64,000 bases of DNA, taken from the NCBI GenBank assembly GCA_026400735.1, contig JAPLOL010000138.1, positions 1 to 64,000 on the forward strand, written 5' to 3'. Below the pieces are notes generated by a model. It had not been told where the DNA came from. It saw only the letters and a list, made by a program, of their open reading frames with translations, and ran no database searches. Shown piece after piece: positions 1 through 64,000 of the stretch. The position numbers were made by a program, and so were the translations under genes. The stretch comes from Alphaproteobacteria bacterium (GTDB lineage Bacteria; Pseudomonadota; Alphaproteobacteria; Caulobacterales; Aquidulcibacteraceae). Position 1 is the first letter of the stretch, and the number at the start of each line of letters is the position of its first letter.

Positions 1-585
1 CTTGTTGAAGAAGCCCCAGCGTTCGCCTTCTTCGGCGCTCATGGAACGGCCGGTGTAAAGGAGTTCGCTGGCGCGGCCGTGGCCGATGATGCGCGGCAGG
101 ATCGCGCATGCGCCCATGTCGCAGCCGGCGAGGCCGACGCGGGTGAAGAGGAAGGCGGTCTTTGCGTTGGCGGAGGCGTAGCGAATGTCGCTCGCCATCG
201 CGACAATGGCGCCGGCGCCAGCGCAAACACCTTCGACGGCGGCGACGATCGGCTGCGGGCAGGTGCGCATGGCTTTGACGAGATCGCCAGTCATGCGGGT
301 AAAGCGCATGAGTTCGGGCATCGTCATCTTTGTGAGCGGCGCGATGATATCGTGGACGTCGCCGCCGGAGCAGAAATTGCCGCCGGCGCCGGTGACGACG
401 ATGGCGCGGCAATCTTCAGCGTAGGAGAGGCGACGGAAAAGATCGCGTAGTTCGGAATAGCTTTCGAACGTCAGCGGATTCTTTCGCTCTGGGCGATTGA
501 GTGTGATGGTCGCGACGCGATCGGTGACGGACCACAGAAAATGTTCGGCCTGATATTCGGCGCTCTTCCAGGCATCGTCGATCAC
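1..585 (-). CDS. enoyl-CoA hydratase/isomerase family protein (partial, C-terminus off left edge)
   Basis: About 195 N-terminal residues are visible. The crotonase fold is clear: an early beta-strand with [14 protein letters not shown], the oxyanion-hole segment [12 protein letters not shown] near residue 75, and the second oxyanion element [18 protein letters not shown] near residue 115. The GTG start at 585 overlaps the TGA of the upstream marR gene by four bases (GTGA), so translation is probably coupled. Beside the fused monooxygenase/OYE protein and the SDR, it probably hydrates an enoyl-CoA in the beta-oxidation-like phase of aromatic acyl-CoA breakdown. Family membership is seen directly; the exact substrate is inferred from context. 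Confidence 0.9.
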
Positions 586-971
586 GGCGCCGCTCCCTTT
601 GTTAGCTTGCGGCGCAACGATGCTTTGGCTGCATCGAGGAGCCGCGACAGCGCGTTTTTGTCGGCTTGTGTGAGATCGCGCAGCAGCGCGTCCACGCAGC
701 GGCGGTCGTTTTCGTCGGCTTCGGTTTCGATGAGGCCATCGGCGGAGAGGCGCGTTCGTAATTGCGTGACGTTGCCGTTCGATACCAACAGGTATTGCGA
801 GACTTCGCCGAGTGTGAGTGCACCGTGTCGATCGAGCGCGGAGAGGAAATCGAAACGGGCGATGGTGCTATCGAATTTGGCGCGCATGAGTGCGTCGACT
901 TCGCGCTCGATCAGACGGCTCGTGGTGAGCAGACGAAGCGAGAGACGGACGGTGTCTTGCGCGCTCGTCAT
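582..971 (-). CDS. MarR-family transcriptional regulator
   Basis: This 129-residue protein has the MarR winged-helix layout: N-terminal dimerisation helices, recognition-helix region [20 protein letters not shown] (about residues 50-69), wing around [19 protein letters not shown], and a C-terminal helix. It starts immediately after the stop of the SDR gene and overlaps the enoyl-CoA hydratase start by four bases, so it lies inside the catabolic operon. MarR proteins in such clusters usually sense the aromatic acyl-CoA intermediate and repress the operon; that role is inferred. No operator could be assigned with confidence in the short space upstream of the operon. Confidence 0.9.
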
Positions 972-1721
972 TTAGACTTCGCCACCGCTCATTGGGATTG
1001 CCGCGCCGTTTGTGGCGGCAGCGCCGTCGCTGCAGAGCCAGGCGATGGCGCTGGCGACTTCGTCGGCGGTGATGAGGCGGCCTTGCGGATTTTTGGCGTA
1101 GAGCGAGGCCTTAGCTTCGTCTTCGCTCAGTTTGGTTTTGCTGGCGATGTTTTCGGCGGCGCGGGTGACGATGTCGGTTTCGACATAGCCGGGGCAGATG
1201 GCATTGACTGTGACGCCTTTCCTAGCGGCTTCTTTAGCTAGCGCGCGCGTCATGCCGATCATGCCGTGCTTCGAGGCGCAATAGGCGCTGATGTAGGCGG
1301 CGCCTTGCAGGCCGGCGATGGAGGCGACGTTGACGATGCGGCCCCATTTCTTGTGGTACATATCTTCCAGCGCTGCACGTGAACACAAGAACGCGCCGGT
1401 GAGATTGATCGCAAGCGTCTGATTCCACATCGAGAGATCCATGCGGTCGAGCGGCGCCGATGGCGTGATGCCGGCATTGTTGATCAGGATATCGATCGGG
1501 CCGTAGCGATCGCGTGCAGCAATGAAGGCCGCGGCGACTGACGCCTCATCGGCAACGTCGCATGAGAGGCCTTGTGCGTTCTCAAACTCTTCCGCAGCGC
1601 TCGCTGCGCGCGCGCCGTCGCGGCCGACGAGCGTGAAGCGTGCGCCAGTGGGAGCAAGTGCGCGTGCGGTGGCGAGGCCGATGCCGGTGCCGCCGCCGGT
1701 GATGAACACGTGGTGAGCCAT
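972..1721 (-). CDS. SDR-family NAD(P)-dependent oxidoreductase
   Basis: This is a classical short-chain dehydrogenase of 249 residues. The N-terminal cofactor motif is TGGGTGIG (residues 8-15), followed by NNAG near residue 82, the catalytic Ser region VASIAG, YCASK (Tyr/Lys pair near 150) and the PG motif ICPGYVETDIV. Its ATG overlaps the stop of the upstream monooxygenase/OYE gene by one base (TAATG). In the aerobic 2-aminobenzoyl-CoA or salicylyl-CoA routes an SDR acts on the 3-hydroxyacyl-CoA-like ring product, so this is the likely 3-hydroxyacyl-CoA dehydrogenase step. The substrate is inferred from the cluster, not from the sequence. Confidence 0.9.
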   Translation of the reverse strand: MAHHVFITGGGTGIGLATARALAPTGARFTLVGRDGARAASAAEEFENAQGLSCDVADEASVAAAFIAARDRYGPIDILINNAGITPSAPLDRMDLSMWNQTLAINLTGAFLCSRAALEDMYHKKWGRIVNVASIAGLQGAAYISAYCASKHGMIGMTRALAKEAARKGVTVNAICPGYVETDIVTRAAENIASKTKLSEDEAKASLYAKNPQGRLITADEVASAIAWLCSDGAAATNGAAIPMSGGEV

Positions 1722-4003
1722 TAGGAGTCCTTGCGTGCGAGCGTGCGCTGCATTTGCGCGTAACCAGTGCGATATTGTTTGGGCGGCGCGAGCTTGCCGT
1801 AGCCGAGTTCAGCGGCGGCGCGCAGCGACCAGTTTGCATCCATCAAGTGCGGGCGCGCGAGCGCGCAGAGATCGGCACGGCCGGCTGCGAGGATGGAATT
1901 GACGTGATCGGGTTCGAAGATGTTGCCGACGGCCATCGTCTTCACGCGCGCTTCATTGCGGATGCGGTCGCAGAACGGCGTTTGGAACATGCGGCCGTAG
2001 ACGGGCTTGGCGAGCGGCGTGGTCTGGCCGGCGGAAACGTCTATGAGATCGGCGCCAGCTTGCGCAAACGCTTCGGCGATGGCGACGGAGTCTTCAGCGG
2101 TGAGGCCATCATCGTGCCAGTCGGTGGCGGAGATGCGGACGCTTATCGGTTTGTGCTTCGGCCACGCGCCACGCATGGCTTCGAACACTTCGAGCGGGAA
2201 GCGGAGGCGGTTTTCGATGCTTCCGCCGTATGCGTCGGGGCGTTGGTTGCTGATTGGCGTGAGGAAGGACGAGAGCAGATAGCCGTGGCCGCAATGCAGT
2301 TCGAGCATGTCGAAGCCGGCTTGCTCGCCCATGAGCGTGGCGCGGACGAAATCTGCTTTGACGCGATCCATGTCGGCGCGTGTCATTTCGCGCGGCGTGG
2401 CGTTGGCTACGGACCAGGCTAGCGGCGAGGGCGCGATGAGCTCCCAGTTGTCGCTTTCGAGCCGTTGATCGGAATAGTCGCGTTTGTCGTTGGCGTCTTC
2501 GCTCCACGGCTTGCGTGTTGAGCCTTTGCGGCCAGCGTGGGCGAGTTGGAGTGCGAACTTTGCGCTGGTGTTGGTGTGCACGTAGTCGACGATCCGCTTC
2601 CAGGCGGCGACGTGTTTGGCGTCGTACATCCCAGCGCAGCCGGGGGTGATGCGGGCGTCGGCGGAAACATCCGTCATCTCGGTGAAGATGAGGCCGGCGC
2701 CGCCGCTGGCGCGAGCGCCGTAGTGGACGAGGTGGAAGTCGTTCACTTCGCCATCGACGGCGGAATACATGCACATCGGGCTGACGACGACGCGGTTGGC
2801 GACTTCCATGTCGCGTAGGTTGAGCGGCGCGAACATCGGTGGCGGCGGGTTTTGCTCGATGCCGGAGAACCACGATTCGACGCGGCCGAGATAGTTCTTA
2901 TCTCGAACGCGCAAATTCTCGTGGCTGACGCGTTGGCTGCGGGTGAGCAGGGAATAGGTGAATTGCAGCGGTTCGAGATTGGCGTAGCGGTCGATGTTCT
3001 CGAACCAATCGGTTGAGTTACGCGCGGCGTTTTGGAGCTTTAGCACTTCGACTTGGCGTTCGGCGTGATATTCGGCCAAAGCCTCGGCAAGCGGTTTGCC
3101 GCCGTGCAGCACAGCCGCGAGTTTGATCGCGTCTTCGATGGCGAGCTTAGTGCCCGAGCCGATGGAGAAGTGCGCGGTGTGCGCCGCGTCGCCCATCAAG
3201 ATCAGATTGCCCTTGTGCCACGTCTCGCAAACGATGCGCGGGAAGTTGAGCCAGGCTGAGCCGCGTAGGTGCTTGGCGTTGGTGTCGAGCGTGGCGCCGT
3301 TGAGATATTTTGCGAAGAGCTGCTCGGCGGCGCGGCAGGTTTCGTCCTGGCTCATGCGGTCGAAGCCGAAGCTCCGCCATGTCGCTTCGCTGCATTCGAC
3401 GATGAAGGTCGAGGCGTTGTCTTCGAATTTGTAAGCGTGCGCCCAAATCCAACCGTGCTCGGTTTTCTCGAAGGCAAAGGTGAAGGCTTCGAACGCCTTG
3501 TTTGCGCCTAGCCAGATGTACTTGTTTGGGCGGACATCGATGTCGACGCCGAAGTGCGCGGCATCGGAGGATCGGAGCTTGGAGTTCGCGCCGTCGCACG
3601 CGAGCACCAGATCGTAAGCCGCGAAGAGCTCGGGTGAGGGATCGACCTCGGTCTTGAACTCAAGCCGCACGCCGAGTTCGCGGGCGCGGTCCTGGAGGAT
3701 GTTCAATAGTTGCTTGCGGCCTATGCCGACGAAGCCGTGACCGGATGAGGTGATGGTTTCGCCGTGGATGTGGACGTCAATGTCGTCCCAGTGCGCAAAG
3801 CCGGCCTCGATCTTATCGGCGCTCAGCGGATCGTTGGTGCGAAGGTTCTCCATGGTCTGATCGGAGAAGACTACGCCCCAGCCAAATGTGTCGCCCGGAT
3901 CGTTCCGCTCGAACACGAAAATGTCGTGCCGCGGATCACGCAGTTTCATGGAGATCGCGAAGACCAGGGCGGCCGGTCCGCCGCCGACACAGGCAATGCG
4001 CAT
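1721..4003 (-). CDS. fused FAD monooxygenase / old-yellow-enzyme (2-aminobenzoyl-CoA or salicylyl-CoA type)
   Basis: This 760-residue protein has two enzymes in one chain. Residues 1 to about 390 are a PHBH-type aromatic hydroxylase: Rossmann motif [11 protein letters not shown] at the N-terminus, and the late FAD/substrate motif [20 protein letters not shown]. Residues about 395-755 are an FMN old-yellow-enzyme domain: [40 protein letters not shown] and a C-terminal FMN-phosphate region. This architecture is that of 2-aminobenzoyl-CoA monooxygenase/reductase and of proteins named bifunctional salicylyl-CoA 5-hydroxylase/oxidoreductase. These hydroxylate, and in the former case also reduce, the CoA-activated ring. 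The choice of substrate cannot be made here. It is the first gene of the operon running leftward. Confidence 0.9.
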
Positions 4004-4067
4004 GCATTAGTTTATATATGAAATAAAAGGCCATCGCAAGCCGGTGGCCGGGTTTTGCCCGCGCCGC

Positions 4068-4550
4068 TCAGCCTCGGATGTCGAAAAATTCGGCCGCTCG
4101 GCCGTCAGATACGGCGGTCGCGCGTGCGATCTCGGCCTCGCCCTCCGCCTCGTGACCCATGCGGATGAGGCTGAGGCCGCGGCCATAACGCGCGACGGCG
4201 TTGTCTTCTTCATCGCGCAGCAGGTCGACGTAGGTGTAGTAAGCGCGGCGCAAGTCCCGTAACGCGCGGTCGTCTTCACCAAGCGACTTGAGCGCAATCG
4301 AGCGGAAATAGTGAGCGGTGGCAGTGTGCATCAGCGACACGCGTGAGCCGATCATGCGTCCGCAGGCGCGAACCGCAGCTTCGGCATCATCGCCGCGGCA
4401 AATCTCCCAATAGCGATGCGTCGGACTGAGCTGGCTCAGTTCACCGTAAGAGCGCGTCGTTGGGTTGGACATGCCTGGGCCGGACTGCGCGGCAGCAGGC
4501 GCTGCGACAACGAGCGTGGCGGCGATGGCGAGTGCAGCAAGCAAGCGCAC
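4068..4550 (-). CDS. small exported TPR-like protein
   Basis: The GTG at 4550 is preferred because GGAGG lies six bases upstream. It gives a clean Sec signal peptide (MRLLAALAIAATLVVAAPAAAQ region) with an AAAQ cleavage site. The mature protein of about 138 residues has helix pairs resembling two TPR units (YFRSIALKSLGEDDRALRDL and ARYGRGLSLIRMGHEAEGEA), plus two cysteines (EICRGD, VRACGR) that could form a periplasmic disulfide. It is the last gene of the leftward MBL-sulfatase-DUF1330 run, about 60 bases after the preceding gene. No specific function is recognised; a scaffold or partner role is a guess. Confidence 0.75.
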   Translation of the reverse strand: MRLLAALAIAATLVVAAPAAAQSGPGMSNPTTRSYGELSQLSPTHRYWEICRGDDAEAAVRACGRMIGSRVSLMHTATAHYFRSIALKSLGEDDRALRDLRRAYYTYVDLLRDEEDNAVARYGRGLSLIRMGHEAEGEAEIARATAVSDGRAAEFFDIRG

Positions 4551-4612
4551 GGGAGACCTCCGGATCACCAAGGATGCTCCGAAAACGGACCGTTCGCAAC
4601 TGCCGCCAGATC

Positions 4613-5449
4613 CTATGGTTTGGGTGTCGTTGCGATGACCATGGTGCGTTCGAGGCCAGCGTCACGGTCGTCGAGGGCCGCCTGATAGTCGGGCGCGTGT
4701 TCCATCGAAAGGATCGCTGGCGGGTTGGGATAGCGCATGGCCGCGAGATCATCCCAATCACCGACGGTTGGGCCAGTTTTAGGTTCGCGAAGCACGGAGA
4801 GAATGCGCGCGGTGAAGAGCAGATGGCCACCCGTGCGATAAACTGTGCGCATCGCGACCATGCCGTAGCGCATATAGGCTGTGCGGCCTGTGACGCCCGG
4901 TTGAGCGGTTCGGTACTGCGCGTCTTTGTAATAGCGGAGGAAGTTCACCATTGCCGGTGCGTATTGGGGCGGTTGCGCGAGCAGGCTCGTGATCGATGCG
5001 GCGCTGGGCATGACATCGGAACGGAAGCTTAGTGCCTGAGCGTCTTGCACGATCGGGCCGTGCGGCTTGGTTAGGATACCGAGCGCGATCAGTGTTTGAA
5101 GAAAACCGAAGAGTAGCGCCGGTGGGCGGCGCAGTTTTACGCGCGCGATGTAGGCGTCCTCGGCGGTCTCGAGCGCGATCGGCGGCTTGGTCTCGTCGCC
5201 GCCGGCGGCGATGATGAAGTGCTGCCAGTAGGCGCTGTCGGGAGCGCCGCCGATCATGGTGAAGTCGGTAGTGCTCCGCCAGCGCTCGGTGACGCCCGCC
5301 GCGAACGCTCCGGGCTCACCGCGCACGGCGATGAACCAGTGCGGACCATCGCTGGCGCTGATCGGATACACTGGCTCGCACGCGCCGATCGACCAGAGCA
5401 CGACGATCAACGCGGCGATGGCGGCGAGGATGAAGAGAAGGATCATCAC
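4613..5449 (-). CDS. membrane-anchored protein with C-terminal DUF1330-like domain
   Basis: The 278-residue protein opens with one hydrophobic segment (ILLFILAAIAALIVVLW). It has no clear catalytic motif in the middle. The C-terminal 125 residues look like a DUF1330/dimeric alpha-beta barrel unit: VNFLRYYKDAQY, YMRYGMVAMRTVYRTGGHLL, a FPS-like MRYPNPPAILSMEHAPDYQ, then R-x-A-G-LERT. The first part (HWFIAVRGEPGAF ... FTMIGGAPDSAYWQHFII) may be a diverged second copy. Start is ambiguous between GTG 5449 and the adjacent ATG 5446, both only two to five bases from the sulfatase stop. Co-transcription with the sulfatase is very likely. Confidence 0.75.
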   Translation of the reverse strand: MMILLFILAAIAALIVVLWSIGACEPVYPISASDGPHWFIAVRGEPGAFAAGVTERWRSTTDFTMIGGAPDSAYWQHFIIAAGGDETKPPIALETAEDAYIARVKLRRPPALLFGFLQTLIALGILTKPHGPIVQDAQALSFRSDVMPSAASITSLLAQPPQYAPAMVNFLRYYKDAQYRTAQPGVTGRTAYMRYGMVAMRTVYRTGGHLLFTARILSVLREPKTGPTVGDWDDLAAMRYPNPPAILSMEHAPDYQAALDDRDAGLERTMVIATTPKP

Positions 5450-5450
5450 C

Positions 5451-7094
5451 TCAGTTGGACCAGTAGACGTATTCTTGATCCTCGGTCCAAGGCGCGTTGA
5501 GCGGCACGTCGATGCGGACGGGTCCTTCGAGTAGCGCCGGCCAGATGGGCGGCGGCAGGTTGGCGTTCTGTGCTTCGATCATCGCGCGCATGGCGGCCAC
5601 GCGTTCCGGCTGCTGCGCTGAGAGATCGTGCTGCTCGGTCGGATCGTTGGCGAGATCAAAGAGCCACACGCGGTTTGGCGTCTCGGAGACTTGCAGCTTC
5701 CAATCGCCGTCGCGCACGACGCGGTAGGGGCCTGAGCGCCAAAAAAGCGTGCGTTGCAGCGTGCCAGGCTGTTGACCGGTCAGATAGGGAAGCAAGTTCA
5801 CACCATCGCTTTGCGGCTGCTCTGGTGCGCCTGCGGCTGCAGCGGCGGTTGTGAAGATGTCCATGTGCGTAGCTGGGCCGCGCATGTGTGAGCCCGCCGG
5901 GATGTGGCCCGGCCAGCGCGCGAAGAATGGCGTACGAATGCCGCCTTCGAAGAACGTTGCTTTCCAGCCGCGATAGGGACGGTTGAGATCCGGCAAGCCA
6001 ACATACCACGCGCCGCCGTTGTCGCTGGTGAAGATCACAATGGTGTTGTCGTCCAGACCCTGATCGCGCAGCGTTTGCATGACGCGGCCAATGGCGCGAT
6101 CGAGCGATACGATCATCGCGGCGTACACGCGCTCGGTATGATCAGGGATGTTTGAGAGGGCTTCATAGTCCTCGCGCGTCGCTTGCAGCGGCGTGTGCGG
6201 GGCGTTGAAGGCGAGATACATAAAGAAGGGGCGATTGCGGTTCGCTTCGATCGCGCGCGATGCTTCGTCGGCGAAGTAATCGGTGAGATAGCCGCGCGGA
6301 CGGAAGCGTTGTCCGCCGTTCCACTGAACCGCGTAGGGCAGGTTGGCCCAAATGAAGCGATCGATTGGATCGAACGACAATTGTGCATTGACGGTGTTCG
6401 GATCGTTCGGCGGCAGGAACATCGCCGCACCCGCCATGAAACCGAGGCTCTCGTTGAAGCCTTGCGCTTCCGGACGCATCCCGACGCCTTCGCCGAGGTG
6501 CCACTTGCCGATGTGGATGGTGTGATAGCCCTGGCCTTGCATCACTTCAGCGATCGTCGTTTCGCTGGCCGGCATGCCCATGTTTTCTTCAGCGGGCATC
6601 TGCGCGACGCGTTCTTCGTGGAAGATCGGTTGGTGCAACGCATCGCGACCGCCGTGAGAGAGATAGCGTGAGAAGGCTTGCGGCGTTGCCGTGAATTCAA
6701 AGCCGAAGCGCGTCGGGTAGCGACCGCTCATGATCGCAGCGCGCGAAGGCGAGCACGTGGCGTTGGCTGCATAGCCTTGATCGATGCTGACGCCTTGTTG
6801 TGCGATGGCGTCGATGTTCGGCGTGCGCACCTGGCCGCCGGCGAGGCCGCCGCCGTTGAAGGTGATGTCATTAAAGCCAAGATCGTCCGCGACAATGACG
6901 ATGACATTCGGCGGGCGCTCACCTGTAGACGCTTGGGCCGGACCTTGAGGCCACGTCACATCGTGATACTCGGCGACTGGGTCGCGCAAATTGCCGACGA
7001 TGCCCGGCAGATAATACCAATAACGCTGGTAAAGCAGGAAGCCTCCAACAGCGATCAGCGCGATCACGCCGCCAATGATTGCAAGACGTTTCAT
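5451..7094 (-). CDS. arylsulfatase-family sulfatase (Cys-type, membrane-anchored)
   Basis: This family S1 sulfatase has 547 residues. An N-terminal membrane anchor (residues about 5-25) precedes the metal-binding ADDLGFNDI motif (about 68-76). The active-site signature CSPSR (about 114-118) follows, then GRYPTRFG, HIGKWHLGE and the metal ligands in TSDNGG. The Cys of CSPSR must be converted to formylglycine for activity. ATG 7094 is chosen because AAGGGAGG lies eight bases upstream; the GTG two codons earlier is too close to that site. It lies 14 bases after the MBL gene. The FGE-like gene at 9807-10739 is the obvious candidate activator. Substrate unknown. Confidence 0.93.
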   Translation of the reverse strand: MKRLAIIGGVIALIAVGGFLLYQRYWYYLPGIVGNLRDPVAEYHDVTWPQGPAQASTGERPPNVIVIVADDLGFNDITFNGGGLAGGQVRTPNIDAIAQQGVSIDQGYAANATCSPSRAAIMSGRYPTRFGFEFTATPQAFSRYLSHGGRDALHQPIFHEERVAQMPAEENMGMPASETTIAEVMQGQGYHTIHIGKWHLGEGVGMRPEAQGFNESLGFMAGAAMFLPPNDPNTVNAQLSFDPIDRFIWANLPYAVQWNGGQRFRPRGYLTDYFADEASRAIEANRNRPFFMYLAFNAPHTPLQATREDYEALSNIPDHTERVYAAMIVSLDRAIGRVMQTLRDQGLDDNTIVIFTSDNGGAWYVGLPDLNRPYRGWKATFFEGGIRTPFFARWPGHIPAGSHMRGPATHMDIFTTAAAAAGAPEQPQSDGVNLLPYLTGQQPGTLQRTLFWRSGPYRVVRDGDWKLQVSETPNRVWLFDLANDPTEQHDLSAQQPERVAAMRAMIEAQNANLPPPIWPALLEGPVRIDVPLNAPWTEDQEYVYWSN

Positions 7095-7108
7095 GGCCAC
7101 GGCCTCCC

Positions 7109-8191
7109 TTAGAAGCGCAGATGATGTGAGCGAAGCATGCCGCCTGTGCGCGGCAACGAAATTACGTCGCCGTCGCGCGCGGCAAAGACGGGGCCGTCAT
7201 AGGTGCTCTTGGCGGCTTGCACGAACGTATCGGTGAGGCCTGGGATCGGCGTTTGCGGCAGGAAGTGCGTGAGCGCGAGCGCGCCGACGCCTGCTTCCTG
7301 GGCGACGTGGCCCGCGTCTTCAGGCGAGGTGTGATAATCCAGGATGTCGTTGAAGATGGCGCCGATGTTTTCACGGCCAGCCGCTTGCGACGCATTGTGC
7401 ATGATCGCGTCGAGGCGCGGCGAGATGGCTTCGTGAACCAGCAGATCCGTGCCTTGCGCGGCTTGGGTCAGCGATTGGGAGCGCGATGTGTCGCCGCTAA
7501 TGGTGATGCTGCGGTTCGCGTACTCGATGCGATAGCCGACGGCTTCAGTCGGCGTGTGTGTCACGCGGAAGGTCACAATGCGCACGCCATCTTTGTTCCA
7601 AAGCTCAAGCTCTTCGCCATCGGCCAAGGGGATCGCGAACTCCGTCGCGCGCATCCCCGCGCCGGAAGGCGGCATCACCTCGGGGCCGTGATGGGCCATG
7701 CGGTAGCCTTGATCGATCGCGTAAGCTTCGTTGAGGCCCGCGACGACGCGCGCGGTTCCGATCGGGCCGATGACGTTCAGCTGCTCGCGTGAGGCGCCCG
7801 ACGCCCAATGTTGGAGCGCGACGGTGTCGAGACCATCGATGTGGTCTGAGTGCAGGTGCGTGAGGAAAAGCGCTTCAATCTCGTTCTGCTGAACACCCAT
7901 GAGTTGCAGCGTTTCCGAAGCGCCGTCGCCTGCATCGAAGATGAAGAGGTGTTGGCCCGCGAGGACGGCAAGGCACGGACCAGCGCGCGTGCGATCCGGC
8001 AACGGCGATCCGGTGCCGCAGAAGATGGCATGGAGGCCGTCCGGCAGTCCGGTGCGCAAGTTCTCGCCGACGGCTTGGCGCGCGGCGCGCTCAAAGATGC
8101 GCGTGGCGATCTCACCGCGGAAGAAGTATGCGCCAACGCCGGCCGCAATCACCAGCGCCGCAAGGCCGCCGAGCCAAGCTCTTGCTTTCAT
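7109..8191 (-). CDS. MBL-fold metallohydrolase (membrane-anchored, RNase Z/arylsulfatase-like)
   Basis: The 360-residue protein has an N-terminal hydrophobic anchor (about residues 5-25) and the metallo-beta-lactamase motif THLHSDHIDG (111-120). Further ligands are probable in FRVTHTP, the Asp of ISGDTSRS, and the late ALTHFLPQ His. The GTGSPLPDRTRAGPCLAV segment is typical of the RNase Z/PhnP-like branch, many of whose members are annotated as arylsulfatases or lactonases. RBS GGGGGAG precedes the ATG. It is the first gene of the leftward operon, directly under the palindrome-bearing divergent promoter. It could be a second ester- or sulfate-ester-cleaving enzyme; the substrate is not determinable. 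Confidence 0.88.
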   Translation of the reverse strand: MKARAWLGGLAALVIAAGVGAYFFRGEIATRIFERAARQAVGENLRTGLPDGLHAIFCGTGSPLPDRTRAGPCLAVLAGQHLFIFDAGDGASETLQLMGVQQNEIEALFLTHLHSDHIDGLDTVALQHWASGASREQLNVIGPIGTARVVAGLNEAYAIDQGYRMAHHGPEVMPPSGAGMRATEFAIPLADGEELELWNKDGVRIVTFRVTHTPTEAVGYRIEYANRSITISGDTSRSQSLTQAAQGTDLLVHEAISPRLDAIMHNASQAAGRENIGAIFNDILDYHTSPEDAGHVAQEAGVGALALTHFLPQTPIPGLTDTFVQAAKSTYDGPVFAARDGDVISLPRTGGMLRSHHLRF

Positions 8192-8245
8192 TGCTCACTC
8201 CCCCGAGGCAGCCCAATTCGCGCTTGACGTCTCAGTTCAACAATA

Positions 8246-8260
8246 GGCACTATCAGTGCC
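8246..8260. promoter_or_regulatory. palindromic operator candidate (GGCACT-ATC-AGTGCC)
   Basis: A perfect 6-bp inverted repeat with a 3-bp spacer sits between the divergent MBL/sulfatase and dehalogenase/TetR transcription units. It abuts the -10 of the leftward promoter and overlaps the presumed -10 region of the rightward one (TTGACG at 8224-8229). That is where a dimeric repressor would block both. The TetR protein encoded at 9217-9810 is the natural candidate ligand. The palindrome is seen directly; its recognition by that protein is inferred. Confidence 0.6.
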
Positions 8261-8288
8261 AATATATGCCGACGACGCATTCTGTCAA
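8261..8288 (-). promoter_or_regulatory. leftward sigma70-type promoter of the MBL/sulfatase operon
   Basis: On the minus strand TTGACA (8288-8283) is followed after 16 bases by TATATT (8266-8261), an excellent -35 and a 5/6 -10 match. Transcription would begin inside or next to the palindrome at 8246-8260, giving a leader of about 60 nt before the MBL ATG at 8191. It overlaps only the untranslated region of the divergent dehalogenase gene. Confidence 0.55.
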
Positions 8289-8314
8289 TGCGAACGGCGA
8301 AGGGGAGGCCGCCC

Positions 8315-9220
8315 ATGAAAGTCCTGCGTACGCCAGACGAACGCTTTGCCAATCTGCCGGATTTTCCATACGCGGCGCACTACACGGACATTCGCGACGC
8401 CTCCGGCACGACACTTCGCATTGCAGCAATCGATGAAGGCCTGCGTGACAAGCCGCCGGTCCTGCTCATGCACGGCGAGCCGAGCTGGTCTTTCCTCTAT
8501 CGCAAGATGATCGCGCGCTTGGTGGCGGCTGGCCACCGCGTTGTCGCCCCGGACCTTGTCGGCTTCGGCCGCTCGGATAAGCCCATGGAGCGCGAGGACT
8601 ATACCTACGAAAAGCACGTGAAGTGGATGAGCGATTGGCTCGTCGCCAACGATCTCAAGGGCATCACTTTGTTCTGCCAAGACTGGGGCGGGCTCATTGG
8701 CCTGCGTCTCGTGGCGGCGTTTCCAGAGCGTTTCGCGCGTGTCGTTGCGGGCAACACGTTTTTGCCAGCAGGCACAGGCGCAAATCCGGCCTTCGAAGCT
8801 TGGCGGAACTTCAGCCAGACCGTTCCTGTTTTTCCGACCGGAAATATCTTGAACGGCGGCACGGTGCGCGAGTTGAACCAGGCTGAAATGGATGCGTACG
8901 AAGCGCCGTATCCCGATGAAAGTTACAAAGCGGGCGCGCGCCAGTTTCCGGCGTTGGTGCCAGTCGCGCCCGACATGGCGTCGGTGCAAGAGAACAAGGA
9001 CGCGTGGAAAGTGCTGGAGACATTCGACAAGCCGTTCCTGACCACCTTCAGCGATCAAGATCCGATCACGCGCGGCGCCGATGCGCGTCTGCAAGAGCGC
9101 ATCCCGGGCTGCAAAGGCCAGAAGCACACGACCATTGTCGGCGGCGGCCACTTCCTGCAGGAAGACAAACCAGAAGAACTCGCCGATGCGATCGATGCCT
9201 TCATCAAGGACAATGCGTGA
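8315..9220 (+). CDS. haloalkane dehalogenase (HLD-I-like)
   Basis: An alpha/beta-hydrolase of 301 residues that closely follows haloalkane dehalogenases. It has HGEPSWSF (oxyanion/halide-binding Trp, 53-60), nucleophile Asp123 in CQDWGG with the halide-stabilising Trp124 next to it, an acid Asp in FSDQDPIT (about 247-249), and catalytic His279 in GGGHFLQED. The family hydrolyses carbon-halogen bonds to alcohol plus halide. ATG 8315 has GGGGAGG six to seven bases upstream; an ATG nine codons earlier lacks a ribosome site and is rejected. The TGA overlaps the GTG of the tetR gene, so the two are coupled. Confidence 0.92.
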
Positions 9221-9810
9221 CCACACGCGCGGAGAAAATTGCTGAGCCGGTTGAGGTTGATGGCCGGCGCCAGCGCTCCGACGCAAGCCGGCGCAAAATC
9301 GCGCAGGCTATGCTCGAACTGTTGCGTGAAGGCGAACCCGATCCGAGCGCAGATCTCGTGGCTGAACGCGCTGGCGTAGGCCGCCGCACCGTATTTCGGC
9401 TCTTCTCGGACATGGAAGGCGTCTTCCGCGAGATGCATGCGATCATGACTTCGCGCCTCACGCCCGAATTCGTGCGTCCGTTCCTGGCAACGACGTGGCG
9501 TGCGCGCGTGGACGAATTGATCGAGCGCCGCTCCAAGGCATTTGAAGAAATGCTGCCGATCAAGACGGCAGCGGACGCGCGCCGCTATACGTCGAATTTC
9601 CTGCAGAAAGAGCACAAGAAGGTCACTCGGCTGCAACGCGACGCGCTGCGCAATATTCTGCCTGCGAACCTCGCCAAGGGCGACATGCTGGAAGCGCTCG
9701 ATCTCACACTGAGCTTCGAAGCGTGGCGGCGTTTGCGCTACGAGCAGGGGCTTAGCGTCAAGCAAGCGCAAGCTGTGCTGCGCCAACTCGTGGCGGCATT
9801 GGTCGACTAA
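9217..9810 (+). CDS. TetR/AcrR-family transcriptional regulator
   Basis: GTG at 9217 overlaps the dehalogenase stop (GTGA). The 197-residue product has the TetR layout: a basic N-terminus, helix-turn-helix [20 protein letters not shown] (about residues 46-65), and a helical ligand domain with no recognisable small-molecule signature. Reading frames starting upstream run through the dehalogenase gene and are spurious. It most likely controls its own operon and the divergent MBL/sulfatase operon through the palindrome at 8246-8260. Its stop overlaps by four bases the stop of the convergent FGE-like gene. Confidence 0.9.
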
Positions 9811-10739
9811 GGCGCGTTGCCGACGGTTCGAAAGCCAATGTGCGACATGCCCAGCCCTTCATCGCCCGGCTGACGCGAGCCGCTGCGATAGCGTGAGCAG
9901 AAGTTCGGCGCGCAAAGTTGCGACCCACCCTTGATCACGCGCATCGGCGCGTCCGCTGAACGCGACGCGTCCAAGCCATCGCCGCCCACAAAGCGATCGG
10001 ACGTCCATTCCCAGACATTGCCGGCCATGTCGTAGAGGCCGTTGGCATTTGCCGGAAAGCAACCGACGGGCGCCAATCCAGCAAAACCATCCTCGCCCGT
10101 GTCCTGAAATGGAAAGACGCCTTGCCAAGTATTGGCGCGCGGCGTGCCGTGCGCGTCAAACGCCTCGGCGCGCCGATCGGCCGGAGCGGGCGCAGGCCCG
10201 CGCGCCGCAAACTCCCACTCATTTTCTGTCGGCAGCCGCCGCTGCGCCCAGTGTGCGTACGCCTGCGCATCTTCGTACGCGACAGCGACAACAGGATACG
10301 CATCGCGTCCGTCGATCGAAGATGCTTCACCATCCGGATGACGCCAGTTCGCTGTTGGATCAATGCGCCAGCGCGCTTGACCGCGATCGAATACCGCTGC
10401 GCCCATCGGCGCGCCATTTGGCCCAGCGCGCTCAGCGACGGTCACGTAGCGCGTCGCCGACACGAACGCAGCGTATTGCGCATTGGTCACCTCGTGCGCG
10501 TCGATATCGAACGCCACTAAGTCGCCTACGCCGCCAACGCGCTCTTCGGGCTCAAACCGGTTTTCACCACGATCGAGCCGCCCCGCAGCGATCAAAACAT
10601 GCGCATCAGGGGCAAGCGCCGCGCATTGAGCCAACACTGTAGGCGCCTGCTGCGCCTGTCCGCAAGCGGCCAACACCGCGCTCGCAGCGGCCCAAATCAG
10701 GATTTTCAGGCTCGACACCGCCGCTCCTTGCCAAGACAT
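9807..10739 (-). CDS. formylglycine-generating enzyme (SUMF1/FGE-sulfatase domain) lipoprotein
   Basis: About 310 residues. ATG 10739 yields a lipoprotein signal with a VLAAC lipobox; the TTG further upstream is less likely. The FGE fold is well marked: VTNAQYAAF, YPVVAVAYEDAQAYAHWAQ, RLPTENEWEFAARG, DMAGNVWEW, then GGSQLCAPNFCSRYRSGSR and GFRTV. The two cysteines of LCAPNFC align with the copper-binding catalytic pair of true FGEs, which oxidise the Cys in the sulfatase CxPxR motif. A sulfatase with CSPSR lies in the same module at 5451-7094. FGE-like folds without the Cys pair do other jobs, but here the pair is present. Confidence 0.88.
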   Translation of the reverse strand: MSWQGAAVSSLKILIWAAASAVLAACGQAQQAPTVLAQCAALAPDAHVLIAAGRLDRGENRFEPEERVGGVGDLVAFDIDAHEVTNAQYAAFVSATRYVTVAERAGPNGAPMGAAVFDRGQARWRIDPTANWRHPDGEASSIDGRDAYPVVAVAYEDAQAYAHWAQRRLPTENEWEFAARGPAPAPADRRAEAFDAHGTPRANTWQGVFPFQDTGEDGFAGLAPVGCFPANANGLYDMAGNVWEWTSDRFVGGDGLDASRSADAPMRVIKGGSQLCAPNFCSRYRSGSRQPGDEGLGMSHIGFRTVGNAP

Positions 10740-10802
10740 TCTGAAAAAACCTGGGCGCCGGACTTGCAAGCCGCCCCGGCGCTCTTCATTAAGCGGGCCT
10801 CC

Positions 10803-10892
10803 GGAGAGGTGCTAGAGTGGCTGAATAGGCCGGTCTCGAAAACCGGAGTACGTGCAAGCGTATCGAGGGTTCGAATCCCTCCCTCTCCGCCA
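10803..10892 (+). tRNA. tRNA-Ser (anticodon CGA)
   Basis: A 90-nt cloverleaf: acceptor GGAGAGG pairs with CCTCTCC (10882-10888), discriminator G, and the CCA end is genome-encoded. The anticodon stem CCGGT/ACCGG encloses CTCGAAA, giving anticodon CGA (serine, UCG). The long variable arm is typical of class II tRNAs, and the T arm contains GGTTCGAATCC. Reading frames crossing it on the minus strand are translation artefacts. The 3' side is followed by a gene-poor tract, a common situation beside integration sites, but no second copy of the tRNA end is seen in the window. Confidence 0.97.
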
Positions 10893-11164
10893 GGATGCTT
10901 CCAAACCATCTGTATTGGTGGGATAAAACCAGAGCCAAATCAGATTGTCCCACATTCTGTCCCAACGGCGCTCCACGCTTCGTGGCGGGCGAGTGATGAT
11001 ACCTATCGCTTGGGGGACAGCTTCCACGTCGGATCGCACGCAGCGAGACGTCCGCTTCGGGGCAGAAAGAGAAATTGCCGATGGCCTTGGAGCACACCAA
11101 AGCGGACTTTCGTGAGGAGTTGGCGAGGCGGCGCTGATTGGCCCCAAGCGGTCACAGCACACGC

Positions 11165-11365
11165 TTATGCTCGGTCGTCTCGCCGAAAGCCGGCGAGGGC
11201 TTCCAGATCTGACAGGCTCAGTATCTCGCCAGCAGCATTGGTAATGCGAAAATCAGCGTGTCGGCGAGCAAGCGTGCGGGCTTTTTGAGCGGCGCGTTTG
11301 GCATCCTCGTAGAGGTACGTGACCGTACCAGAGGTTTGCAGTCGCAGGATTTCAAACCTGGCCAT
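11165..11365 (-). CDS. small hypothetical protein (66 aa)
   Basis: ATG 11365 opens MARFEILRLQTSGTVTYL, followed by a basic helix (YEDAKRAAQKARTLARRHA) and an RITNAAGEILSLSDLEALAG tail. Codon choice is GC-rich at third positions, as in neighbouring genes, and the alternating beta/helix pattern looks like a folded domain. A TTG two codons upstream is possible. No strong ribosome site is visible. It follows the small Cys-rich gene at 11438-11641 in the same direction. Function unknown. Confidence 0.5.
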   Translation of the reverse strand: MARFEILRLQTSGTVTYLYEDAKRAAQKARTLARRHADFRITNAAGEILSLSDLEALAGFRRDDRA

Positions 11366-11437
11366 TGCCAAGCATGATTGGAAATCCCGGAGGCGGCTGT
11401 ACGCTTGCCGACCGACTCGTCCGCGAATGCAAGCCTC

Positions 11438-11641
11438 TCATCCGTTTGTTTCGCGACGTGTGATGATCAGCGACTGATCCAGATCTTCGGGTTCGAATTC
11501 GTATCGCGTCAACGCCGACCATTCGCCAAGCCTGCGGCTGCAAGGGCATGTGGCAAATCCGGGTGCAGTGTCGTCGCGCGCCACAGTTGTGCGCAGGTAC
11601 CGGCGCCCACATTCGCAATCGATAAGTTCTGCGGGGTCCAC
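11438..11641 (-). CDS. small Cys-pair (zinc-ribbon-like) hypothetical protein
   Basis: About 67 residues from a GTG start at 11641 with GGGG six bases upstream; an ATG at 11701 would add a less protein-like N-terminus. The core is IDCECGRRYLRTTVARDD, then FATCPCSRRLGEWSAL and an acidic tail EFEPEDLDQ. The two C-x-C pairs 22 residues apart suggest a four-Cys metal knuckle. Codon usage looks genuine. It lies in the gene-poor tract after tRNA-Ser, upstream of another small gene on the same strand. Role unknown. Confidence 0.5.
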   Translation of the reverse strand: MDPAELIDCECGRRYLRTTVARDDTAPGFATCPCSRRLGEWSALTRYEFEPEDLDQSLIITRRETNG

Positions 11642-12070
11642 TACGCACCCCACGCGAGGCTTGCAGCAGTGAGCGCCCACCCAGCAAAGAGCGCCGCGCA
11701 CATCAAATAAAAGTTTCGGGCTGATCGGTCGTGCATGTTCGCTCCGGGGCAGGGGGAGCGCAAAGCTGTCTCTCAGGCGCCGACTTCCAACGTCGTTACC
11801 GGCGATATGGCCAAGATACGCCCATTGCGGTGAGCAGCAATCCGACCTCGGCTAACGAGTCTAATTATTACAAGGTTCTAGGCCGAGTGGAGTTACCGCT
11901 TGCGACAGTCAGCTTTCGGCGATGGTTAGAAGCAAACGCTGGCAATTATTCGGCGCAGGTGTCTAACCCATATTTTGAAACGGCCTTCCGGCAAGGCGGG
12001 GGAGCTTAATGCTGGAAGGCCGCCTCAGAAGGGTCGAGCGAGATAGGCGGTTCTCGCTCAACCTTTGGGG
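11642..12070. other. stretch without a supported gene
   Basis: No convincing gene. A 92-codon plus-strand frame (11731-12009) exists, but its first half has untypical composition and no ribosome site. AT content is locally higher (11860-11960) than in the flanking genes, consistent with old acquired or decayed DNA beyond the tRNA-Ser. No transposase, integrase or clear repeat is visible. Confidence 0.4.
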
Positions 12071-12238
12071 TCACGCGACGCTTGCGCAGGTCAGCGGGCG
12101 CGAGCGGCGTTTGCGAGCAGGAAGCAAAGGCCTGTGCTCCGCCTGGTTGTGATGAAGCGCTTCAGCTTCGATGTTGGCGTCGTATATCTCGCCGCAGCCG
12201 GCGCAGATTTTCAGAAGTTCTTGGTGTGCGATGGACAT
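12071..12238 (-). CDS. 55-aa CxxC...HHxxxxHxPL putative zinc-finger protein
   Basis: A 55-residue frame reading MSIAHQELLKICAGCGEIYD, then ANIEAEALHHNQAEHRPLLP and a basic tail (ARKRRSRPLT). The spacing C-x2-C, about 15 residues, HH-x4-H-x-PL is shared with the 54-residue protein at 15580-15744. This suggests one family of tiny metal-binding proteins. The combined Cys/His set could bind one zinc ion. The ribosome site is weak (GCGGAAA region). Its start lies inside the 3' end of a possible 77-codon gene at 12211-12444 on the same strand. Function unknown. Confidence 0.6.
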   Translation of the reverse strand: MSIAHQELLKICAGCGEIYDANIEAEALHHNQAEHRPLLPARKRRSRPLTCASVA

Positions 12239-12444
12239 TTGGGTTTCCGCTCTGCAGCGGATGAACCATGATCGAAAGTGATGTGGATATCGGTACGGCG
12301 CCGAACAGAGTCAGATTGCAAATAAGCGGCCGTCTCTACCCGTAGGGAGTTGGCGCCGTTCACATCGGGCCGCAGCCAACCATTGCCGCGAGCGCGACGC
12401 GCGCCGCCAGAAATCAACCCGCCCACTATGAAACCGTCACGCAT
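12211..12444 (-). CDS. possible small hypothetical protein (77 aa)
   Basis: ATG 12444 has GGGGA six bases upstream, a good ribosome site. The product MRDGFIVGGLISGGARRARG... has no recognisable domain. The last 28 bases overlap the start of the tiny zinc-finger gene in another frame. This could be a true short gene coupled to it, or a fortuitous frame; the translation initiation site is the best evidence in favour. Confidence 0.3.
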   Translation of the reverse strand: MRDGFIVGGLISGGARRARGNGWLRPDVNGANSLRVETAAYLQSDSVRRRTDIHITFDHGSSAAERKPKCPSHTKNF

Positions 12445-12942
12445 CGACGTTCCCCGTGGGCGCGCAACGCGTTAGCGAGAACCCAATTCACATATTGGAA
12501 ATATGACGCCGTTGGCAGGATGCTCAAAAATAAACGCTAGCGCACAAGCGCGCTAGTGCACGCGCTACATAAGGGGGCCGACATTGATCCATTGCGGTCG
12601 TCAGCTTTCACTATTCATCCTAGTTGAACTCGGACGGCGCCATGTCGCGTCGGGGGCAGGGGATGCATTTCCCGTGGATAGCCCGCGCAAGTGTGAGGCG
12701 CCGTACCGACTGAGCTCTGTCGAGAAACTAGGTACGTGATTGGAGCCGGGGGGCTTCTATCCCGAACGCGAGCGGCCTCCTTTGACCATCAAGGAGGCCG
12801 TTTCGCTGCGAAGTGTTCGGTATCGCACACTTTGGGCTGAAGTTTATATGTCGGAAAGCGCGCAAACGGTGGCCCCGTTATGCCAGTTCGTGCATCGTAC
12901 TGGCATCGGCCTCCCCGCTTTTGGCGTCGGGCCGACTGAGAG
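12445..12942. other. intergenic region upstream of the Crp-like regulator
   Basis: No supported gene in about 500 bases. It contains a perfect 10-bp hairpin (12772-12799) and a shorter inverted repeat, CTAGCGC/GCGCTAG, near 12536-12556. Short plus-strand frames around 12740-13045 overlap the regulator gene and look like shadows. Confidence 0.4.
12772..12799. terminator. perfect 10-bp hairpin, terminator-like
   Basis: Arms CGGCCTCCTT (12772-12781) and AAGGAGGCCG (12790-12799) enclose an 8-base loop. There is only a short T stretch (TTT) after it on the plus strand, so it is a weak intrinsic terminator at best. It could instead be an mRNA leader structure for the downstream regulator gene, as the right arm carries an exposed AAGGAGG sequence. 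Confidence 0.4.
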
Positions 12943-13722
12943 ATGCGCGTGCTCCCGCCGGCGGAGCTATATGTGCCACACCGACTACAACAGAATGTTC
13001 GGAATCGAATTCTCGCGGCTCTCCCGGCCAGTGAATTCAAGCTGATTATGGACAAAATGCAGCGCGTGGAGCACACGCTCGGCGAGTCCCTGCATCGCGC
13101 CGGCGAACCCATTGAAAACGTGTTCTTCGTCGAAAGCGGCTTCATCTCAGCACTGACGATGCTTTCCGATGGCGCCCCGCTTGAGATTGGATTGATCGGC
13201 GCCGAAGGCGTGGCCGGCGTGTCGGTCATCCTCGGCGCGACCAATTCGTACAGCGAGACCATGTGCCAGACCGGAGGCGGCGCCTTTCGGATCGGCGTCA
13301 TCGCGTTCAAGGAGGTCGTCTCGCACGCGCCCCATTTGCGCGATCTCCTGTTGCGCTACACGCACGTCTTCCACGTCCAGGTCGCGCAGACTGCCGCGTG
13401 CAACGCGCACCATGAGCTGGGGCAACGCCTCGCCCGCTGGCTGCTGGCGGCGCACGATCGCAGCGGCGTGCCAGAATTATCGCTCACCCAAGACCTCATC
13501 GCCGTCATGCTCGGCGTGCGGCGTTCAACCGTCAGCATCGCCGCCAGCACGCTGCAAAAGGCTGGCGTCATTCGCTATCAGCACGGACGCATCACGATCC
13601 TAGACCGGGTCGGTCTCGAGGATGCGGCTTGCGAGTGTTATGAAGCCGTAGCGAGCGAATACCGCGCCCTTTTTGGCGAACGTCCGTTCGAGGCGCCCTC
13701 AGGAAGCGTGCCCGTCTCATAA
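12943..13722 (+). CDS. Crp/Fnr-family transcriptional regulator
   Basis: 259 residues. The cyclic-nucleotide-binding-like domain (about 30-150) shows SLHRAGEPIENVFFVESGFI and IGLIGAEGVAGVSVILG. A C-terminal winged helix follows, with recognition region LTQDLIAVMLGVRRSTVSIA. There is no FNR-type Cys cluster, and residues for cAMP contact are not evident. This subclass is common in alphaproteobacterial stress and redox circuits. ATG 12943 has GAGAG just upstream; ATG 13048 (MDKMQRVE) is an unlikely alternative, as it would lose conserved N-terminal sequence. The next gene encodes a HWE/HisKA_2 kinase, suggesting a common signalling setting. Confidence 0.88.
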   Translation: MRVLPPAELYVPHRLQQNVRNRILAALPASEFKLIMDKMQRVEHTLGESLHRAGEPIENVFFVESGFISALTMLSDGAPLEIGLIGAEGVAGVSVILGATNSYSETMCQTGGGAFRIGVIAFKEVVSHAPHLRDLLLRYTHVFHVQVAQTAACNAHHELGQRLARWLLAAHDRSGVPELSLTQDLIAVMLGVRRSTVSIAASTLQKAGVIRYQHGRITILDRVGLEDAACECYEAVASEYRALFGERPFEAPSGSVPVS

Positions 13723-13812
13723 AACTAGCAGTCGTTCTCGCGAGAGAGTCTGTTGGCGCACAGACTCATTGTGGAAAACAGCGCTCTGTTCCCCGGGACA
13801 CGGGAGATCACT

Positions 13813-14528
13813 GTGAGCGAACGCTACTTGGAAATGAGCGGAGCGACGATTGCTTCGCGGCCTTCAGTCAACGAGTTGCTGGCTGAAAATGCGCGCCTTC
13901 GCGTTCTGTGCGTAGAAGCGAACGACTTGGCGACTCGGCACCAATTGGCGCTGCGCGAAGGCGATCATCGGATCAAGAACAGCCTTCAAATCGTCGCGAG
14001 CCTCATGGGGATGCAGGAGCGCCGCGAGACTAACCCCCTCGCGCGCGCCGCCCTTCACACCGCGACGGCGCGCATTCATGCGGTTTCTCGCATTCACGAC
14101 GCACTGCAGCTTAACGGCAGTAGAAACGTGGTGCAGCTAGGCACTTTGGTCGAGACGATGTGCGCCTCGCTACGCACGATGGCTGGTGATACCTCGCGCC
14201 TGTCGATTGTCGCGGACGTCGATCCCTGGAAAGCTCGATCGAAGTAGCGCAACCCGTCGTGCTTATAGTCAACGAACTCGTTCTCAACGCACTGAGACAT
14301 GCCTTTTCACAGGCGGCGAGTGGCGTCATTCTCGTTACACTGCATCGCACTGACGGCGTGCTGTACGTCAGTGTCGCTGACAACGGCGCGGGGCTGCCGG
14401 TTGGCTACGACACAAAGAACGGCTTCGGCATGAGGCTCGTGCGGATGATGGCGTCGAAGATCGGCGCAACGTTGGAGATCGAAAGCTCTGGCGGCGCGCG
14501 TTTCACGCTCATCGCGCCTGGCGCTTAA
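13813..14528 (+). pseudogene. HWE/HisKA_2-type sensor histidine kinase, frameshifted
   Basis: GTG 13813 (GGGAG eight bases upstream) opens a kinase whose phosphoacceptor motif is EGDHRIKNSLQIVASLMG. The frame ends early at 14247. The ATPase half continues in another frame, with NELVLNALRHAFSQA (N box), DNGAGLPVG (G1) and GFGMRLVRMMASKIGA (G2). Adding one C to the CCC run at 14224-14226 restores one open frame of 238 residues reading DPLESSIEVAQPVVLIVNEL across the junction. So this is a single-base deletion in an otherwise intact gene, or a sequencing error. There are no sensor domains; such soluble kinases act in general stress response networks. Confidence 0.85.
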
Positions 14529-14601
14529 GAATGCGCGCACTGCGCCAACCCTGGCCCCCTAACAACCTCTCGCGCGTTGAGACACGTTAGGAAAATTCCC
14601 C

Positions 14602-15453
14602 ATGAAAAAAAGTACTCTATTCGCCGCGGTCGCGGTGCTCGCGATCGCGAGTCCGCTCGCCGTCAGCACTGCCGCCGCTCAGCGTGATCGCCCTCAGCAA
14701 GAGCAATATCAACAAAACGACCAGCGTGATCGCTACAACGATCAAAACATGCGCGATGACAATGATCGCGGCAATCATCGCGATCGCCGCGAAGACTGGC
14801 GCGACGATCGTGGCCAGGCCCGTTGGGACGATCGTCAACACAACGGCTACTACATGAACAGCCGCTGGACCTATGGCGAGCCGAGCGCGGACATGTATGG
14901 CCGCCAAGGTTTTTCGCTTGGTTATCGCCCGTGGGCCGTTGGACAAAATCTCGGTCAGTATTACGGCACCCGTTTTCAACCGGTAGATTATCGCCGCGAA
15001 CAGCTGCGCAGACCACCGCGCGGCATGCGCTGGGTACAAGACGATCGGGGGGACTACCTCCTCGTCAATCGCTCGGGCCGCGTGATGCAAGTCGTCGTTA
15101 GCGGATACGAGCCTCGTGATCGGCGTCAGAGCTGGCGTGAATCGCGCAACGATGCGCGGTGGGACGACAGCCGTTACAACGGCTATTATCGCAACAACCA
15201 GTGGACCTACGGCGCGCCGCCAGAAGGCCGCTATAGCCGTGACGAAGTCGTCTATGGCTATCAACCTTGGCAGCGCGGCCAACGTCTCGGCTATTACGAG
15301 GGCCGCTACCAAGAGGTGGACTATCGCACCAATGACAGATGGCGGCAGCCGCCACGCGGCTACCACTGGGTCCGCAGCGATGGCGGCGACTTCTTGCTCG
15401 CTGCAATCGCTGGCGGCGTCATTGCTGCGGTGATCTTGAACAACACACGCTGA
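14602..15453 (+). CDS. exported RcnB-family protein with two RcnB repeats
   Basis: 283 residues with a Sec signal peptide (MKKSTLFAAVAVLAIASPLA... cleaved after TAAA). A long hydrophilic D/R/N/Q-rich linker (about 27-75) precedes two related modules. Each contains a Y-x-PW-x3-GQ/R-x-LG-x-YY pattern, VDYR and PPRG-x-x-WV, followed by GDYLLV or GDFLLA. The second module ends in a hydrophobic glycine-rich helix (AAIAGGVIAAVIL). RcnB proteins are periplasmic and linked to nickel/cobalt homeostasis or envelope stress. Tandem repetition is less usual than a single domain. An intrinsic terminator follows closely. Confidence 0.85.
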   Translation: MKKSTLFAAVAVLAIASPLAVSTAAAQRDRPQQEQYQQNDQRDRYNDQNMRDDNDRGNHRDRREDWRDDRGQARWDDRQHNGYYMNSRWTYGEPSADMYGRQGFSLGYRPWAVGQNLGQYYGTRFQPVDYRREQLRRPPRGMRWVQDDRGDYLLVNRSGRVMQVVVSGYEPRDRRQSWRESRNDARWDDSRYNGYYRNNQWTYGAPPEGRYSRDEVVYGYQPWQRGQRLGYYEGRYQEVDYRTNDRWRQPPRGYHWVRSDGGDFLLAAIAGGVIAAVILNNTR

Positions 15454-15473
15454 GCGAACGTCGCGAACAAATA

Positions 15474-15506
15474 AGCCGCTCCGATCAAACCCGGGGCGGC
15501 TTTTTT
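15474..15506 (+). terminator. intrinsic terminator after the RcnB gene
   Basis: A 9-bp GC-rich stem AGCCGCTCC / GGGGCGGCT (one G-T pair) with a 10-base loop is followed at once by six T residues (15501-15506). This is a textbook rho-independent terminator for the gene ending at 15453. Confidence 0.85.
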
Positions 15507-15579
15507 ACGTTTGGCGCTTACTGCAGAGAGTGTTCGACGTCGCACAGACGTTGAGGCCGAATCGTACGAAACCGTACAA

Positions 15580-15744
15580 ATGACCGTTCACAGGCTCCCG
15601 CCGCTGCCTCCGTTTCCTACGAGGCAGACTTCGGACACCAAGCGATGCGAGGTGTGCGGTCAGCGTTTCAGCACGCGTGATCAGGCTCAGGTCTTCCATC
15701 ACGGCGCAGATGCGCACAAGCCGCTTGCGCCAACGTCAGACTAA
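15580..15744 (+). CDS. 54-aa CxxC...HHxxxxHxPL putative zinc-finger protein
   Basis: ATG 15580 gives a 54-residue protein: a proline-rich N-terminus (LPPLPPFPTR), then KRCEVCGQRFSTRDQAQVFHH and DAHKPLAPTSD. The C-x2-C and HH-x4-H-x-PL elements match the protein at 12071-12238 with similar spacing, so a small zinc-binding fold is likely. A TTG start at 15511 would add an unconvincing extension across the terminator-proximal region. The ribosome site is weak. No partner gene is evident; function unknown. Confidence 0.6.
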   Translation: MTVHRLPPLPPFPTRQTSDTKRCEVCGQRFSTRDQAQVFHHGADAHKPLAPTSD

Positions 15745-15941
15745 TTCAGCTGGCGCAGGCGAATATCCAGGCTGAAGCGAGAAGGCAGGATACGCCCCAC
15801 AAGGCAACGATGATCACAATCTTCGCGCCTTCGCGATCAGGCCTATGCATTCAGTTTCCAGTGCAGGACAGGAAGCGGCCCCCTTGGTGGCAAGGGAGCC
15901 GCCCCTAAGTGCGCATCATGGTCCGGCGGGGGGAACACGCG

Positions 15942-16154
15942 ATGCGCGATAGGACCTCGCACACGCCAACTCAGGAGTCTGTGCGCGGCCGCACACTTGC
16001 TGCTGTCGATCCGGCGCGACACGGGAATCCCGGAACCACGGCCCGACTTGATCGTTTTTCTGCAATGGAAACGTTGACACAATCACTCATGGGGACCGCT
16101 GTGTTTGCGGGCTGCATGGGAACTATTCTCGTCGCAGCACGGTGGCTTAAGTGA
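15942..16154 (+). CDS. possible small single-pass membrane protein, coupled to the next gene
   Basis: ATG 15942 has GGGGGGAA eight bases upstream and gives 70 residues. The first 40 are hydrophilic and low in features; the end, TLTQSLMGTAVFAGCMGTIL, is one transmembrane segment followed by VAARWLK. An internal ATG at 16063 would give only the membrane peptide. The stop overlaps the GTG of the following frame (GTGA), which argues for real translation. Function unknown. Confidence 0.4.
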   Translation: MRDRTSHTPTQESVRGRTLAAVDPARHGNPGTTARLDRFSAMETLTQSLMGTAVFAGCMGTILVAARWLK

Positions 16155-16468
16155 CCGCTGATCGAGGACATGACTCCAGGCGAGTAAGCGCCGATGTCGA
16201 ACGCGCTATGGCGGCGGATGGATTTTTCGCTGACGAAATCTCAGTCGAAATGCCGCCTTCTGCTGATGATCCCTATGAAGTCCGCGCAGCTTGGGCCCGC
16301 GAAGTGGTTGCACAGGCCGCGGCGCAAACGATCGACCAACGCAGCGCTCGCGCGCTTCCCGACGGTTTGCGACCGTCGCACTTTTGGGAAGTCGAATTCC
16401 AAAGCGCGTTGGTCGATCCCATCGCCTACGCCCGGTCGATACACCAAAGCCCCCTCATCCTGAATTAG
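16151..16468 (+). CDS. hypothetical protein (105 aa)
   Basis: The GTG at 16151 overlaps the preceding stop by four bases. The product has genuine-looking codon use and an acidic/alanine-rich helical sequence (SADVERAMAADGFFADEISV, YEVRAAWAREVVAQAAAQTI), ending FWEVEFQSALVDPIAYARSI. No signal peptide, membrane segment or known motif is seen. It precedes, convergently, the debranching-enzyme gene. Function not recognised. Confidence 0.5.
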   Translation: MTADRGHDSRRVSADVERAMAADGFFADEISVEMPPSADDPYEVRAAWAREVVAQAAAQTIDQRSARALPDGLRPSHFWEVEFQSALVDPIAYARSIHQSPLILN

Positions 16469-16612
16469 GTGCACCACTGCTGGCGCATCACTCTCACGCA
16501 ATGTCTCGCGGGTTGAATGATCGCGCGACCACTGAAGCGCTACGAGAGATTGACGAAGGCCGCCGGACGCGATCACGCGTTTGACAAAGGCTCGATAACA
16601 CCACCGTTGGCC

Positions 16613-18802
16613 TTAGGCGGTCGTCACGATCTTGCATCCGGGCGTGCGACGCAGAACATCAAGGGCGACCCCATTGTGTGAGCGCTTCAGCGCGATATCA
16701 GCGCTTTCATTGCCCACGCGCAGGTTCTTGAACACAATCTCGTCAAGAAAGCTCGGGAGGTGGGGCCGATCAAAGTTGATGCGTTTGTCTTCTGGGGAAA
16801 ATGAAAGACCTACGCATGCTTGTATCAGCATAAGCGGGGCAGCCGTCGCCCATGCCTGGGGTGAACACGCAACCGGATAAAATACCGGACCTGCGCCGCG
16901 CTGGCGCGGAAAGCCGCAAAACAGCTCCGGCAAGCGGCGAAGCTCCATATAGTTGGAAGCGTCGAACAAGCCGGCGAAAATCTGGGCCGCTTCTTGGCGG
17001 AGGCCATAACGAGCAAGCCCTGCGGCCACGATGGCGTTGTCGTGCGGCCAGATCGAGCCGTTGTGATAAGACATCGGATTATAACGCTGCTCTGACGCCG
17101 CCACGGTGCGCACGCCAAAGCCGGTGAAAGAGGCCATGAGCGTTTGGCCAACCTTTGCGGCACGTTCAGGTAAAGCCAGGCCCGTGAAGAGTACATGGCC
17201 GGCGTTTGAACTTCGGATGCGGCAGGGGCGTTTTTCAGCGTCGAGCGCAATGACGTAGGTGCCGATGCTCTCGTCATAGAAATGCGTATCGAAGCGGCGA
17301 CGGAATGCGTCGGCGCGAATATCTAACACGCGCGCACGCTCGGCCTCACCTAAAACACGTGCGATCTGGGCTCCGGAGCGCCAGGCTCCATACACATAGG
17401 CCTGCACTTCCACCAAAGCGATCGGCGACTGCGCAAGCTCGCCGTTCTGATGAAAGATCGAATCATGGCTGTCCTTCCAGCCTTGGTTGGCGAGGCCGCT
17501 CTCGGTTTGACGGTGATATTCGACAAAGCCGTCGCGATCGCGATCGCCGTACTGATCGATCCAGTCTAAGGCGTGCAAAATATTAGGTGCGATCGTCCCC
17601 AGCGTTTCGATATCGCCGGTTCGCTCCAAGTAGGCGCCGGCGAGCATCACAAAGAGCGGCGTTGAATCGACGCTGCCATAGTAGCGCCGGAAGGGTACTT
17701 CCCCTAGTTCCGCCATCTCGCTGCGGCGCACTTCGTGGAGAATTTTACCAGGCTCGGCGTCAGACGTCCGGTCCACGGCGTCGGCCTGATTGGCAGCCAG
17801 GTAAAGCAGGACGCCGCGTGCGATCGCGGGATCGAACCAGAGCGTCTGCAATGCCGTGATGAGGGCGTCGCGACCGAAGATCGTGCTGAACCAGGGGATG
17901 CCTGCATAGGGGTAAAGACCGTGTGGGGTCTGCGTGCAGAGCATGAAGAGATCTGAGACGCTTCGCTCCAACGCCTCATTCAGATGATCGTTAGACGTCC
18001 GGACGGAAGCTGCGCGCGCGACATTGCCCCGGCGCGCGCGCTGAGCGCTCATGAAGGCGTGAAAGAATTTGCGCCGTGGCGCCGTGGTGGCGGCCACTGG
18101 ATCGCAAAGACAATCCATGAATAACACGCGGGTTTCGCCGGGCGCCAATTGGATGGAATAGCTCGCCCGGTCGCTTTCCAGTTTATCGGGGATGGGATCA
18201 AAGCGGACCAATGTTTCCCGCAGGCGATGATCGAGGCCGGTATAGCGCAAACTGACATCCGATGGCGTCAGTTTGGGTTGAGCCGTCTCTCCCCGCCGCG
18301 GGCGAGTGGCGCCGCGTACTTCAAAGATGTCCGCAAAATCGGCGCCAAATGTGATGACAATCGAGACTTCCATCGGCGCCGTGTCGAAATTGCGCAACGA
18401 AATCCGTTCGCATGCCGCGCCGTTCCAAAGCACGCGGACGCGCCGAATGTGAAGGCGGTTGTGTTTAAGGAAAACACGGCCGGCAGAATCGTGAAAATCA
18501 GGGTTGGTCAGATCACACAACAAAGCGGAGTTGTCGTCGCGCATCGATGATCGCAACAGCATCGGGGGGCGCCCGTTTATGGTGAGGCGCAGCTGCGATA
18601 GATGTCTTGTGTCGGCGTGGAATAGTCCTTCTGGACTCCCCGGCGCGCCCACGATGTCACCTGAATTATCGAACACCGCAAAGGTGTCGCCATGCTTCAT
18701 TGCGCGCGGCTTTTGCTCCTCCAGCGAGGACTCTGCCGGCACATCCAGGGCGTCGAGATCTGCACGCGCTTTCGGGTGCGGTGGTGTCGTGGCTGTGTCC
18801 AA
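16613..18802 (-). CDS. amylo-alpha-1,6-glucosidase-like (glycogen debranching family) protein
   Basis: 729 residues. The N-terminal domain (about 35-230) is the GDE_N_bis type: FAVFDNSGDIVGAPGSPEGL and DTRHLSQLRLTINGRPP. The remainder is an (alpha/alpha)6 barrel with GLYPYAGIPWFSTIFGRDAL, YYGSVDSTPLFVMLAG, NQGWKDSHDSIF and NGSIWPHDNAIVAAGLARYG, typical of the GH63/GH133-like clan. Family members hydrolyse alpha-1,6 branch points of glycogen-like glucans. In many Alphaproteobacteria this short form sits, as here, beside a GT4 glycosyltransferase, and its true glucan is not established. It lies about 20 bases after the GT4 gene, so both are probably one unit. No signal peptide. Confidence 0.88.
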   Translation of the reverse strand: MDTATTPPHPKARADLDALDVPAESSLEEQKPRAMKHGDTFAVFDNSGDIVGAPGSPEGLFHADTRHLSQLRLTINGRPPMLLRSSMRDDNSALLCDLTNPDFHDSAGRVFLKHNRLHIRRVRVLWNGAACERISLRNFDTAPMEVSIVITFGADFADIFEVRGATRPRRGETAQPKLTPSDVSLRYTGLDHRLRETLVRFDPIPDKLESDRASYSIQLAPGETRVLFMDCLCDPVAATTAPRRKFFHAFMSAQRARRGNVARAASVRTSNDHLNEALERSVSDLFMLCTQTPHGLYPYAGIPWFSTIFGRDALITALQTLWFDPAIARGVLLYLAANQADAVDRTSDAEPGKILHEVRRSEMAELGEVPFRRYYGSVDSTPLFVMLAGAYLERTGDIETLGTIAPNILHALDWIDQYGDRDRDGFVEYHRQTESGLANQGWKDSHDSIFHQNGELAQSPIALVEVQAYVYGAWRSGAQIARVLGEAERARVLDIRADAFRRRFDTHFYDESIGTYVIALDAEKRPCRIRSSNAGHVLFTGLALPERAAKVGQTLMASFTGFGVRTVAASEQRYNPMSYHNGSIWPHDNAIVAAGLARYGLRQEAAQIFAGLFDASNYMELRRLPELFCGFPRQRGAGPVFYPVACSPQAWATAAPLMLIQACVGLSFSPEDKRINFDRPHLPSFLDEIVFKNLRVGNESADIALKRSHNGVALDVLRRTPGCKIVTTA

Positions 18803-18821
18803 GACGAGCGCCTCTCGTGCG

Positions 18822-19934
18822 TTAGAGTGCGAGCGCAGCTTCTTTTGTGCCGGAGGACGCGCCCGCGCAGGGTGCGCGGGCTTTGGAAAGCTGCTTTCGA
18901 TAGATATCGACGTAGTCGCGCGTCATCCGTTCTACCGTAAAACGGCGTTCGAAAATGTGGCGTACATTCGCGCGGTCGAGATGAACTATAGCCTCTACCG
19001 CGCGCACCGCCTCGTCGATGCTGGCGACAATAAAGCCGCTCTCGCCGTGATCAATGACTTCTGGAACCGATCCGCGCCCGTAGGCGACCACGGGCGTTCC
19101 GCATGCCATCGCCTCGATCATCACCAAACCGAAGGGTTCGTCCCAATCGATTGGAAATAAAAGCGCATGCGCGTTAGCCAGAAAGTCGCGCTTTTGGTGC
19201 TCGGTGATCTCTCCGACATATTCAACAAGGCCGCCGCTGGCTTTGACCATCGGCGCGATCTTTGTGTCCCAATATAATTGATCAACGCGGTCGATCTTCG
19301 CGGCGATCTTCAGTGGGATGCCAACCTTCATCGCAATCTCAATTGCGCGGTCGGGTCGTTTCTCGGGAGAGATGCGTCCCAGGAATGCGAGATAACCTTC
19401 GGGTTTGCTGGTTAGGGGCGTTAGAACGTCTGTTGGCAAGCCGTGATAAACGGTTCCAGCCCAGTTCACCGGCGGCAACGGGCGGCGTTGAAAGTCGGAA
19501 ATGGAAACCAGCGGTAGGTCCGGAAACGCACGATAGAACGGCAGCAAATCTGGTAGATCGAGCCGTCCGTGCAGAGTCGTGAGCGTACGCTGAGCCATGT
19601 TTCGCACGACCGGCGCATGCATTAGGTCGATGTGAAAGTGGATGATGTCGAACTCGTGCGCGCGGCGCATGACTGCGTCCAGCATGATCATATGATGTGG
19701 TAACGCGTCCACAACGGTGTCTGACAAACGCAGCGCCCGCTCACTGCAGGCCGCAAGTTCGGCGCGCGTTTGAGAATCGCCGCTGGCAAAGAGCGTGACC
19801 TCGTGGCCTTGGGCGACGAGCTCCTCGGTGAGGTAAGACACAACTCGTTCGGTGCCACCATAAAGTGCGGGTGGGCAGCTTTCCGCGAGCGGCGCCACTT
19901 GAGCAATCCGCAAGCACGTACGTTCCACACCCAT
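18822..19934 (-). CDS. family 4 glycosyltransferase
   Basis: 370 residues from ATG 19934 (GGGAG seven bases upstream); a TTG seven codons earlier is less likely. It has the GT-B fold: N-terminal QVAPLAESCPPALYGGTERV with the GGxE acceptor loop, FHIDLMHAP, then the C-terminal donor domain with LGRISPEKRPDRAIEIA, and the EX7E-like EPFGLVMIEAMACGTPVVA. The resemblance is to retaining transferases such as glycogen/trehalose/sucrose-phosphate-synthase relatives. Cytosolic. Paired with the debranching-type enzyme downstream, it probably builds or extends a storage or compatible glucan. Substrate unknown. Confidence 0.9.
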   Translation of the reverse strand: MGVERTCLRIAQVAPLAESCPPALYGGTERVVSYLTEELVAQGHEVTLFASGDSQTRAELAACSERALRLSDTVVDALPHHMIMLDAVMRRAHEFDIIHFHIDLMHAPVVRNMAQRTLTTLHGRLDLPDLLPFYRAFPDLPLVSISDFQRRPLPPVNWAGTVYHGLPTDVLTPLTSKPEGYLAFLGRISPEKRPDRAIEIAMKVGIPLKIAAKIDRVDQLYWDTKIAPMVKASGGLVEYVGEITEHQKRDFLANAHALLFPIDWDEPFGLVMIEAMACGTPVVAYGRGSVPEVIDHGESGFIVASIDEAVRAVEAIVHLDRANVRHIFERRFTVERMTRDYVDIYRKQLSKARAPCAGASSGTKEAALAL

Positions 19935-20423
19935 CGACGACTCCCGTGAGATCAACCGATGTGAACGTGGGTTCAGCTACAAAGTTGCGTTCGTTGGGTG
20001 TGTTGCGGAAAGTTTAGTGCTCGGTAGCAACGGCGAACGTCTAATTCGCGCCAGTTCGAAGGGGATGACCGCTATTGCGATATTTGAGATGCCATCCATT
20101 GGCGAGATTGGCTGTGCATTTTGGGCGTTCGTAAGCTCGCGCCATGACGACTGAGATTGGCCCGTTGAAATTGAGCGACCAAACCGGTCGTGAATTTTGC
20201 TCGGCGTCGTAGCCTGGTCGAAAGACTGGCCCTGCGAAGAAACCACGTCGGCCGCCAGCGCAGAAACGCGTGCCTGCCGGCGCGCGATGTGCCTTACTGA
20301 AGCTGTCTCGCACGACGCCTGTCGATGAAATCCACGCTACGAATGTAGGCGTCAAGTGAGCCGTGGCACAGACAAAATACACGCTCTATGTTGATCCGTA
20401 ACGCAGTGGGCCGGGATGTTTTG
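19935..20423. other. intergenic region with no supported gene
   Basis: About 490 bases between the divergent GT4 gene and a small lipoprotein gene. A 113-codon minus-strand frame (20041-20382) is open but has no ribosome site and no recognisable motif. The region should hold the promoters of both neighbours; no confident -35/-10 pair was picked. Confidence 0.35.
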
Positions 20424-20637
20424 ATGCAGAGAGCGATGTTTTTTTGCCATGGTGCTGATGGCGTGCTCGACTTCGCCGGAAGTTCAGCAAGGCGACGCCC
20501 CGGCAAGCGAAGCGCCAGCTTCCGTGGTTCAGATGGCGACGGCGCCAGGGTCCGGCGATCTGGTTCTTGAACAGAGACGGTTCGGCGGCGCACCGCCGGC
20601 GCGTGACTCTTTTCGCGTGCAGATCGTCGCTCGCTAA
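20424..20637 (+). pseudogene. small lipoprotein, frameshifted in a T7 run
   Basis: As written, the frame from ATG 20424 leaves the coding track inside a run of seven T (20439-20445), and the rest is open only from ATG 20449. Removing one T gives a single 70-residue frame, MQRAMFFAMVLMACSTSPEV..., with a perfect lipoprotein signal: short charged start, hydrophobic core and LMAC lipobox. An Ala/Pro/Ser-rich linker and VLEQRRFGGAPPARDSFRVQ follow. This is either a one-base insertion or a homopolymer sequencing error. Function unknown. Confidence 0.5.
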
Positions 20638-20887
20638 CGGTTCCTTTGCGTTCGGAAGGCGACGCGTTCCAGAACAGCGAACGTCGCCTTACGGCGACAA
20701 CACGCCATAGCCTGTCGAATGTGATCTCCGGCAAGAACTGAGCGTGCCGGACATTCGAGTAATTGATGAATGCGCGGGTTCCGGTTTGCATCCAGTACCG
20801 CGAACTTGTGCATCAAGGTCAGGCGTTGGCTCACTGCCCCACCGGTGAGACGCGGGATCGGTCAACGAGGATGGCGGTGAGCTCAAA

Positions 20888-21709
20888 GTGACTCAGTCTG
20901 GCGAAAACTGGTTTGCCGAAGCCCCCGGCGATATTCAGCGCATAGAAGCTTGCCTTAGCGGTGTGGCGTACGCTCCCCACCGCCACGACACCTATACAAT
21001 CGGCATCACGCTAAGCGGCATTCAAAGCTTCACTTATCGTGGCGCCGGAAGAGCGTCTTATCCCGGTCAGATCGTCATCCTGCACCCCGACGAAAAACAT
21101 GACGGTCGCGCCGGCAACGACGAGGCCTTTCGCTATCGCGCGGCCTACATCTCTCCAGCCGATATTCAAGAAGCGCTGAAAGGTCAGGCGCTGCCGTTCG
21201 TCGAAGGCGGCGTTTCAATTAACGCAGGACTGCATCGAGCGGCTGTGGCTCTGCTGGAAGACTTCCAGCGACCGTTGTCGAGACTCCAGTATCAGGACGC
21301 CCTCTATGATTTAGCGGTTGCGTTGCAGGCGGCGGCGGGCTGCGCCGTCGCTATCAAGCGGGCCAATCGGGAAGCGGCCGCCGATGCGCGCGACTACATA
21401 GAAGCCAGTCTCTCACGTGGATTTTCGCTTGAAGATCTGGAGCGCGCGACGGGCCATTGCCGCTGGCAAGTGTCGCGCGATTTTCGCGCCATGTTCGGCA
21501 CAAGTCCGTACAGATACCTCATCCTGCGGCGGCTGGACCTGGCGCGGCGAATGATGCGCGACGGCGGCGCGATCGCCGAAATCGCCCCCGATTGTGGCTT
21601 TTCGGACCAGAGCCATTTCGGACGGGTGTTCAAGCAGGCCTATGGGCTAACGCCGAAGGCTTGGCTTAGGAGGGTGCGACGTTCGCACGATCATTCTAGA
21701 ACGGCCTAG
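20888..21709 (+). CDS. AraC-family transcriptional regulator
   Basis: 273 residues from GTG 20888, with GGTGAG about eight bases upstream. The N-terminal cupin-like AraC_binding domain shows APHRHDTYTIGITLSGIQSF and PGQIVILHPDEKHDG. The C-terminal part carries two helix-turn-helix units: FSLEDLERATGHCRWQVSRD and IAEIAPDCGFSDQSHFGRVF, the latter with the family hallmark GFSDQSHFGRVFK and then GLTPKAW. This subclass often controls an adjacent efflux or transporter gene. Here the next gene is a CPBP membrane protease 22 bases downstream, so co-transcription is likely. Inducer unknown. Confidence 0.92.
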   Translation: MTQSGENWFAEAPGDIQRIEACLSGVAYAPHRHDTYTIGITLSGIQSFTYRGAGRASYPGQIVILHPDEKHDGRAGNDEAFRYRAAYISPADIQEALKGQALPFVEGGVSINAGLHRAAVALLEDFQRPLSRLQYQDALYDLAVALQAAAGCAVAIKRANREAAADARDYIEASLSRGFSLEDLERATGHCRWQVSRDFRAMFGTSPYRYLILRRLDLARRMMRDGGAIAEIAPDCGFSDQSHFGRVFKQAYGLTPKAWLRRVRRSHDHSRTA

Positions 21710-21731
21710 TTCGTTGGCGCATTGAAGCGCC

Positions 21732-22628
21732 ATGAAGACGACATCGCTGTTCTCGCCAGAGCCCGCAAAGGGATGGATTCCCTGGGGAGCGCTGGCGCCG
21801 TTTCTCTTGATCTTTTTTGTCGCCGCTCCGGTGCTCGTAACCGACGAGCCGTTCATGCAATGGGGATTTGTAGACGATCGCGGCAATCCGATCGGCGAGT
21901 ACGGCCTCTATGCCTTCCTGCTCATCCCGTTTGCGATGACTGGCGCGTTGGTGTTTGCGTGGGTGCTGTTCGTCGAACGCCGGCCGCTCCGCACCATCGG
22001 CTTGACGCCGAGTGGCGGGGCAATGTCGTTTGCGCGCGGACTCGCCATAGGCATCGCGACCATCGGAGCGGTTGTCGCTGCGATCTGGGCGGCGGGCGGA
22101 TACCAACCGGACGGATTCGCGAGCGCGTTCTTTGCGCCACGCTACTTGATCAGCATCGGCATTCTATTTCTGTGCTTTGTGGTTCAGGCCAGCGTCGAGG
22201 AGATCATCTTTCGCGGCTGGCTTATGTCCGCGCTGGCACGCAAGTTTAATGTCGCTCTAGCCGTCATACTGACATGCGCGGCGTTCACCTTGCTGCATTA
22301 CAGCCGAGGCCAGGAGCCGCTCATCACGGTCGGCGTCTTTCTGTTTTCAGCCTTCGCATGCTTTTGGGCGCTCAAGGCGCAAAATATCTGGGGCGTCATG
22401 GGATGGCACGTTGGGTGGAATTGGCTGCTCGCAACGGGCTTCGAATTGCCGGTTACCGGATTTGACGCGGGTGTGTCGGCGCTTCTGGTGAAGCTTGTGC
22501 CGCACGGGCCGGATATCCTCACTGGCGGTTCGCAGGGGCCAGAGGGCAGCGTGGTTTGTTTGATATTTTTTGTTGGCGCGGTCGCAACGCTTCTCTGGCG
22601 ACTGCGGAACAGCGCCCAAATCGGTTAG
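21732..22628 (+). CDS. CPBP-family intramembrane metalloprotease (CAAX protease-like)
   Basis: 298 residues with about eight hydrophobic segments. The CPBP/ABI motifs are all present: SVEEIIFRGW (EExxxR), AFTLLHYSRG (FxxxH), and NIWGVMGWHVGWNWLLA (HxxxN/D-like). The family cleaves membrane substrates or prenylated peptides, and in bacteria some members confer bacteriocin self-immunity. It follows the AraC regulator in the same direction. The particular substrate cannot be inferred. Confidence 0.88.
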   Translation: MKTTSLFSPEPAKGWIPWGALAPFLLIFFVAAPVLVTDEPFMQWGFVDDRGNPIGEYGLYAFLLIPFAMTGALVFAWVLFVERRPLRTIGLTPSGGAMSFARGLAIGIATIGAVVAAIWAAGGYQPDGFASAFFAPRYLISIGILFLCFVVQASVEEIIFRGWLMSALARKFNVALAVILTCAAFTLLHYSRGQEPLITVGVFLFSAFACFWALKAQNIWGVMGWHVGWNWLLATGFELPVTGFDAGVSALLVKLVPHGPDILTGGSQGPEGSVVCLIFFVGAVATLLWRLRNSAQIG

Positions 22629-22807
22629 CCAACCTAGCGTGCCCAAATTTCCAACGACGACTTGCGGCGAGATTGCGCCGCTGGAGCGAGGCGCTAACGG
22701 CGCGATTGGCTCAAAAGGGACACGAACACGTCGTCAATCGTTGTCGATTTCATGCGCTGCTCGCAGGCAGTGGGGGCCGATCAGAGCCTAGCGTGTCGGA
22801 CAGATGA

Positions 22808-23539
22808 TCAATACATCCAGCCAAGGAGGTCTGCGAAGCTTGCGATGGCGCGCACTACGGGCAGCTCAAGCGGCGTTCCAACAATCATGAGGCTCGCCGC
22901 TTCGACCGCACTTGAGACGATCAAGCCCACCCACCATGCGGTGTGAACGCTCCGACGGACGACGAGATCGTGAACGATGCCGGCAAGAATGAAGATCTTG
23001 GTGGAGGCGAGTGCAGCGGGCATGGCCCAGTCGTGAAATCCGAACGCGCCGACCCACAATCGCCAAGTCCCTGCCGCGATGACGGTCGCGGCCGCGGTCA
23101 TCATCAGCCGCTTGTGCCACTCTGGTCGCCGACGGTTGAGCAAGGCGGCGATGTAGAAGCAGAGAAATAAGACTAGGCCGATTGCGATCGGTACGCCGAA
23201 TGATTTCCAGAAGTCAGGGCCCTCGCCGTGCAAGGCTTCGTGTACCTTCACCCCGACAACCAGGAAGCCTGTGAAGGCCATTGCTGCCGCAAGCACGATG
23301 CTGCTTACCCCCAACGTGCGGTGCAGACGGAACGCGCGCGTAGCAAGGAAGGCTTGCGCTGGCACGAAGGCGCACCAAGCAAGGTAGATGATGCCGTGGG
23401 CATGCACGGCCCAAGAGACCTGCGGGTAGGTCCCTGTGGCGAGCGGTCCTAGGTAGGTGAAGGCGAACCCCGTGAACGCAGTCAGTGATATGGCGAGCGC
23501 AAGTGCCGGGTAAAATAGGCCCTTATCTTCGGACTCCAT
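22808..23539 (-). CDS. multi-pass membrane protein of unknown function
   Basis: 243 residues from ATG 23539 (GGTGGGGCGAAGTG just upstream; the GTG at 23563 lacks such a site). About seven transmembrane segments are predicted by eye. Conserved-looking histidines lie in SWAVHAHGIIYLAWCAFVPA, FRLHRTLG and PEWHKRLM, an arrangement seen in haem-binding or DUF2306-like membrane families. The role is not recognised. The gene is isolated, convergent with the CPBP gene, and followed by no clear terminator. Confidence 0.75.
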   Translation of the reverse strand: MESEDKGLFYPALALAISLTAFTGFAFTYLGPLATGTYPQVSWAVHAHGIIYLAWCAFVPAQAFLATRAFRLHRTLGVSSIVLAAAMAFTGFLVVGVKVHEALHGEGPDFWKSFGVPIAIGLVLFLCFYIAALLNRRRPEWHKRLMMTAAATVIAAGTWRLWVGAFGFHDWAMPAALASTKIFILAGIVHDLVVRRSVHTAWWVGLIVSSAVEAASLMIVGTPLELPVVRAIASFADLLGWMY

Positions 23540-23811
23540 CACTTCGCCCCACCGGTTCGCCACGCGCTATCTTTCAGACTGACGTGGTCCCGCGATCCAA
23601 GCAACAGCGGCGGCGAACTGATCGCTTCCGACGAAATCACGCCGTTGCGGAGTGCGCTGAGCGATTGACCGCCATTGAGAGAGTAGGCCGCTCAGGAAAA
23701 TCGTGACTATGACGCCCGCTGGCCCCTTTTGGCCGCTCGCCCTTCGAGCGCAGACACGCTGGGTGATAAGGTCACATTGCATGCGCTCTCAGCCGACGAA
23801 CAAATGCAGGT

Positions 23812-24561
23812 GTGAATCGCCGCGTCATTTATTGTCATGGTTTGCCGGGTTCGCCGGAAGAACTCTCTGCGTTTGAAACATCACCTCCGCTCCTGCATGT
23901 TCATGCTCTTGATCGGCTAGGGGATAGCACGGGAAGCTACGAAGAGAGCGTCTTGTCGGCCTTTGATGGAATGGGAGTCGATCAGCCGGTTACGGTCGCG
24001 GGCTTCTCGCTCGGCGCCATGTCGGCGGCGTACATCGCGGCAAGGCGAGGCCTTCTAGTCAGCAAGCTCATCTTGATCTCGCCAGCGGCGCCGCTGCAGC
24101 TAGGCAACTTCCTGCCTGCCATGGCCGGACGACCGGTTTTCGAAGCAGCACAAGCGGGCGATTGGGCGCTCCGCATCTTCACAGCCTCGCAAGCGTCGTT
24201 GGTCGCTCTTGCTCCGAAGGTTGCGATCAAGACGATGTTCCGTGCGAGTCCGGATACCGAGTTGGCGCTGCTTGCTTCGTCGCGCTTCTTTGACGTCGTG
24301 GAATGTGGGCTGCGAGCCTCTCTCGGACCGGGCCAAGCAGCATATCGACGCGAGCTGCGCGCCTACGTTCGGCCGTGGGCTCACGTCCTCGATGAGGTTC
24401 GCTGTAAGACTGAGATTTGGAGTGGCAGCAAAGACGATTGGGCGCCTCCGGCGATGGCTGAGGCGCTAAGGGGACGACTTGGCGATCTTGCGACTTTGAA
24501 TGTCTGCTCGGGTCTCGGACATTACTCGACTTTGCGCATAGCGCTTTCGCGTTTGGATTGA
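23812..24561 (+). CDS. alpha/beta-hydrolase
   Basis: 249 residues from GTG 23812. The features are IYCHGLPGSPEEL (oxyanion HG), nucleophile Ser in AGFSLGAMSA, acid Asp in SGSKDDWAPP, and His in SGLGHYSTL close to the C-terminus. All catalytic elements are in the order expected for the fold. A lid-like helical segment spans about 115-180. There is no signal peptide, so it is cytosolic. Substrate and pathway are unknown; nearby genes give no clue. Confidence 0.85.
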   Translation: MNRRVIYCHGLPGSPEELSAFETSPPLLHVHALDRLGDSTGSYEESVLSAFDGMGVDQPVTVAGFSLGAMSAAYIAARRGLLVSKLILISPAAPLQLGNFLPAMAGRPVFEAAQAGDWALRIFTASQASLVALAPKVAIKTMFRASPDTELALLASSRFFDVVECGLRASLGPGQAAYRRELRAYVRPWAHVLDEVRCKTEIWSGSKDDWAPPAMAEALRGRLGDLATLNVCSGLGHYSTLRIALSRLD

Positions 24562-24731
24562 CCGCAAACGGCGAACTTCTGCCGTATCTCGGAGTGCGCG
24601 GCGAATGGCCCGATAGGATCGATCTCGCCATGACGCGCAGTGGCGGAACGATAGGCCGCGTCGCTGTCGACAACGCATTCGACTAAAGCAATCAATTTAG
24701 GCGTTGAGCCAGACTGTTGGAGCGATCGAAT

Positions 24732-25505
24732 ATGGGCGCAGGCTTCGGTACACGTCATCTGCCCGCCACCGCGAACGCGAAGCAGAGGGTGTCACGACTC
24801 AGTCTTCGCTTCGTGATCCTTGCAGTGTTCTCGCTCGCTGGCGGTGGCTGCGCACATGTACAAGGCGCACTTCTCCCAATAGCGGCCGAACTCAGCGGAT
24901 CGGTCGACGGCGTCGCGATCACGAACGGTCCGCCGGATACCGGCATTGCCTCGGTCGAAATGGCAGTGTTGCGCGGGAGCTGGAGCGAGGAACGCATCGC
25001 GCAGGCTCGTGCCGATGACCAGTTCGACGCATTTTCCGCGTTCGCGCCAGTATTGGGCTCCGAATTCACAGCCGACGAGTATCCGCGGACGGATCACGTG
25101 TTCGATCGACTGCGAGCACCGCTCGGCGCATCAATCCTCCTGGCAAAGAACCGATACGCGCGCCAAAGGCCCTTCGTGTTGGACGACACGCTGCCGACTT
25201 GCATTCAACCAACGGACCAACTGCGCGCCAGTGGCTCGTACCCCTCGGGCCATGCCGCTTTCGGTTGGGCCTGGGCGCTCTTGCTCGCGGAACTCGTTCC
25301 GTCGCGCGCCGATGCGCTCTTGCAGCGAGGACGCGACTACGGCGACAGCCGCGTTGTTTGCGGCGTGCATTTTCCGAGCGATGTTGATGCTGGCCGTGTG
25401 ATCGCCGCAGCGGCGATCGCGCGATTGCATGCAGACGCTGCGTTCCGCCGCGAGTTGGAGGCGGCCCGTCTCGAACTCGCGCAGGCATACGGGAGTTACC
25501 CGTAG
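24732..25505 (+). CDS. PAP2-family acid phosphatase (exported, lipoprotein-like signal)
   Basis: 257 residues from ATG 24732 (GGAG eight bases upstream). The N-terminal hydrophobic segment LRFVILAVFSLAGGGCAH ends in a lipobox-like GGGC. The class A acid phosphatase/PAP2 motifs are complete: KNRYARQRPF (KX6RP), SYPSGHAAFGWA (PSGH) and SRVVCGVHFPSDVDAG (SRX5HX3D). These enzymes release phosphate from a wide range of phosphomonoesters in the periplasm. It stands alone between an alpha/beta-hydrolase and the WYL regulator. Confidence 0.92.
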   Translation: MGAGFGTRHLPATANAKQRVSRLSLRFVILAVFSLAGGGCAHVQGALLPIAAELSGSVDGVAITNGPPDTGIASVEMAVLRGSWSEERIAQARADDQFDAFSAFAPVLGSEFTADEYPRTDHVFDRLRAPLGASILLAKNRYARQRPFVLDDTLPTCIQPTDQLRASGSYPSGHAAFGWAWALLLAELVPSRADALLQRGRDYGDSRVVCGVHFPSDVDAGRVIAAAAIARLHADAAFRRELEAARLELAQAYGSYP

Positions 25506-25672
25506 CGACCTCCCAGTCAGCGGCCGCCTTCGGCGATTTCGCGCCCCTTGCAGATATGGTCTGTTGGCGCGGTTGCGCTCTGGGCGCCGAGTTCTGGCTT
25601 AGTGCACTCAGTGACCTTCGATGTGCGGCCGGTCCATAGATTGGTGCGCTCTTGCGGCATGTCTAACGCAAT

Positions 25673-26638
25673 CTAGCGTTTGTAGTGCGCGGCGATCTTG
25701 CGGGCTTCGTCGGCGATAGCGACGCTGAGGGCCGGTGGCTCCACCACTTTGACTTCCGCGCCGAGCCGCAAGAATTGATGCTTGGCAAGGTCGATGCTCT
25801 CGATTGGCACGCGGGCGCGGAGCCAGCCTTCGGGTTTGCACGCTTTGCTGTTGGCTGAGAGCGCTTCGTGCGCGGCGGCGTTGGTATCGCGCAGGATGCG
25901 GCGCCCCGTTGGAGAGACTTCGATTGTCGCGTGCTCTTTCAGGAGCCGTGCTTCGAAGTCCTTCGACCATTCGCTCCAATAGCGCGAAAGGTTGAAGCGG
26001 CGCGGGCGGGCGAAGCTGGCGTCCAGCGTTTGCATCTCTTGAATGTTCGAGACGCGGTACGTGCGTGGCGTGTCTTTGACGGCGGCGACCAAGTACCAAA
26101 TGCCGCCTTTCAGGACGAGACCGAGCGGATCGAGCGTGCGATCAACCAATCCCTTCCAGCTCTCATAGCGCATGCGAACGCGGCGCTCGTTCCACACCGC
26201 GGCCGCGAGCGGCTTTAAGACGTCGGATGAATCGGCGCGTGTGTACCAGTTGATTGGATCTAGGTGGAAGCGCGCAGAGACGCGCTCTGCGCTCGCGCCG
26301 GACTCGGGAGGTAAGCTCGCGAGCAGCTTCAATTGCGCGGCCGCGAGGTCGGGGCCAAGGCCCAAATCTTGCGCAGCAGCGCCGACGCCTGAGAGCAGGA
26401 GCGCATCCGCTTCTTGCGCCGTGAAGCCAGTGAGTTTGGTGCGATAGCCGTCGTGCAATTGGAAGCCGCCGGCGCGGCCGCGCTCGGCGTAGATCGGCAC
26501 ACCGGCGGCGCTAAGCTGATCGACGTCGCGATAAATGGTGCGGACGGAGACCTCGAACTCTTCCGCCAATGCCTCGGCGCTGAGGCGTCCGCGCATTTGA
26601 AGGAGGATCAGGATCGAAAGGAGACGGCTCGCACGCAT
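25673..26638 (-). CDS. WYL-domain HTH transcriptional regulator (YafY type)
   Basis: 321 residues from ATG 26638; a TTG start six codons earlier is possible. The N-terminal HTH_11 domain reads SILILLQMRGRLSAEALAEE with EVSVRTIYRDVDQLSAAGVP. The central WYL-like segment reads YESWKGLVDRTLDPLGLVLK then GIWYLVAAVKDTPRTYRVSN, and a C-terminal WCX-like region follows. WYL proteins sense nucleic acid or nucleotide ligands and usually control a neighbour. The divergent lipocalin-like lipoprotein gene at 26733 is the natural target. The intergenic space is about 95 bases. Confidence 0.9.
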   Translation of the reverse strand: MRASRLLSILILLQMRGRLSAEALAEEFEVSVRTIYRDVDQLSAAGVPIYAERGRAGGFQLHDGYRTKLTGFTAQEADALLLSGVGAAAQDLGLGPDLAAAQLKLLASLPPESGASAERVSARFHLDPINWYTRADSSDVLKPLAAAVWNERRVRMRYESWKGLVDRTLDPLGLVLKGGIWYLVAAVKDTPRTYRVSNIQEMQTLDASFARPRRFNLSRYWSEWSKDFEARLLKEHATIEVSPTGRRILRDTNAAAHEALSANSKACKPEGWLRARVPIESIDLAKHQFLRLGAEVKVVEPPALSVAIADEARKIAAHYKR

Positions 26639-26732
26639 TTCGCGATCATCGCACAAAATCCTGACATTGGGTGGCAGGATTAGCGGAATAGGGTCTCGCC
26701 AGCGTCAGATTTCGCGAGGGGAGACACATGAG

Positions 26733-27308
26733 ATGGATCTGCAAAGACGAGCATTGGTCGCCGCGGGCGGCGCGTTGCTGCTCTCGGCGTGCGCCACAGG
26801 TGCAGCTATGAGCGCGCCTGCGACATTCGATCCAATGCCGCCACTGCCGGCGACGCCGACGCCAGGCCGGCCTGGCGATTTCGATTTTCTCACCGGCGAG
26901 TGGCGCATCCACAATCGCTCGATCGTCAACGGCGAGTGGCTCGAATATCCGGGCGAGGCAACGGTGCATGCCATTCTCGCTGGCGTTGGCAGCGTTGAAG
27001 AGCTGCGGATTTCGGCGCGCAACTTTTCCGGCATGGGTTTGCGATTGCTCGATGTCGAAAAGCGCGTCTGGGCTGATCATTGGGTCAATGCGCGTTCAGG
27101 TGTGGTGACAGTGCCGGGTCAGCGTGGCAGCTTTGAAAATGGCGCCGGCATCTTCATCACAGACGATGTCGCGGACGGCGTGCCGGTCAAATATGTTAGC
27201 GTGTGGGACAATATCACGCCGCGTTCGTGCCGCTGGCGTCAGGCGTCCTCACGTGATGGCGGACAAACCTGGGATCAAAATTGGATCATGGAGTGGTCGC
27301 GCGTCTGA
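26733..27308 (+). CDS. exported lipocalin-like (DUF1579-like) lipoprotein
   Basis: 191 residues. ATG 26733 gives MDLQRRALVAAGGALLLSAC, a lipoprotein/Tat-like signal with lipobox LSAC. The mature part, FDFLTGEWRIHNRSI ... EATVHAILAGVGSVEELRIS ... SVWDNITPRSCRWRQASSRD, follows the pattern of small beta-barrel domains in the DUF1579/lipocalin-like group (conserved GEW and DGGxTW). It probably binds a small hydrophobic ligand in the periplasm. It is divergent from the WYL regulator and 21 bases ahead of the DDAH gene. Confidence 0.75.
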   Translation: MDLQRRALVAAGGALLLSACATGAAMSAPATFDPMPPLPATPTPGRPGDFDFLTGEWRIHNRSIVNGEWLEYPGEATVHAILAGVGSVEELRISARNFSGMGLRLLDVEKRVWADHWVNARSGVVTVPGQRGSFENGAGIFITDDVADGVPVKYVSVWDNITPRSCRWRQASSRDGGQTWDQNWIMEWSRV

Positions 27309-27329
27309 GTTTTGCGCTAGGTTGGGCGC

Positions 27330-28109
27330 ATGAGCTGTCATGCGTTCAGCCGGGCGATTGTGCGCACGCCATCGCGATCTGTGATTGATGGTCTGCGCGC
27401 CGTCGACGTCGGCGCTCCAAACTACGACGATGTGCTTGCAGAACATCGCGGCTATGTGCGCGTACTTGAATCGCTTGGCGTGAACGTCGAAACGCTGCCG
27501 GCGCTCGAAGCATTTCCCGATTCTGTTTTCGTTGAAGACACCGCACTTGTCTTCACTGGCGCTGCGATCTTGTTGTGCCCAGGCGCGGCGACGCGGCGCG
27601 GCGAAGCTGCGGAAATGGCAGCAACGCTTGATCGCAATTTCGAGCGCGTGCTGCGCTTGGAAGATGGAACTGCCGAAGGCGGCGATGTGCTCACAACGCC
27701 GCGCACCGTGTTCATCGGCGCGTCCGCCCGCACGAGCGCGATTGGCGCGGCGGCTCTGGTGTCGCTGTTGGCGCAAATCGGGAAGCAGGGCGTCGTGGTC
27801 AACACGCCGCCAGGCGTCCTCCACCTCAAATCCGACTGCTCGCTCCTGGATGACGAGACAATCCTGTGCACGTCCAGGCTAGCCGCGGCGGAGCCGTTCA
27901 CCGGTTTCCGGCTGATCCTTACGCCCGAGGGTGAGGAGGGGGCCGCAAATGCCCTTCGGATCGGAGACTCGGTGCTTTTGTCCGAAGGTTATCCGAGGAC
28001 GGCGGAGCTGCTGGCGCAGGCCGGCTATAATGTAAAGCCGCTGGCCACCGCCGAGATCGCCAAGATTGACGCTGGTCTCTCGTGCATGTCGCTGCGCTGG
28101 CGCACCTAG
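27330..28109 (+). CDS. dimethylarginine dimethylaminohydrolase (DDAH)
   Basis: 259 residues in the guanidine-modifying pentein fold. Substrate-binding DSVFVEDTALV lies near residue 67, GTAEGGDVL near 115, the catalytic His in GVLHLKSDCS near 163, and the catalytic Cys in GLSCMSLRW near the C-terminus. DDAH cleaves methylated arginines to citrulline plus methylamine; the spacing fits DDAH better than the longer arginine deiminases. The gene follows the lipocalin-like gene and precedes rplU on the same strand, but rplU has its own promoter. Confidence 0.9.
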   Translation: MSCHAFSRAIVRTPSRSVIDGLRAVDVGAPNYDDVLAEHRGYVRVLESLGVNVETLPALEAFPDSVFVEDTALVFTGAAILLCPGAATRRGEAAEMAATLDRNFERVLRLEDGTAEGGDVLTTPRTVFIGASARTSAIGAAALVSLLAQIGKQGVVVNTPPGVLHLKSDCSLLDDETILCTSRLAAAEPFTGFRLILTPEGEEGAANALRIGDSVLLSEGYPRTAELLAQAGYNVKPLATAEIAKIDAGLSCMSLRWRT

Positions 28110-28208
28110 GCAGACTCTTGTAAAAATAGGATATTTCGTGCTGGAACGTGGGCCGCCGCCGAGCTGCGCTGCGGCTTCAAAATCCCGCGAAAATGTCCCG
28201 CTTCCGCA

Positions 28209-28237
28209 TTGACGCTTGAGGGGGCTTTCCCTTATAC
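28209..28237 (+). promoter_or_regulatory. sigma70-type promoter of rplU-rpmA
   Basis: TTGACG (28209-28214), a 17-base spacer and TTATAC (28232-28237) make a good promoter. Transcription would start near 28244, leaving a leader of roughly 50 nt to the first or 100 nt to the second rplU start codon. Most of the leader lies inside the 48-bp tandem duplication. Confidence 0.55.
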
Positions 28238-28266
28238 CCCCCGCTCCCCGCCCGGGCGAGCTACGT

Positions 28267-28363
28267 CCGGGCGCACGAATTTTTTGGCGGTTACGATGTT
28301 CGCGGTAATCAAGACCGGGCGCACGAATTTTTTGGCGGTTACGATGTTCGCGGTAATCAAGAC
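28267..28363 (+). repeat. rplU: perfect tandem duplication, period 48 bp, across the rplU start
   Basis: Positions 28267-28315 are repeated without mismatch at 28315-28363. The unit contains the ribosome-binding area, the ATG and the first eight codons of rplU (MFAVIKTG). Because 48 is a multiple of three, the two start codons (28296 and 28344) are in frame with each other. Two initiation sites therefore exist, and an N-terminal 16-residue extension could be made. Confidence 0.95.
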
Positions 28364-28667
28364 GGGCGGCAAGCAATACCGAGTAGCCAAGGACGATGTG
28401 ATCGTCGTTGAGAAGCTCGAAGGCGATGCCGGTTCGAAGGTCACGTTCAGCGATGTGCTGATGTCAGGCGACGGCAAGACCGTGAAGCTCGGCAAGGATC
28501 TCTCGGGCTTCACCGTTACCGGCACGCTCATCGACACGAAAAAGGGCGACAAGGTCACGGTGTTCAAGAAGCGCCGTCGCAACACCTATCGCCGCAAGAT
28601 CGGTCATCGTCAGACTGAATCGCACATCAAGATCACCGCCATCGGCGGCAAGAGCGATAAGGAATAA
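28344..28667 (+). CDS. rplU: 50S ribosomal protein L21
   Basis: 107 residues beginning MFAVIKTGGKQYRVAKDD, the invariant bL21 N-terminus. VEKLEGDAG follows, and the basic end includes KRRRNTYRRKIGHRQ and TESHIKI. It binds 23S rRNA in the large subunit. ATG 28344 is chosen because it matches the family length; the in-frame ATG 28296 in the duplicated leader would prepend MFAVIKTGRTNFLAVT, which no ordinary L21 carries. It is followed nine bases later by rpmA. Confidence 0.97.
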   Translation: MFAVIKTGGKQYRVAKDDVIVVEKLEGDAGSKVTFSDVLMSGDGKTVKLGKDLSGFTVTGTLIDTKKGDKVTVFKKRRRNTYRRKIGHRQTESHIKITAIGGKSDKE

Positions 28668-28676
28668 GAGGACGTC

Positions 28677-28946
28677 ATGGCTCACAAGAAAGCAGGCGGC
28701 TCTTCGCGTAACGGTCGTGACTCGGCCGGTCGTCGTCTTGGCGTGAAGCGCTTTGGCGGCCAGTCGGTCCTCGGCGGCGAGATCCTCGTCCGTCAGCGCG
28801 GCACCAAATTCCACCCAGGTTCCAATGTCGGCCTTGGCCGCGATCACACGCTATTTGCCCTTTGTCATGGCCAGGTAGCGTTCGCGACTAAGCGCGATGG
28901 CCGCACGTACGTGTCGATTATGCCGGCACAGGTAGCGGCGGAATAG
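28677..28946 (+). CDS. rpmA: 50S ribosomal protein L27
   Basis: 89 residues starting [20 protein letters not shown], the standard bL27 N-terminus whose lysine/glycine-rich tail reaches the peptidyl-transferase centre. [20 protein letters not shown] and the RDGRTYVSI region follow. Length and order after rplU are canonical. An intrinsic terminator lies downstream. In many bacteria obg follows; here a GNAT gene follows instead. Confidence 0.98.
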
Positions 28947-29008
28947 GCGAGAACGGAAGAAATTCCCGGATCGCCTGATAGCAGGGCGATCCGGTTCCCA
29001 AGATAGCG

Positions 29009-29040
29009 TGGGGCGCCCGGATCAAGGCGCCCCATTTTTT
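29009..29040 (+). terminator. intrinsic terminator after rpmA
   Basis: The stem TGGGGCGCC / GGCGCCCCA (9 bp, 8-base loop CGGATCAA) is followed by six T residues. A second hairpin without a T tract, GGATCGCC/GGGCGATCC, lies just upstream (28969-28992). Confidence 0.85.
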
Positions 29041-29073
29041 ATGCCCCACGCGTTAGAGCCAAAGGAGCGGCTC

Positions 29074-29637
29074 ATGCGTGACGTGATTGAGATCGGCACA
29101 CCCAGACTGAAACTGCGGGCCCTGCGCATGTCCGATGCGCAGCGCATTGCTCAGTTCTGCGACGATCCCGGCGTTGGACGAAATCTCGCGCAGACGCCGC
29201 TCCCGTATCTTCCTGTTGCAGCTGAAGGCTGGATCATGATCAACGCCGCGCGCGCGCCGCGTGGGACGGATTTTGTCTATGCGGTTGAGCTTCCAGGTGA
29301 GGGCCTCATAGGCGCGATCGGTGCGCATGCGCGCGGCGAGGAGGGCTTTGAGATCGGTTATTGGTTTGGCCGTCCGTATTGGGGCCAAGGCTTTGCCACC
29401 GAAGCGGCGACAGCGTTCGTCTCCGAGGCCAAAAACCTCGGCGCACTCAATGCCGGCCACTTTGTCGACAATCCCGCCTCGGGCCGCGTGCTGAGCAAAG
29501 TCGGTTTCGCCTATACGGGCGAGACTTTGCCGATGTTTTCACTCGGTCGCGGCGAGAGCGTCGGCTGCAAGCGCATGCGCTACGCGCCAGCGCGCGAGCG
29601 CGGCGTTCCCGAACGCGAAGCGGTGGTTATGCACTGA
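29074..29637 (+). CDS. GNAT-family N-acetyltransferase (RimJ/RimL-like)
   Basis: 187 residues from ATG 29074, supported by AAAGGAG seven bases upstream; ATG 29041 is immediately behind the terminator and lacks such a site. It has RLKLRALRMSDAQRIAQFCD, IGYWFGRPYWGQGFATEAA (acetyl-CoA-binding Q/RxxGxG/A) and NPASGRVLSKVGFAYTGET, the pattern of RimJ/RimL-type acetyltransferases that act on protein N-termini or small molecules. The specific substrate is unknown. Confidence 0.9.
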   Translation: MRDVIEIGTPRLKLRALRMSDAQRIAQFCDDPGVGRNLAQTPLPYLPVAAEGWIMINAARAPRGTDFVYAVELPGEGLIGAIGAHARGEEGFEIGYWFGRPYWGQGFATEAATAFVSEAKNLGALNAGHFVDNPASGRVLSKVGFAYTGETLPMFSLGRGESVGCKRMRYAPARERGVPEREAVVMH

Positions 29638-29666
29638 AGGAAAGAGGGCGGGCAGTATGCTCGCTC

Positions 29667-30176
29667 TCAACTTCGCCCGATGCCGGCGCTGTGCAGCAAG
29701 TCCGCTGCACCGTCGATCAGCGCGCGGAACGAGCCTTCAACGTCCCAGCCGCCGACGTGCACCGCAAAGAACGCCGCGTAGCCGATAATGAACAGGATGG
29801 GCATCGAGCGCTCCAACGACCACCACTTCATCGCGCGGCGTTTGCCCGTGATGCTCTGCCATTCATCGCGTATTGGGTGGACGCCGAGATCGTCCTCGAC
29901 CGCATAGATGTTCTTGTACTTCGCCCCGAGTAGCACGGTGTAATACGAGTTGGAGGTGCGCCAGATCGCGCACGTCAGCGCCAAGGCGATCGCGCAGAGC
30001 GTGAACAGTACGGGATTGGGCAGCCCGTCGGCGCTAGCTAGAAAGCCCAGCGCGCTCATGCCGGCGATGTTGAGCGTCATGAAGACGTTGGAGAGTTCGC
30101 GCCGGGCGCGTCGCGCGTCGCGGACGTCCTCGACCAAGAGCTTGTAGATCTCGAGATTGGTGGCTGTATCGACCAT
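29667..30176 (-). CDS. RipA-family small membrane protein
   Basis: 169 residues. Helical N-terminus ATNLEIYKLLVEDVRDARRA, then two closely spaced membrane segments (TLNIAGMSALGFLA, PVLFTLCAIALALTCAIWR), a soluble loop with YYTVLLGAKYKNIYAVEDDL, and a third membrane segment (SMPILFIIGYAAFFAVHVGG). This arrangement resembles the RipA family of octameric membrane proteins known from Francisella. GGGGGACAGAT precedes the ATG. Role in this organism unknown. Confidence 0.7.
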   Translation of the reverse strand: MVDTATNLEIYKLLVEDVRDARRARRELSNVFMTLNIAGMSALGFLASADGLPNPVLFTLCAIALALTCAIWRTSNSYYTVLLGAKYKNIYAVEDDLGVHPIRDEWQSITGKRRAMKWWSLERSMPILFIIGYAAFFAVHVGGWDVEGSFRALIDGAADLLHSAGIGRS

Positions 30177-30311
30177 ATCTGTCCCCCGCGGCGCTGAAAT
30201 GTAGGACGGCTATGCGATCCTGTCTCCCGCCGCGCCTTGGAAAAACCCTGGATTCTGCCTAGCTTACGCGATGCAGCCTGGTGGAGCGCCAGTGTTGCGG
30301 GAGACCAATTC

Positions 30312-31343
30312 ATGGGATTGCGCGTAGCCGTCGTCGGCGCCACCGGAACTGTGGGCAGAGAAATGCTGACCATTCTGGAAGAGCGTCTGTTTCCCGCCGA
30401 CGAAGTGATCGCGCTCGCCTCGCGCAGATCCGTTGGCAAGGAAGTCAGCTACGGCGACAAAACGTTGAAGTCGAAAGACCTTGAGACGTTCGACTTCACC
30501 GGTGTGGATTTGGTGCTGATGAGTGCTGGCGGCGCGGTCTCGAAAGAATGGTCGCCGAAGATCGGCGCGACCGGCGCAGTGGTGATCGACAATTCCAGCG
30601 CCTGGCGCATGGACCCACGCGTGCCGCTCATTGTGCCCGAGGTGAACCCAGACGCGATCGCCGGCTACGACAAGCTCAACATCATCGCCAACCCGAACTG
30701 CTCCACCGCGCAACTCGTGGTCGCGCTAAAGCCGTTGCACGATCGCGCCAAGATCAAGCGCGTCGTCGTGGCGACGTATCAGTCTGTATCAGGCGCTGGC
30801 CGCGAAGCGATGGACGAGCTCTGGAACCAAACCAAAAAGCTCTATGTCGGCGATGAGATCGTGCCGGAACAATTTCCCAAACAGATCGCGTTCAACGTGA
30901 TCCCGCATGGCGGCGACTTCATGGATGACGGCTACACCACTGAAGAGTGGAAGATGGAAGTCGAGACCAAGAAGATCCTCGATCCCAAGATCAAGCTCAC
31001 CGCCACGTCCGTGCGCGTACCAGTGTTCGTCGGTCACTCAGAAGCCGTGAACATCGAGTTCGAGAACGAAATCACCGCCGACGAAGCGCGCGAGCTGCTG
31101 CGTGAATCGCCTGGCCTGATGGTGATCGATAAGCACGAGGATGGCGGCTACGCCACACCGCTCGACTGCGTGGGCGAGTTTGCAACCTTTGTGTCGCGCA
31201 TTCGTGAGGACCACACCATCGAACATGGCTTGTCGATGTGGATCGTCAGCGACAATCTCCGCAAAGGCGCGGCGCTCAACGCAGTGCAGATCGCGGAGCT
31301 GATGTTGAACAAGGGCTTGTTTAAGCGCTTGCGCGCTGCGTGA
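30312..31343 (+). CDS. asd: aspartate-semialdehyde dehydrogenase
   Basis: 343 residues from ATG 30312 (GGGAG eight bases upstream). N-terminal NADP motif VVGATGTVGREML, active-site IIANPNCSTAQLVVAL with the catalytic Cys near residue 130, HGGDFMDDGYTTEEWKM, and VRVPVFVGHSEAVNIEFE with the catalytic His. It makes aspartate-4-semialdehyde for lysine/diaminopimelate, threonine and methionine synthesis. The GTG of the next gene overlaps the stop (GTGA), so the two are probably co-translated. Confidence 0.97.
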   Translation: MGLRVAVVGATGTVGREMLTILEERLFPADEVIALASRRSVGKEVSYGDKTLKSKDLETFDFTGVDLVLMSAGGAVSKEWSPKIGATGAVVIDNSSAWRMDPRVPLIVPEVNPDAIAGYDKLNIIANPNCSTAQLVVALKPLHDRAKIKRVVVATYQSVSGAGREAMDELWNQTKKLYVGDEIVPEQFPKQIAFNVIPHGGDFMDDGYTTEEWKMEVETKKILDPKIKLTATSVRVPVFVGHSEAVNIEFENEITADEARELLRESPGLMVIDKHEDGGYATPLDCVGEFATFVSRIREDHTIEHGLSMWIVSDNLRKGAALNAVQIAELMLNKGLFKRLRAA

Positions 31344-32305
31344 GCGCAGAGAGCGCTTTTGCGGAATGGTCGCGCGCGCACTACCAGGCGAACGACCTTC
31401 CGCACGCGGGCCTTGTGTCGAAAGACATTCTCATCGGGCCAACGGGCCCGGAGAATGCGCGCGAATATCAGCAGGCTGAGAACTACGACCTCCTCCTTGC
31501 TGTGTTTGAGTTCTCAGACTGGGCGGAGCAGGAAGCGCACTTTCTGCCGGGTGAATTCGCGCCGATCGCCTACATGAGCCGGTGCGTTGAAGGCTACATG
31601 GCCAGCGTCGCCAACGGTGGTCACGCGCAATTTCTGAGTCGCTACCGTTGGGCGCCGGAATTTGCTCGCGCCTGCGAGCTGGGTTTGGAGGCGATGGGCT
31701 GCGAACACGAAGCTAAGGTGTTTGCCGATCTAAAGGCCTTCGTGGAGGCCGATGGCCCGCGTGTTGCCCGTGTTATCGCGGCGTATCAGCGCCTCGAGCC
31801 GCGTAGTGATGAGATCAAGCATTTCGATGAGGCTCTGCTAGGTGGCCGCAAAATGGACGATCAGGTTGCGCAACAAGCAGCGTGGTTGCGCCAAAGCGGC
31901 CGTCTCGTTTTCGTTCCTCATGAAAAACTTGAGCGAAAGCGCGCCGATCTTGCCAAGCGCAACAAGCGCATGCGGGAGCGAAAGCCCTCGAAGGCTGATG
32001 AACACAGAGAGCCGAATGCCGCCGTTCTGACGGTCGCTCAACAGCTCAAGACTGCGTTAGGTGTAGCGCCCGGTATCTTCTTTCAGACTTGGGAAACTGG
32101 TTTGAATGACTACGAGCCGGGCTCTGGGCCAATCAGAGTCCGTATGTGGCGCTTTGTTGGCTTTGATCAAAATCGCAAGCGCTATGTCTTGGACGTGGTG
32201 ATCGTGCCATCAGTGCGCGGCGCCCCGCCACAAGCCCGCGCGTACGGCACATGCGGCGAAGCGCGAATCGATATTTCCCCGGAAACATACAAACGCGCAC
32301 GGTAG
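31340..32305 (+). CDS. DUF4375/DMP19-like protein
   Basis: 321 residues with a GTG start overlapping the asd stop. Residues about 60-160 carry the DMP19/DUF4375 pattern: YMSRCVEGYMASVANGGHAQ with FLSRYRWAPE, followed by helical repeats and FVEADGPRVARVIAAYQRLE. The middle is basic (ERKRADLAKRNKRMRERK), and the C-terminal 100 residues form a separate domain (PGIFFQTWETGLNDYEPGSG ... VDVVIVPSVRG-like) without a name. Cytosolic. Function unknown; the asd link may be only transcriptional. Confidence 0.65.
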   Translation: MSAESAFAEWSRAHYQANDLPHAGLVSKDILIGPTGPENAREYQQAENYDLLLAVFEFSDWAEQEAHFLPGEFAPIAYMSRCVEGYMASVANGGHAQFLSRYRWAPEFARACELGLEAMGCEHEAKVFADLKAFVEADGPRVARVIAAYQRLEPRSDEIKHFDEALLGGRKMDDQVAQQAAWLRQSGRLVFVPHEKLERKRADLAKRNKRMRERKPSKADEHREPNAAVLTVAQQLKTALGVAPGIFFQTWETGLNDYEPGSGPIRVRMWRFVGFDQNRKRYVLDVVIVPSVRGAPPQARAYGTCGEARIDISPETYKRAR

Positions 32306-32410
32306 ATGTGAGCGTGGCTGACATCTGCTGTTACAAAAAGTGTATGCGCTTTCATCGCTGAAACATGGCGCGATCAGGTGCGTGTTCCTATCTAGGCGGT
32401 GAGGGGACGT

Positions 32411-32842
32411 ATGCCTGCCATCACTATCGAACAACCGTCAGAAACGGACATCGACGCGATTCACGCTGCGCTGAAGGAGACGTATTGGTCGCCCGGCATT
32501 CCACGCGATGTGGTTGCACGCGCGTGCGCTAATTCGATGTGTGCTGTGGCGCGCGACGATAACGGCAAACTTGTCGGCTTTGCACGTCTCGTCACCGACA
32601 AAGCAACGTTCGCGTGGCTGTGCGACGTGATCGTGTTGCCAGGCAAGCAAGGCAAAGGCCTCGGTCGCGCGCTGGTGCAAACGTTCCAGCGCCATCCGGA
32701 GCTGCAAGGTCTGCGCCGCTGGTTGCTCGGCACGAAGGACGCGCACGGCGTTTACGCACCGCTCGGCTTCACGCCCATCGAGGCGCCGGAGCGGCTCATG
32801 CACATCAAGAATCCAAATCCATACGGACGTCCCGCGTCATGA
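32411..32842 (+). CDS. GNAT-family N-acetyltransferase
   Basis: 143 residues from ATG 32411, with GAGGGG at a good distance. The GNAT signature is clear: NGKLVGFARLVTDKATFAWL, CDVIVLPGKQGKGLGRALVQ (acetyl-CoA pyrophosphate loop GKQGKGLGRAL), and LLGTKDAHGVYAPLGF near the end. This short form acts on small molecules or amino groups of unknown identity. ATGA overlap with rarD indicates a shared transcript. Confidence 0.9.
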   Translation: MPAITIEQPSETDIDAIHAALKETYWSPGIPRDVVARACANSMCAVARDDNGKLVGFARLVTDKATFAWLCDVIVLPGKQGKGLGRALVQTFQRHPELQGLRRWLLGTKDAHGVYAPLGFTPIEAPERLMHIKNPNPYGRPAS

Positions 32843-33759
32843 GCGAAGCTGCAGCGCCACTCACGTCGAGCCCATCGGAGGCCGAGCGTCGCGCAGGCTT
32901 TTTGTCGGCAGCCTCGGCTTACGTCATTTGGGGTTTCCTCCCGCTCTATTTGAAATTGCTGCACACGGTCGACGTCCGCGAAGTGTTGGCCCAACGCATT
33001 CTCTGGGCGGCGCCATCGGCGTTGCTCGCCGTGTTTTTGATGAGCGGATGGCGCGTCGGACTCCGCGAAATCGCGACAGCGTTGAAGCCGCGCATGATCG
33101 GCACGCTGGCGGTTTCGGCGTGCTTTATCTTCGTGAACTGGGGCCTTTACGTCTATCTCGTGCTTCACGAACGCATTGTGGAATCGGCGCTTGCGTACTT
33201 CCTTGCGCCGCTTGTTGCTGTGGGTGTGGGCGTTCTGTTCTTCGGTGAAAAGATCAGGACGCCGCAAATCGTGGCGCTTGCTCTCGCGTTGATCGGCGTT
33301 GTCGTCCAAGGCTTTGCATTGGGCGCGCCGCCATGGATGGCGCTAGCGCTTTGCGCCACCTGGTCGGCTTACGCCGTCATCCGCAAACGCGCACCGGTGC
33401 CGGCTGCTGTGGGTTTGCTGATCGAGAGCTTGGCGCTGATGCCGCTCGTTGTTGGTCTGCTGTGGTGGGCCTCGAGCGAAGCGCCGCTGAGCTTTACTTC
33501 GGATTGGTCGATGGCGTTGCTGCTGGCGATCGCCGGCCCCGTGACAGCCATACCGCTCATGGCGTTCGCGTTCGGCGCGCGCCGTGTGAGCTTCACGACA
33601 CTTGGCCTGCTGCAATTCCTCGCGCCGACGTTGCAATTCTCAACGGGCCTCGCGTTCGGCGAGCCGTTCACGCCGCTGCGCGCGGCGAGCTTCGTGTTGA
33701 TCTGGCTAGGTTTGGCCTTCTTCGCGTGGGATACGTTGCGACGCGCAAGGCAAGCATGA
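32839..33759 (+). CDS. rarD: EamA-family transporter RarD
   Basis: 306 residues and about ten membrane segments. The RarD-specific N-terminus GFLSAASAYVIWGFLPLYLK is present, as are VLAQRILWAAP, INWG-like FIFVNWGLYVYLV, and YFLAPLVAVGVGVLFFGEKI. RarD proteins were linked to chloramphenicol sensitivity, but the natural substrate is unsettled. ATG 32839 overlaps the GNAT stop, and the stop overlaps the phosphatase ATG (ATGA on both sides). Confidence 0.92.
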   Translation: MSEAAAPLTSSPSEAERRAGFLSAASAYVIWGFLPLYLKLLHTVDVREVLAQRILWAAPSALLAVFLMSGWRVGLREIATALKPRMIGTLAVSACFIFVNWGLYVYLVLHERIVESALAYFLAPLVAVGVGVLFFGEKIRTPQIVALALALIGVVVQGFALGAPPWMALALCATWSAYAVIRKRAPVPAAVGLLIESLALMPLVVGLLWWASSEAPLSFTSDWSMALLLAIAGPVTAIPLMAFAFGARRVSFTTLGLLQFLAPTLQFSTGLAFGEPFTPLRAASFVLIWLGLAFFAWDTLRRARQA

Positions 33760-34460
33760 GTGATGTGATCTACTACGCGATCGGCGACGTTCACGGCGAG
33801 ATCGAAAAGCTTGATCGTCTACTCGATTTTATCCGTGAGGATGCGCGGCTTCGCACGGCCGCGTACAAGATCGTCTTCCTCGGCGATCTCATCGATCGGG
33901 GGCCGGATAGTCGCGCTGTTGTCGAGCGCGCGATGAACGCCGTCGCGAAGGGCGAAGCGCTTGCCGTTAAAGGCAATCACGAAGAGCTGATGTTGCACGC
34001 CTATGAGAAAACCGAGTCTGTCGGCGTGTTCTTTTGGGCCGAGAATGGCGGCGATGAAACGATCTCGTCTTACATGATGGCCAACGGCGTCTACGACGAC
34101 TGGCGCGACGCAATAGACGATAGGCACATCGCTTGGCTGAAAGCGCTGCCCGCAATGATCCGCGACGAGGCGCGTGGCATCGCGTTCGTTCATGGCGGCA
34201 TCGATCCCGCGACGTTTCCCAACTGCACTGATGAAGTGCGTATGTGGACGCGCTCGCAAAAGTTCTTCGATCCCGGCCGGTGGCCGGCGCGTCCCGAGCT
34301 AGAGGGCCTCGTCGTCGTGCATGGCCATACGCCGACACACGATTTCAAGCCGCATTCAAATCCGTGCCGCATCAACGTCGACACCGGCGCTTGTTTCGGC
34401 GGGCCGCTTACAGCTGTGGTGCTGGCGCCAGGAGAGGGGCGGCGCTTCTTACACGCATAA
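33756..34460 (+). CDS. metallophosphoesterase (serine/threonine protein phosphatase-like)
   Basis: 234 residues. All PPP-family motifs are present: YAIGDVHGEIEKLD (GDxHG), VFLGDLIDRGPDSRAVV (GDxxDRG), VKGNHEELML (GNHE), FVHGGIDP and VVHGHTPT. Size and motifs match the PrpA/ApaH-like bacterial phosphatases that act on phosphoproteins or dinucleotides. It is translationally coupled to rarD. Its last 53 bases overlap the 3' end of the convergent GT87 gene, so the two messages are complementary there. Confidence 0.92.
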   Translation: MSDVIYYAIGDVHGEIEKLDRLLDFIREDARLRTAAYKIVFLGDLIDRGPDSRAVVERAMNAVAKGEALAVKGNHEELMLHAYEKTESVGVFFWAENGGDETISSYMMANGVYDDWRDAIDDRHIAWLKALPAMIRDEARGIAFVHGGIDPATFPNCTDEVRMWTRSQKFFDPGRWPARPELEGLVVVHGHTPTHDFKPHSNPCRINVDTGACFGGPLTAVVLAPGEGRRFLHA

Positions 34461-35565
34461 ACGCGGCGATGAGCACAAGCCAAGCTGCGAGCGGGCAGAT
34501 CGGCAGGACAATGTACTGTCCCAGCGCAACACCCGCGGACGCCCCCCACGCAACGATAGCGGCTGCATAGTCCAGTGGTGAACGCGGAGCGCCGAGCAGT
34601 GCGGCGCCGAGCAACAGCGTCGTAAAGTCATAGAAGAAGAGATACGGCGAAACCAACAAAGTCGCCGCGCACAGCGCCGCGCCGCCAAGCAGCACATCGC
34701 CCCTGCGAAACACAATACATGCGATGACGACGCCCGCGATCGCGCTCGCAGCGTGAAGCCCGATCGCGAGTGCCTGTGGCGCATGCATCCCCAAAAGATT
34801 TGCGTACAGCGATGCGTAAGCCGGAGTCGTGATGCGCTGCTCTGAAATCAGCCGCTGCGAGTAATTTAGGCTCTCGAACCAGTTCAGATAAGTGTCGAAG
34901 CCAAAGATCAAACCGGCGACCATGACGAAGCTGACCGCGGCCACCGCAGCCGAGATAAACACGCGCCAGCGCCCTGTCAGAGCAAGAAACAGTGGCCATA
35001 GCAGCGCAATATGCGGCTTGATCGCGAAGAGGCCGATCAGCGCGCCGGCAAGGTGAGGGCGCTTGTCCAGCCAGCGCAGTGCAAGCGCGTTGATGCCGGC
35101 GATGAGCATCCCAACTTGTATCGTCGCCGTCTGATACATGACCGTAGGCGATGTCAGTGGGAAAATGAGTGCCCGCGCATCCGGCAAGAAGCGTCTGATC
35201 GCAAAGCCGAACAAAATGGTGGTCGAGATCAGGAAGACCGCACCTGAGATCGGATAGGGCATCAGCGCCAAGACGCTGACGATCATCAAAAACGTCGGCG
35301 GCGAATTCCACGGCGCGTAGAACTTCACGTCCGGCGCGATCGTCTGCTGGACCTGCCACAGCATCGTGCGTTCATGAATTTCGTGCGCGTGGCCGTCGAG
35401 CGCGGCGCGGCCGGCGCTCCAGAACGCCATGTAGTCGCCGAGGAACGGCTGGCCGCTCGGCATCGAATTGCCGTGCATGTAGACGGCGCGCGAAATGAAG
35501 AAGCCGATCATCGCCACAGCGATGGCGATGGCGACGGCCTCGAAGGCCCAACGTTTTATAGGCAT
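34408..35565 (-). CDS. GT87-family (DUF2029) membrane glycosyltransferase
   Basis: 385 residues with about ten membrane segments. The extracytoplasmic N-terminal loop contains QPFLGDYMAFWSAGRAALDG, the conserved D-x-x-x-x-W-S-A-x-x-A-L motif of GT87/GT-C transferases that use polyprenyl-phosphate sugars. SPTVMYQTATIQVGMLIAGI and KPHIALLWPLFLALTGR also fit. It probably adds mannose- or arabinose-like residues to envelope glycans; the substrate is inferred only at family level. Its first ten bases overlap the preceding serine hydrolase gene, and its end overlaps the phosphatase gene. Confidence 0.85.
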   Translation of the reverse strand: MPIKRWAFEAVAIAIAVAMIGFFISRAVYMHGNSMPSGQPFLGDYMAFWSAGRAALDGHAHEIHERTMLWQVQQTIAPDVKFYAPWNSPPTFLMIVSVLALMPYPISGAVFLISTTILFGFAIRRFLPDARALIFPLTSPTVMYQTATIQVGMLIAGINALALRWLDKRPHLAGALIGLFAIKPHIALLWPLFLALTGRWRVFISAAVAAVSFVMVAGLIFGFDTYLNWFESLNYSQRLISEQRITTPAYASLYANLLGMHAPQALAIGLHAASAIAGVVIACIVFRRGDVLLGGAALCAATLLVSPYLFFYDFTTLLLGAALLGAPRSPLDYAAAIVAWGASAGVALGQYIVLPICPLAAWLVLIAAFMRVRSAAPLLAPAPQL

Positions 35566-36662
35566 GAGTAGAGTGCGTCGATGAGTTGGAGTGAGCGTGG
35601 ATCGGCCATGATGTGATGCGATTGCTTGTTCATCACATAGCCTGCGGAAACACCGGCAACGGGATCGCCAAAGCCAACGGATCCGCCATTACCGGAATGG
35701 CCGAATGCTTCGGCGTTCGGCCCGTAATAGCGATTGGAATTGCCGATTATCCCCGCGCGCCAATCAACGTTGAACGGCAACACTAGATCGTCGCCCTTCC
35801 AAACGCGCTTTGTCAGCGCGTCGAAGGCTTCTTGCGAAAGCACGCGGGCGCCGTTGATCATGCCACCGGTGGCGTAAGCCTCGTACAAGCGCGCAACGGC
35901 AAGCGCCGTGCCGTGCCCGTTAGCGGCGGGGATCTCGATCTTGCGCCACTGCGTCGAACCTCGCGTCGGCGCCGCCCACTTGGTGAAGAACGCGGCTTTG
36001 CGCGGCAGTGTGATCTCGCCGAAGTCCCCACCGCGTGTGGGCTTCCGCATTTCAGACGCGCGTGCGTGGTCGCTTTCCGGCGTGCCGATCTGAAAATCGA
36101 TACCGAGCGGCGCACAAATATCTTCGCGCAGAATCGTTCCAAGCGATCGGCCCGACGCGCGACGCGCGAGTTCGCCTGCGATGTAGCCCCACGTCATCGG
36201 GTGATAGCCACTCGCGCTTCCCGGCGGCCATATCGGCTCAAGCGCGGCGATCGCTTCGCTGCAGGCGGCAGGATCTAGCCAAAGGTCCGGATCGATCGGC
36301 TCAAGAAAGCCCGGCACGCCGGCTTGATGCGCGAGCGTTTGGCGAACGGTGACTTTGTCTTTGCCGTGAACGCCGAACGCCGGCCAGATCGACGCCGTCG
36401 TTGCCTCGTAATCCAACTCGCCACGATCAACGAGCAGCGCCATAACGAGCGCGCTGATGCCTTTGCTAGTGGAGTACACTGGCACGATCGTGTCTTCGAC
36501 CCACGGCCGCGTCTGATCGCGATTAGCCCAGCCGCCCCAGAGGTTCACAATGACTTCGCCGTCGCGTACCGCTGCAAAGCCTGCGCCCAGCTCTTCCGCG
36601 AGTCCCGCATCAAACGCTTCGCGTACGCGCTCAAAGCCCGGCGCTACAAATCCTTCGGCCAT
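35556..36662 (-). CDS. serine hydrolase (class C beta-lactamase/EstB-like)
   Basis: 368 residues from ATG 36662, which overlaps the pdxY stop (ATGA). The nucleophile motif is STSKG (SxxK) in VPVYSTSKGISALVMALLVD. The Tyr motif lies in PPGSASGYHPMTWGYIAGEL (YxxM/N-like), and the third motif is probably FGHSGNGGSVGF (HSG). No signal peptide, so it is cytosolic and more likely an esterase than a lactamase. The family covers EstB esterases, D-aminopeptidases and 6-aminohexanoate-dimer hydrolases. Confidence 0.88.
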   Translation of the reverse strand: MAEGFVAPGFERVREAFDAGLAEELGAGFAAVRDGEVIVNLWGGWANRDQTRPWVEDTIVPVYSTSKGISALVMALLVDRGELDYEATTASIWPAFGVHGKDKVTVRQTLAHQAGVPGFLEPIDPDLWLDPAACSEAIAALEPIWPPGSASGYHPMTWGYIAGELARRASGRSLGTILREDICAPLGIDFQIGTPESDHARASEMRKPTRGGDFGEITLPRKAAFFTKWAAPTRGSTQWRKIEIPAANGHGTALAVARLYEAYATGGMINGARVLSQEAFDALTKRVWKGDDLVLPFNVDWRAGIIGNSNRYYGPNAEAFGHSGNGGSVGFGDPVAGVSAGYVMNKQSHHIMADPRSLQLIDALYSCL

Positions 36663-37495
36663 CACGCCATCTCCAGATGGCGCGCACGTGGCCACGTCAC
36701 CGGCTCATCGAGTAGCGCTTGAGCTTCCGGCAACAAAAGATCCTCGCTATCGGCTGCCATTGAACGCACGATGACGTCGTACACGGCGCCAGTAGCGCCC
36801 TCGAGCGCGATCGCGGGCGCATCGCCGCGGACACGGCGCCCGACGAACAGCGCGGAGAGAAGGTCGCCGGTTCCCTTTGGCGCACGTGGAAGGCGCGCTG
36901 TTTCGCAGAACCAATCGCCGGTCGGTTGCGAGAGCAGATTGCCCAAGCCGAGCGCGGTGCGAATAGACGAGCAGAGTACCGGTTTGCCGATGCGCTTGGC
37001 CGCTTCGCGCGCGGCGTTCAAGCTATCGATCGTGCGTCCCGTCATAAGGCCAAGCTCGAACACGTTTGGCGTCAGCCAGTCTGCGTGCCGCCACAGACCG
37101 TTGAGCATGGCGTCGGCGTTGGCGTCGCTCACGAAGAGCTTGCCTTCATCGCCCAACACCGGATCGCAAACGAAGATCGCCTTCGGGTTCGCCTTTTTGA
37201 TGCGCTCCACCGCGTCGAGAATGACGGCGACCTGTTCGGGGTTGCCAAGATAGCCGGTCAGCACCGTGTCGATCTCGGCGAAGATGCCGTCAGCGGCCAA
37301 TCCCTCGAGCAGCGCCGCCAGAGTTTCCGCCGGAATAGGCCCGCCGCCTGGCGCGCCGTGATCGGGACGGCGCCCAAGCAACGTCGTCGGCGCCTGCAGA
37401 ACGCGCACGCCCAGCCGCTCCATCGCAAAGGCCGCGACAGAATTGCCGACACGGGCGCCGACCACCTGGCTTTGGATCGACAGAATCGTCTTCAC
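36662..37495 (-). CDS. pdxY: pyridoxal kinase
   Basis: 277 residues from GTG 37495. Features typical of PdxY are ILSIQSQVVGARVGNSVAAF at the N-terminus, VLTGYLGNPEQV, FVCDPVLGDEGKLFV, LTPNVFELGLMTGR, and the catalytic anion-hole region PKGTGDLLSALFVG near residue 220. It phosphorylates pyridoxal to PLP with ATP in the salvage pathway. It is coupled to the serine hydrolase downstream. It is divergent from the CoA-ester lyase gene with only about 55 bases between. Confidence 0.92.
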   Translation of the reverse strand: MKTILSIQSQVVGARVGNSVAAFAMERLGVRVLQAPTTLLGRRPDHGAPGGGPIPAETLAALLEGLAADGIFAEIDTVLTGYLGNPEQVAVILDAVERIKKANPKAIFVCDPVLGDEGKLFVSDANADAMLNGLWRHADWLTPNVFELGLMTGRTIDSLNAAREAAKRIGKPVLCSSIRTALGLGNLLSQPTGDWFCETARLPRAPKGTGDLLSALFVGRRVRGDAPAIALEGATGAVYDVIVRSMAADSEDLLLPEAQALLDEPVTWPRARHLEMA

Positions 37496-37551
37496 GCGGC
37501 TAGAAAACCTCTGCTGGCGATGTTCGCCTAGCGTCTATCCCCGAGCGAGAG

Positions 37552-38427
37552 ATGACAGCAAGACCGCGCCGTTCCTGCCTCTATATGCCAGGCGCAAACG
37601 CAAAGGCACTGGAAAAGGCAAAGACACTGCCCGCTGATGTGCTGTTGCTCGATCTAGAGGATTCAGTCGCGCCGGAAGCGAAGGAAGCCGCGCGCGATCA
37701 GGTCGCTGCGGCAGTGAAGGCCGGCGGCTACGGCAAGCGCGAGGTCATCGTGCGCGTCAACGCCTTGGCGACACCGTGGGGCCGTGAAGATATCGCGGCC
37801 GCTGGCGCGGCTTATCCCAATGGCATCCTCGCGCCGAAGGTCGAAAGCGGCGCCGAAGCGCGTGAGCTGGATAAGGCAATGACTGATGCTGGCTTCAGCG
37901 ATGAGGCGGCGCTCTGGGTCATGATCGAAACGCCGCGCGCGATCCTCAATCTGGCTGACATTGCCGCCGCCGCTAAAGGCACGCGGCTTTCGGTGTTCGT
38001 GATGGGCCTCAACGATCTCGCCAAGGAAACCCGCGCCCGCGCCGGCGCCAACCGCGCCGCGTTCTTTGCGCCAATGTCACTCGCAGTGATCGCGGCGCGC
38101 TCTGAGGGCATCATTGTCATCGACGGCGTCTACAATGACATCGCGGACAGCGCTGGCTTCGAAGCTGAGTGCCGCCAGGGCCTTGAGTTCGGCTTCGATG
38201 GCAAGACACTGATCCACCCCAGTCAGATCGATACCTGTAACGCGATCTTCGCGCCGACGGACGAGGAAGTGGCGCGTGCGCGTGCTGTGATCGCCGCCTT
38301 CGCACTTCCCGAGAATGCGGGGAAAGGCGTGATCAAGGTCGATGGCAAGATGACCGAGTTGCTGCACCTCGAACAGGCGAAGCAAGTTGTCGCCGTGATG
38401 GAAGCGATCGAAAGCCTCAGCGCATGA
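37552..38427 (+). CDS. HpcH/HpaI-family CoA-ester lyase (malyl/methylmalyl-CoA type)
   Basis: 291 residues. RRSCLYMPGANAKALEKAKT, LLLDLEDSVAPEAKEAAR (Mg-binding ED), MIETPRAILNLADIA (catalytic/metal Glu), MGLNDLAKETRA and GKTLIHPSQID are the standard CitE/Mcl motifs. With the mesaconyl-CoA hydratase-like gene overlapping its end (ATGA), it is probably the L-malyl-CoA/beta-methylmalyl-CoA lyase or the related malyl-CoA thioesterase of the ethylmalonyl-CoA pathway. Sequence alone does not separate those two activities. Confidence 0.88.
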   Translation: MTARPRRSCLYMPGANAKALEKAKTLPADVLLLDLEDSVAPEAKEAARDQVAAAVKAGGYGKREVIVRVNALATPWGREDIAAAGAAYPNGILAPKVESGAEARELDKAMTDAGFSDEAALWVMIETPRAILNLADIAAAAKGTRLSVFVMGLNDLAKETRARAGANRAAFFAPMSLAVIAARSEGIIVIDGVYNDIADSAGFEAECRQGLEFGFDGKTLIHPSQIDTCNAIFAPTDEEVARARAVIAAFALPENAGKGVIKVDGKMTELLHLEQAKQVVAVMEAIESLSA

Positions 38428-39467
38428 CCAAATCCAACCCCGGAAACTTCTTCGAGGACTTCACACCCGGTCAGCAGATCGCGCACGCGACCCCGCGCAC
38501 GCTGTCGGAGGCGGACGCTGCGCTCAACATTGCGTTGACTGGCGCGCGTCACGCGATTTTCAGTGGTGATAGCTTCGCGCAAGATTGCGGACTGCCCGGC
38601 GCGCCGATCGATCCGTTGCTTGTGTTTCACACCGTGTTTGGCAAAACCGTGCCGGACATTTCGCTGAACGCTGTCGCTAACCTCGGCTACGCCGAGGGGC
38701 GCTTTCTCGCGCCCGTGTATGCGGGCGATACGCTTTCGGCGATGTCGGAAGTGATCGGGTTGAAGGCCAACTCGAACGGAAAGACCGGTGTCGTCACTGT
38801 GCGTACGACCGGCTTCAATCAAGATGATGAGCCGGTTCTGAGTTACGTGCGCTGGGTGATGGTCAACAAGCGCGACGCCAGCGCCGCGACGACGGACTCA
38901 CCGCCGATTACGCCGAAGAACGTCGTGCCGACGAACGAGCTAATGTTGCCGCCAGGTCTCGATTTCTCAAATTACAATTGGACGCTCGCTGGTTCGCCGC
39001 ACGCTTTCCAGGACTACGAGATTGGCGAAAAGATCGACCATGTCGACGGCATGACAGTGGAGGAGGCTGAGCATCAGCTCGCAACGCGTCTCTATCAGAA
39101 CACTGCGAAAGTTCACTTCGACGCGCTAGCGCAGAAGGAGTCACGTTTCGGCCGTCGCCTTATCTATGGCGGCGTCACCATCTCGCTCGCTCGTGCGCTC
39201 TCGTTCAACGGCCTCGCCAACGCGCAGCTCATGCTCGGCATAAATGGCGGGCGCCACGTCAATCCACTGTTCGCCGGTGACACCCTCTACGCGTGGTCCG
39301 AAGTGGTGGCGAAGGACGATCTCGGTGAGATCGGCGCATTGCGTCTTCGGCTCGTTGCGGTGAAGAATCAGAGTGCTGCCGCATTCCCGTTCAAGAACGA
39401 CGCCGGTGAATACGATCCCAACGTGGTTCTCGATTTCGATTATTGGGCAGCGATTCCCAAGCGCTAG
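38424..39467 (+). CDS. mch: mesaconyl-CoA hydratase-like double-hotdog MaoC protein
   Basis: 347 residues in two MaoC-like halves. The N-terminus MTKSNPGNFFEDFTPGQQI and the stretch FGKTVPDISLNAVANLGYAE closely follow mesaconyl-CoA hydratase of Rhodobacter-type bacteria. RLYQNTAKVHFDALAQKESR in the second half holds the likely catalytic Asp/His pair, and GGVTISLARALSFNGLANA follows. The enzyme interconverts mesaconyl-C1-CoA and beta-methylmalyl-CoA. Overlap with the CoA-ester lyase gene gives the pair found in the ethylmalonyl-CoA pathway; ccr/ecm genes are not in this window. Confidence 0.88.
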   Translation: MTKSNPGNFFEDFTPGQQIAHATPRTLSEADAALNIALTGARHAIFSGDSFAQDCGLPGAPIDPLLVFHTVFGKTVPDISLNAVANLGYAEGRFLAPVYAGDTLSAMSEVIGLKANSNGKTGVVTVRTTGFNQDDEPVLSYVRWVMVNKRDASAATTDSPPITPKNVVPTNELMLPPGLDFSNYNWTLAGSPHAFQDYEIGEKIDHVDGMTVEEAEHQLATRLYQNTAKVHFDALAQKESRFGRRLIYGGVTISLARALSFNGLANAQLMLGINGGRHVNPLFAGDTLYAWSEVVAKDDLGEIGALRLRLVAVKNQSAAAFPFKNDAGEYDPNVVLDFDYWAAIPKR

Positions 39468-39480
39468 TGCGTGGCGTCGC

Positions 39481-39553
39481 CCTTCGACAGGCTCAGGGTG
39501 ACGCCTGTTTGAATCTTAGCGCTAGGGTAGCGTCAGCCTGAGCTTGTCGAAGG
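39481..39553. repeat. REP-like inverted repeat (23-bp arms)
   Basis: Arms 39481-39503 and 39531-39553 are complementary at 21 of 23 positions around a 27-base spacer. The arms contain CTTCGACA and CTCAGG, the core of a repeat that occurs widely in intergenic DNA of Alphaproteobacteria and relatives. It lies between two convergent genes and can act as a bidirectional terminator. The right arm supplies the last codons and stop of the minus-strand gene. Confidence 0.75.
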
Positions 39554-40126
39554 CTGCGCGGTCTCGCTCTCGGCCTTTCGTCGCCGAAACAGCGTCAGTA
39601 GCGAGAAGATCGCCACGATCAGCAGGCCGCTGTGCGTAACGACATAGCCTTCCTCTTCCTTCACCGTGATGTTGGAAGCTACCGTCTGCGAAAGCTGATC
39701 TGAACTAAAGAACGGATTGTCGCCGATCTGCGCAGCTTGTTCTTGCTGACCTTCGGCAATCTGCCGCTGCATCTCCGTGCGGATGTTCTCGACGCCGTAA
39801 TACGAAACGCCAATCCCGAGCACGGATGTGACCAGCATCGTGATCGCCGCCGCCTGCATTTTCGTGAACAGGCTGCAGGCGAGCCCCGCCAAGATGATTG
39901 CGAACGCAGCAATGATGATAACGGCAGGCTCGGCATCATCGGTGCGATTTGACGTGTCCACGTTGGTGAGCGGGCCGGCGGGTTGGGGATCGCCCGTCAT
40001 CAATTGCCAGCCGGTCGCGGTGAGGATGTCGGTATTCGAGCACGACACCGTTACCCACGGCAGGAAGAACCCAAGCAGCGCGACAAGCTTTCCGATGCGC
40101 GCGATCTGATTGAAATCGATGAACAT
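39533..40126 (-). CDS. membrane protein of unknown function (197 aa)
   Basis: The N-terminus IGKLVALLGFFLPWVTVSCS is a membrane segment followed by a Cys. A loop, two further hydrophobic segments (PAVIIIAAFAIILAGLACSL and AAITMLVTSVLGIGVSYYG), a soluble helix (ENIRTEMQRQIAEGQQEQAA) and a last segment (GLLIVAIFSLLTLF) follow. The C-terminal QPSTSSG is read from the arm of the REP-like repeat. Its ATG overlaps the DUF885 stop by one base. Function unknown. Confidence 0.75.
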   Translation of the reverse strand: MFIDFNQIARIGKLVALLGFFLPWVTVSCSNTDILTATGWQLMTGDPQPAGPLTNVDTSNRTDDAEPAVIIIAAFAIILAGLACSLFTKMQAAAITMLVTSVLGIGVSYYGVENIRTEMQRQIAEGQQEQAAQIGDNPFFSSDQLSQTVASNITVKEEEGYVVTHSGLLIVAIFSLLTLFRRRKAESETAQPSTSSG

Positions 40127-41889
40127 CAGTGTTCGGCCTCTTGCTGACGCTGCACCCAGCGATGCATGCGCGCCTCCAGCACATCCATCGGCACGGCGCC
40201 GGCGCTCAACAATTCATCGTGGAACGCGCGAATGTCGAAGCGATCGCCCAGGGTTGTCGTCGCTTCGCGACGCAGGCGTTGCATCGTGAGTTCACCAATC
40301 TTGTAGGCCAGCGCTTGGCCCGGCGTTGCGATGTAGCGCTCCAGCTCGGTCTGAATGTTGTGCGGCGAAAGCGCCGTGTTCTCCGCAAAACACCGGCGCG
40401 CTTGTTCGATATCCCAGCCCATCCAGTGAATTCCGGTATCCGCAACCAAGCGGCATGCGCGCCACATTTCATAGCTCAAGCGTCCGAAGCGTTCGTAGGG
40501 TGTGCGATACATGCCCATGTCTTCGCCCAGCGATTCCGCATAGAGCCCCCAGCCTTCAACAAATGCCGTCTCGAACGCGTTCCGCCGGAAATAGGGAAGC
40601 TCACCCAGCTCCTGCGCACGCGAGATCTGCAAATGGTGCCCAGGCATCGCTTCGTGCAGCGTCAGTGCTGGCAGTTCGTAAAACGGCCGCTGATCCAAGT
40701 GCGTGGTGTTGACCCAATACGTTCCGGATTGTCCAAGGGCCGCGCTGCCTTGTGTGTAATACGCGGTGGTCGAACCTTCTGCTTGCTCAGTGGGGATGAC
40801 GCGAATGCCGTAAGACAGACGCGGCAACGTGCCGAACAGGCGCGGCAATTGCCCATCCGCGCGCTTGGCAACCTCAGACGCGTGCTCGACCAAATCCTCC
40901 GGCGTCCGCGCATAGAACTGCCGGTCCGTGCGCAGAAAGCGTTGGAACGCAGCGAAATTGCCGCGGAAGCCGCTGGCGCGGATTTCTTCTTCCATTAGCG
41001 CCCGAATGCGCGCGACTTCCTGATTGCCGAGTTCATGGATCTGCTCGGGCGTCATGTCCGTCGTCGTGTAGGAGCGGACCAGATAGCGATAGAGATCCTC
41101 GCCGCCAGGCACAGAGCGCAGACCCAATCCAGGCCGCGCCGCCGGCAGATACTCGGTCTCGATGAACGTTACGGTCTCGCGATGCGCTGGCAGGATCTGA
41201 TCGCGGATAATCGTCCGCGCGCGATTGCGAAAATCCTCCTGTTGCGCCGCGGGGATAGTGTTCGGCATCGATGCGAGCGGCGTCAGCAGCGTCTGCTCCA
41301 TCGTCGCGACCTGCGCACGCGCCGTGGCGAGCGCGCGCTCTACCGTGATACGCGGCTGCGTGTACCCGGTTTCAATCCCCCGGCGTGCGTTCGCGACGTT
41401 CTGGCGATACATTGCCGGCAGCGCGCTCAATCGCGCGAGCCAAGCTTCTGCGTCATCCGCCGCTTGGATCGGCGTCGTGTAGGCGAGGTAGTCGCCGAAC
41501 GTGAAATAACCATCGCCATTGCTGATTGGCGCGCGGCCGAAATCTAGATCGATGCCTTGAATGCTCTGGTCGATGACACGCATCAGGTAAGCGCGGTTCA
41601 GCGCGTCCTCTTCGTTCAATCCACGCGTCGGTACGCGCTCCAGCTGCGTTTTCAGCGTCACTAGGTCGACGCGTTGGCGCATGTCGCTCTCGCGCGACGA
41701 ATCCGGCAGCAAGTACAGCGCCGTGCGATCGCCCTCGGAGGCCGACGTTAGCGGATCATAGTGGCGAGCGACTTGCTCATAAGCCGTGATCACGGTGGCC
41801 AAGGCCTGATTGCCGCGCTGTTGGCTCATGGCTGGCGTGCTGGCCGTGGCCAAAAGAATGGCGGCGCAAATGGCGGTAGCGCGGATCAT
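40126..41889 (-). CDS. exported DUF885-family metallohydrolase
   Basis: 587 residues from ATG 41889 (GGGGGA six bases upstream), with signal peptide MIRATAICAAILLATASTPA. The DUF885 hallmarks are the zinc site TLHEAMPGHHLQISRAQELG (HExxxGHH-like), TAFVEGWGLYAESLG, and GLRSVPGGEDLYRYLVRSYT. Family members behave as carboxypeptidase/dipeptidase-like periplasmic hydrolases, though few have been tested. A longer reading frame starting at 41970 has no ribosome site and would bury the signal peptide. It is followed directly by the 197-residue membrane protein gene. Confidence 0.9.
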   Translation of the reverse strand: MIRATAICAAILLATASTPAMSQQRGNQALATVITAYEQVARHYDPLTSASEGDRTALYLLPDSSRESDMRQRVDLVTLKTQLERVPTRGLNEEDALNRAYLMRVIDQSIQGIDLDFGRAPISNGDGYFTFGDYLAYTTPIQAADDAEAWLARLSALPAMYRQNVANARRGIETGYTQPRITVERALATARAQVATMEQTLLTPLASMPNTIPAAQQEDFRNRARTIIRDQILPAHRETVTFIETEYLPAARPGLGLRSVPGGEDLYRYLVRSYTTTDMTPEQIHELGNQEVARIRALMEEEIRASGFRGNFAAFQRFLRTDRQFYARTPEDLVEHASEVAKRADGQLPRLFGTLPRLSYGIRVIPTEQAEGSTTAYYTQGSAALGQSGTYWVNTTHLDQRPFYELPALTLHEAMPGHHLQISRAQELGELPYFRRNAFETAFVEGWGLYAESLGEDMGMYRTPYERFGRLSYEMWRACRLVADTGIHWMGWDIEQARRCFAENTALSPHNIQTELERYIATPGQALAYKIGELTMQRLRREATTTLGDRFDIRAFHDELLSAGAVPMDVLEARMHRWVQRQQEAEH

Positions 41890-41979
41890 GGAAGTCCCCC
41901 TCGAAAGCGCGCCGACGCTAGCATGCAGCATGAGCCGATGCGCAGGTGAATCGACCATCCGCAGCGTCAATTCGTTTGA

Positions 41980-42007
41980 TTGACTTGGGAGGGTCCGGGC
42001 CTATGTT
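41980..42007 (+). promoter_or_regulatory. promoter of the sdhCDA operon
   Basis: TTGACT (41980-41985) and TATGTT (42002-42007) are separated by 16 bases, placing the start of transcription about 40 nt before the sdhC ATG. The match to the sigma70 consensus is good at -35 and moderate at -10. Confidence 0.45.
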
Positions 42008-42052
42008 CCGGCCAAGAATCCGACCCTATATTCAAGAACAAGAGGTCCCCTG

Positions 42053-42451
42053 ATGGCCGGTGCGCCGAGCTCGCAAGACCGTCCCATTGCACCCCATGTC
42101 AGCATTTGGCGTTGGCACGTGACGATGGCGAGTTCGATCATCCATCGCGTCACCGGTGTCGGTCTCTACGGCGCAGCGATCGGTGTCGCGATCTGGCTGA
42201 TCGCCGCCGCGCTCGGGCCTGAACCATATTCGCTGGTCGATTCAATTCTCTCCGCCTGGTACGGGCAGATCGCGATGTATCTCGTCGTCGCGTCACTGGC
42301 CTATCACCTCGCCAACGGCATTCGTCACTTGGTGTTCGACACCGGCGCTGGCCTCACGCCCACCGATGCCGACACCAGCGCCTGGTTCGCCATTCTCTTT
42401 GCCATCGCCGCGCCCATTGGGCTGTGGGCGTTGCTGACGTTCGGAGTGTAA
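42053..42451 (+). CDS. sdhC: succinate dehydrogenase cytochrome b556 subunit
   Basis: 132 residues. N-terminal RPIAPHVSIWRWHVTMASSI then IHRVTGVGLYGAAIGV is the SdhC quinone-site signature (S-x-x-H-R-x-T-G). Three membrane segments follow, and LAYHLANGIRHLVFD carries the haem-ligand His. It anchors complex II and binds haem b and ubiquinone with SdhD. AAGAGG precedes the ATG. It is followed by sdhD after four bases. Confidence 0.95.
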   Translation: MAGAPSSQDRPIAPHVSIWRWHVTMASSIIHRVTGVGLYGAAIGVAIWLIAAALGPEPYSLVDSILSAWYGQIAMYLVVASLAYHLANGIRHLVFDTGAGLTPTDADTSAWFAILFAIAAPIGLWALLTFGV

Positions 42452-42455
42452 GACC

Positions 42456-42854
42456 ATGGGCAATTCCGAACGCAGCATGCGCACGCCACTCGGCCGCGTC
42501 CGCGCTCACGGCGCATCAGGCGAGGGCACTGGCCACTTCATCGCTCAGCGTGTCACCTCGATCGCGCTTGTGCTTCTGGCGCCTTGGTTCGTTGTTTCGG
42601 TCGCGCTCGCGGTGCGTGACGCCAGCTACCTCGCGACCATCGATTGGATCGCCGACCCGATAAATGCGGTTGGCGTCATCCTGCTGGTTGCGATCGGGCT
42701 CTACCACATGTCGATCGGTATGCAGGAAGTGATCGTCGATTACATCCTGAAGCCATCGACCAAGATGATCCTTCTGTTCCTCAACACCGCGTTCCCGCTG
42801 GTGCTTGCTGTCGGCGCGATCTTCGCCGTCCTGCTTGTGAATTTCGGAGTCTGA
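42456..42854 (+). CDS. sdhD: succinate dehydrogenase hydrophobic anchor subunit
   Basis: 132 residues. [20 protein letters not shown] then [17 protein letters not shown] is the alphaproteobacterial SdhD start. Three membrane segments follow, with [16 protein letters not shown] carrying the haem His and the quinone-site Asp-Tyr region. It forms the membrane half of complex II with SdhC. sdhA begins four bases later. Confidence 0.95.
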
Positions 42855-42858
42855 TCCG

Positions 42859-44649
42859 TTGGCCGCTTACACTTGGATCGATCACACGTTTGACGTCGTT
42901 GTGGTGGGCGCTGGCGGATCAGGACTGCGCGCCGCACTTGGCGCCGCTCAAGCTGGCCTGAAGACTGCCTGCGTCACCAAAGTCTTCCCGACCCGCTCGC
43001 ACACCGTTGCGGCTCAGGGGGGCATTTCGGCCGCGCTCGGCAATATGAGCGAAGACAAATGGCAGTGGCACATGTTCGACACCGTGAAGGGGTCGGACTG
43101 GTTGGGCGACCAAGACGCGATCGAGTATCTCACGCGTAACGCGCCCGCCGCCGTCTACGAACTCGAGCACTGGGGCGTACCGTTCTCGCGCACCGAGGAA
43201 GGCAAGATCTATCAGCGCGCCTTCGGCGGCATGACCAAGAATTTTGGCGAAGCCCCGATTCAGCGCACCTGCGCCGCGGCGGACCGCACCGGTCACGCGA
43301 TGCTGCACACCATGTACGGCCAGTCGCTGCGGCACGCTGTCGACTTCTTCATCGAATATGTCGCGCTCGATCTCATCATGGATGATGAAGGCGTCTGCCG
43401 CGGTGTGACGGCCTGGAAGCTCGATGACGGCACATTGCATCGCTTCCGTGCGCAGACTGTCGTGCTCGCCACCGGCGGCTACGGGCGCGCTTATCTCTCG
43501 TGCACGTCTGCACACACGTGCACAGGCGATGGCGGCGCCATGGTGCTCCGCGCTGGTTTGCCGTTGCAGGACATGGAATTCGTACAATTCCACCCGACCG
43601 GGATTTTCCCCGCCGGCTGCCTCATCACTGAGGGCGCGCGCGGCGAAGGCGGCTATCTCACCAACTCAAACGGCGAGCGCTTCATGGAGCGCTACGCGCC
43701 GACCGTGAAAGATCTCGCGCCGCGCGACATGGTGAGCCGCGCCATGACGCTCGAAATCCGCGAAGGCCGCGGCGTCGGCCCGAACAAGGATCACATCAAT
43801 CTGCACTTGGATCACCTCGATCCGAAAGTGCTGCACGAACGCCTGCCGGGCATCAGCGAAAGCGCCAAGATTTTCGCGGGCGTCGATGTCACGCGCGAGC
43901 CAATCCCGGTGCTGCCGACCGTCCACTACAACATGGGCGGCATCCCGACGAACTATCACGGCGAAGTTGTCACGCTGAAGAACGGCAACCCGGATGAAGT
44001 CGTGCCTGGCCTGATGGCTGTTGGAGAAGCCGCGTGCGTTTCGGTGCATGGCGCCAATCGACTTGGTTCCAATTCGCTCATTGACTTGGTCGTGTTTGGT
44101 CGCGCCGTCGGTCAACGCTGCGCCGACAAGCTTAAGGCCAACGCATCGCAACCATCGCTGCCAGGTAACGCGGCGGAGGCGCATCTCGCGCGCTTCGACA
44201 AATTCCGCAACGCCAATGGCGGCACTCCGACCGCGCAGCTGCGCGATAAGATGCAGCGCACGATGCAAGAAACTTGCGCCGTCTATCGCACCGGCCCGGT
44301 ACTGCAAGAGGGCGTGCAGCGCATGGAAAAACTCTGGGGTGAAGCGCCGGATGTGAAGGTCACCGATCGTTCGATGATCTGGAACACCGATCTCGTCGAG
44401 ACCCTGGAGTTCGACAACCTCATCGCTCAAGCCGTTGTCACCGTCGTCGGCGGCCTCAACCGCACCGAGTCCCGCGGCGCCCACGCCCGCGAAGACTTTC
44501 CGGATCGCGACGATCAGCACTGGATGAAGCACACGCTCGCTTGGCTCGATACCAAGTCTGGCAAAGCCACCATCGACTATCGCCCGGTGCACACCAACAC
44601 GATGACGAACGAGGTCGAGTACATCCCGCCGAAGAAGCGCGTGTATTAG
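42859..44649 (+). CDS. sdhA: succinate dehydrogenase flavoprotein subunit
   Basis: 596 residues from a TTG start at 42859. [19 protein letters not shown] binds [21 protein letters not shown] holds His48 for covalent FAD attachment, and [36 protein letters not shown] and [20 protein letters not shown] complete the family motifs. It oxidises succinate to fumarate in the TCA cycle and passes electrons to SdhB. Unusually, sdhB is not next: five unrelated genes (about 5.35 kb) intervene. Confidence 0.97.
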
Positions 44650-44723
44650 ACACTACACCGACTGTGATTGAGTCCGTGTCAGCGCGCCCCTAAGCTCCGT
44701 TGTAGGCGAGGGGGAGTTCAATC

Positions 44724-45239
44724 ATGTCAGAGCGTATGAATCTGGCCGCTTGGTCAGGCGTGCTTGGTACGTGGATCAGCATCGCGGCAGCCGGCGTTGG
44801 CGGTTACACGGCGCTGCAAACGTACAACGAAGAAGTGGCGAAAATGGAGGACGCGCGCGTCGTTCAGACGTTCGCTTTGTTTGAGATGTTCAACACCTCG
44901 GAGCGCCTGCAAAGCCGCCAGCGTGTGATGGACGCGGCCAATAACGCGACACCGTTCGAAGGGCACGATCTTTGGGTGACGCTCGATTTCTTCGATGCCT
45001 TGCAAATCTGCGTGGATCGCAATTTGTGCGATCAAGATTTGGCGGTACGTCTGTTTCAACCTTACGCAGCGCCGATTTGGAACGGCCTCGGCGATGAGAT
45101 CATCGCCGGACGCACGGCCAGCGACCCCAATATGGGTAGCGGCGTCCAATGGCTGGCAGGCTTGCCGGCGCCGAGCGCGTCCAGTCCGAATGAAGCGCCA
45201 TCGGATGAACCTGAACCGGAACCCGCAGCCACACCATAA
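44724..45239 (+). CDS. hypothetical protein with N-terminal membrane segment
   Basis: 171 residues. One hydrophobic segment (WSGVLGTWISIAAAGVGGYT) precedes a helical domain (EEVAKMEDARVVQTFALFEM, then FFDALQICVDRNLCDQDLAV), and a low-complexity Pro/Glu-rich tail ends it (EAPSDEPEPEPAAT). GAGGGGGAG lies about 12 bases before the ATG. It has no recognised domain and is the first of the genes lying between sdhA and sdhB. Confidence 0.7.
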   Translation: MSERMNLAAWSGVLGTWISIAAAGVGGYTALQTYNEEVAKMEDARVVQTFALFEMFNTSERLQSRQRVMDAANNATPFEGHDLWVTLDFFDALQICVDRNLCDQDLAVRLFQPYAAPIWNGLGDEIIAGRTASDPNMGSGVQWLAGLPAPSASSPNEAPSDEPEPEPAATP

Positions 45240-45347
45240 TCGTTCAGGTATCGGCGCCGCTGCGTGATACTTGACGCTAGTGGCGCTGGCGCCAAACACT
45301 CCGATCAAACGCCGCGCGAGAAGTGACGGCAATGGGAGAAAAACGCC

Positions 45348-45747
45348 ATGGCTCAAATCGGTTACGTCTGTCTCGGCACTAGCGACTTTGATCGCGCGTG
45401 CAATTTCTACGATGCGCTGGCGCCTGAACTTGGTGGCAAGAAGCTTTTCCCGACGCCACAGGGCGTGATGTATCGGCTCGGCAGCGGCGCGATGATCATG
45501 GTCACGCGCCCTTACAATGGCGAAGCTTCGCACGCCGGCAACGGCACGATGCTCGCCATCAACGTTGACGAACAATCGGATGTGCCGCGCATCTACGAAA
45601 AGGCGCTCTCTCTCGGCGCCACCTGCGGGCGCCACCTGCGAAGGTAAGCCCGGCGCGCGCGGCGCCTTTGGCGATTTCGCCTACTTCCGCGATCTCGACG
45701 GCAACAAGATCGCGGTCTTCTGGACTGAACGCCAGAAGAAGCAATAG
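45348..45747 (+). pseudogene. VOC/glyoxalase-family protein disrupted by a 13-bp tandem duplication
   Basis: The reading frame from ATG 45348 (IGYVCLGTSDFDRACNFYDA, then GVMYRLGSGAMIMVTRPYNG) stops early at 45647. The conserved end (RGAFGDFAYFRDLDGNKIAV, FW) lies in another frame up to 45747. GGCGCCACCTGCG at 45615-45627 is repeated at once at 45628-45640. Deleting one copy joins the halves as SLGATCEGKPGARGAFGDF and restores a 128-residue VOC protein of normal length. Members are glyoxalase- or dioxygenase-like; the function of this one is unknown and it is inactive as written. Confidence 0.88.
45615..45640 (+). repeat. 13-bp tandem duplication inside the VOC gene
   Basis: Two adjacent exact copies of GGCGCCACCTGCG. 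The unit is not a multiple of three, so it shifts the frame of the host gene. The flanking gene sequence is otherwise undamaged, which points to a recent event or an assembly error. Confidence 0.95.
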
Positions 45748-45771
45748 CTCCAAAACTCAGAGAAGAGAGTT

Positions 45772-45801
45772 GGCTCACGTGCGCTGATCCGCGCGTGAGC
45801 C
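45772..45801. terminator. hairpin between convergent VOC and AsmA genes
   Basis: Arms GGCTCACGTGCG and CGCGCGTGAGCC form a 12-bp stem with one mismatch and a 6-base loop. The flanks are pyrimidine-rich on one side (CTTCTGACTCTT) but lack a long T run, so termination would be modest. The position between convergent genes supports that role. Confidence 0.5.
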
Positions 45802-45810
45802 TTCTGACTC

Positions 45811-47931
45811 TTACGGCGTTGGCGCGGGTGTCGTCGTGGCAGGTTCTTCCTGCTTTTGTCCGCGGCGGATCGCTTGATTGAAGATGTCCTCAAGCGGATT
45901 GCGCGGACGTTCTTGCTGTGCGGGCTGTTGCGCAGGTTGCTGTGCTTGGCCATCGGTCGGCGCCGGTGTTTCACCATCGGCCGGTGGCGTCGTCGTTGTT
46001 GCTGCCGGTTGACGGCCAAACAGCGCATCGCCCAAACGCCCGAGCGGATTGTCTTCGCCTTGGCGGTTCAGAATATCGCGCAACTGGTTCTGCACCACTT
46101 CCTCAATCGCGACGCGGAATTGCACATGCGCCCACGGCCCCGTGATGCGGAAGGGAACGCCAAGCCCCGCTATACTCGCGTCGCCGCCCTGGCCTTGTGC
46201 GTTGTTCACCGCGCGGGGCGCGATCCGCATGTCGATTGTCTGAGCGCCAATGTTCACGAGACCCTGGCCGTCGAGCCGCACGAACGGGTTGAGCAAGCGC
46301 AAATTGTCCGTCGCCATCACGCCGTCAGCGACGGTGAACGTCGAAGAAAGCTCGGCAAAGTCGGTGGACGCGGCGGCGCCGGTGGCTTGTCCGGATAGAG
46401 TCGCCTGAATTGTTCGCGCCACTTGCGCCAAGTTTACGCCCTTCAACTGCCCGTCGTTGAAATTGAACGAGGCATTGCCGCGCAAGCTGCGCATGATCGC
46501 CGCCTGCGAAGCGCCTTGGCCGACAAGCGAAGCGGTGAGGCGGCCGCGCCCGGCGATCCGGTCAAAGCCGATGGCATCACGCAGCAACGTTTCCGCCTGC
46601 ACGTTCTGCGCGTTCAGCTCCACCGCAATGCGTGGCACTGGTCCAGAGCCGTCTGCGATCAAGCGCGCCGTGCCGCCGCCGTCGTAGAGCGAAATTCGTG
46701 TCAGCCGAGCATCTGCTGCGCCGTTCGAAACGCGAAGGCCGAGCGCGACGTTCGTGAAGCTCATGCGCTGAAACTGTAGCGCGCCTAATGAAAGATCGAG
46801 ATTGGCGTCGAGCGCACGTAAGCCGGTGAGATCGAGTGGTGCGCTGCTCCAAGCTGTATCGACTTCAACCCCTTGCGCACCCTGTTGCGCGGGGGCCGGC
46901 AAATACGTGTTGAGATCAACAGCGGGGGCGCTCAGCGCGCCGTTGACGCGGAGCTTGCCGTTTTCTTGATTGATCAGTGTGAGATTGCCGCTGGCATTGA
47001 TGGCGTCCAAACGGATGGTTGCGTTGGTCAGAGTTGTGGTTTCGCCTTCGCGAGCCATCTGTGCGTTCAAGCTGTAATTGCCGAAGCCGCCGCCTTCGCC
47101 CATCGGCGAGCCCATCCAGGCGAGCAAGCGCCGTAGGCTCGAACCATTCGCTTCGAGCGCGCCCTTCAGCGCGCCGTTTTCGCTGTTGAACGTGCCATTG
47201 AACGAAGCGTCTAGCGGCGCTGCGCTTACGGTGGCGGTGATCGGCGTTTCGCCTTTTTCGAGCACGGCGCGTGGAAGGCCGAGCGTCGCGTCAATTGTCA
47301 TCCGTTGACCGCGATAATCGAGCGCGGCCTGCAGCTGTGCAGGCGCATCAAGGGATTCCAGCGCCAGGCTGGCGTCGACATTCTCCAGCACCAGCGGCGG
47401 CTCGCCCTCGGCGCCCTGGAACGTAATCATGCTGTCCGACATGCGCACGTCATCGAGGCGCAGATCTTCGAGCGTCGTTTGGTCTTCCGGTGTTTCTTCG
47501 GTGGGAAAAGTCCAATTGTTGGCGCCGTCTTCCTTGGCGACCATGTTCACCTGCGCGCCTTCGAAGATCAGCTCCTTCACTTCGATAGCGCCGCGCAGAA
47601 GCGGCATGACTTTCACGGCAAAGACGATGCGGTTCGCTGAGATGAACGGCGCCTCCGCCGTCTCGACGCCGCCGCGGCGCGCGGTGGGGTCAAAATCCGT
47701 TGGGTTTGAGAGCGAAGCGTTGTCGACCGAGAAGCCGAGCGCCGGCCAGAAGGAAATCTCGATATTGTTACCGAGCACAAGATCGCGACCTGTGGCTTCC
47801 TCAATGCGCCGTTCGGCTTCGCGCGCTGCCAGCTCTTTCGGGAAGAACGCGATGAAAAGCACCACCGCAAGCACCAAAACGCCGACAAATCCGCCGACTC
47901 CGATGCCGATCCACTTCCAATTGAGCTTCAT
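45811..47931 (-). CDS. AsmA-family protein
   Basis: 706 residues from ATG 47931, with AAGGGG eight bases upstream. A single N-terminal membrane segment (WIGIGVGGFVGVLVLAVVLF) precedes a long periplasmic beta-rich domain. This begins with the AsmA pattern ATGRDLVLGNNIEISFWPAL and ends with DGVMATDNLRLLNPFVRLDG, where AsmA_2 motifs are expected. The C-terminal 80 residues are Pro/Gln/Thr-rich and probably disordered. AsmA/TamB relatives bridge inner and outer membrane and are implicated in phospholipid transport. It is transcribed opposite to the sdh genes within which it lies. Confidence 0.88.
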   Translation of the reverse strand: MKLNWKWIGIGVGGFVGVLVLAVVLFIAFFPKELAAREAERRIEEATGRDLVLGNNIEISFWPALGFSVDNASLSNPTDFDPTARRGGVETAEAPFISANRIVFAVKVMPLLRGAIEVKELIFEGAQVNMVAKEDGANNWTFPTEETPEDQTTLEDLRLDDVRMSDSMITFQGAEGEPPLVLENVDASLALESLDAPAQLQAALDYRGQRMTIDATLGLPRAVLEKGETPITATVSAAPLDASFNGTFNSENGALKGALEANGSSLRRLLAWMGSPMGEGGGFGNYSLNAQMAREGETTTLTNATIRLDAINASGNLTLINQENGKLRVNGALSAPAVDLNTYLPAPAQQGAQGVEVDTAWSSAPLDLTGLRALDANLDLSLGALQFQRMSFTNVALGLRVSNGAADARLTRISLYDGGGTARLIADGSGPVPRIAVELNAQNVQAETLLRDAIGFDRIAGRGRLTASLVGQGASQAAIMRSLRGNASFNFNDGQLKGVNLAQVARTIQATLSGQATGAAASTDFAELSSTFTVADGVMATDNLRLLNPFVRLDGQGLVNIGAQTIDMRIAPRAVNNAQGQGGDASIAGLGVPFRITGPWAHVQFRVAIEEVVQNQLRDILNRQGEDNPLGRLGDALFGRQPAATTTTPPADGETPAPTDGQAQQPAQQPAQQERPRNPLEDIFNQAIRRGQKQEEPATTTPAPTP

Positions 47932-48030
47932 TGCGTAACCCCTTCGGAGCAAACTTAGTGCTGTCGTGGGGCAAAATCGAGCCGTCCGGCGGCTTTGCGG
48001 AACGCTTCGGCCTAGGCTATCCCGTGAGCA

Positions 48031-48459
48031 ATGGCCGGATTTTTCACAAATTTCTTTGACGAACTCGGCGAGCGTCGCCGCCGCTTGCGAAAATCTCTAG
48101 GTGATCGCGGCCAAGCGCTGGCGAGCTTCGCGGTTCTGGCCGGACTGATCCTTGGTTCGCTTGGCCTCTATCTGCGCCCTTGGATGATTGGCGTTTCTCC
48201 GTGGGGCTTCGCTGTCCCTGTCGTTTTCGTCATCGGCTGTCTGCTGATCGAATGGCGCCGTCAGGCCGCGCTTGCGAGTGGCGGCGAGGCAGAACGAACG
48301 GCCGCGTCGTACGATTGGATGGCGCGTCTCTTTTCGCTCGCATGCACGCTCGCGGGCGCTGCGGCGTTCGTGATCGCGTTTAGCTCCGAACCGCCAGCCC
48401 CACATATTGAGGAGTGGGCGCCGCCGGAAAATGCTGTCTCAGTCGATATCTCGCCTTGA
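48031..48459 (+). CDS. hypothetical membrane protein (142 aa)
   Basis: A basic amphipathic start (FFDELGERRRRLRKSLGDRG) is followed by two membrane segments (ALASFAVLAGLILGSLGLYL, PWGFAVPVVFVIGCLLIEWR), a loop, and a third segment (LFSLACTLAGAAAFVIAF). The C-terminus is acidic (IEEWAPPENAVSVDIS). There is no family assignment. It is divergent from the AsmA gene and precedes creD by about 60 bases. Confidence 0.75.
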   Translation: MAGFFTNFFDELGERRRRLRKSLGDRGQALASFAVLAGLILGSLGLYLRPWMIGVSPWGFAVPVVFVIGCLLIEWRRQAALASGGEAERTAASYDWMARLFSLACTLAGAAAFVIAFSSEPPAPHIEEWAPPENAVSVDISP

Positions 48460-48517
48460 TCGCGGCGAAGGATTGCGTGCGCGTTAGCTGAGCCGAGCGC
48501 GCGAGGGAGGGAATTCC

Positions 48518-49951
48518 GTGGCGACCAATCCAATCGCAGGCCTGATCCCGCGCGGGTCATTGGGCCTGAAGCTTTTGCTTGTTTGCTTGCTGGTGCTGGT
48601 GATGGGCATTCCGTTGCTTATCGTTGGCGGCTTGGTTGGCGAGCGCGAAACAAGGGCGAGGGCGGTCACGGCCGAGCTTGGCGCCGCATCCGGCGGATCG
48701 CAGGTGCTCGGCGGGCCGATGCTTTTGGTGCCGTATACCCGCTCCGTAGAGACCACTGACGATCAAGGTCGCACGCAACGCCGCATCGATCGGGGCACGT
48801 ACGTCGTCTTCGCCGAGACGGGCTCCGCGGAAACCAATCTTGAAGTTCAAAATCGCCGTCGCGGCATTTATCGTGCGGCAAGCTATTCGGCCACGACGGA
48901 TTTTGATGCTGCTTTCAGCCCGGCTGCGGCGCTCAATGGCGTTGATAGCAGCTATCGTTTCGACTGGCCGCAGGCGCGCATCGTCATGTTTGTCAGCGAC
49001 AGCCGCGCGATACGAAACTCCGCCGAACTGCGCTTCGGCGATGGCGCAACTGCAACCATGGAGCCGATCTCTGACCTCAGTCTCGTTCCAAGCGGGGGCG
49101 AGATCGACGCGTATTCTCGCCCTGGCATTCAGTCCACGCCGTCAGCCCCACTGCCGACATCATTGCAAGCCTTCGCCGCTCCGATCCGGCTTAGCGACAT
49201 GTCGCAGAATTTCACAGTGGAGACGCGCCTCACGCTAACGGGTGCCCAGCGCTTCTCGATCGCCGCTTTTGCGCAAAACACCAACGTCACCATCAGAGGC
49301 GATAGGCACGATGCGCGCGTTGAAGGCTATTTCCCATCTTCGGAGGCGCTGCAGTCGACCGATCAGGGGTTCGCGGTGGGGTGGAGCGTGCCCCTGGTCG
49401 GACGCGGCGCGGAGAAGGCGGCGGATCTTTCGTCGTTCAATCTCGGGCTCATAACTGGCCGCGACATGGCGGTGAGCTTTGTCTCGTCCGATGACGTCTA
49501 TCGCGGCGTCGCGCGCGCCGTCGCCTACGGCATCATGTTCATCGGCATCGTTTTCCTGGCGACACTGATCTTCGAGGTCATTAGCGGTCGCAAGGCGCAT
49601 CCGGCTCAATATGTGTTGGTCGGCCTGGCGCAGTGCGTCTTCTACCTATTGCTGCTTTCCTTGACCGAGATCATTGGCTTCACGGTGGCGTTCGCGATCG
49701 CCGCGGCCGCGACCGTTGCGCTGCTGGCTTATTATGCCGGCGCGTCGTTCCGTTCCGGCGCGATCGGGGCGCGGGCGTTTGCCGGTTTGGCTGTGCTCTA
49801 TGGCGCCATGTACGTGCTCATGACCCTGGAAGATTTCGCGATGTTGGCGGGTTCTGTGGTCGCATTTGTGGTCATCGCGGCGACCATGATCGCCACGCGG
49901 CGGATCGATTGGTATGGGCGCGCCGCGCCTGCAACGACCGAACAAAACTAA
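48518..49951 (+). CDS. creD: inner membrane protein CreD
   Basis: 477 residues from GTG 48518 with GAGGGAGG upstream. CreD features are an N-terminal segment [20 protein letters not shown], then [26 protein letters not shown], a large periplasmic domain, and four to five C-terminal membrane segments including [20 protein letters not shown] and [20 protein letters not shown]. CreD belongs to the CreBC-controlled envelope/colicin-tolerance regulon; no creBC genes are visible here. It lies directly upstream of sdhB. Confidence 0.92.
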
Positions 49952-50003
49952 GACAATTCGCGGACTTGACGGGCGCTGCGGCGCTCGTCAGGTATTGCGG
50001 ACC

Positions 50004-50786
50004 ATGGTCGAACTTACGCTTCCGAAGAACTCCAAGGTCAAAAGCGGCAAGCGCCACAAGGCGCGCCCCGGCGCCAAGAAGGTGCGCGAGTTCAAGGTCT
50101 ACCGCTACGAGCCCGAGAGCGGCCAAAATCCGAGCTGGGATACGTACGAAGTCGATCTCTCAACCTGCGGCCCGATGGTTCTCGACGCGCTGATCGCGAT
50201 CAAGAACGACATGGACTCGACGCTGACGTTCCGCCGCTCATGCCGCGAAGGCGTGTGCGGTTCGTGCGCGATGAACATTGGCGGCCGAAACACGCTCGCC
50301 TGCACCAAGGGCATCGACGAACTGCCCGCCGGCACGATCACGATCTCGCCGCTGCCGCACCAGCCAGTGCTGAAAGATCTGGTGCCGGATCTCACGAACT
50401 TCACCGCGCAATACGCGGCAATCCAACCGTACCTGCAAACGGTTACGCCCGAGCCCGATGGCGAATGGCGTCAGAGCCCGGAGGAGCGCGCGAAGCTCGA
50501 CGGCCTCTACGAGTGCATTCTCTGCGCTTGCTGCTCGACCTCATGCCCGTCGTACTGGTGGAATGCGGATCGCTTCATGGGGCCAGCCGCTCTGCTGCAA
50601 GCCTATCGTTGGATCAATGACAGCCGCGACGAGATGCAGGGCGAGCGCCTCGATGCGCTCGAAGATCCGTTCAAGCTTTATCGCTGCCACACGATCATGA
50701 ATTGCGCGCAGGTTTGCCCGAAGGGCCTCAACCCGGCCAAAGCAATCGCCGAAATCAAAAAGGCGATGGTCGAGCGGAAGCTATGA
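50004..50786 (+). CDS. sdhB: succinate dehydrogenase iron-sulfur subunit
   Basis: 260 residues. The 2Fe-2S loop is [20 protein letters not shown], the 4Fe-4S site [18 protein letters not shown], and the 3Fe-4S site [19 protein letters not shown]. The basic N-terminal extension ([19 protein letters not shown]) is usual in Alphaproteobacteria. It carries electrons from SdhA FAD to the quinone site. It is separated from sdhCDA by five genes, one of them on the other strand, so it must have its own or the creD promoter. ATGA overlap links it to the GH1 gene. Confidence 0.97.
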
Positions 50787-52069
50787 CATTCCCCGCCGAC
50801 TTCGTCTGGGGCGCTGCAACGGCGGCGCATCAGGTTGAGGGCGGCAATTGGAATAGCGATTGCTGGGCGCTGGAAAGCGCTAAGCCCTCCTTCTTCGTCG
50901 AACACTCCGGCGTCGCCTGCGATCAGTTCGCGCGTTACGGCGATGACCTCGCGATCCTGGCGGGCCTCGGCCTCAACACCTATCGCTTCTCAATTGAGTG
51001 GGCGCGGATCGAGCCGGAAGAGGGCGCATTCTCACAACAGGCGCTGGATCACTACAAGCGCGTCATCGATGCATGCTGGCAGCGCAACATCCAGCCGATG
51101 GCGACCTTCCATCACTTCACCAATCCGCGCTGGGTCGCGCGTGATGGCGGCTTCCAAGACGATCGCTTTCCAGAGCGCTTTGCGCGCTATTGCGAAAATG
51201 TGGCGTACGCCTTCGGCGATCAGCTCGCGTATGCGTGCACGATCAACGAAATCAATCTGCCGGATTCGCTCGATCAGCTGATGGCGCGGGTGAAGGCAAA
51301 ATATCCCGAACGCGTAGCGGCTGGCGAAGCGGCAATGGGCGCGCCGATTGAGTCGTTCTTCTTGTTCGCCGGTGTCGATGGCTACACAGCGCGCGCCATT
51401 CGCGCCCATGAGCTGGCGCGCGCTGCGATCAAATCAGCCGCGCCGCATGTACCAGTCGGCATGACCATGTCGATCCAAGAGTGCGAAGCAGAGCCAGGCG
51501 GCGAGGCTGGCGTCGCCGCCTACAAGCAGCGCGTCTATGCGCCTTACTACGAGTCCGCCAAGCGCGACGATTTTCTCGGCGTGCAAACTTATACGCGCAT
51601 GCGCTTCGGCGCGGACTGCAAAGCCACGCGCCGTCCACCGCCAGAAGCTGAACTCACGCAGATGGGCTACGAATTCCGCCCGCAAGCACTCGGCGCCGCA
51701 TGCCGCGATGCATGGGCCGCAACGCAAATCCCGATCATCGTCACCGAAAGCGGCATCGCCACGCAGGACGACAGCCGCCGCCGCGCCTTCATTCGCAGCG
51801 CGCTTGAAAGCGTCAGCGCCGCGATGGCGGATGGCGTCGATATTCGCGGCTACGTCTATTGGACGCTGCTCGATAATTTCGAATGGATGAGCGGCTACGT
51901 GCCGACATTTGGTCTTGTTGGCGTTGATCGACGCACGATGGCGCGTGCGATCAAGCCGTCAGCGGTGATGATTGGCGAGATTGCACGTGCGAACAGCTTA
52001 GAATCGGCAACAAAAAGCGCCGACCAAGTGCTCTCGGTCGGCGCTGCTGTTGGTGTCAGTGATCGTTAG
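50783..52069 (+). CDS. GH1-family glycosidase (beta-glucosidase-like)
   Basis: 428 residues. The GH1 barrel is marked by [51 protein letters not shown], the acid/base Glu in [11 protein letters not shown], the nucleophile Glu in [13 protein letters not shown], and [20 protein letters not shown]. Both catalytic Glu residues are present, but the usual NEP is NEI and TENG is TESG, so it belongs to a divergent subgroup. The beta-glycoside cleaved is unknown. The start overlaps the sdhB stop. The last codons double as a terminator hairpin for the converging yceI-like gene. No signal peptide. Confidence 0.88.
52012..52045 (-). terminator. intrinsic terminator of the YceI gene, inside the GH1 coding end
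   Basis: On the minus strand AGCGCCGACC (52045-52036) and GGTCGGCGCT (52025-52016) form a perfect 10-bp stem with a 10-base loop, followed by a TTTTT run (52016-52012). It ends the YceI transcript and at the same time encodes residues of the GH1 C-terminus. Confidence 0.75.
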
Positions 52070-52072
52070 CGA

Positions 52073-52672
52073 TCAGCGCTTCTGGAATTCAGCATCGATT
52101 ACGATTTGCGTCTGACCCCGAATGAAGCCCGGGAGGCTGTAGTCGGCATTGTTGATCAGCGCCGTGGCGTGAAAGCCAATGACGTTGCCACCGCGCATGC
52201 CGCGGCCTGCGCCAATCAGTTCGACATCGAATGTGATCTGCTTGGTCACGCCTTTGAGTGTGAAGTTGCCGTCGACTTGGCCGTGCGTCGCATCGGTTTG
52301 GCGGAAGGCGGTTGAAACGAACGTCGCTTCCGGAAATTGCGCCGCATTCAAAAAGTTCGCGCCCTGCAGCTCTTCAGAGAAACCCTGAACCGGCGTCTGG
52401 ATCGAAGCGGTGCTGACCGTGACGTTGACTTGGCTCGACGTCGGCGACGCCGGATCCCAGGTCAGTGAGCCCGCCGTCGGCGTGAAACGGAAAATCTCGT
52501 AGGAGAAGTTGCCGTGCGGCACGCGCGCAACGACGGCGGTGTGGTTGATGTCTAGCGTATAAGCGCCGGCGGTGGCGTCACTCAGATTGGTCTGTGCGAA
52601 GGCCGGAGCGGCGCTGAGCGCGAGCGCTGCGCCAACGATGGCGGCAGCGAACGAACGACGGTTTGAAAACAT
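52073..52672 (-). CDS. YceI-family periplasmic lipid-binding protein
   Basis: 199 residues from ATG 52672. The signal peptide RSFAAAIVGAALALSAAPAF ends at AFA-Q. The mature YceI barrel shows AYTLDINHTAVVARVPHGNF, the FTPTAGSLTWDPASP region, IQTPVQGFSEELQG, FVSTAFRQT, GNFTLKGVTKQITFDVEL, and GFHATALINNADYSLPGF. YceI proteins bind isoprenoid-like lipids in the periplasm. A longer frame up to 52750 would obscure the signal peptide. It is convergent with the GH1 gene. Confidence 0.92.
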   Translation of the reverse strand: MFSNRRSFAAAIVGAALALSAAPAFAQTNLSDATAGAYTLDINHTAVVARVPHGNFSYEIFRFTPTAGSLTWDPASPTSSQVNVTVSTASIQTPVQGFSEELQGANFLNAAQFPEATFVSTAFRQTDATHGQVDGNFTLKGVTKQITFDVELIGAGRGMRGGNVIGFHATALINNADYSLPGFIRGQTQIVIDAEFQKR

Positions 52673-52779
52673 GCGAAGTCCCCTAATTGGCGGCCAAGCC
52701 CATACCCTCGCGCCGCGATGTCGATCTTTCAGCTGTGGCTCCCAGCGCACCGCTGCAAGTCACAGCGGTGTTACCGCTG

Positions 52780-54009
52780 CTAGCTGACCGGCGTACGTCC
52801 CAATCCCGGCGTCCAATCATAGAGCGGCCGCGTGCTGCCGTCATCGAAGCGAACGCCGTTCGCCGCAGTGATGAGGCCCGGCCGAGTCGGATCGCCGCGC
52901 ACCGAGAGCGCCGCTATGCCATGCACATTTGCCGGGATCACTTCGCCGGGGTCGCTGACGCCATTGCGATTTTCGTCGCGCCACAACGCCAGGCCGCCGA
53001 GCTCGCCGCCGGTGAGTTGGCCGTCGCGGTTGTCATCGAGCGCACGCAGCGCTTCGAAGCCGTCGCTCCAGAACACGCTCCACGTGCGTTGGCCGATCAG
53101 GTCGAAGCCTGAATTGATTTGGCCTCGCCATTCGGGGTCCCAGACCAACCACGCCGCATCGCTCGTCAGCCAGCCTTGTGCGCGCCGATCGCCTGTGCCG
53201 GCGAAATCAAATGCGACGGAGGAAGCTTCATCAACGAGGCGCGAGAACGGCACGTCGCGCATGGGCACCACGATAGGCGTGACGTAGACAATAGGCTGGC
53301 TCGCTTCGAGCCGCGTGCGCAGACGATCGACGCGTGCGCGATCAGTTCGCGATGTTGCGAGATGGCTTAAGTGCGCTGCGGCTTCGGTAAGAACCGCATG
53401 ATCTTCCCACTCAGAATGTTCACCGGCGAGGCGCGGTAGGCCTTTTTTTATGATGGTGCGTAGTTGACTGCGGGCTTGGCTGGTGCGGCCCAACCGATCG
53501 AGCACATAGGCGTAGCCTAAGCGCGCGCGCAGATTGTTCGGATCAGCGCGCAGCGCGCGTGAATAATGGTCACTCGCCGCGTTGAGACGCGCCAAGGCGC
53601 GCGCGCTTGGCGTCGCCGGACCAGCGACGCCCGGTATTTCGATGCGTGGTCCGAGTTGGAAGTTGAACGCGGCGCAGCGATCGTCTGGGCCGAACGCCTG
53701 CGGCGGCGACGGTTCGCCATAGCGGTTCGACGGCACTTCAGAGCAAAGAACGTTGCCCGCTTCGTCGAGCTGATGATTTTCGGTGATGTAGGTGAAGGGT
53801 CCGTCGTCCCGTGCGTAAGCAAGTAAGTTCAAGCGCCCGAGCGCGAGGTCGCGCTGTACCGGATCGATGCCGTCCATCGCCTGCACGTTTTCCAACGCAC
53901 GATCGATCGGTGCTTCGTAAATAATTTGCGGCGGTGGGAAATAGGGAATGGCGGAGGCAGTCGCCGCAGCAACCGTCCAAATCGCAATCGCCAGCATTTG
54001 CGCGCGCAT
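52780..54009 (-). CDS. exported TPR protein with EF-hand-like calcium loops
   Basis: 409 residues from ATG 54009 (AAGGGA six bases upstream); signal peptide AQMLAIAIWTVAAATASA. Residues about 150-190 contain a TPR-like unit (YSRALRADPNNLRARLGYAY, VLDRLGRTSQARSQL). Near 320-350 two consecutive EF-hand-type loops occur: DDNRDGQLTGGELGGL and DENRNGVSDPGEV, with Asp/Asn/Gly/Glu spacing suited to Ca2+. The rest has no family. It is probably a periplasmic or surface structural protein; function unknown. Confidence 0.8.
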   Translation of the reverse strand: MRAQMLAIAIWTVAAATASAIPYFPPPQIIYEAPIDRALENVQAMDGIDPVQRDLALGRLNLLAYARDDGPFTYITENHQLDEAGNVLCSEVPSNRYGEPSPPQAFGPDDRCAAFNFQLGPRIEIPGVAGPATPSARALARLNAASDHYSRALRADPNNLRARLGYAYVLDRLGRTSQARSQLRTIIKKGLPRLAGEHSEWEDHAVLTEAAAHLSHLATSRTDRARVDRLRTRLEASQPIVYVTPIVVPMRDVPFSRLVDEASSVAFDFAGTGDRRAQGWLTSDAAWLVWDPEWRGQINSGFDLIGQRTWSVFWSDGFEALRALDDNRDGQLTGGELGGLALWRDENRNGVSDPGEVIPANVHGIAALSVRGDPTRPGLITAANGVRFDDGSTRPLYDWTPGLGRTPVS

Positions 54010-54103
54010 GGAAGTCCCTTCTCCCAAACCCGCCCCTTGCACGAAGCATCCTGCGCCGCGTCGCAAGCGTCGTCTATGGCGAAATTTTCACAATCAGGAG
54101 ATT

Positions 54104-55024
54104 TTAGGGTTGCGGCTTTGGCGGATCGCGCACATCGCATTCGGGTCCGTTTGGATCGAACGGCGTGTCCGGCGCATGCGGGAGCACGCGTTCCGTGTAG
54201 TATTTCAGCTTACGGATGACGTTTGCGCTGTCGCCATTTGCGTGGTCCGGCGGAATGAGCGGGCCGAACGTTAACTTGTATGTCTTGCCCTGCTTATTGA
54301 GCAGTTCGTGAAACAGCGTGATGTCGCGCAGCTCAGCAGAGAACTTCGCAAACGTGTGAAACCAGAACGAGTAGGGGCCGCTCATGTGCACAGGCAGGAT
54401 CGGCAGCTCGTACTTGCGCGCTAGGGACGCCGCTGTCGGCATCCATTCGGGATCAAGCAATAATCCATCCCGCATTCGGGCGAGACGCCCTGCGGGGAAG
54501 ATCGCGAGCGGACGGTTTGCCGTGAACGCTTCGTCCGTCATCTTCAGCGTGACGCGCGTGCGTTCACGCGTACGCTTGGCGAGCACCCATTCGACAGGGA
54601 TCAACGTCTCGGTGAAGCGCGGGCAAACCCGCTCAGCGTCCGAGTTGGCGTAGAACAGAATATCGGGCCGCGCTTGCTTCACGGCATCATAGAGCGCGAT
54701 GCCGTCGGTGATGCCGGTGGGGTGGTTGCCAAGGATGATGAAAGCGCCGTCCTTCGGCAGGCGCTCAAGGCCGCTGACGTCGAGCTTCACCGAAAGGAGT
54801 TGCGCGATCGACTCAAGCGCATCGGCGCCGCTCATCGGCGCGATCATATCGGCCATGCGCACGGCTTTGTCGTAGTTCAGCACCGTGTAAAGCAGCGGAC
54901 GTAGGAGTGGCCACGCGGCGCCTGACGAAAGCTTGGGGGCACGCTCTTCAATAAGCACATCGACGATGTGCTTGGGCCGCGTGATCGCCCGGGTCTGATC
55001 AGTGGTGGCGACGGTGTCCGTCAT
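54104..55024 (-). CDS. 1-acyl-glycerol-phosphate-acyltransferase-like protein
   Basis: 306 residues. The PlsC motifs are IILGNHPTGITDGIALYDAV (an NHxxxxD acyl-transfer motif), a substrate-binding block IFPAGRLARMRDGLL (in place of FPEGTR), and LPILPVHMSGPYSFWF. It lacks a membrane anchor of clear strength. Relatives include haemolysin-like acyltransferases and ornithine-lipid enzymes such as OlsA. It probably acylates a lysolipid at the inner membrane. It is divergent from zapE, with about 100 bases between. Confidence 0.85.
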   Translation of the reverse strand: MTDTVATTDQTRAITRPKHIVDVLIEERAPKLSSGAAWPLLRPLLYTVLNYDKAVRMADMIAPMSGADALESIAQLLSVKLDVSGLERLPKDGAFIILGNHPTGITDGIALYDAVKQARPDILFYANSDAERVCPRFTETLIPVEWVLAKRTRERTRVTLKMTDEAFTANRPLAIFPAGRLARMRDGLLLDPEWMPTAASLARKYELPILPVHMSGPYSFWFHTFAKFSAELRDITLFHELLNKQGKTYKLTFGPLIPPDHANGDSANVIRKLKYYTERVLPHAPDTPFDPNGPECDVRDPPKPQP

Positions 55025-55128
55025 GGTTCCAGTCTACCTGCGACTCGAAAGGCGTGGCTATGGCTGTTGGGGCTTGCCTTCACCCGCTCCAGCAGGCTTT
55101 TTTGCGGCGCGATTCCACCGGAGATGCA

Positions 55129-56235
55129 ATGAGCTCGCTTTTGGCCGCGTATAGCCAACGCCTGGCCGACGGCCAACTTGCGCCTGACGACGATCAGGCG
55201 CGGGCGGCGGAGCGGTTGGAAGAGCTGGAAAAGGCCCTGGAGCGCTGGAAGCCGGGTGGCTGGCCGATCAGGGCGAAGCCTCCGCGCGGGCTCTATCTTT
55301 GGGGGCCGGTTGGGCGTGGCAAGTCGATGCTGCTCGATCTTTTTTTCGAAGCCGCGCCGGTGAAGAGGAAGCGCCGCGTGCACTTCCACGAATTTATGCT
55401 CTCGCAGCACGCGTTCATGCGCAAAGCGCGCGAGCGTGGGCATGGCCAAGATCAACTGATCGCAGATGCAGCCAAAGCGGTGGCGTCTGACGCTGCACTT
55501 CTTTGCTTCGACGAAATCCAAGTCACTGACATCGCTGATGCAATGATCTTAGGGCGGTTGTTCGAGCGACTTTTCGCCGATGACGTTGTGATCGTGGCGA
55601 CCTCAAACCGCCCGCCCGACGAACTCTATAAGAACGGCATCAACCGCCAGCTCTTCCTGCCATTCATCGATTTGCTGAAGCGGCAGCTCGACGTGGTGCA
55701 GATCGCCGGGCCGCAGGATTTCCGCCTGCGCCAACTGATGGCGGCGCCGATCTACTACGCGCCACTTGGTCCCGCTGCCGATGAGGCGATGGACAATGCT
55801 TGGAAGCGGCTCACCGCAAACGCTGCGCCGAACGCGGTTACGCTTGATGTTGGCGGCCGCGAGTTGCGCGTGCAGCGCCAAGCAGCAGGCGTTGCGCGCT
55901 TCAGGTTCGATGAGCTTTGCGCGCGCGCGTTAGGTGCGGCGGACTATCTGGAAATCGCCGAGCGCTTTCACACCGTCTTGCTGGAGAATATTCCGCGTCT
56001 TACGCCTTCGATGCGAGAGGAGGCCGCTCGTTTTCGTACGCTGATCGATGCGCTCTACGAGGCGAAGGTGAAGCTGGTCGCGTCGGCGGACGCGCAGCCG
56101 ATCGATTTGTATCCCGCCGGCGATCAGAGTTTTGAATTTGAGCGCACGGCGTCACGTCTCATGGAAATGCGCAGCGAAACCTATCTTGCGCTGCCGCGCC
56201 GCGATGCGGAGTGGAAGCAGGGCGTCGTGGATTGA
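55129..56235 (+). CDS. zapE: cell division protein ZapE (AFG1-like ATPase)
   Basis: 368 residues from ATG 55129 with GGAG seven to eight bases upstream. PRGLYLWGPVGRGKSMLLDL is the Walker A (59-66), followed by FFEAAPVKRKRRVHFHEFML, Walker B LLCFDEIQVTDIADAM, VIVATSNRPPDELYKNGINR and LFLPFIDLLK. ZapE/AFG1 proteins are AAA+ ATPases; in Escherichia coli ZapE binds FtsZ and affects Z-ring stability. Genes often near sdh/mdh in Alphaproteobacteria fit this neighbourhood. A terminator follows. Confidence 0.93.
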   Translation: MSSLLAAYSQRLADGQLAPDDDQARAAERLEELEKALERWKPGGWPIRAKPPRGLYLWGPVGRGKSMLLDLFFEAAPVKRKRRVHFHEFMLSQHAFMRKARERGHGQDQLIADAAKAVASDAALLCFDEIQVTDIADAMILGRLFERLFADDVVIVATSNRPPDELYKNGINRQLFLPFIDLLKRQLDVVQIAGPQDFRLRQLMAAPIYYAPLGPAADEAMDNAWKRLTANAAPNAVTLDVGGRELRVQRQAAGVARFRFDELCARALGAADYLEIAERFHTVLLENIPRLTPSMREEAARFRTLIDALYEAKVKLVASADAQPIDLYPAGDQSFEFERTASRLMEMRSETYLALPRRDAEWKQGVVD

Positions 56236-56243
56236 ACACAGCA

Positions 56244-56271
56244 AAAAGCGCGCCCTGACGGACGCGCTTTT
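56244..56271. terminator. bidirectional terminator between zapE and the DUF2171 gene
   Basis: AAAAGCGCG and CGCGCTTTT form a perfect 9-bp stem, including the A and T runs, around a 10-base loop. The hairpin is symmetrical, so it can end transcripts from both convergent genes. Confidence 0.8.
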
Positions 56272-56292
56272 GTTCGGATCGAAATCCTAGGC

Positions 56293-56526
56293 TTAGTGGC
56301 GCGTTTCGAGCGTCACTGCGACATCGGCGTTTGCCGACAAGCGAACCACGCCATTTGCCTCAATACCCGAGACGAGGCCGCCATCGATGTAATGGTGGTG
56401 GCCGTCCGGGGAATCCTTCTTCGCTAACTTGATGCGGTCGCCAGATACGTGATCGACGGTTCCCACGTGGATACCGTCGGCGCCGATAACTTCGGCGTGC
56501 TTTTGAACTTGGTCGAGATTGGTCAT
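56293..56526 (-). CDS. DUF2171-family small protein
   Basis: 77 residues from ATG 56526 (AGGAG seven bases upstream). DQVQKHAEVIGADGIHVGTV, DHVSGDRIKLAKKDSP, the triple-His loop DGHHHYIDGG and the strand end NADVAVTLETRH match DUF2171, a PRC-barrel-like small domain common beside stress genes. Cytosolic. Function unknown; a stress role is commonly supposed. It follows the HerA-like gene on the same strand order but after its own ribosome site. Confidence 0.85.
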   Translation of the reverse strand: MTNLDQVQKHAEVIGADGIHVGTVDHVSGDRIKLAKKDSPDGHHHYIDGGLVSGIEANGVVRLSANADVAVTLETRH

Positions 56527-56591
56527 GCGTAACTCCTGAAGATCAGGAGCAACGCTCAATTCCGCGAACGGTTGCCTGACGCGAGCCTTGT

Positions 56592-58130
56592 TTAGCGCCG
56601 CCGCCGCGAGGGTGTTCCGAGGATGCCGCGCATCAGCTCGCGCACGATGGTGTTGAACACTCCACTGGCGACGCGGCCGCCTTGACGCTCCAAAGGCGTG
56701 GTGCGTGAGCTGGAATTCCGCGTCGTGCGCGCGCGCGTTGTTCCACCGCCTGTCGAGCGCGTGCGTGACGCCTTCGCGGCTTCCTTGTCCCGCGCTTCTT
56801 GCGCTTCTTCGCGCTCCTCGGCTGCGGCCAAATCTGCAGCGCGCTTGCCGAGAATCTCGTGAGCACTGACTCGATCGACGGCCTTTTCGTAAACCCGCCC
56901 GGCAGTATTGGCCTTCATCAGCGCCTCGCGTTGCGCCGGCAGGATCGGGCCGACTTGGCTGTTCGGCGCACGAACCTTGGTGCGCGCGACGGGCGTCGGC
57001 GCGCCCTTGGCGTCGAGCGTCGAGACCAACGCTTCGCCGACGTTGAGTTCCTGGATTTCCTTGGCCACATCGACGTTCTCATTGGCGCGGAACGATTGCG
57101 CTGCGGCACGCACCGCCTTTTGATCGGTGGGCGTGTAGGCACGCAGCGCGTGCTGGAAGCGGTTGCCGAGCTGGGCGAGCACTGTTTCGGGAATGTCCGC
57201 CGGCGATTGCGTGACGAAATAGATGCCAACGCCCTTCGAGCGGATCAGGCGCACGACCTGCTCGACCTTGTTGATCAGCTCTTTCGGCGCGTCGCGGAAG
57301 AGGAGGTGAGCTTCATCGAAGAAGAAGACGAGCTTTGGCTTATCCAAGTCGCCGACTTCCGGAAGCTGTTCCCAAAGCTCGCTCATCAGCCAGAGCAGAA
57401 ACGCCGAATAGAGCCGCGGGCTCTGAACCAGGCGTTCGGACGCGAGCACGTTGATCGTGCCTTTGCCATCCGGGCGCGTGCGGGTGAGTTCTTCGAGCTT
57501 GAAAGCGGGTTCACCGAAGAAGCGGTCGGCGCCATCCATTTCCAGCTGCAACACTTTTCGTTGGAGCGCCGCGATCGATTGCGGGGTGACAAGCCCGTAC
57601 TTCTTGCCGATGTCGTCGGAATTGTCCGACAAATAGGTCAGCAGGGCGCGCAGATCGTTGAGATCCAGCAGCAAGCCTTCGTTCTTCCCCTCGTTGAGCC
57701 AATCGTCGGCCAAACGAAACGCGATGGTCAGCGCGCCTTCTTGAGCGTCTGTCGCCTCAAGCACGCGGCCCATAAGCACCGGACCCATTTCCGTGACGGT
57801 CGTGCGCACTGGGTGGCCGAGTTCGCCATAAACGTCCCAGAACACGGCAGGCTGCGCTTCAGGCGTCAGCGGCATGTTGATTTCGGCGGCGCGGGCGGTC
57901 GCCCAGGCCGGCGGCGGATCGCCCGGCGCGGCGCAGCCGGAGAGGTCGCCTTTGATGTCGGCGGCAAAAACGTTGACGCCCTCGCGTGCGAACGCTTCAG
58001 CGAGCACCTGGAGCGTCACCGTTTTGCCGGTGCCGGTTGCGCCCGCGATCAGGCCGTGGCGGTTAGCCCGCTTCAGCGCGAGACTCTGGACGCCTTCCGG
58101 CGCCAGGCCAATGTCGATCGTTTCCGCCAT
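56592..58130 (-). CDS. DUF853-family HerA-like ATPase
   Basis: 512 residues from ATG 58130, with GGAG nine bases upstream; upstream in-frame sequence is untranslated leader. RHGLIAGATGTGKTVTLQVL is the Walker A (30-37), DIKGDLSG follows, and Walker B is KLVFFFDEAHLLFRDAPKEL. YFVTQSPADIPETVLAQLGN and RFQHALRAYTPTDQKAVRAA complete the YjgR/DUF853 pattern. The C-terminal 100 residues are charged (EEREEAQEARDKEAAKASR) and low-complexity. A hexameric DNA-translocase or helicase role is expected for the family but is not proven. Confidence 0.9.
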   Translation of the reverse strand: MAETIDIGLAPEGVQSLALKRANRHGLIAGATGTGKTVTLQVLAEAFAREGVNVFAADIKGDLSGCAAPGDPPPAWATARAAEINMPLTPEAQPAVFWDVYGELGHPVRTTVTEMGPVLMGRVLEATDAQEGALTIAFRLADDWLNEGKNEGLLLDLNDLRALLTYLSDNSDDIGKKYGLVTPQSIAALQRKVLQLEMDGADRFFGEPAFKLEELTRTRPDGKGTINVLASERLVQSPRLYSAFLLWLMSELWEQLPEVGDLDKPKLVFFFDEAHLLFRDAPKELINKVEQVVRLIRSKGVGIYFVTQSPADIPETVLAQLGNRFQHALRAYTPTDQKAVRAAAQSFRANENVDVAKEIQELNVGEALVSTLDAKGAPTPVARTKVRAPNSQVGPILPAQREALMKANTAGRVYEKAVDRVSAHEILGKRAADLAAAEEREEAQEARDKEAAKASRTRSTGGGTTRARTTRNSSSRTTPLERQGGRVASGVFNTIVRELMRGILGTPSRRRR

Positions 58131-58227
58131 TTCTTGCGACTCCTGCTTCGCCAACAGCTTGGCGCAACGGGCCTTTCCGGCCAAGGCGGGCCTTGCGCCG
58201 CAGGGCCACGCAAAGCAAGAGGGCGTC

Positions 58228-59310
58228 ATGGCCAGTCTGGAAATTTCGCAGCGCGGCGCGCTTTGGATCGTCGCCACCGGTGTGATCGCCGCTGGGCTCT
58301 TCTTCCTGCGCGAGCCGCTAACGCAGTTCGCTATGGCAATGATCTTGTGGCTCGCCATCGATGGCCTCTCGGACTCGATCGACAAGCGTGTGCCGTTCCT
58401 GCCGCGCTGGCTGGCGCTGCCCGTAGCGCTGATTCTGGTGCTCAGCCTGATCGCGCTCATCGGCTTTGTGGTGATCGACAACGTCGCTCACATCATGGGC
58501 GACATGAACAATTACGAGTTTCGGCTCAACCAAGTGATCAATCAGGCGCACACTGCGCTTGGCGCCCCGGGCGTCCCGCCCACCGTTCGCGATCTGGTGG
58601 CGCAAGCCAACCCGAACAATCGCCTCGCCGCCGAGATTGGCGGCAGCCTGCAGAACTTCGCCTCCGCGGCGACGTTCACGTTGATCTATTTGGCTTTCCT
58701 GTTTCCGGCCTCCGCGGTGATGAAGGACAAATTGGATTTCATCTTCCGGAGCAAAGCTCAGCGCGATGGCGCTTGCGAAGTGCTCGCGCGCATTCGGGCG
58801 TCGATGGAGAGCTATTTGTGGGTCCAGACGGTGATGAGCCTCATCATCACGGCGCTCACCTACGCCACGCTAAAGATTATCGGTCTTGAGCACGCCCTGT
58901 TCTGGTCGTTCCTGATATTCTTTCTCAACTACATCCCAACCATCGGCTCGATCGCCGCTGTAGCGCTCACCACAGCCGTTGCGCTTGTGCAATTTCCCAC
59001 GCTCGGTCCTGTTGCTGCGGTGTTTGCGGGCGTCGGCGCGTGGCAATTCGTCATCGGCAACTTCATTCAGCCGCGCATGACAGGAGATTCATTGAACCTC
59101 TCCGCCGTCGTTGTGTTGCTTGCATTGTCGATCTGGGGCCTCGTTTGGGGCATCGTTGGCGCGTTTCTCGCCGCGCCCATGACAGTCATGATCATGATTG
59201 TATTGGGGCAATTTCCATCGACGCGATGGATCGCAATCTTGCTCTCGGCCGATGGCAAACCTACACCCGAAACGAAGCGCGTGAGTAAGTCCGAAGCCGG
59301 ACCAAATTGA
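58228..59310 (+). CDS. AI-2E-family transporter
   Basis: 360 residues from ATG 58228 (AAGAGGG just upstream). About eight membrane segments are arranged as in the family: two near the N-terminus (ALWIVATGVIAAGLFFLREP), a soluble periplasmic insert (about 90-150), then SLIITALTYATLKIIGLEHA, LIFFLNYIPTIGSIAAVALT, and NFIQPRMTGDSLNLSAVVVL, which holds the diagnostic P-R-M/L-x-G-x-S-L-N-L. Members export autoinducer-2, or act as Na+/H+ antiporters or permeases; the substrate here is unknown. It is divergent from the DUF853 gene. Confidence 0.92.
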   Translation: MASLEISQRGALWIVATGVIAAGLFFLREPLTQFAMAMILWLAIDGLSDSIDKRVPFLPRWLALPVALILVLSLIALIGFVVIDNVAHIMGDMNNYEFRLNQVINQAHTALGAPGVPPTVRDLVAQANPNNRLAAEIGGSLQNFASAATFTLIYLAFLFPASAVMKDKLDFIFRSKAQRDGACEVLARIRASMESYLWVQTVMSLIITALTYATLKIIGLEHALFWSFLIFFLNYIPTIGSIAAVALTTAVALVQFPTLGPVAAVFAGVGAWQFVIGNFIQPRMTGDSLNLSAVVVLLALSIWGLVWGIVGAFLAAPMTVMIMIVLGQFPSTRWIAILLSADGKPTPETKRVSKSEAGPN

Positions 59311-59592
59311 TGTTGCGAATCGACTACGAACATGTATTGGTGATGTGAAGAACGTCGCCGGGGCTAGGGGCGTTTTGCAAAACGCAACTCTAGTTTCGCA
59401 CCCGTCTCGGCGCGCTCTCGAACGTCAGTTTTGACGTGTCGATCAACGCGCGTGGGCTCATGGGGGGCTTCATCTAGCGTCGAGCGGCCGTCTCATCGAA
59501 ACAGGCCTCCGCGTGCGTCCCCCACCCAGCCTGCTGCGAGGCCTGCAGGCGCCGTCGGACAGCTTGTCCCCGTTCGACGGCGCCGCCAATTT
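59311..59592. other. intergenic region with a 16-bp perfect palindrome
   Basis: No gene is seen in these 280 bases between two convergent-facing units. The notable element is GCGTTTTGCAAAACGC at 59370-59385, a perfect palindrome resembling a dimeric-regulator operator. No obvious promoter elements or intrinsic terminator were picked out. Confidence 0.45.
59370..59385. promoter_or_regulatory. 16-bp perfect palindrome, operator candidate
   Basis: GCGTTTTGCAAAACGC reads the same on both strands, with a central GC as in LacI/GalR-type operators. It lies 60 bases after the AI-2E transporter stop and about 600 bases before the glutamate dehydrogenase gene. No cognate regulator is identified in the window. 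Confidence 0.4.
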
Positions 59593-59889
59593 CTAGATAT
59601 CCAAGAACTGAATCTGCTTTTCGTGTGCGGATGTACCGACCGCGCGCGATTTTGGCCTGTGATCAGCGAGGCGGATCACGTTGTCAGGTGGATTGTTCAA
59701 AGCCGGGTAGCGGAGGTCAGCGCTGAGTGCGTCAGCCGCTTCAATCAGCTGCCGCAACCGGCGACGGTCCGCGGCGGACTGCACTTCCGTGCGCAGCTGC
59801 TGGCGCGCCCAGCGCGAAACGACGGAGAGGTATTCTCTGACAAACATCGCGAGACAAACGTCACAAACGGCGCCCGCGTTCCCGGCCAT
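59593..59889 (-). CDS. small hypothetical protein, divergent from glutamate dehydrogenase
   Basis: About 98 residues from ATG 59889; upstream starts (GTG 59931, ATG 59985) are possible, and AGGAG near 59917 could serve an intermediate GTG. The sequence AGNAGAVCDVCLAMFVREYL, RRRLRQLIEAADALSADL, NPPDNVIRLADHRPK looks like a compact helical protein with one C-x-x-C. Third codon positions are strongly G/C, as in real genes here, and the plus-strand alternative is not. Function unknown. Confidence 0.5.
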   Translation of the reverse strand: MAGNAGAVCDVCLAMFVREYLSVVSRWARQQLRTEVQSAADRRRLRQLIEAADALSADLRYPALNNPPDNVIRLADHRPKSRAVGTSAHEKQIQFLDI

Positions 59890-59996
59890 GCGCCGATGCA
59901 CAGCTCGGACCCGCTCCTGAGACAAAATCACGGCGTTCCGGCGGTTACAGTTGACGCCGGGGCGAGTAGGTTCGCGCCAAAACAAGGAAACGCCCT

Positions 59997-62900
59997 ATGG
60001 ACGCTGGGACTGCGCGCCAGGAACTGCCTAAAACTGCTGACCAATTTGTCGATCAGGCGGTGAAAGGGCCTTGGCCTGCGTTCCGGGCGAACGGCGTTAT
60101 CGACGCCAGCGCCGAGATGTTTTTGAGGGGTCTCTATGAAGACGCCTCCGACGACGAACTCGGCGACTTGTCGGTCGAAGACTTTGCAGCGCTCGCCCAT
60201 GATTTCTGGATTTGGCGCGCCGAACGCGAGTGCGAAGTTCAGTGCATCCGCATCCGTCGTGGCATTGGCGTCGGCGGCAAGCAGCTCGACCGCGACGTAC
60301 TAGAAGTCGCCGGCCCCGACATGCCGTTCCTCGTGGACTCAGTCATGGGCGAACTGGCCGACCAGGGCATTGCGTCGCTCGCCATGTTTCACCCGGTGGC
60401 GCCATCGGCGAAGGGGACAGGGCGCGACTCGCTCATTCAAATTCACGTCCCTCGACTGTCCGCGCAAAAGAGCAAGGAGTTGGTCGATGGCGTGCGTGCG
60501 TCGCTATCGGACGTGCGTGAATCAGTTGGCGACTTTCAGGCAATGCGCAAGCGCATGCTCGATTGCGCCGATGAACTTGAGAAAGCCAAGTCCAACGCCG
60601 CGCCGAGCGATGTAGTCGAGGCCGTGGCGTTGTTGCGTTGGCTCGCGGCCGACAAGTTCACGTTCCTCGGCGCGCGCGACTATCAATATGTGCGCGATGC
60701 TAAGGGCGCCTTCACGCCGCACGAGCCGGATATCATCGACAATTCCTGCCTCGGTGTGCTGCGTGACGTAGATCGCTACGTGCTGCGCACGTCCGCTGAA
60801 CCGATGGTGCTGACGCCAGAGTTGAAGCGTCTGGTGGCCGAACCGACCCCGCTCATCGTTGCAAAGTCGACGCTGCGCGCGCGCGTACACCGTCGCGCCA
60901 CCGCCGACTATATCGGCGTAAAGCGCTACAACGACCAAGGCGAAGTGATCGGCGAGATACGTTTCGTAGGCCTCTTCACCAGCGAAAGCTTCACCGAGCC
61001 GACGCGCAACATTCCAGTGCTGCGCAAGAAGGCCGAATGGGTGATGAACCAAGCTGGCTTTGCGCCGGGCGGTCACAACGCCAAGACGCTGCGCAAGATC
61101 ATCGAATATTATCCGCGCGAAGAACTGTGGCAGGTCACGCGCGAGGAGTTGCTGGAAACGGCGCGCGGCGTTCTGCACTTGTTGGATCGTCCGCGTGCGC
61201 GTGTGTTCGCGCGCCGCGACCGCTTCAACCGCTTCGTGACTGCGCTCGTCTACATCCCGAAGGATCGCTACGACACCGACGTTCGCGTTGCCGCTGGCAA
61301 TCTGATCGCGCAAGCGTACGGCGGGGAAGTCGAGAGCTTCCAGCCGCAACTCGGCGAAGGGCAGCTTGCCCGCGTGCTGTTCGTCATTGGCGACATCGAT
61401 AAAACGCGCCCTGATCCGAACCTCCACAAGCTCGATCTCGATCTCGCTGCGCTCACGCGCACTTGGGATGACGACTTTGCACAATCACTGATGCGTTCGG
61501 AGCGCTTTGACACCGGCGCCCGCGAAGAAGTCTCGTCGCGTTTCAACGACGCGTTCACCGCGGCCTATCGCGAGCGTTACTCAATCGACGAGGCGTTGAT
61601 CGACACCGCCGAAATCATGAGCGCACGCGATGACGAAACCATCCGCGCACGCGCCTACCGTCGCCCTGGCGACGCCGAAAACATCATGCGCTGCAAGTTC
61701 TACGCGCGCGGCGATGTTCTGGCGCTCTCGGCAACGGTCCCGATCCTTGAGAACATGGGTCTGTTCGTCGATTCCGAAGTGAACTTCGAACTTCAGCTAC
61801 AACCTGGTGCGTTCCACACCGCACAGCGCATCCATGTTCACGACATTGAATGCCGCTCAGCCGATGGCAAGCCGATCGATCTCGAGCGCGCCGGTGAGCT
61901 GTTCGAGCAAGCCTTCGCCGCTGTCTGGACCGGCAAGGCGGAAAGCGATGGCTTCAACAAGCTCATCCTTGCGCTGCCATGCTCATGGCGCGAAGCGGCT
62001 TTGATCCGCGCGCTCGCACGCTACCGCCAGCAAACCGGCCTCGATCCGACGCAAGCTATGCAAGAGCAGGCGCTCGCGAACAATACAAAGATCGCCGCGC
62101 TCATCCTCGCGTTCTTCAAAGCGCGTTTCGATCCGCATCTCCCGGAAACGATGGACACGCGCGTTGCGCGCTCCTCGAAGCTCGAATTCATGATCGAGTC
62201 CAAGCTCACTGAAGTCGTGAGCCTCGATGAAGACCGTGCGTTGCGTCGCATCTCACAGCTCGTGAAAGCTATCCGCCGCACGAACTATTATCAGCTTGGC
62301 GAGGACGACCAGCCGAAGTCCTACATGTCTTTCAAGATCGACTCGAACGCCGTGGCGGAATTGCCGGCGCCAAAGCCGTACCGCGAAATCTGGGTGGCGA
62401 GCCCGCAAGTCGAAGGCGTGCACTTGCGCTTCGGGCCAGTCGCGCGCGGGGGCCTGCGTTGGTCTGATCGCCGCGATGACTTCCGTACCGAGGTGCTGGA
62501 CCTGGTCAAAGCGCAGCAGGTCAAGAACGCCATCATCGTGCCGGTCGGCGCGAAGGGCGGCTTTTTTGCGAAGCGCTTGCCCGCGCGCGGCGCGCCTGGA
62601 TTCCAGGAAGCTGGCGTCGAGGCTTACAAAACCTTCCTGCGCGGATTGCTCGACATCACTGACAACATCAAAGGTGATCTCATCGTACCGCCGCGCGATG
62701 TCATTCGCTGGGATGATGACGATCCGTATCTCGTCGTCGCCGCCGACAAGGGCACGGCGACGTTCTCTGACATCGCCAACGGCATCAGCGCCGAATACGG
62801 CCACTGGCTGGGCGATGCGTTCGCGTCCGGCGGCTCGGTTGGTTACGACCACAAAGCCATGGGCATCACCGCCAAGGGCGCGTGGGAAGCGGTGAAGCGC

Positions 62901-64000
62901 CACTTCCGCGAAATCGGCAAGAACATCCAAGAGCAAGAGTTCACAGTCATCGGCGTTGGCGACATGTCGGGCGACGTGTTCGGTAACGGCATGTTGCTCT
63001 CGCGCAAGATTCGTCTGCTCGCTGCATTTGATCACCGCGACATCTTCATTGATCCCGATCCGAAGGACTGCGAAAAAAGTTTCGTCGAGCGCCAGCGTCT
63101 GTTCGATACGCCGCGTACGAGCTGGCAGGACTACGATAAGAAGTTGATCTCCAAAGGCGGCGGCGTGTTCTCGCGCAGCTCCAAGACGATCGACATTAGT
63201 CCCGAGATTGCCGCGCTCACCGGCCTCGACAAGCCGCAAGTCACGCCAAGCGAGTTGATGACCGCGCTCCTGAAAACGCAGTGCGAACTCATGTGGTTCG
63301 GTGGCATCGGCACCTACATCAAGGCCCGCGCCGAAACCAACGCTGACGTCGGCGATAAGGCCAATGACGGCCTGCGCGTCGACGCGGAAGATATGAGATC
63401 GCAAGTCGTAGGCGAGGGCGCCAATCTTGGCGTCACGCAGAAGGGTCGCATCGCCTTCGCGCGCGCCGGTGGTCGTATCAACACAGACGCCATCGACAAC
63501 TCCGCTGGCGTCGACACCTCCGACCACGAGGTCAACATCAAGATACTGCTTGCGGACGTGATCCGCAGCGGAGCGCTGAAGGAAGACAAGCGGGACAAGC
63601 TGCTTGAATCGATGACCGATGAAGTCGGCGCGCTCGTGCTGCAGAACAATTACGACCAGACCGGCGCCATGTCCGTCGCGCAATCAAGCTCGGTAAACGA
63701 TCTCGATAGCCACGAGCGTTTCATGCAGCGTCTTGAGGCCGAGGGTAAGCTCTCTCGCCGCGTCGAAGGCTTGCCGCTGACAAGTGAGTTCGCCGCGCTA
63801 CGCACAGCAAAGCTCGGCCTTACGCGGCCCGAGTTGGCGAAGCTGATCGCCTACTCGAAGATCAATCTGTTTGACGCCATCGTCGCCTCCAGTGCACCAG
63901 ATGACCCGGCGTTCAAAGAGCCGCTGAAAGCGTATTTCCCGCGTGAGCTGGCGAAGTTCGATGCGCAGATGGCCAACCACAGACTGCGCCGCGAGATCAT
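59997..64000 (+). CDS. gdhZ: NAD-specific glutamate dehydrogenase, large type (partial, C-terminus off right edge)
   Basis: About 1,334 codons are visible of an enzyme that normally has about 1,600. ATG 59997 has AAGGAAA about nine bases upstream. The N-terminal regulatory ACT-like domains (PDMPFLVDSVMGELADQGIA, LRWLAADKFTFLGARDYQYV) precede the catalytic domain. This starts with RFGPVARGGLRWSDRRDDFR, TEVLDLVKAQQVKNAIIVPV, GAKGGFF near residue 820, then IVPPRDVIRWDDDDPYLVVA, VGDMSGDVFGNGMLLS and LMWFGGIGTYIKA. It deaminates glutamate to 2-oxoglutarate with NAD+. The symbol follows Caulobacter usage. Confidence 0.96.
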   Translation, partial: MDAGTARQELPKTADQFVDQAVKGPWPAFRANGVIDASAEMFLRGLYEDASDDELGDLSVEDFAALAHDFWIWRAERECEVQCIRIRRGIGVGGKQLDRDVLEVAGPDMPFLVDSVMGELADQGIASLAMFHPVAPSAKGTGRDSLIQIHVPRLSAQKSKELVDGVRASLSDVRESVGDFQAMRKRMLDCADELEKAKSNAAPSDVVEAVALLRWLAADKFTFLGARDYQYVRDAKGAFTPHEPDIIDNSCLGVLRDVDRYVLRTSAEPMVLTPELKRLVAEPTPLIVAKSTLRARVHRRATADYIGVKRYNDQGEVIGEIRFVGLFTSESFTEPTRNIPVLRKKAEWVMNQAGFAPGGHNAKTLRKIIEYYPREELWQVTREELLETARGVLHLLDRPRARVFARRDRFNRFVTALVYIPKDRYDTDVRVAAGNLIAQAYGGEVESFQPQLGEGQLARVLFVIGDIDKTRPDPNLHKLDLDLAALTRTWDDDFAQSLMRSERFDTGAREEVSSRFNDAFTAAYRERYSIDEALIDTAEIMSARDDETIRARAYRRPGDAENIMRCKFYARGDVLALSATVPILENMGLFVDSEVNFELQLQPGAFHTAQRIHVHDIECRSADGKPIDLERAGELFEQAFAAVWTGKAESDGFNKLILALPCSWREAALIRALARYRQQTGLDPTQAMQEQALANNTKIAALILAFFKARFDPHLPETMDTRVARSSKLEFMIESKLTEVVSLDEDRALRRISQLVKAIRRTNYYQLGEDDQPKSYMSFKIDSNAVAELPAPKPYREIWVASPQVEGVHLRFGPVARGGLRWSDRRDDFRTEVLDLVKAQQVKNAIIVPVGAKGGFFAKRLPARGAPGFQEAGVEAYKTFLRGLLDITDNIKGDLIVPPRDVIRWDDDDPYLVVAADKGTATFSDIANGISAEYGHWLGDAFASGGSVGYDHKAMGITAKGAWEAVKRHFREIGKNIQEQEFTVIGVGDMSGDVFGNGMLLSRKIRLLAAFDHRDIFIDPDPKDCEKSFVERQRLFDTPRTSWQDYDKKLISKGGGVFSRSSKTIDISPEIAALTGLDKPQVTPSELMTALLKTQCELMWFGGIGTYIKARAETNADVGDKANDGLRVDAEDMRSQVVGEGANLGVTQKGRIAFARAGGRINTDAIDNSAGVDTSDHEVNIKILLADVIRSGALKEDKRDKLLESMTDEVGALVLQNNYDQTGAMSVAQSSSVNDLDSHERFMQRLEAEGKLSRRVEGLPLTSEFAALRTAKLGLTRPELAKLIAYSKINLFDAIVASSAPDDPAFKEPLKAYFPRELAKFDAQMANHRLRREI

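Follow-up and report, generated by a model that had tools for sequence, protein, structure and literature searches.

The window analysed here is a 64,000-nucleotide stretch of DNA, bases 1–64000 of a 129,705-base contig, and rplU, rpmA, and the leader and repeat features at the rplU start lie on its + strand. The gene rplU (28344–28667) encodes ribosomal protein bL21 with a canonical length of 107 amino acids. It is followed downstream by rpmA (28677–28946), which encodes ribosomal protein bL27 and matches PF01016, and is preceded by an arginine-deiminase-like gene. The L21 sequence scores 112.3 bits with the Ribosomal_L21p profile (PF00829; cut-off 27), where residues 17–116 of the extended form of the protein cover positions 1–99 of the 99-position profile, and this is the sole PF00829 match found in the genome. 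The protein relatives of this L21 belong to Terricaulis and other Hyphomonadaceae.

The start of rplU is spanned by a perfect 48-bp tandem duplication, as the first-pass annotation had reported. Copy 1 (28267–28314) and copy 2 (28315–28362) are identical, and the period of 48 was obtained by an offset comparison, TRF, and a repeat search. At offset 48 the sequence repeats exactly over 49 bases and does not extend leftward; a perfect 48-bp repeat is far beyond chance. The duplicated unit is composed of part of the hairpin 3′ arm, AATTTTTT, GGCGG, ATG, and AATCAAGA, in this order. Copy 1 contains seven bases of the hairpin 3′ arm, a T-run, a weak Shine-Dalgarno sequence, ATG1, and codons 1–6 plus one base; copy 2 has the same content, with ATG2. 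On the left the unit starts within the 3′ arm of a hairpin conserved in the leader, and on the right it stops just short of a matching CGGGCG in codons 7–9.

Both units, each equivalent to 16 codons, are in frame with rplU. The two ATGs, at 28296 and 28344, share a common frame, in agreement with the first-pass annotation, and no stop lies between them. The frame is open from ATG1 to ATG2, and the upstream ATG, a putative start, could therefore give an L21 with 16 added N-terminal residues, MFAVIKTGRTNFLAVT (28296–28343), as had been proposed. Among organelle ribosome entries there are L21 chains in which a long N-terminal part precedes the core (for example 6eri, with the core at residues 52–158 of 165), where the deposited sequences may contain parts unseen in the structure.

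Promoter-like elements and hairpin of the rplU leader

The putative promoter of rplU is formed by a −35 element, TTGACG (28209–28214), and, 17 nt after it, a −10 element, TTATAC (28232–28237), which is followed by a GC-rich stretch; the position of the transcription start is deduced from these elements. In 43 of 55 leaders from the genus and family, TTGAC precedes a TATA motif by 13–26 bases. Folding covered leaders with this pair; the 12 that lack it are L025, L184, L185, and L192–L200, and L030 and L207 come from the same genome. A consensus promoter scan, which strictly requires the −10 hexamer to have A at position 2 and T at position 6, gave no promoter match.

A conserved hairpin, CGCCCGGGCG / CGTCCGGGCG (28249–28273; inverted repeat I5), is positioned in the putative 5′ untranslated region of rplU. 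The hairpin alignment comprises 26 distinct leaders of 30, after removal of four identical rows; 25 are from the genus, including the window, and one (L030) is from a second genus. The row of L007, in which the stem is misaligned by one base, was kept. A narrower motif missed L187, L190, and L206, and these loci were read in the tandem-copy survey described below. In the alignment, 94.7% of cells pair. Nine cells display two-sided changes and the covariation score is 0.146 versus 0.084; neither value was reached in 500 shuffles, and the pairing is also above all 500, although the shuffles take no account of relatedness, which can inflate these three measures. Two pairs have two-sided changes, a value that 262 of the 500 shuffles reach, and 341 of the 500 reach the six further pair types. 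Slid versions of the hairpin attain a pairing of at most 54% and a score of at most 0.090. The conservation of the hairpin, with some covariation, indicates that the leader probably matters. In leaders of other genera that contain the TTGAC–TATA pair, a hairpin of different sequence often follows (z −0.5 to −3.7), and in several other genera of the family its location is similar.

No Rfam match was obtained up to an E value of 5 in 28100–28500. The Firmicutes L21 leader of Rfam is an autogenous ribosomal-protein leader. The hairpin upstream of rplU resembles this leader, and the r-leaders of PMC7247131, in being a structured RNA with some covariation in the leader of a ribosomal-protein gene. 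It differs from them in being a single simple hairpin lacking an Rfam match, and binding of L21 to it would be conjecture. Words beginning with "L21" are absent from the main text of PMC7247131, where "rplU" occurs once, in the reference list. A motif in the 5′ untranslated region of rplU was predicted in Shewanella, according to PMC2659441. Within the collection of papers searched, none combined the rplU leader and L21 with autoregulation. A reading of the hairpin plus T-run as an attenuator or intrinsic terminator was set aside as unsupported: in the window the T-run begins 6 nt past the stem, and its spacing and composition vary in relatives. The terminator scan does not list the hairpin. 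We regard the leader hairpin as a lead, a putative regulator at most, which may be more useful to follow than the duplication.

In the leaders of five relatives (L009, L012, L014, L015, and L029), the ATG of rplU is separated from CGCTCCC by about 27–58 more bases than usual, and a GGCAGG-like site lies near this ATG. The length of the rplU leader is therefore plastic.

The promoter-like elements (28209–28237) and the hairpin (28249–28273) are untouched by the duplication. The two units had been described as complete initiation regions, which is accurate in part. Each of them has a partial hairpin 3′ arm, a T-run, a weak GGCGG, and an ATG, but is devoid of the hairpin 5′ arm and the promoter-like elements. 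The full native leader is therefore directly upstream of ATG1 only, and ATG2 has no hairpin 5′ arm directly upstream.

Single-copy relatives and the age of the second copy

Tandem copies, either exact over at least 20 bp or approximate with at least 75% identity, were searched for around the L21 start, in a span reaching at most 200 bases upstream and 60 bases downstream of it; the sequence of L025 provides just 60 bases upstream. A comparison with orthologous rplU leaders in close relatives, suggested by the first-pass annotation, covered 29 members of the genus and gave a single copy in all 28 whose rplU could be read (the exception is G003). The search was likewise negative for 28 of 30 family genomes outside the genus (G031 and G032 gave no match), for L031, a locus from elsewhere in the order, and for 76 of 80 further database loci (the start motif did not match in L070, L077, L100, and L107); some of the 80 loci are the same contigs as those of the genus, and the counts overlap. 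Every locus read has exactly one L21 start. The same script recovered the window's own duplication as a positive control. Among viral contigs, 14 stretches matched a pattern, and none of them encodes a relative.

The 31-base duplication junction, with up to three mismatches allowed, is present in one of 30 genus genomes, the window's own. Since the relatives carry one copy and the junction occurs in its own genome alone, the second copy is derived and private to this assembly. On the sequences compared, the tandem copy is derived from a single-copy ancestor. The simplest reading of the comparison is that the duplication postdates the split from the single-copy relatives, though a precise loss of one copy in a relative would be invisible.

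The single-copy unit differs from that of the window at 1 of 48 positions in G006 and at 2 of 48 in G027, the two most similar of 28 congeners. The other 26 congeners have 7–27 ungapped differences in the unit, figures that are inflated by gaps, for example in G029, whose unit has one T fewer. The congener G027 is about 79% identical to the window over 46 kb of blastn-aligned window DNA, with unaligned parts left out. For one to two expected differences, the chance of observing none is about 0.14–0.37 (Poisson estimate). The identity of the copies is a weak clock, because the unit differs at only one or two of 48 positions even in G006 and G027. The exact identity had been taken to imply either a very recent event or a mis-assembly. 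Both readings are live, but the step from identity to recency was too strong, given how little the unit has changed in these two congeners. A very recent origin is possible and is not required.

Slippage or assembly error as possible sources of the duplication

Short tandem duplications formed by replication slippage between microhomologies are a general class of bacterial mutation. We propose that the 48-bp duplication probably arose by chance through such slippage in one lineage, that of a Terricaulis-like alphaproteobacterium, and that it is in frame, near-neutral, and compatible with the expression of L21 from either ATG. In this scenario, DNA synthesis moved back by one unit by slipping between a short CGGGCG repeat in the hairpin 3′ arm and another in codons 7–9. 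The left end of the unit reads CCGGGCG, and copy 2 is followed by CGGGCGG (28363–28369), the proposed slippage partner, which repeats the CGGGCG of the hairpin 3′ arm and is also present in G027, G006, and G029. The 6-bp CGGGCG is therefore found at both breakpoints, one base out of register, and in register the junction has only a single C of homology. Homology of at least 6 bp to the sequence 48 bp further on, within 1 nt, occurs at 691 of the 63,381 window positions outside the region (1.1%). The presence of CGGGCG at both breakpoints beside a GC-rich hairpin suggests slippage, without proving it.

The duplication shares with slippage-type duplications the direct tandem copy, the perfect identity, the GC-rich hairpin at one breakpoint, and, less clearly, the short repeats at both. 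It differs from typical cases in that its junction is one base out of the CGGGCG register. In-register slippage between the CGGGCG repeats would give a period of 47, whereas the observed period of 48 needs a one-base offset, which is a counterpoint to slippage. It is also distinguished by its position over the start of a ribosomal-protein gene with the frame kept. Within the collection of papers searched, none combined rplU and a duplication at the start codon with an N-terminal extension, and in PMC6941894 the sole "tandem duplication" is in a reference title.

An assembly artefact would give the same sequence if contig ends with a 48-bp overlap had been joined end to end, or if gap filling had repeated the unit, while the organism carries one copy. 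We consider this unlikely, but it deserves serious weight. The duplication is present in this assembly alone among those examined, its two copies are perfectly identical, and the genome is a draft in 173 contigs totalling 3.58 Mb, with a completeness of 93.5% and a stated contamination of 5. Against such an error, the junction contains no Ns, and collinearity with G027 holds to the left and to the right of the repeat. Two blastn blocks adjoin there, with an overlap of 54 bases in G027 and of 7 in the window, about as expected for one versus two copies. The breakpoints fall on the shared CGGGCG, a coincidence met at about 1% of window positions, and the length of the duplication is a multiple of three, for which the chance is one in three. 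A search for exact tandem duplications with a period of 15–400 and a run of at least 30 bp found no second one in the window and 20 other stretches of the assembly, 323,592 sampled bases in total or about 9% of the genome. The congener G027, of which 400,000 bases were scanned, gave none. The absence of Ns, the lack of a second event, and the collinear flanks favour a real duplication over an assembler error, as judged from the assembled sequence.

Predicted consequences for L21 expression

The duplication, if produced by slippage, could have survived through near-neutrality, as it adds 16 codons and no new stop and leaves the promoter-like elements, the hairpin, and the coding sequence intact. 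L21 would be made from either start: ATG1, in the native leader context, would give a protein longer by 16 residues, and ATG2 the ordinary protein. We infer that the duplication is nearly neutral because the frame is kept, no stop is introduced, the surrounding elements are intact, and either ATG makes L21. ATG1 is 54 nt and ATG2 102 nt away from CGCTCCC, and in 29 other leaders the corresponding distance ranges from 51 to 113 nt. Both starts are therefore within the natural range of leader lengths, and ATG1 corresponds in position to the usual start. Shine-Dalgarno pairing is predicted to be the same for both.

A selected regulatory change is a different explanation, in which a second initiation site or an altered hairpin pairing, with one 5′ arm and two 3′ arms, shifts the ratio of L21 to L27, or in which the longer L21 is functional. 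The first-pass annotation had raised altered L21 dosage and a two-form L21, and both stay hypothetical. The conserved and partly covarying hairpin is in line with it, as are the in-frame ATG1 with its native leader kept and the capacity of the hairpin 5′ side to pair alternatively with codons 7–11 (inverted repeat I2). Furthermore, in both ATGs the predicted fold pairs the A and the T more than in G027, with unpaired probabilities of 0.05–0.13 in the window and of 0.81 and 0.53 in G027. This pairing is also a counterpoint to near-neutrality, as it could lower translation, and the folding predictions indicate that an effect on translation may exist. However, the predicted mean openness from −15 to +5 is alike for the two window starts and close to that of G027 (0.41 and 0.42 versus 0.46), the duplicated leader folds no better than its shuffles (z −0.11), and the duplication does not recur in the relatives read. 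We therefore consider a selected change very unlikely. The duplication probably does little functionally.

The most elaborate proposal is that the hairpin serves this alphaproteobacterial family as a hitherto undescribed element controlling the L21–L27 operon, and that it has been rewired in the present lineage. Two 3′ arms would vie for one 5′ arm, and the hairpin would set the ratio of short to long L21. We treat it as a long shot. Positions 28243–28254, which comprise the hairpin 5′ side and its flank, are 83% complementary to 28363–28374 in rplU codons 7–11; such pairing would loop out the start codons and may be due to chance.

A slippage duplication at this position matters little in itself, as another short in-frame duplication at a site where the gene product can withstand it. 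If real, it offers a natural test of whether bL21 in a bacterial ribosome tolerates 16 additional N-terminal residues, and of the choice of the ribosome between two identical start sites.

Elsewhere in the window, the segment 10894–25744 has no blastn match (E 1e-20) to the 160 kb of G027 compared, which contains about 37 kb in its place. By this comparison the segment is a variable region, and it begins just 3′ of a tRNA gene (10803–10889).
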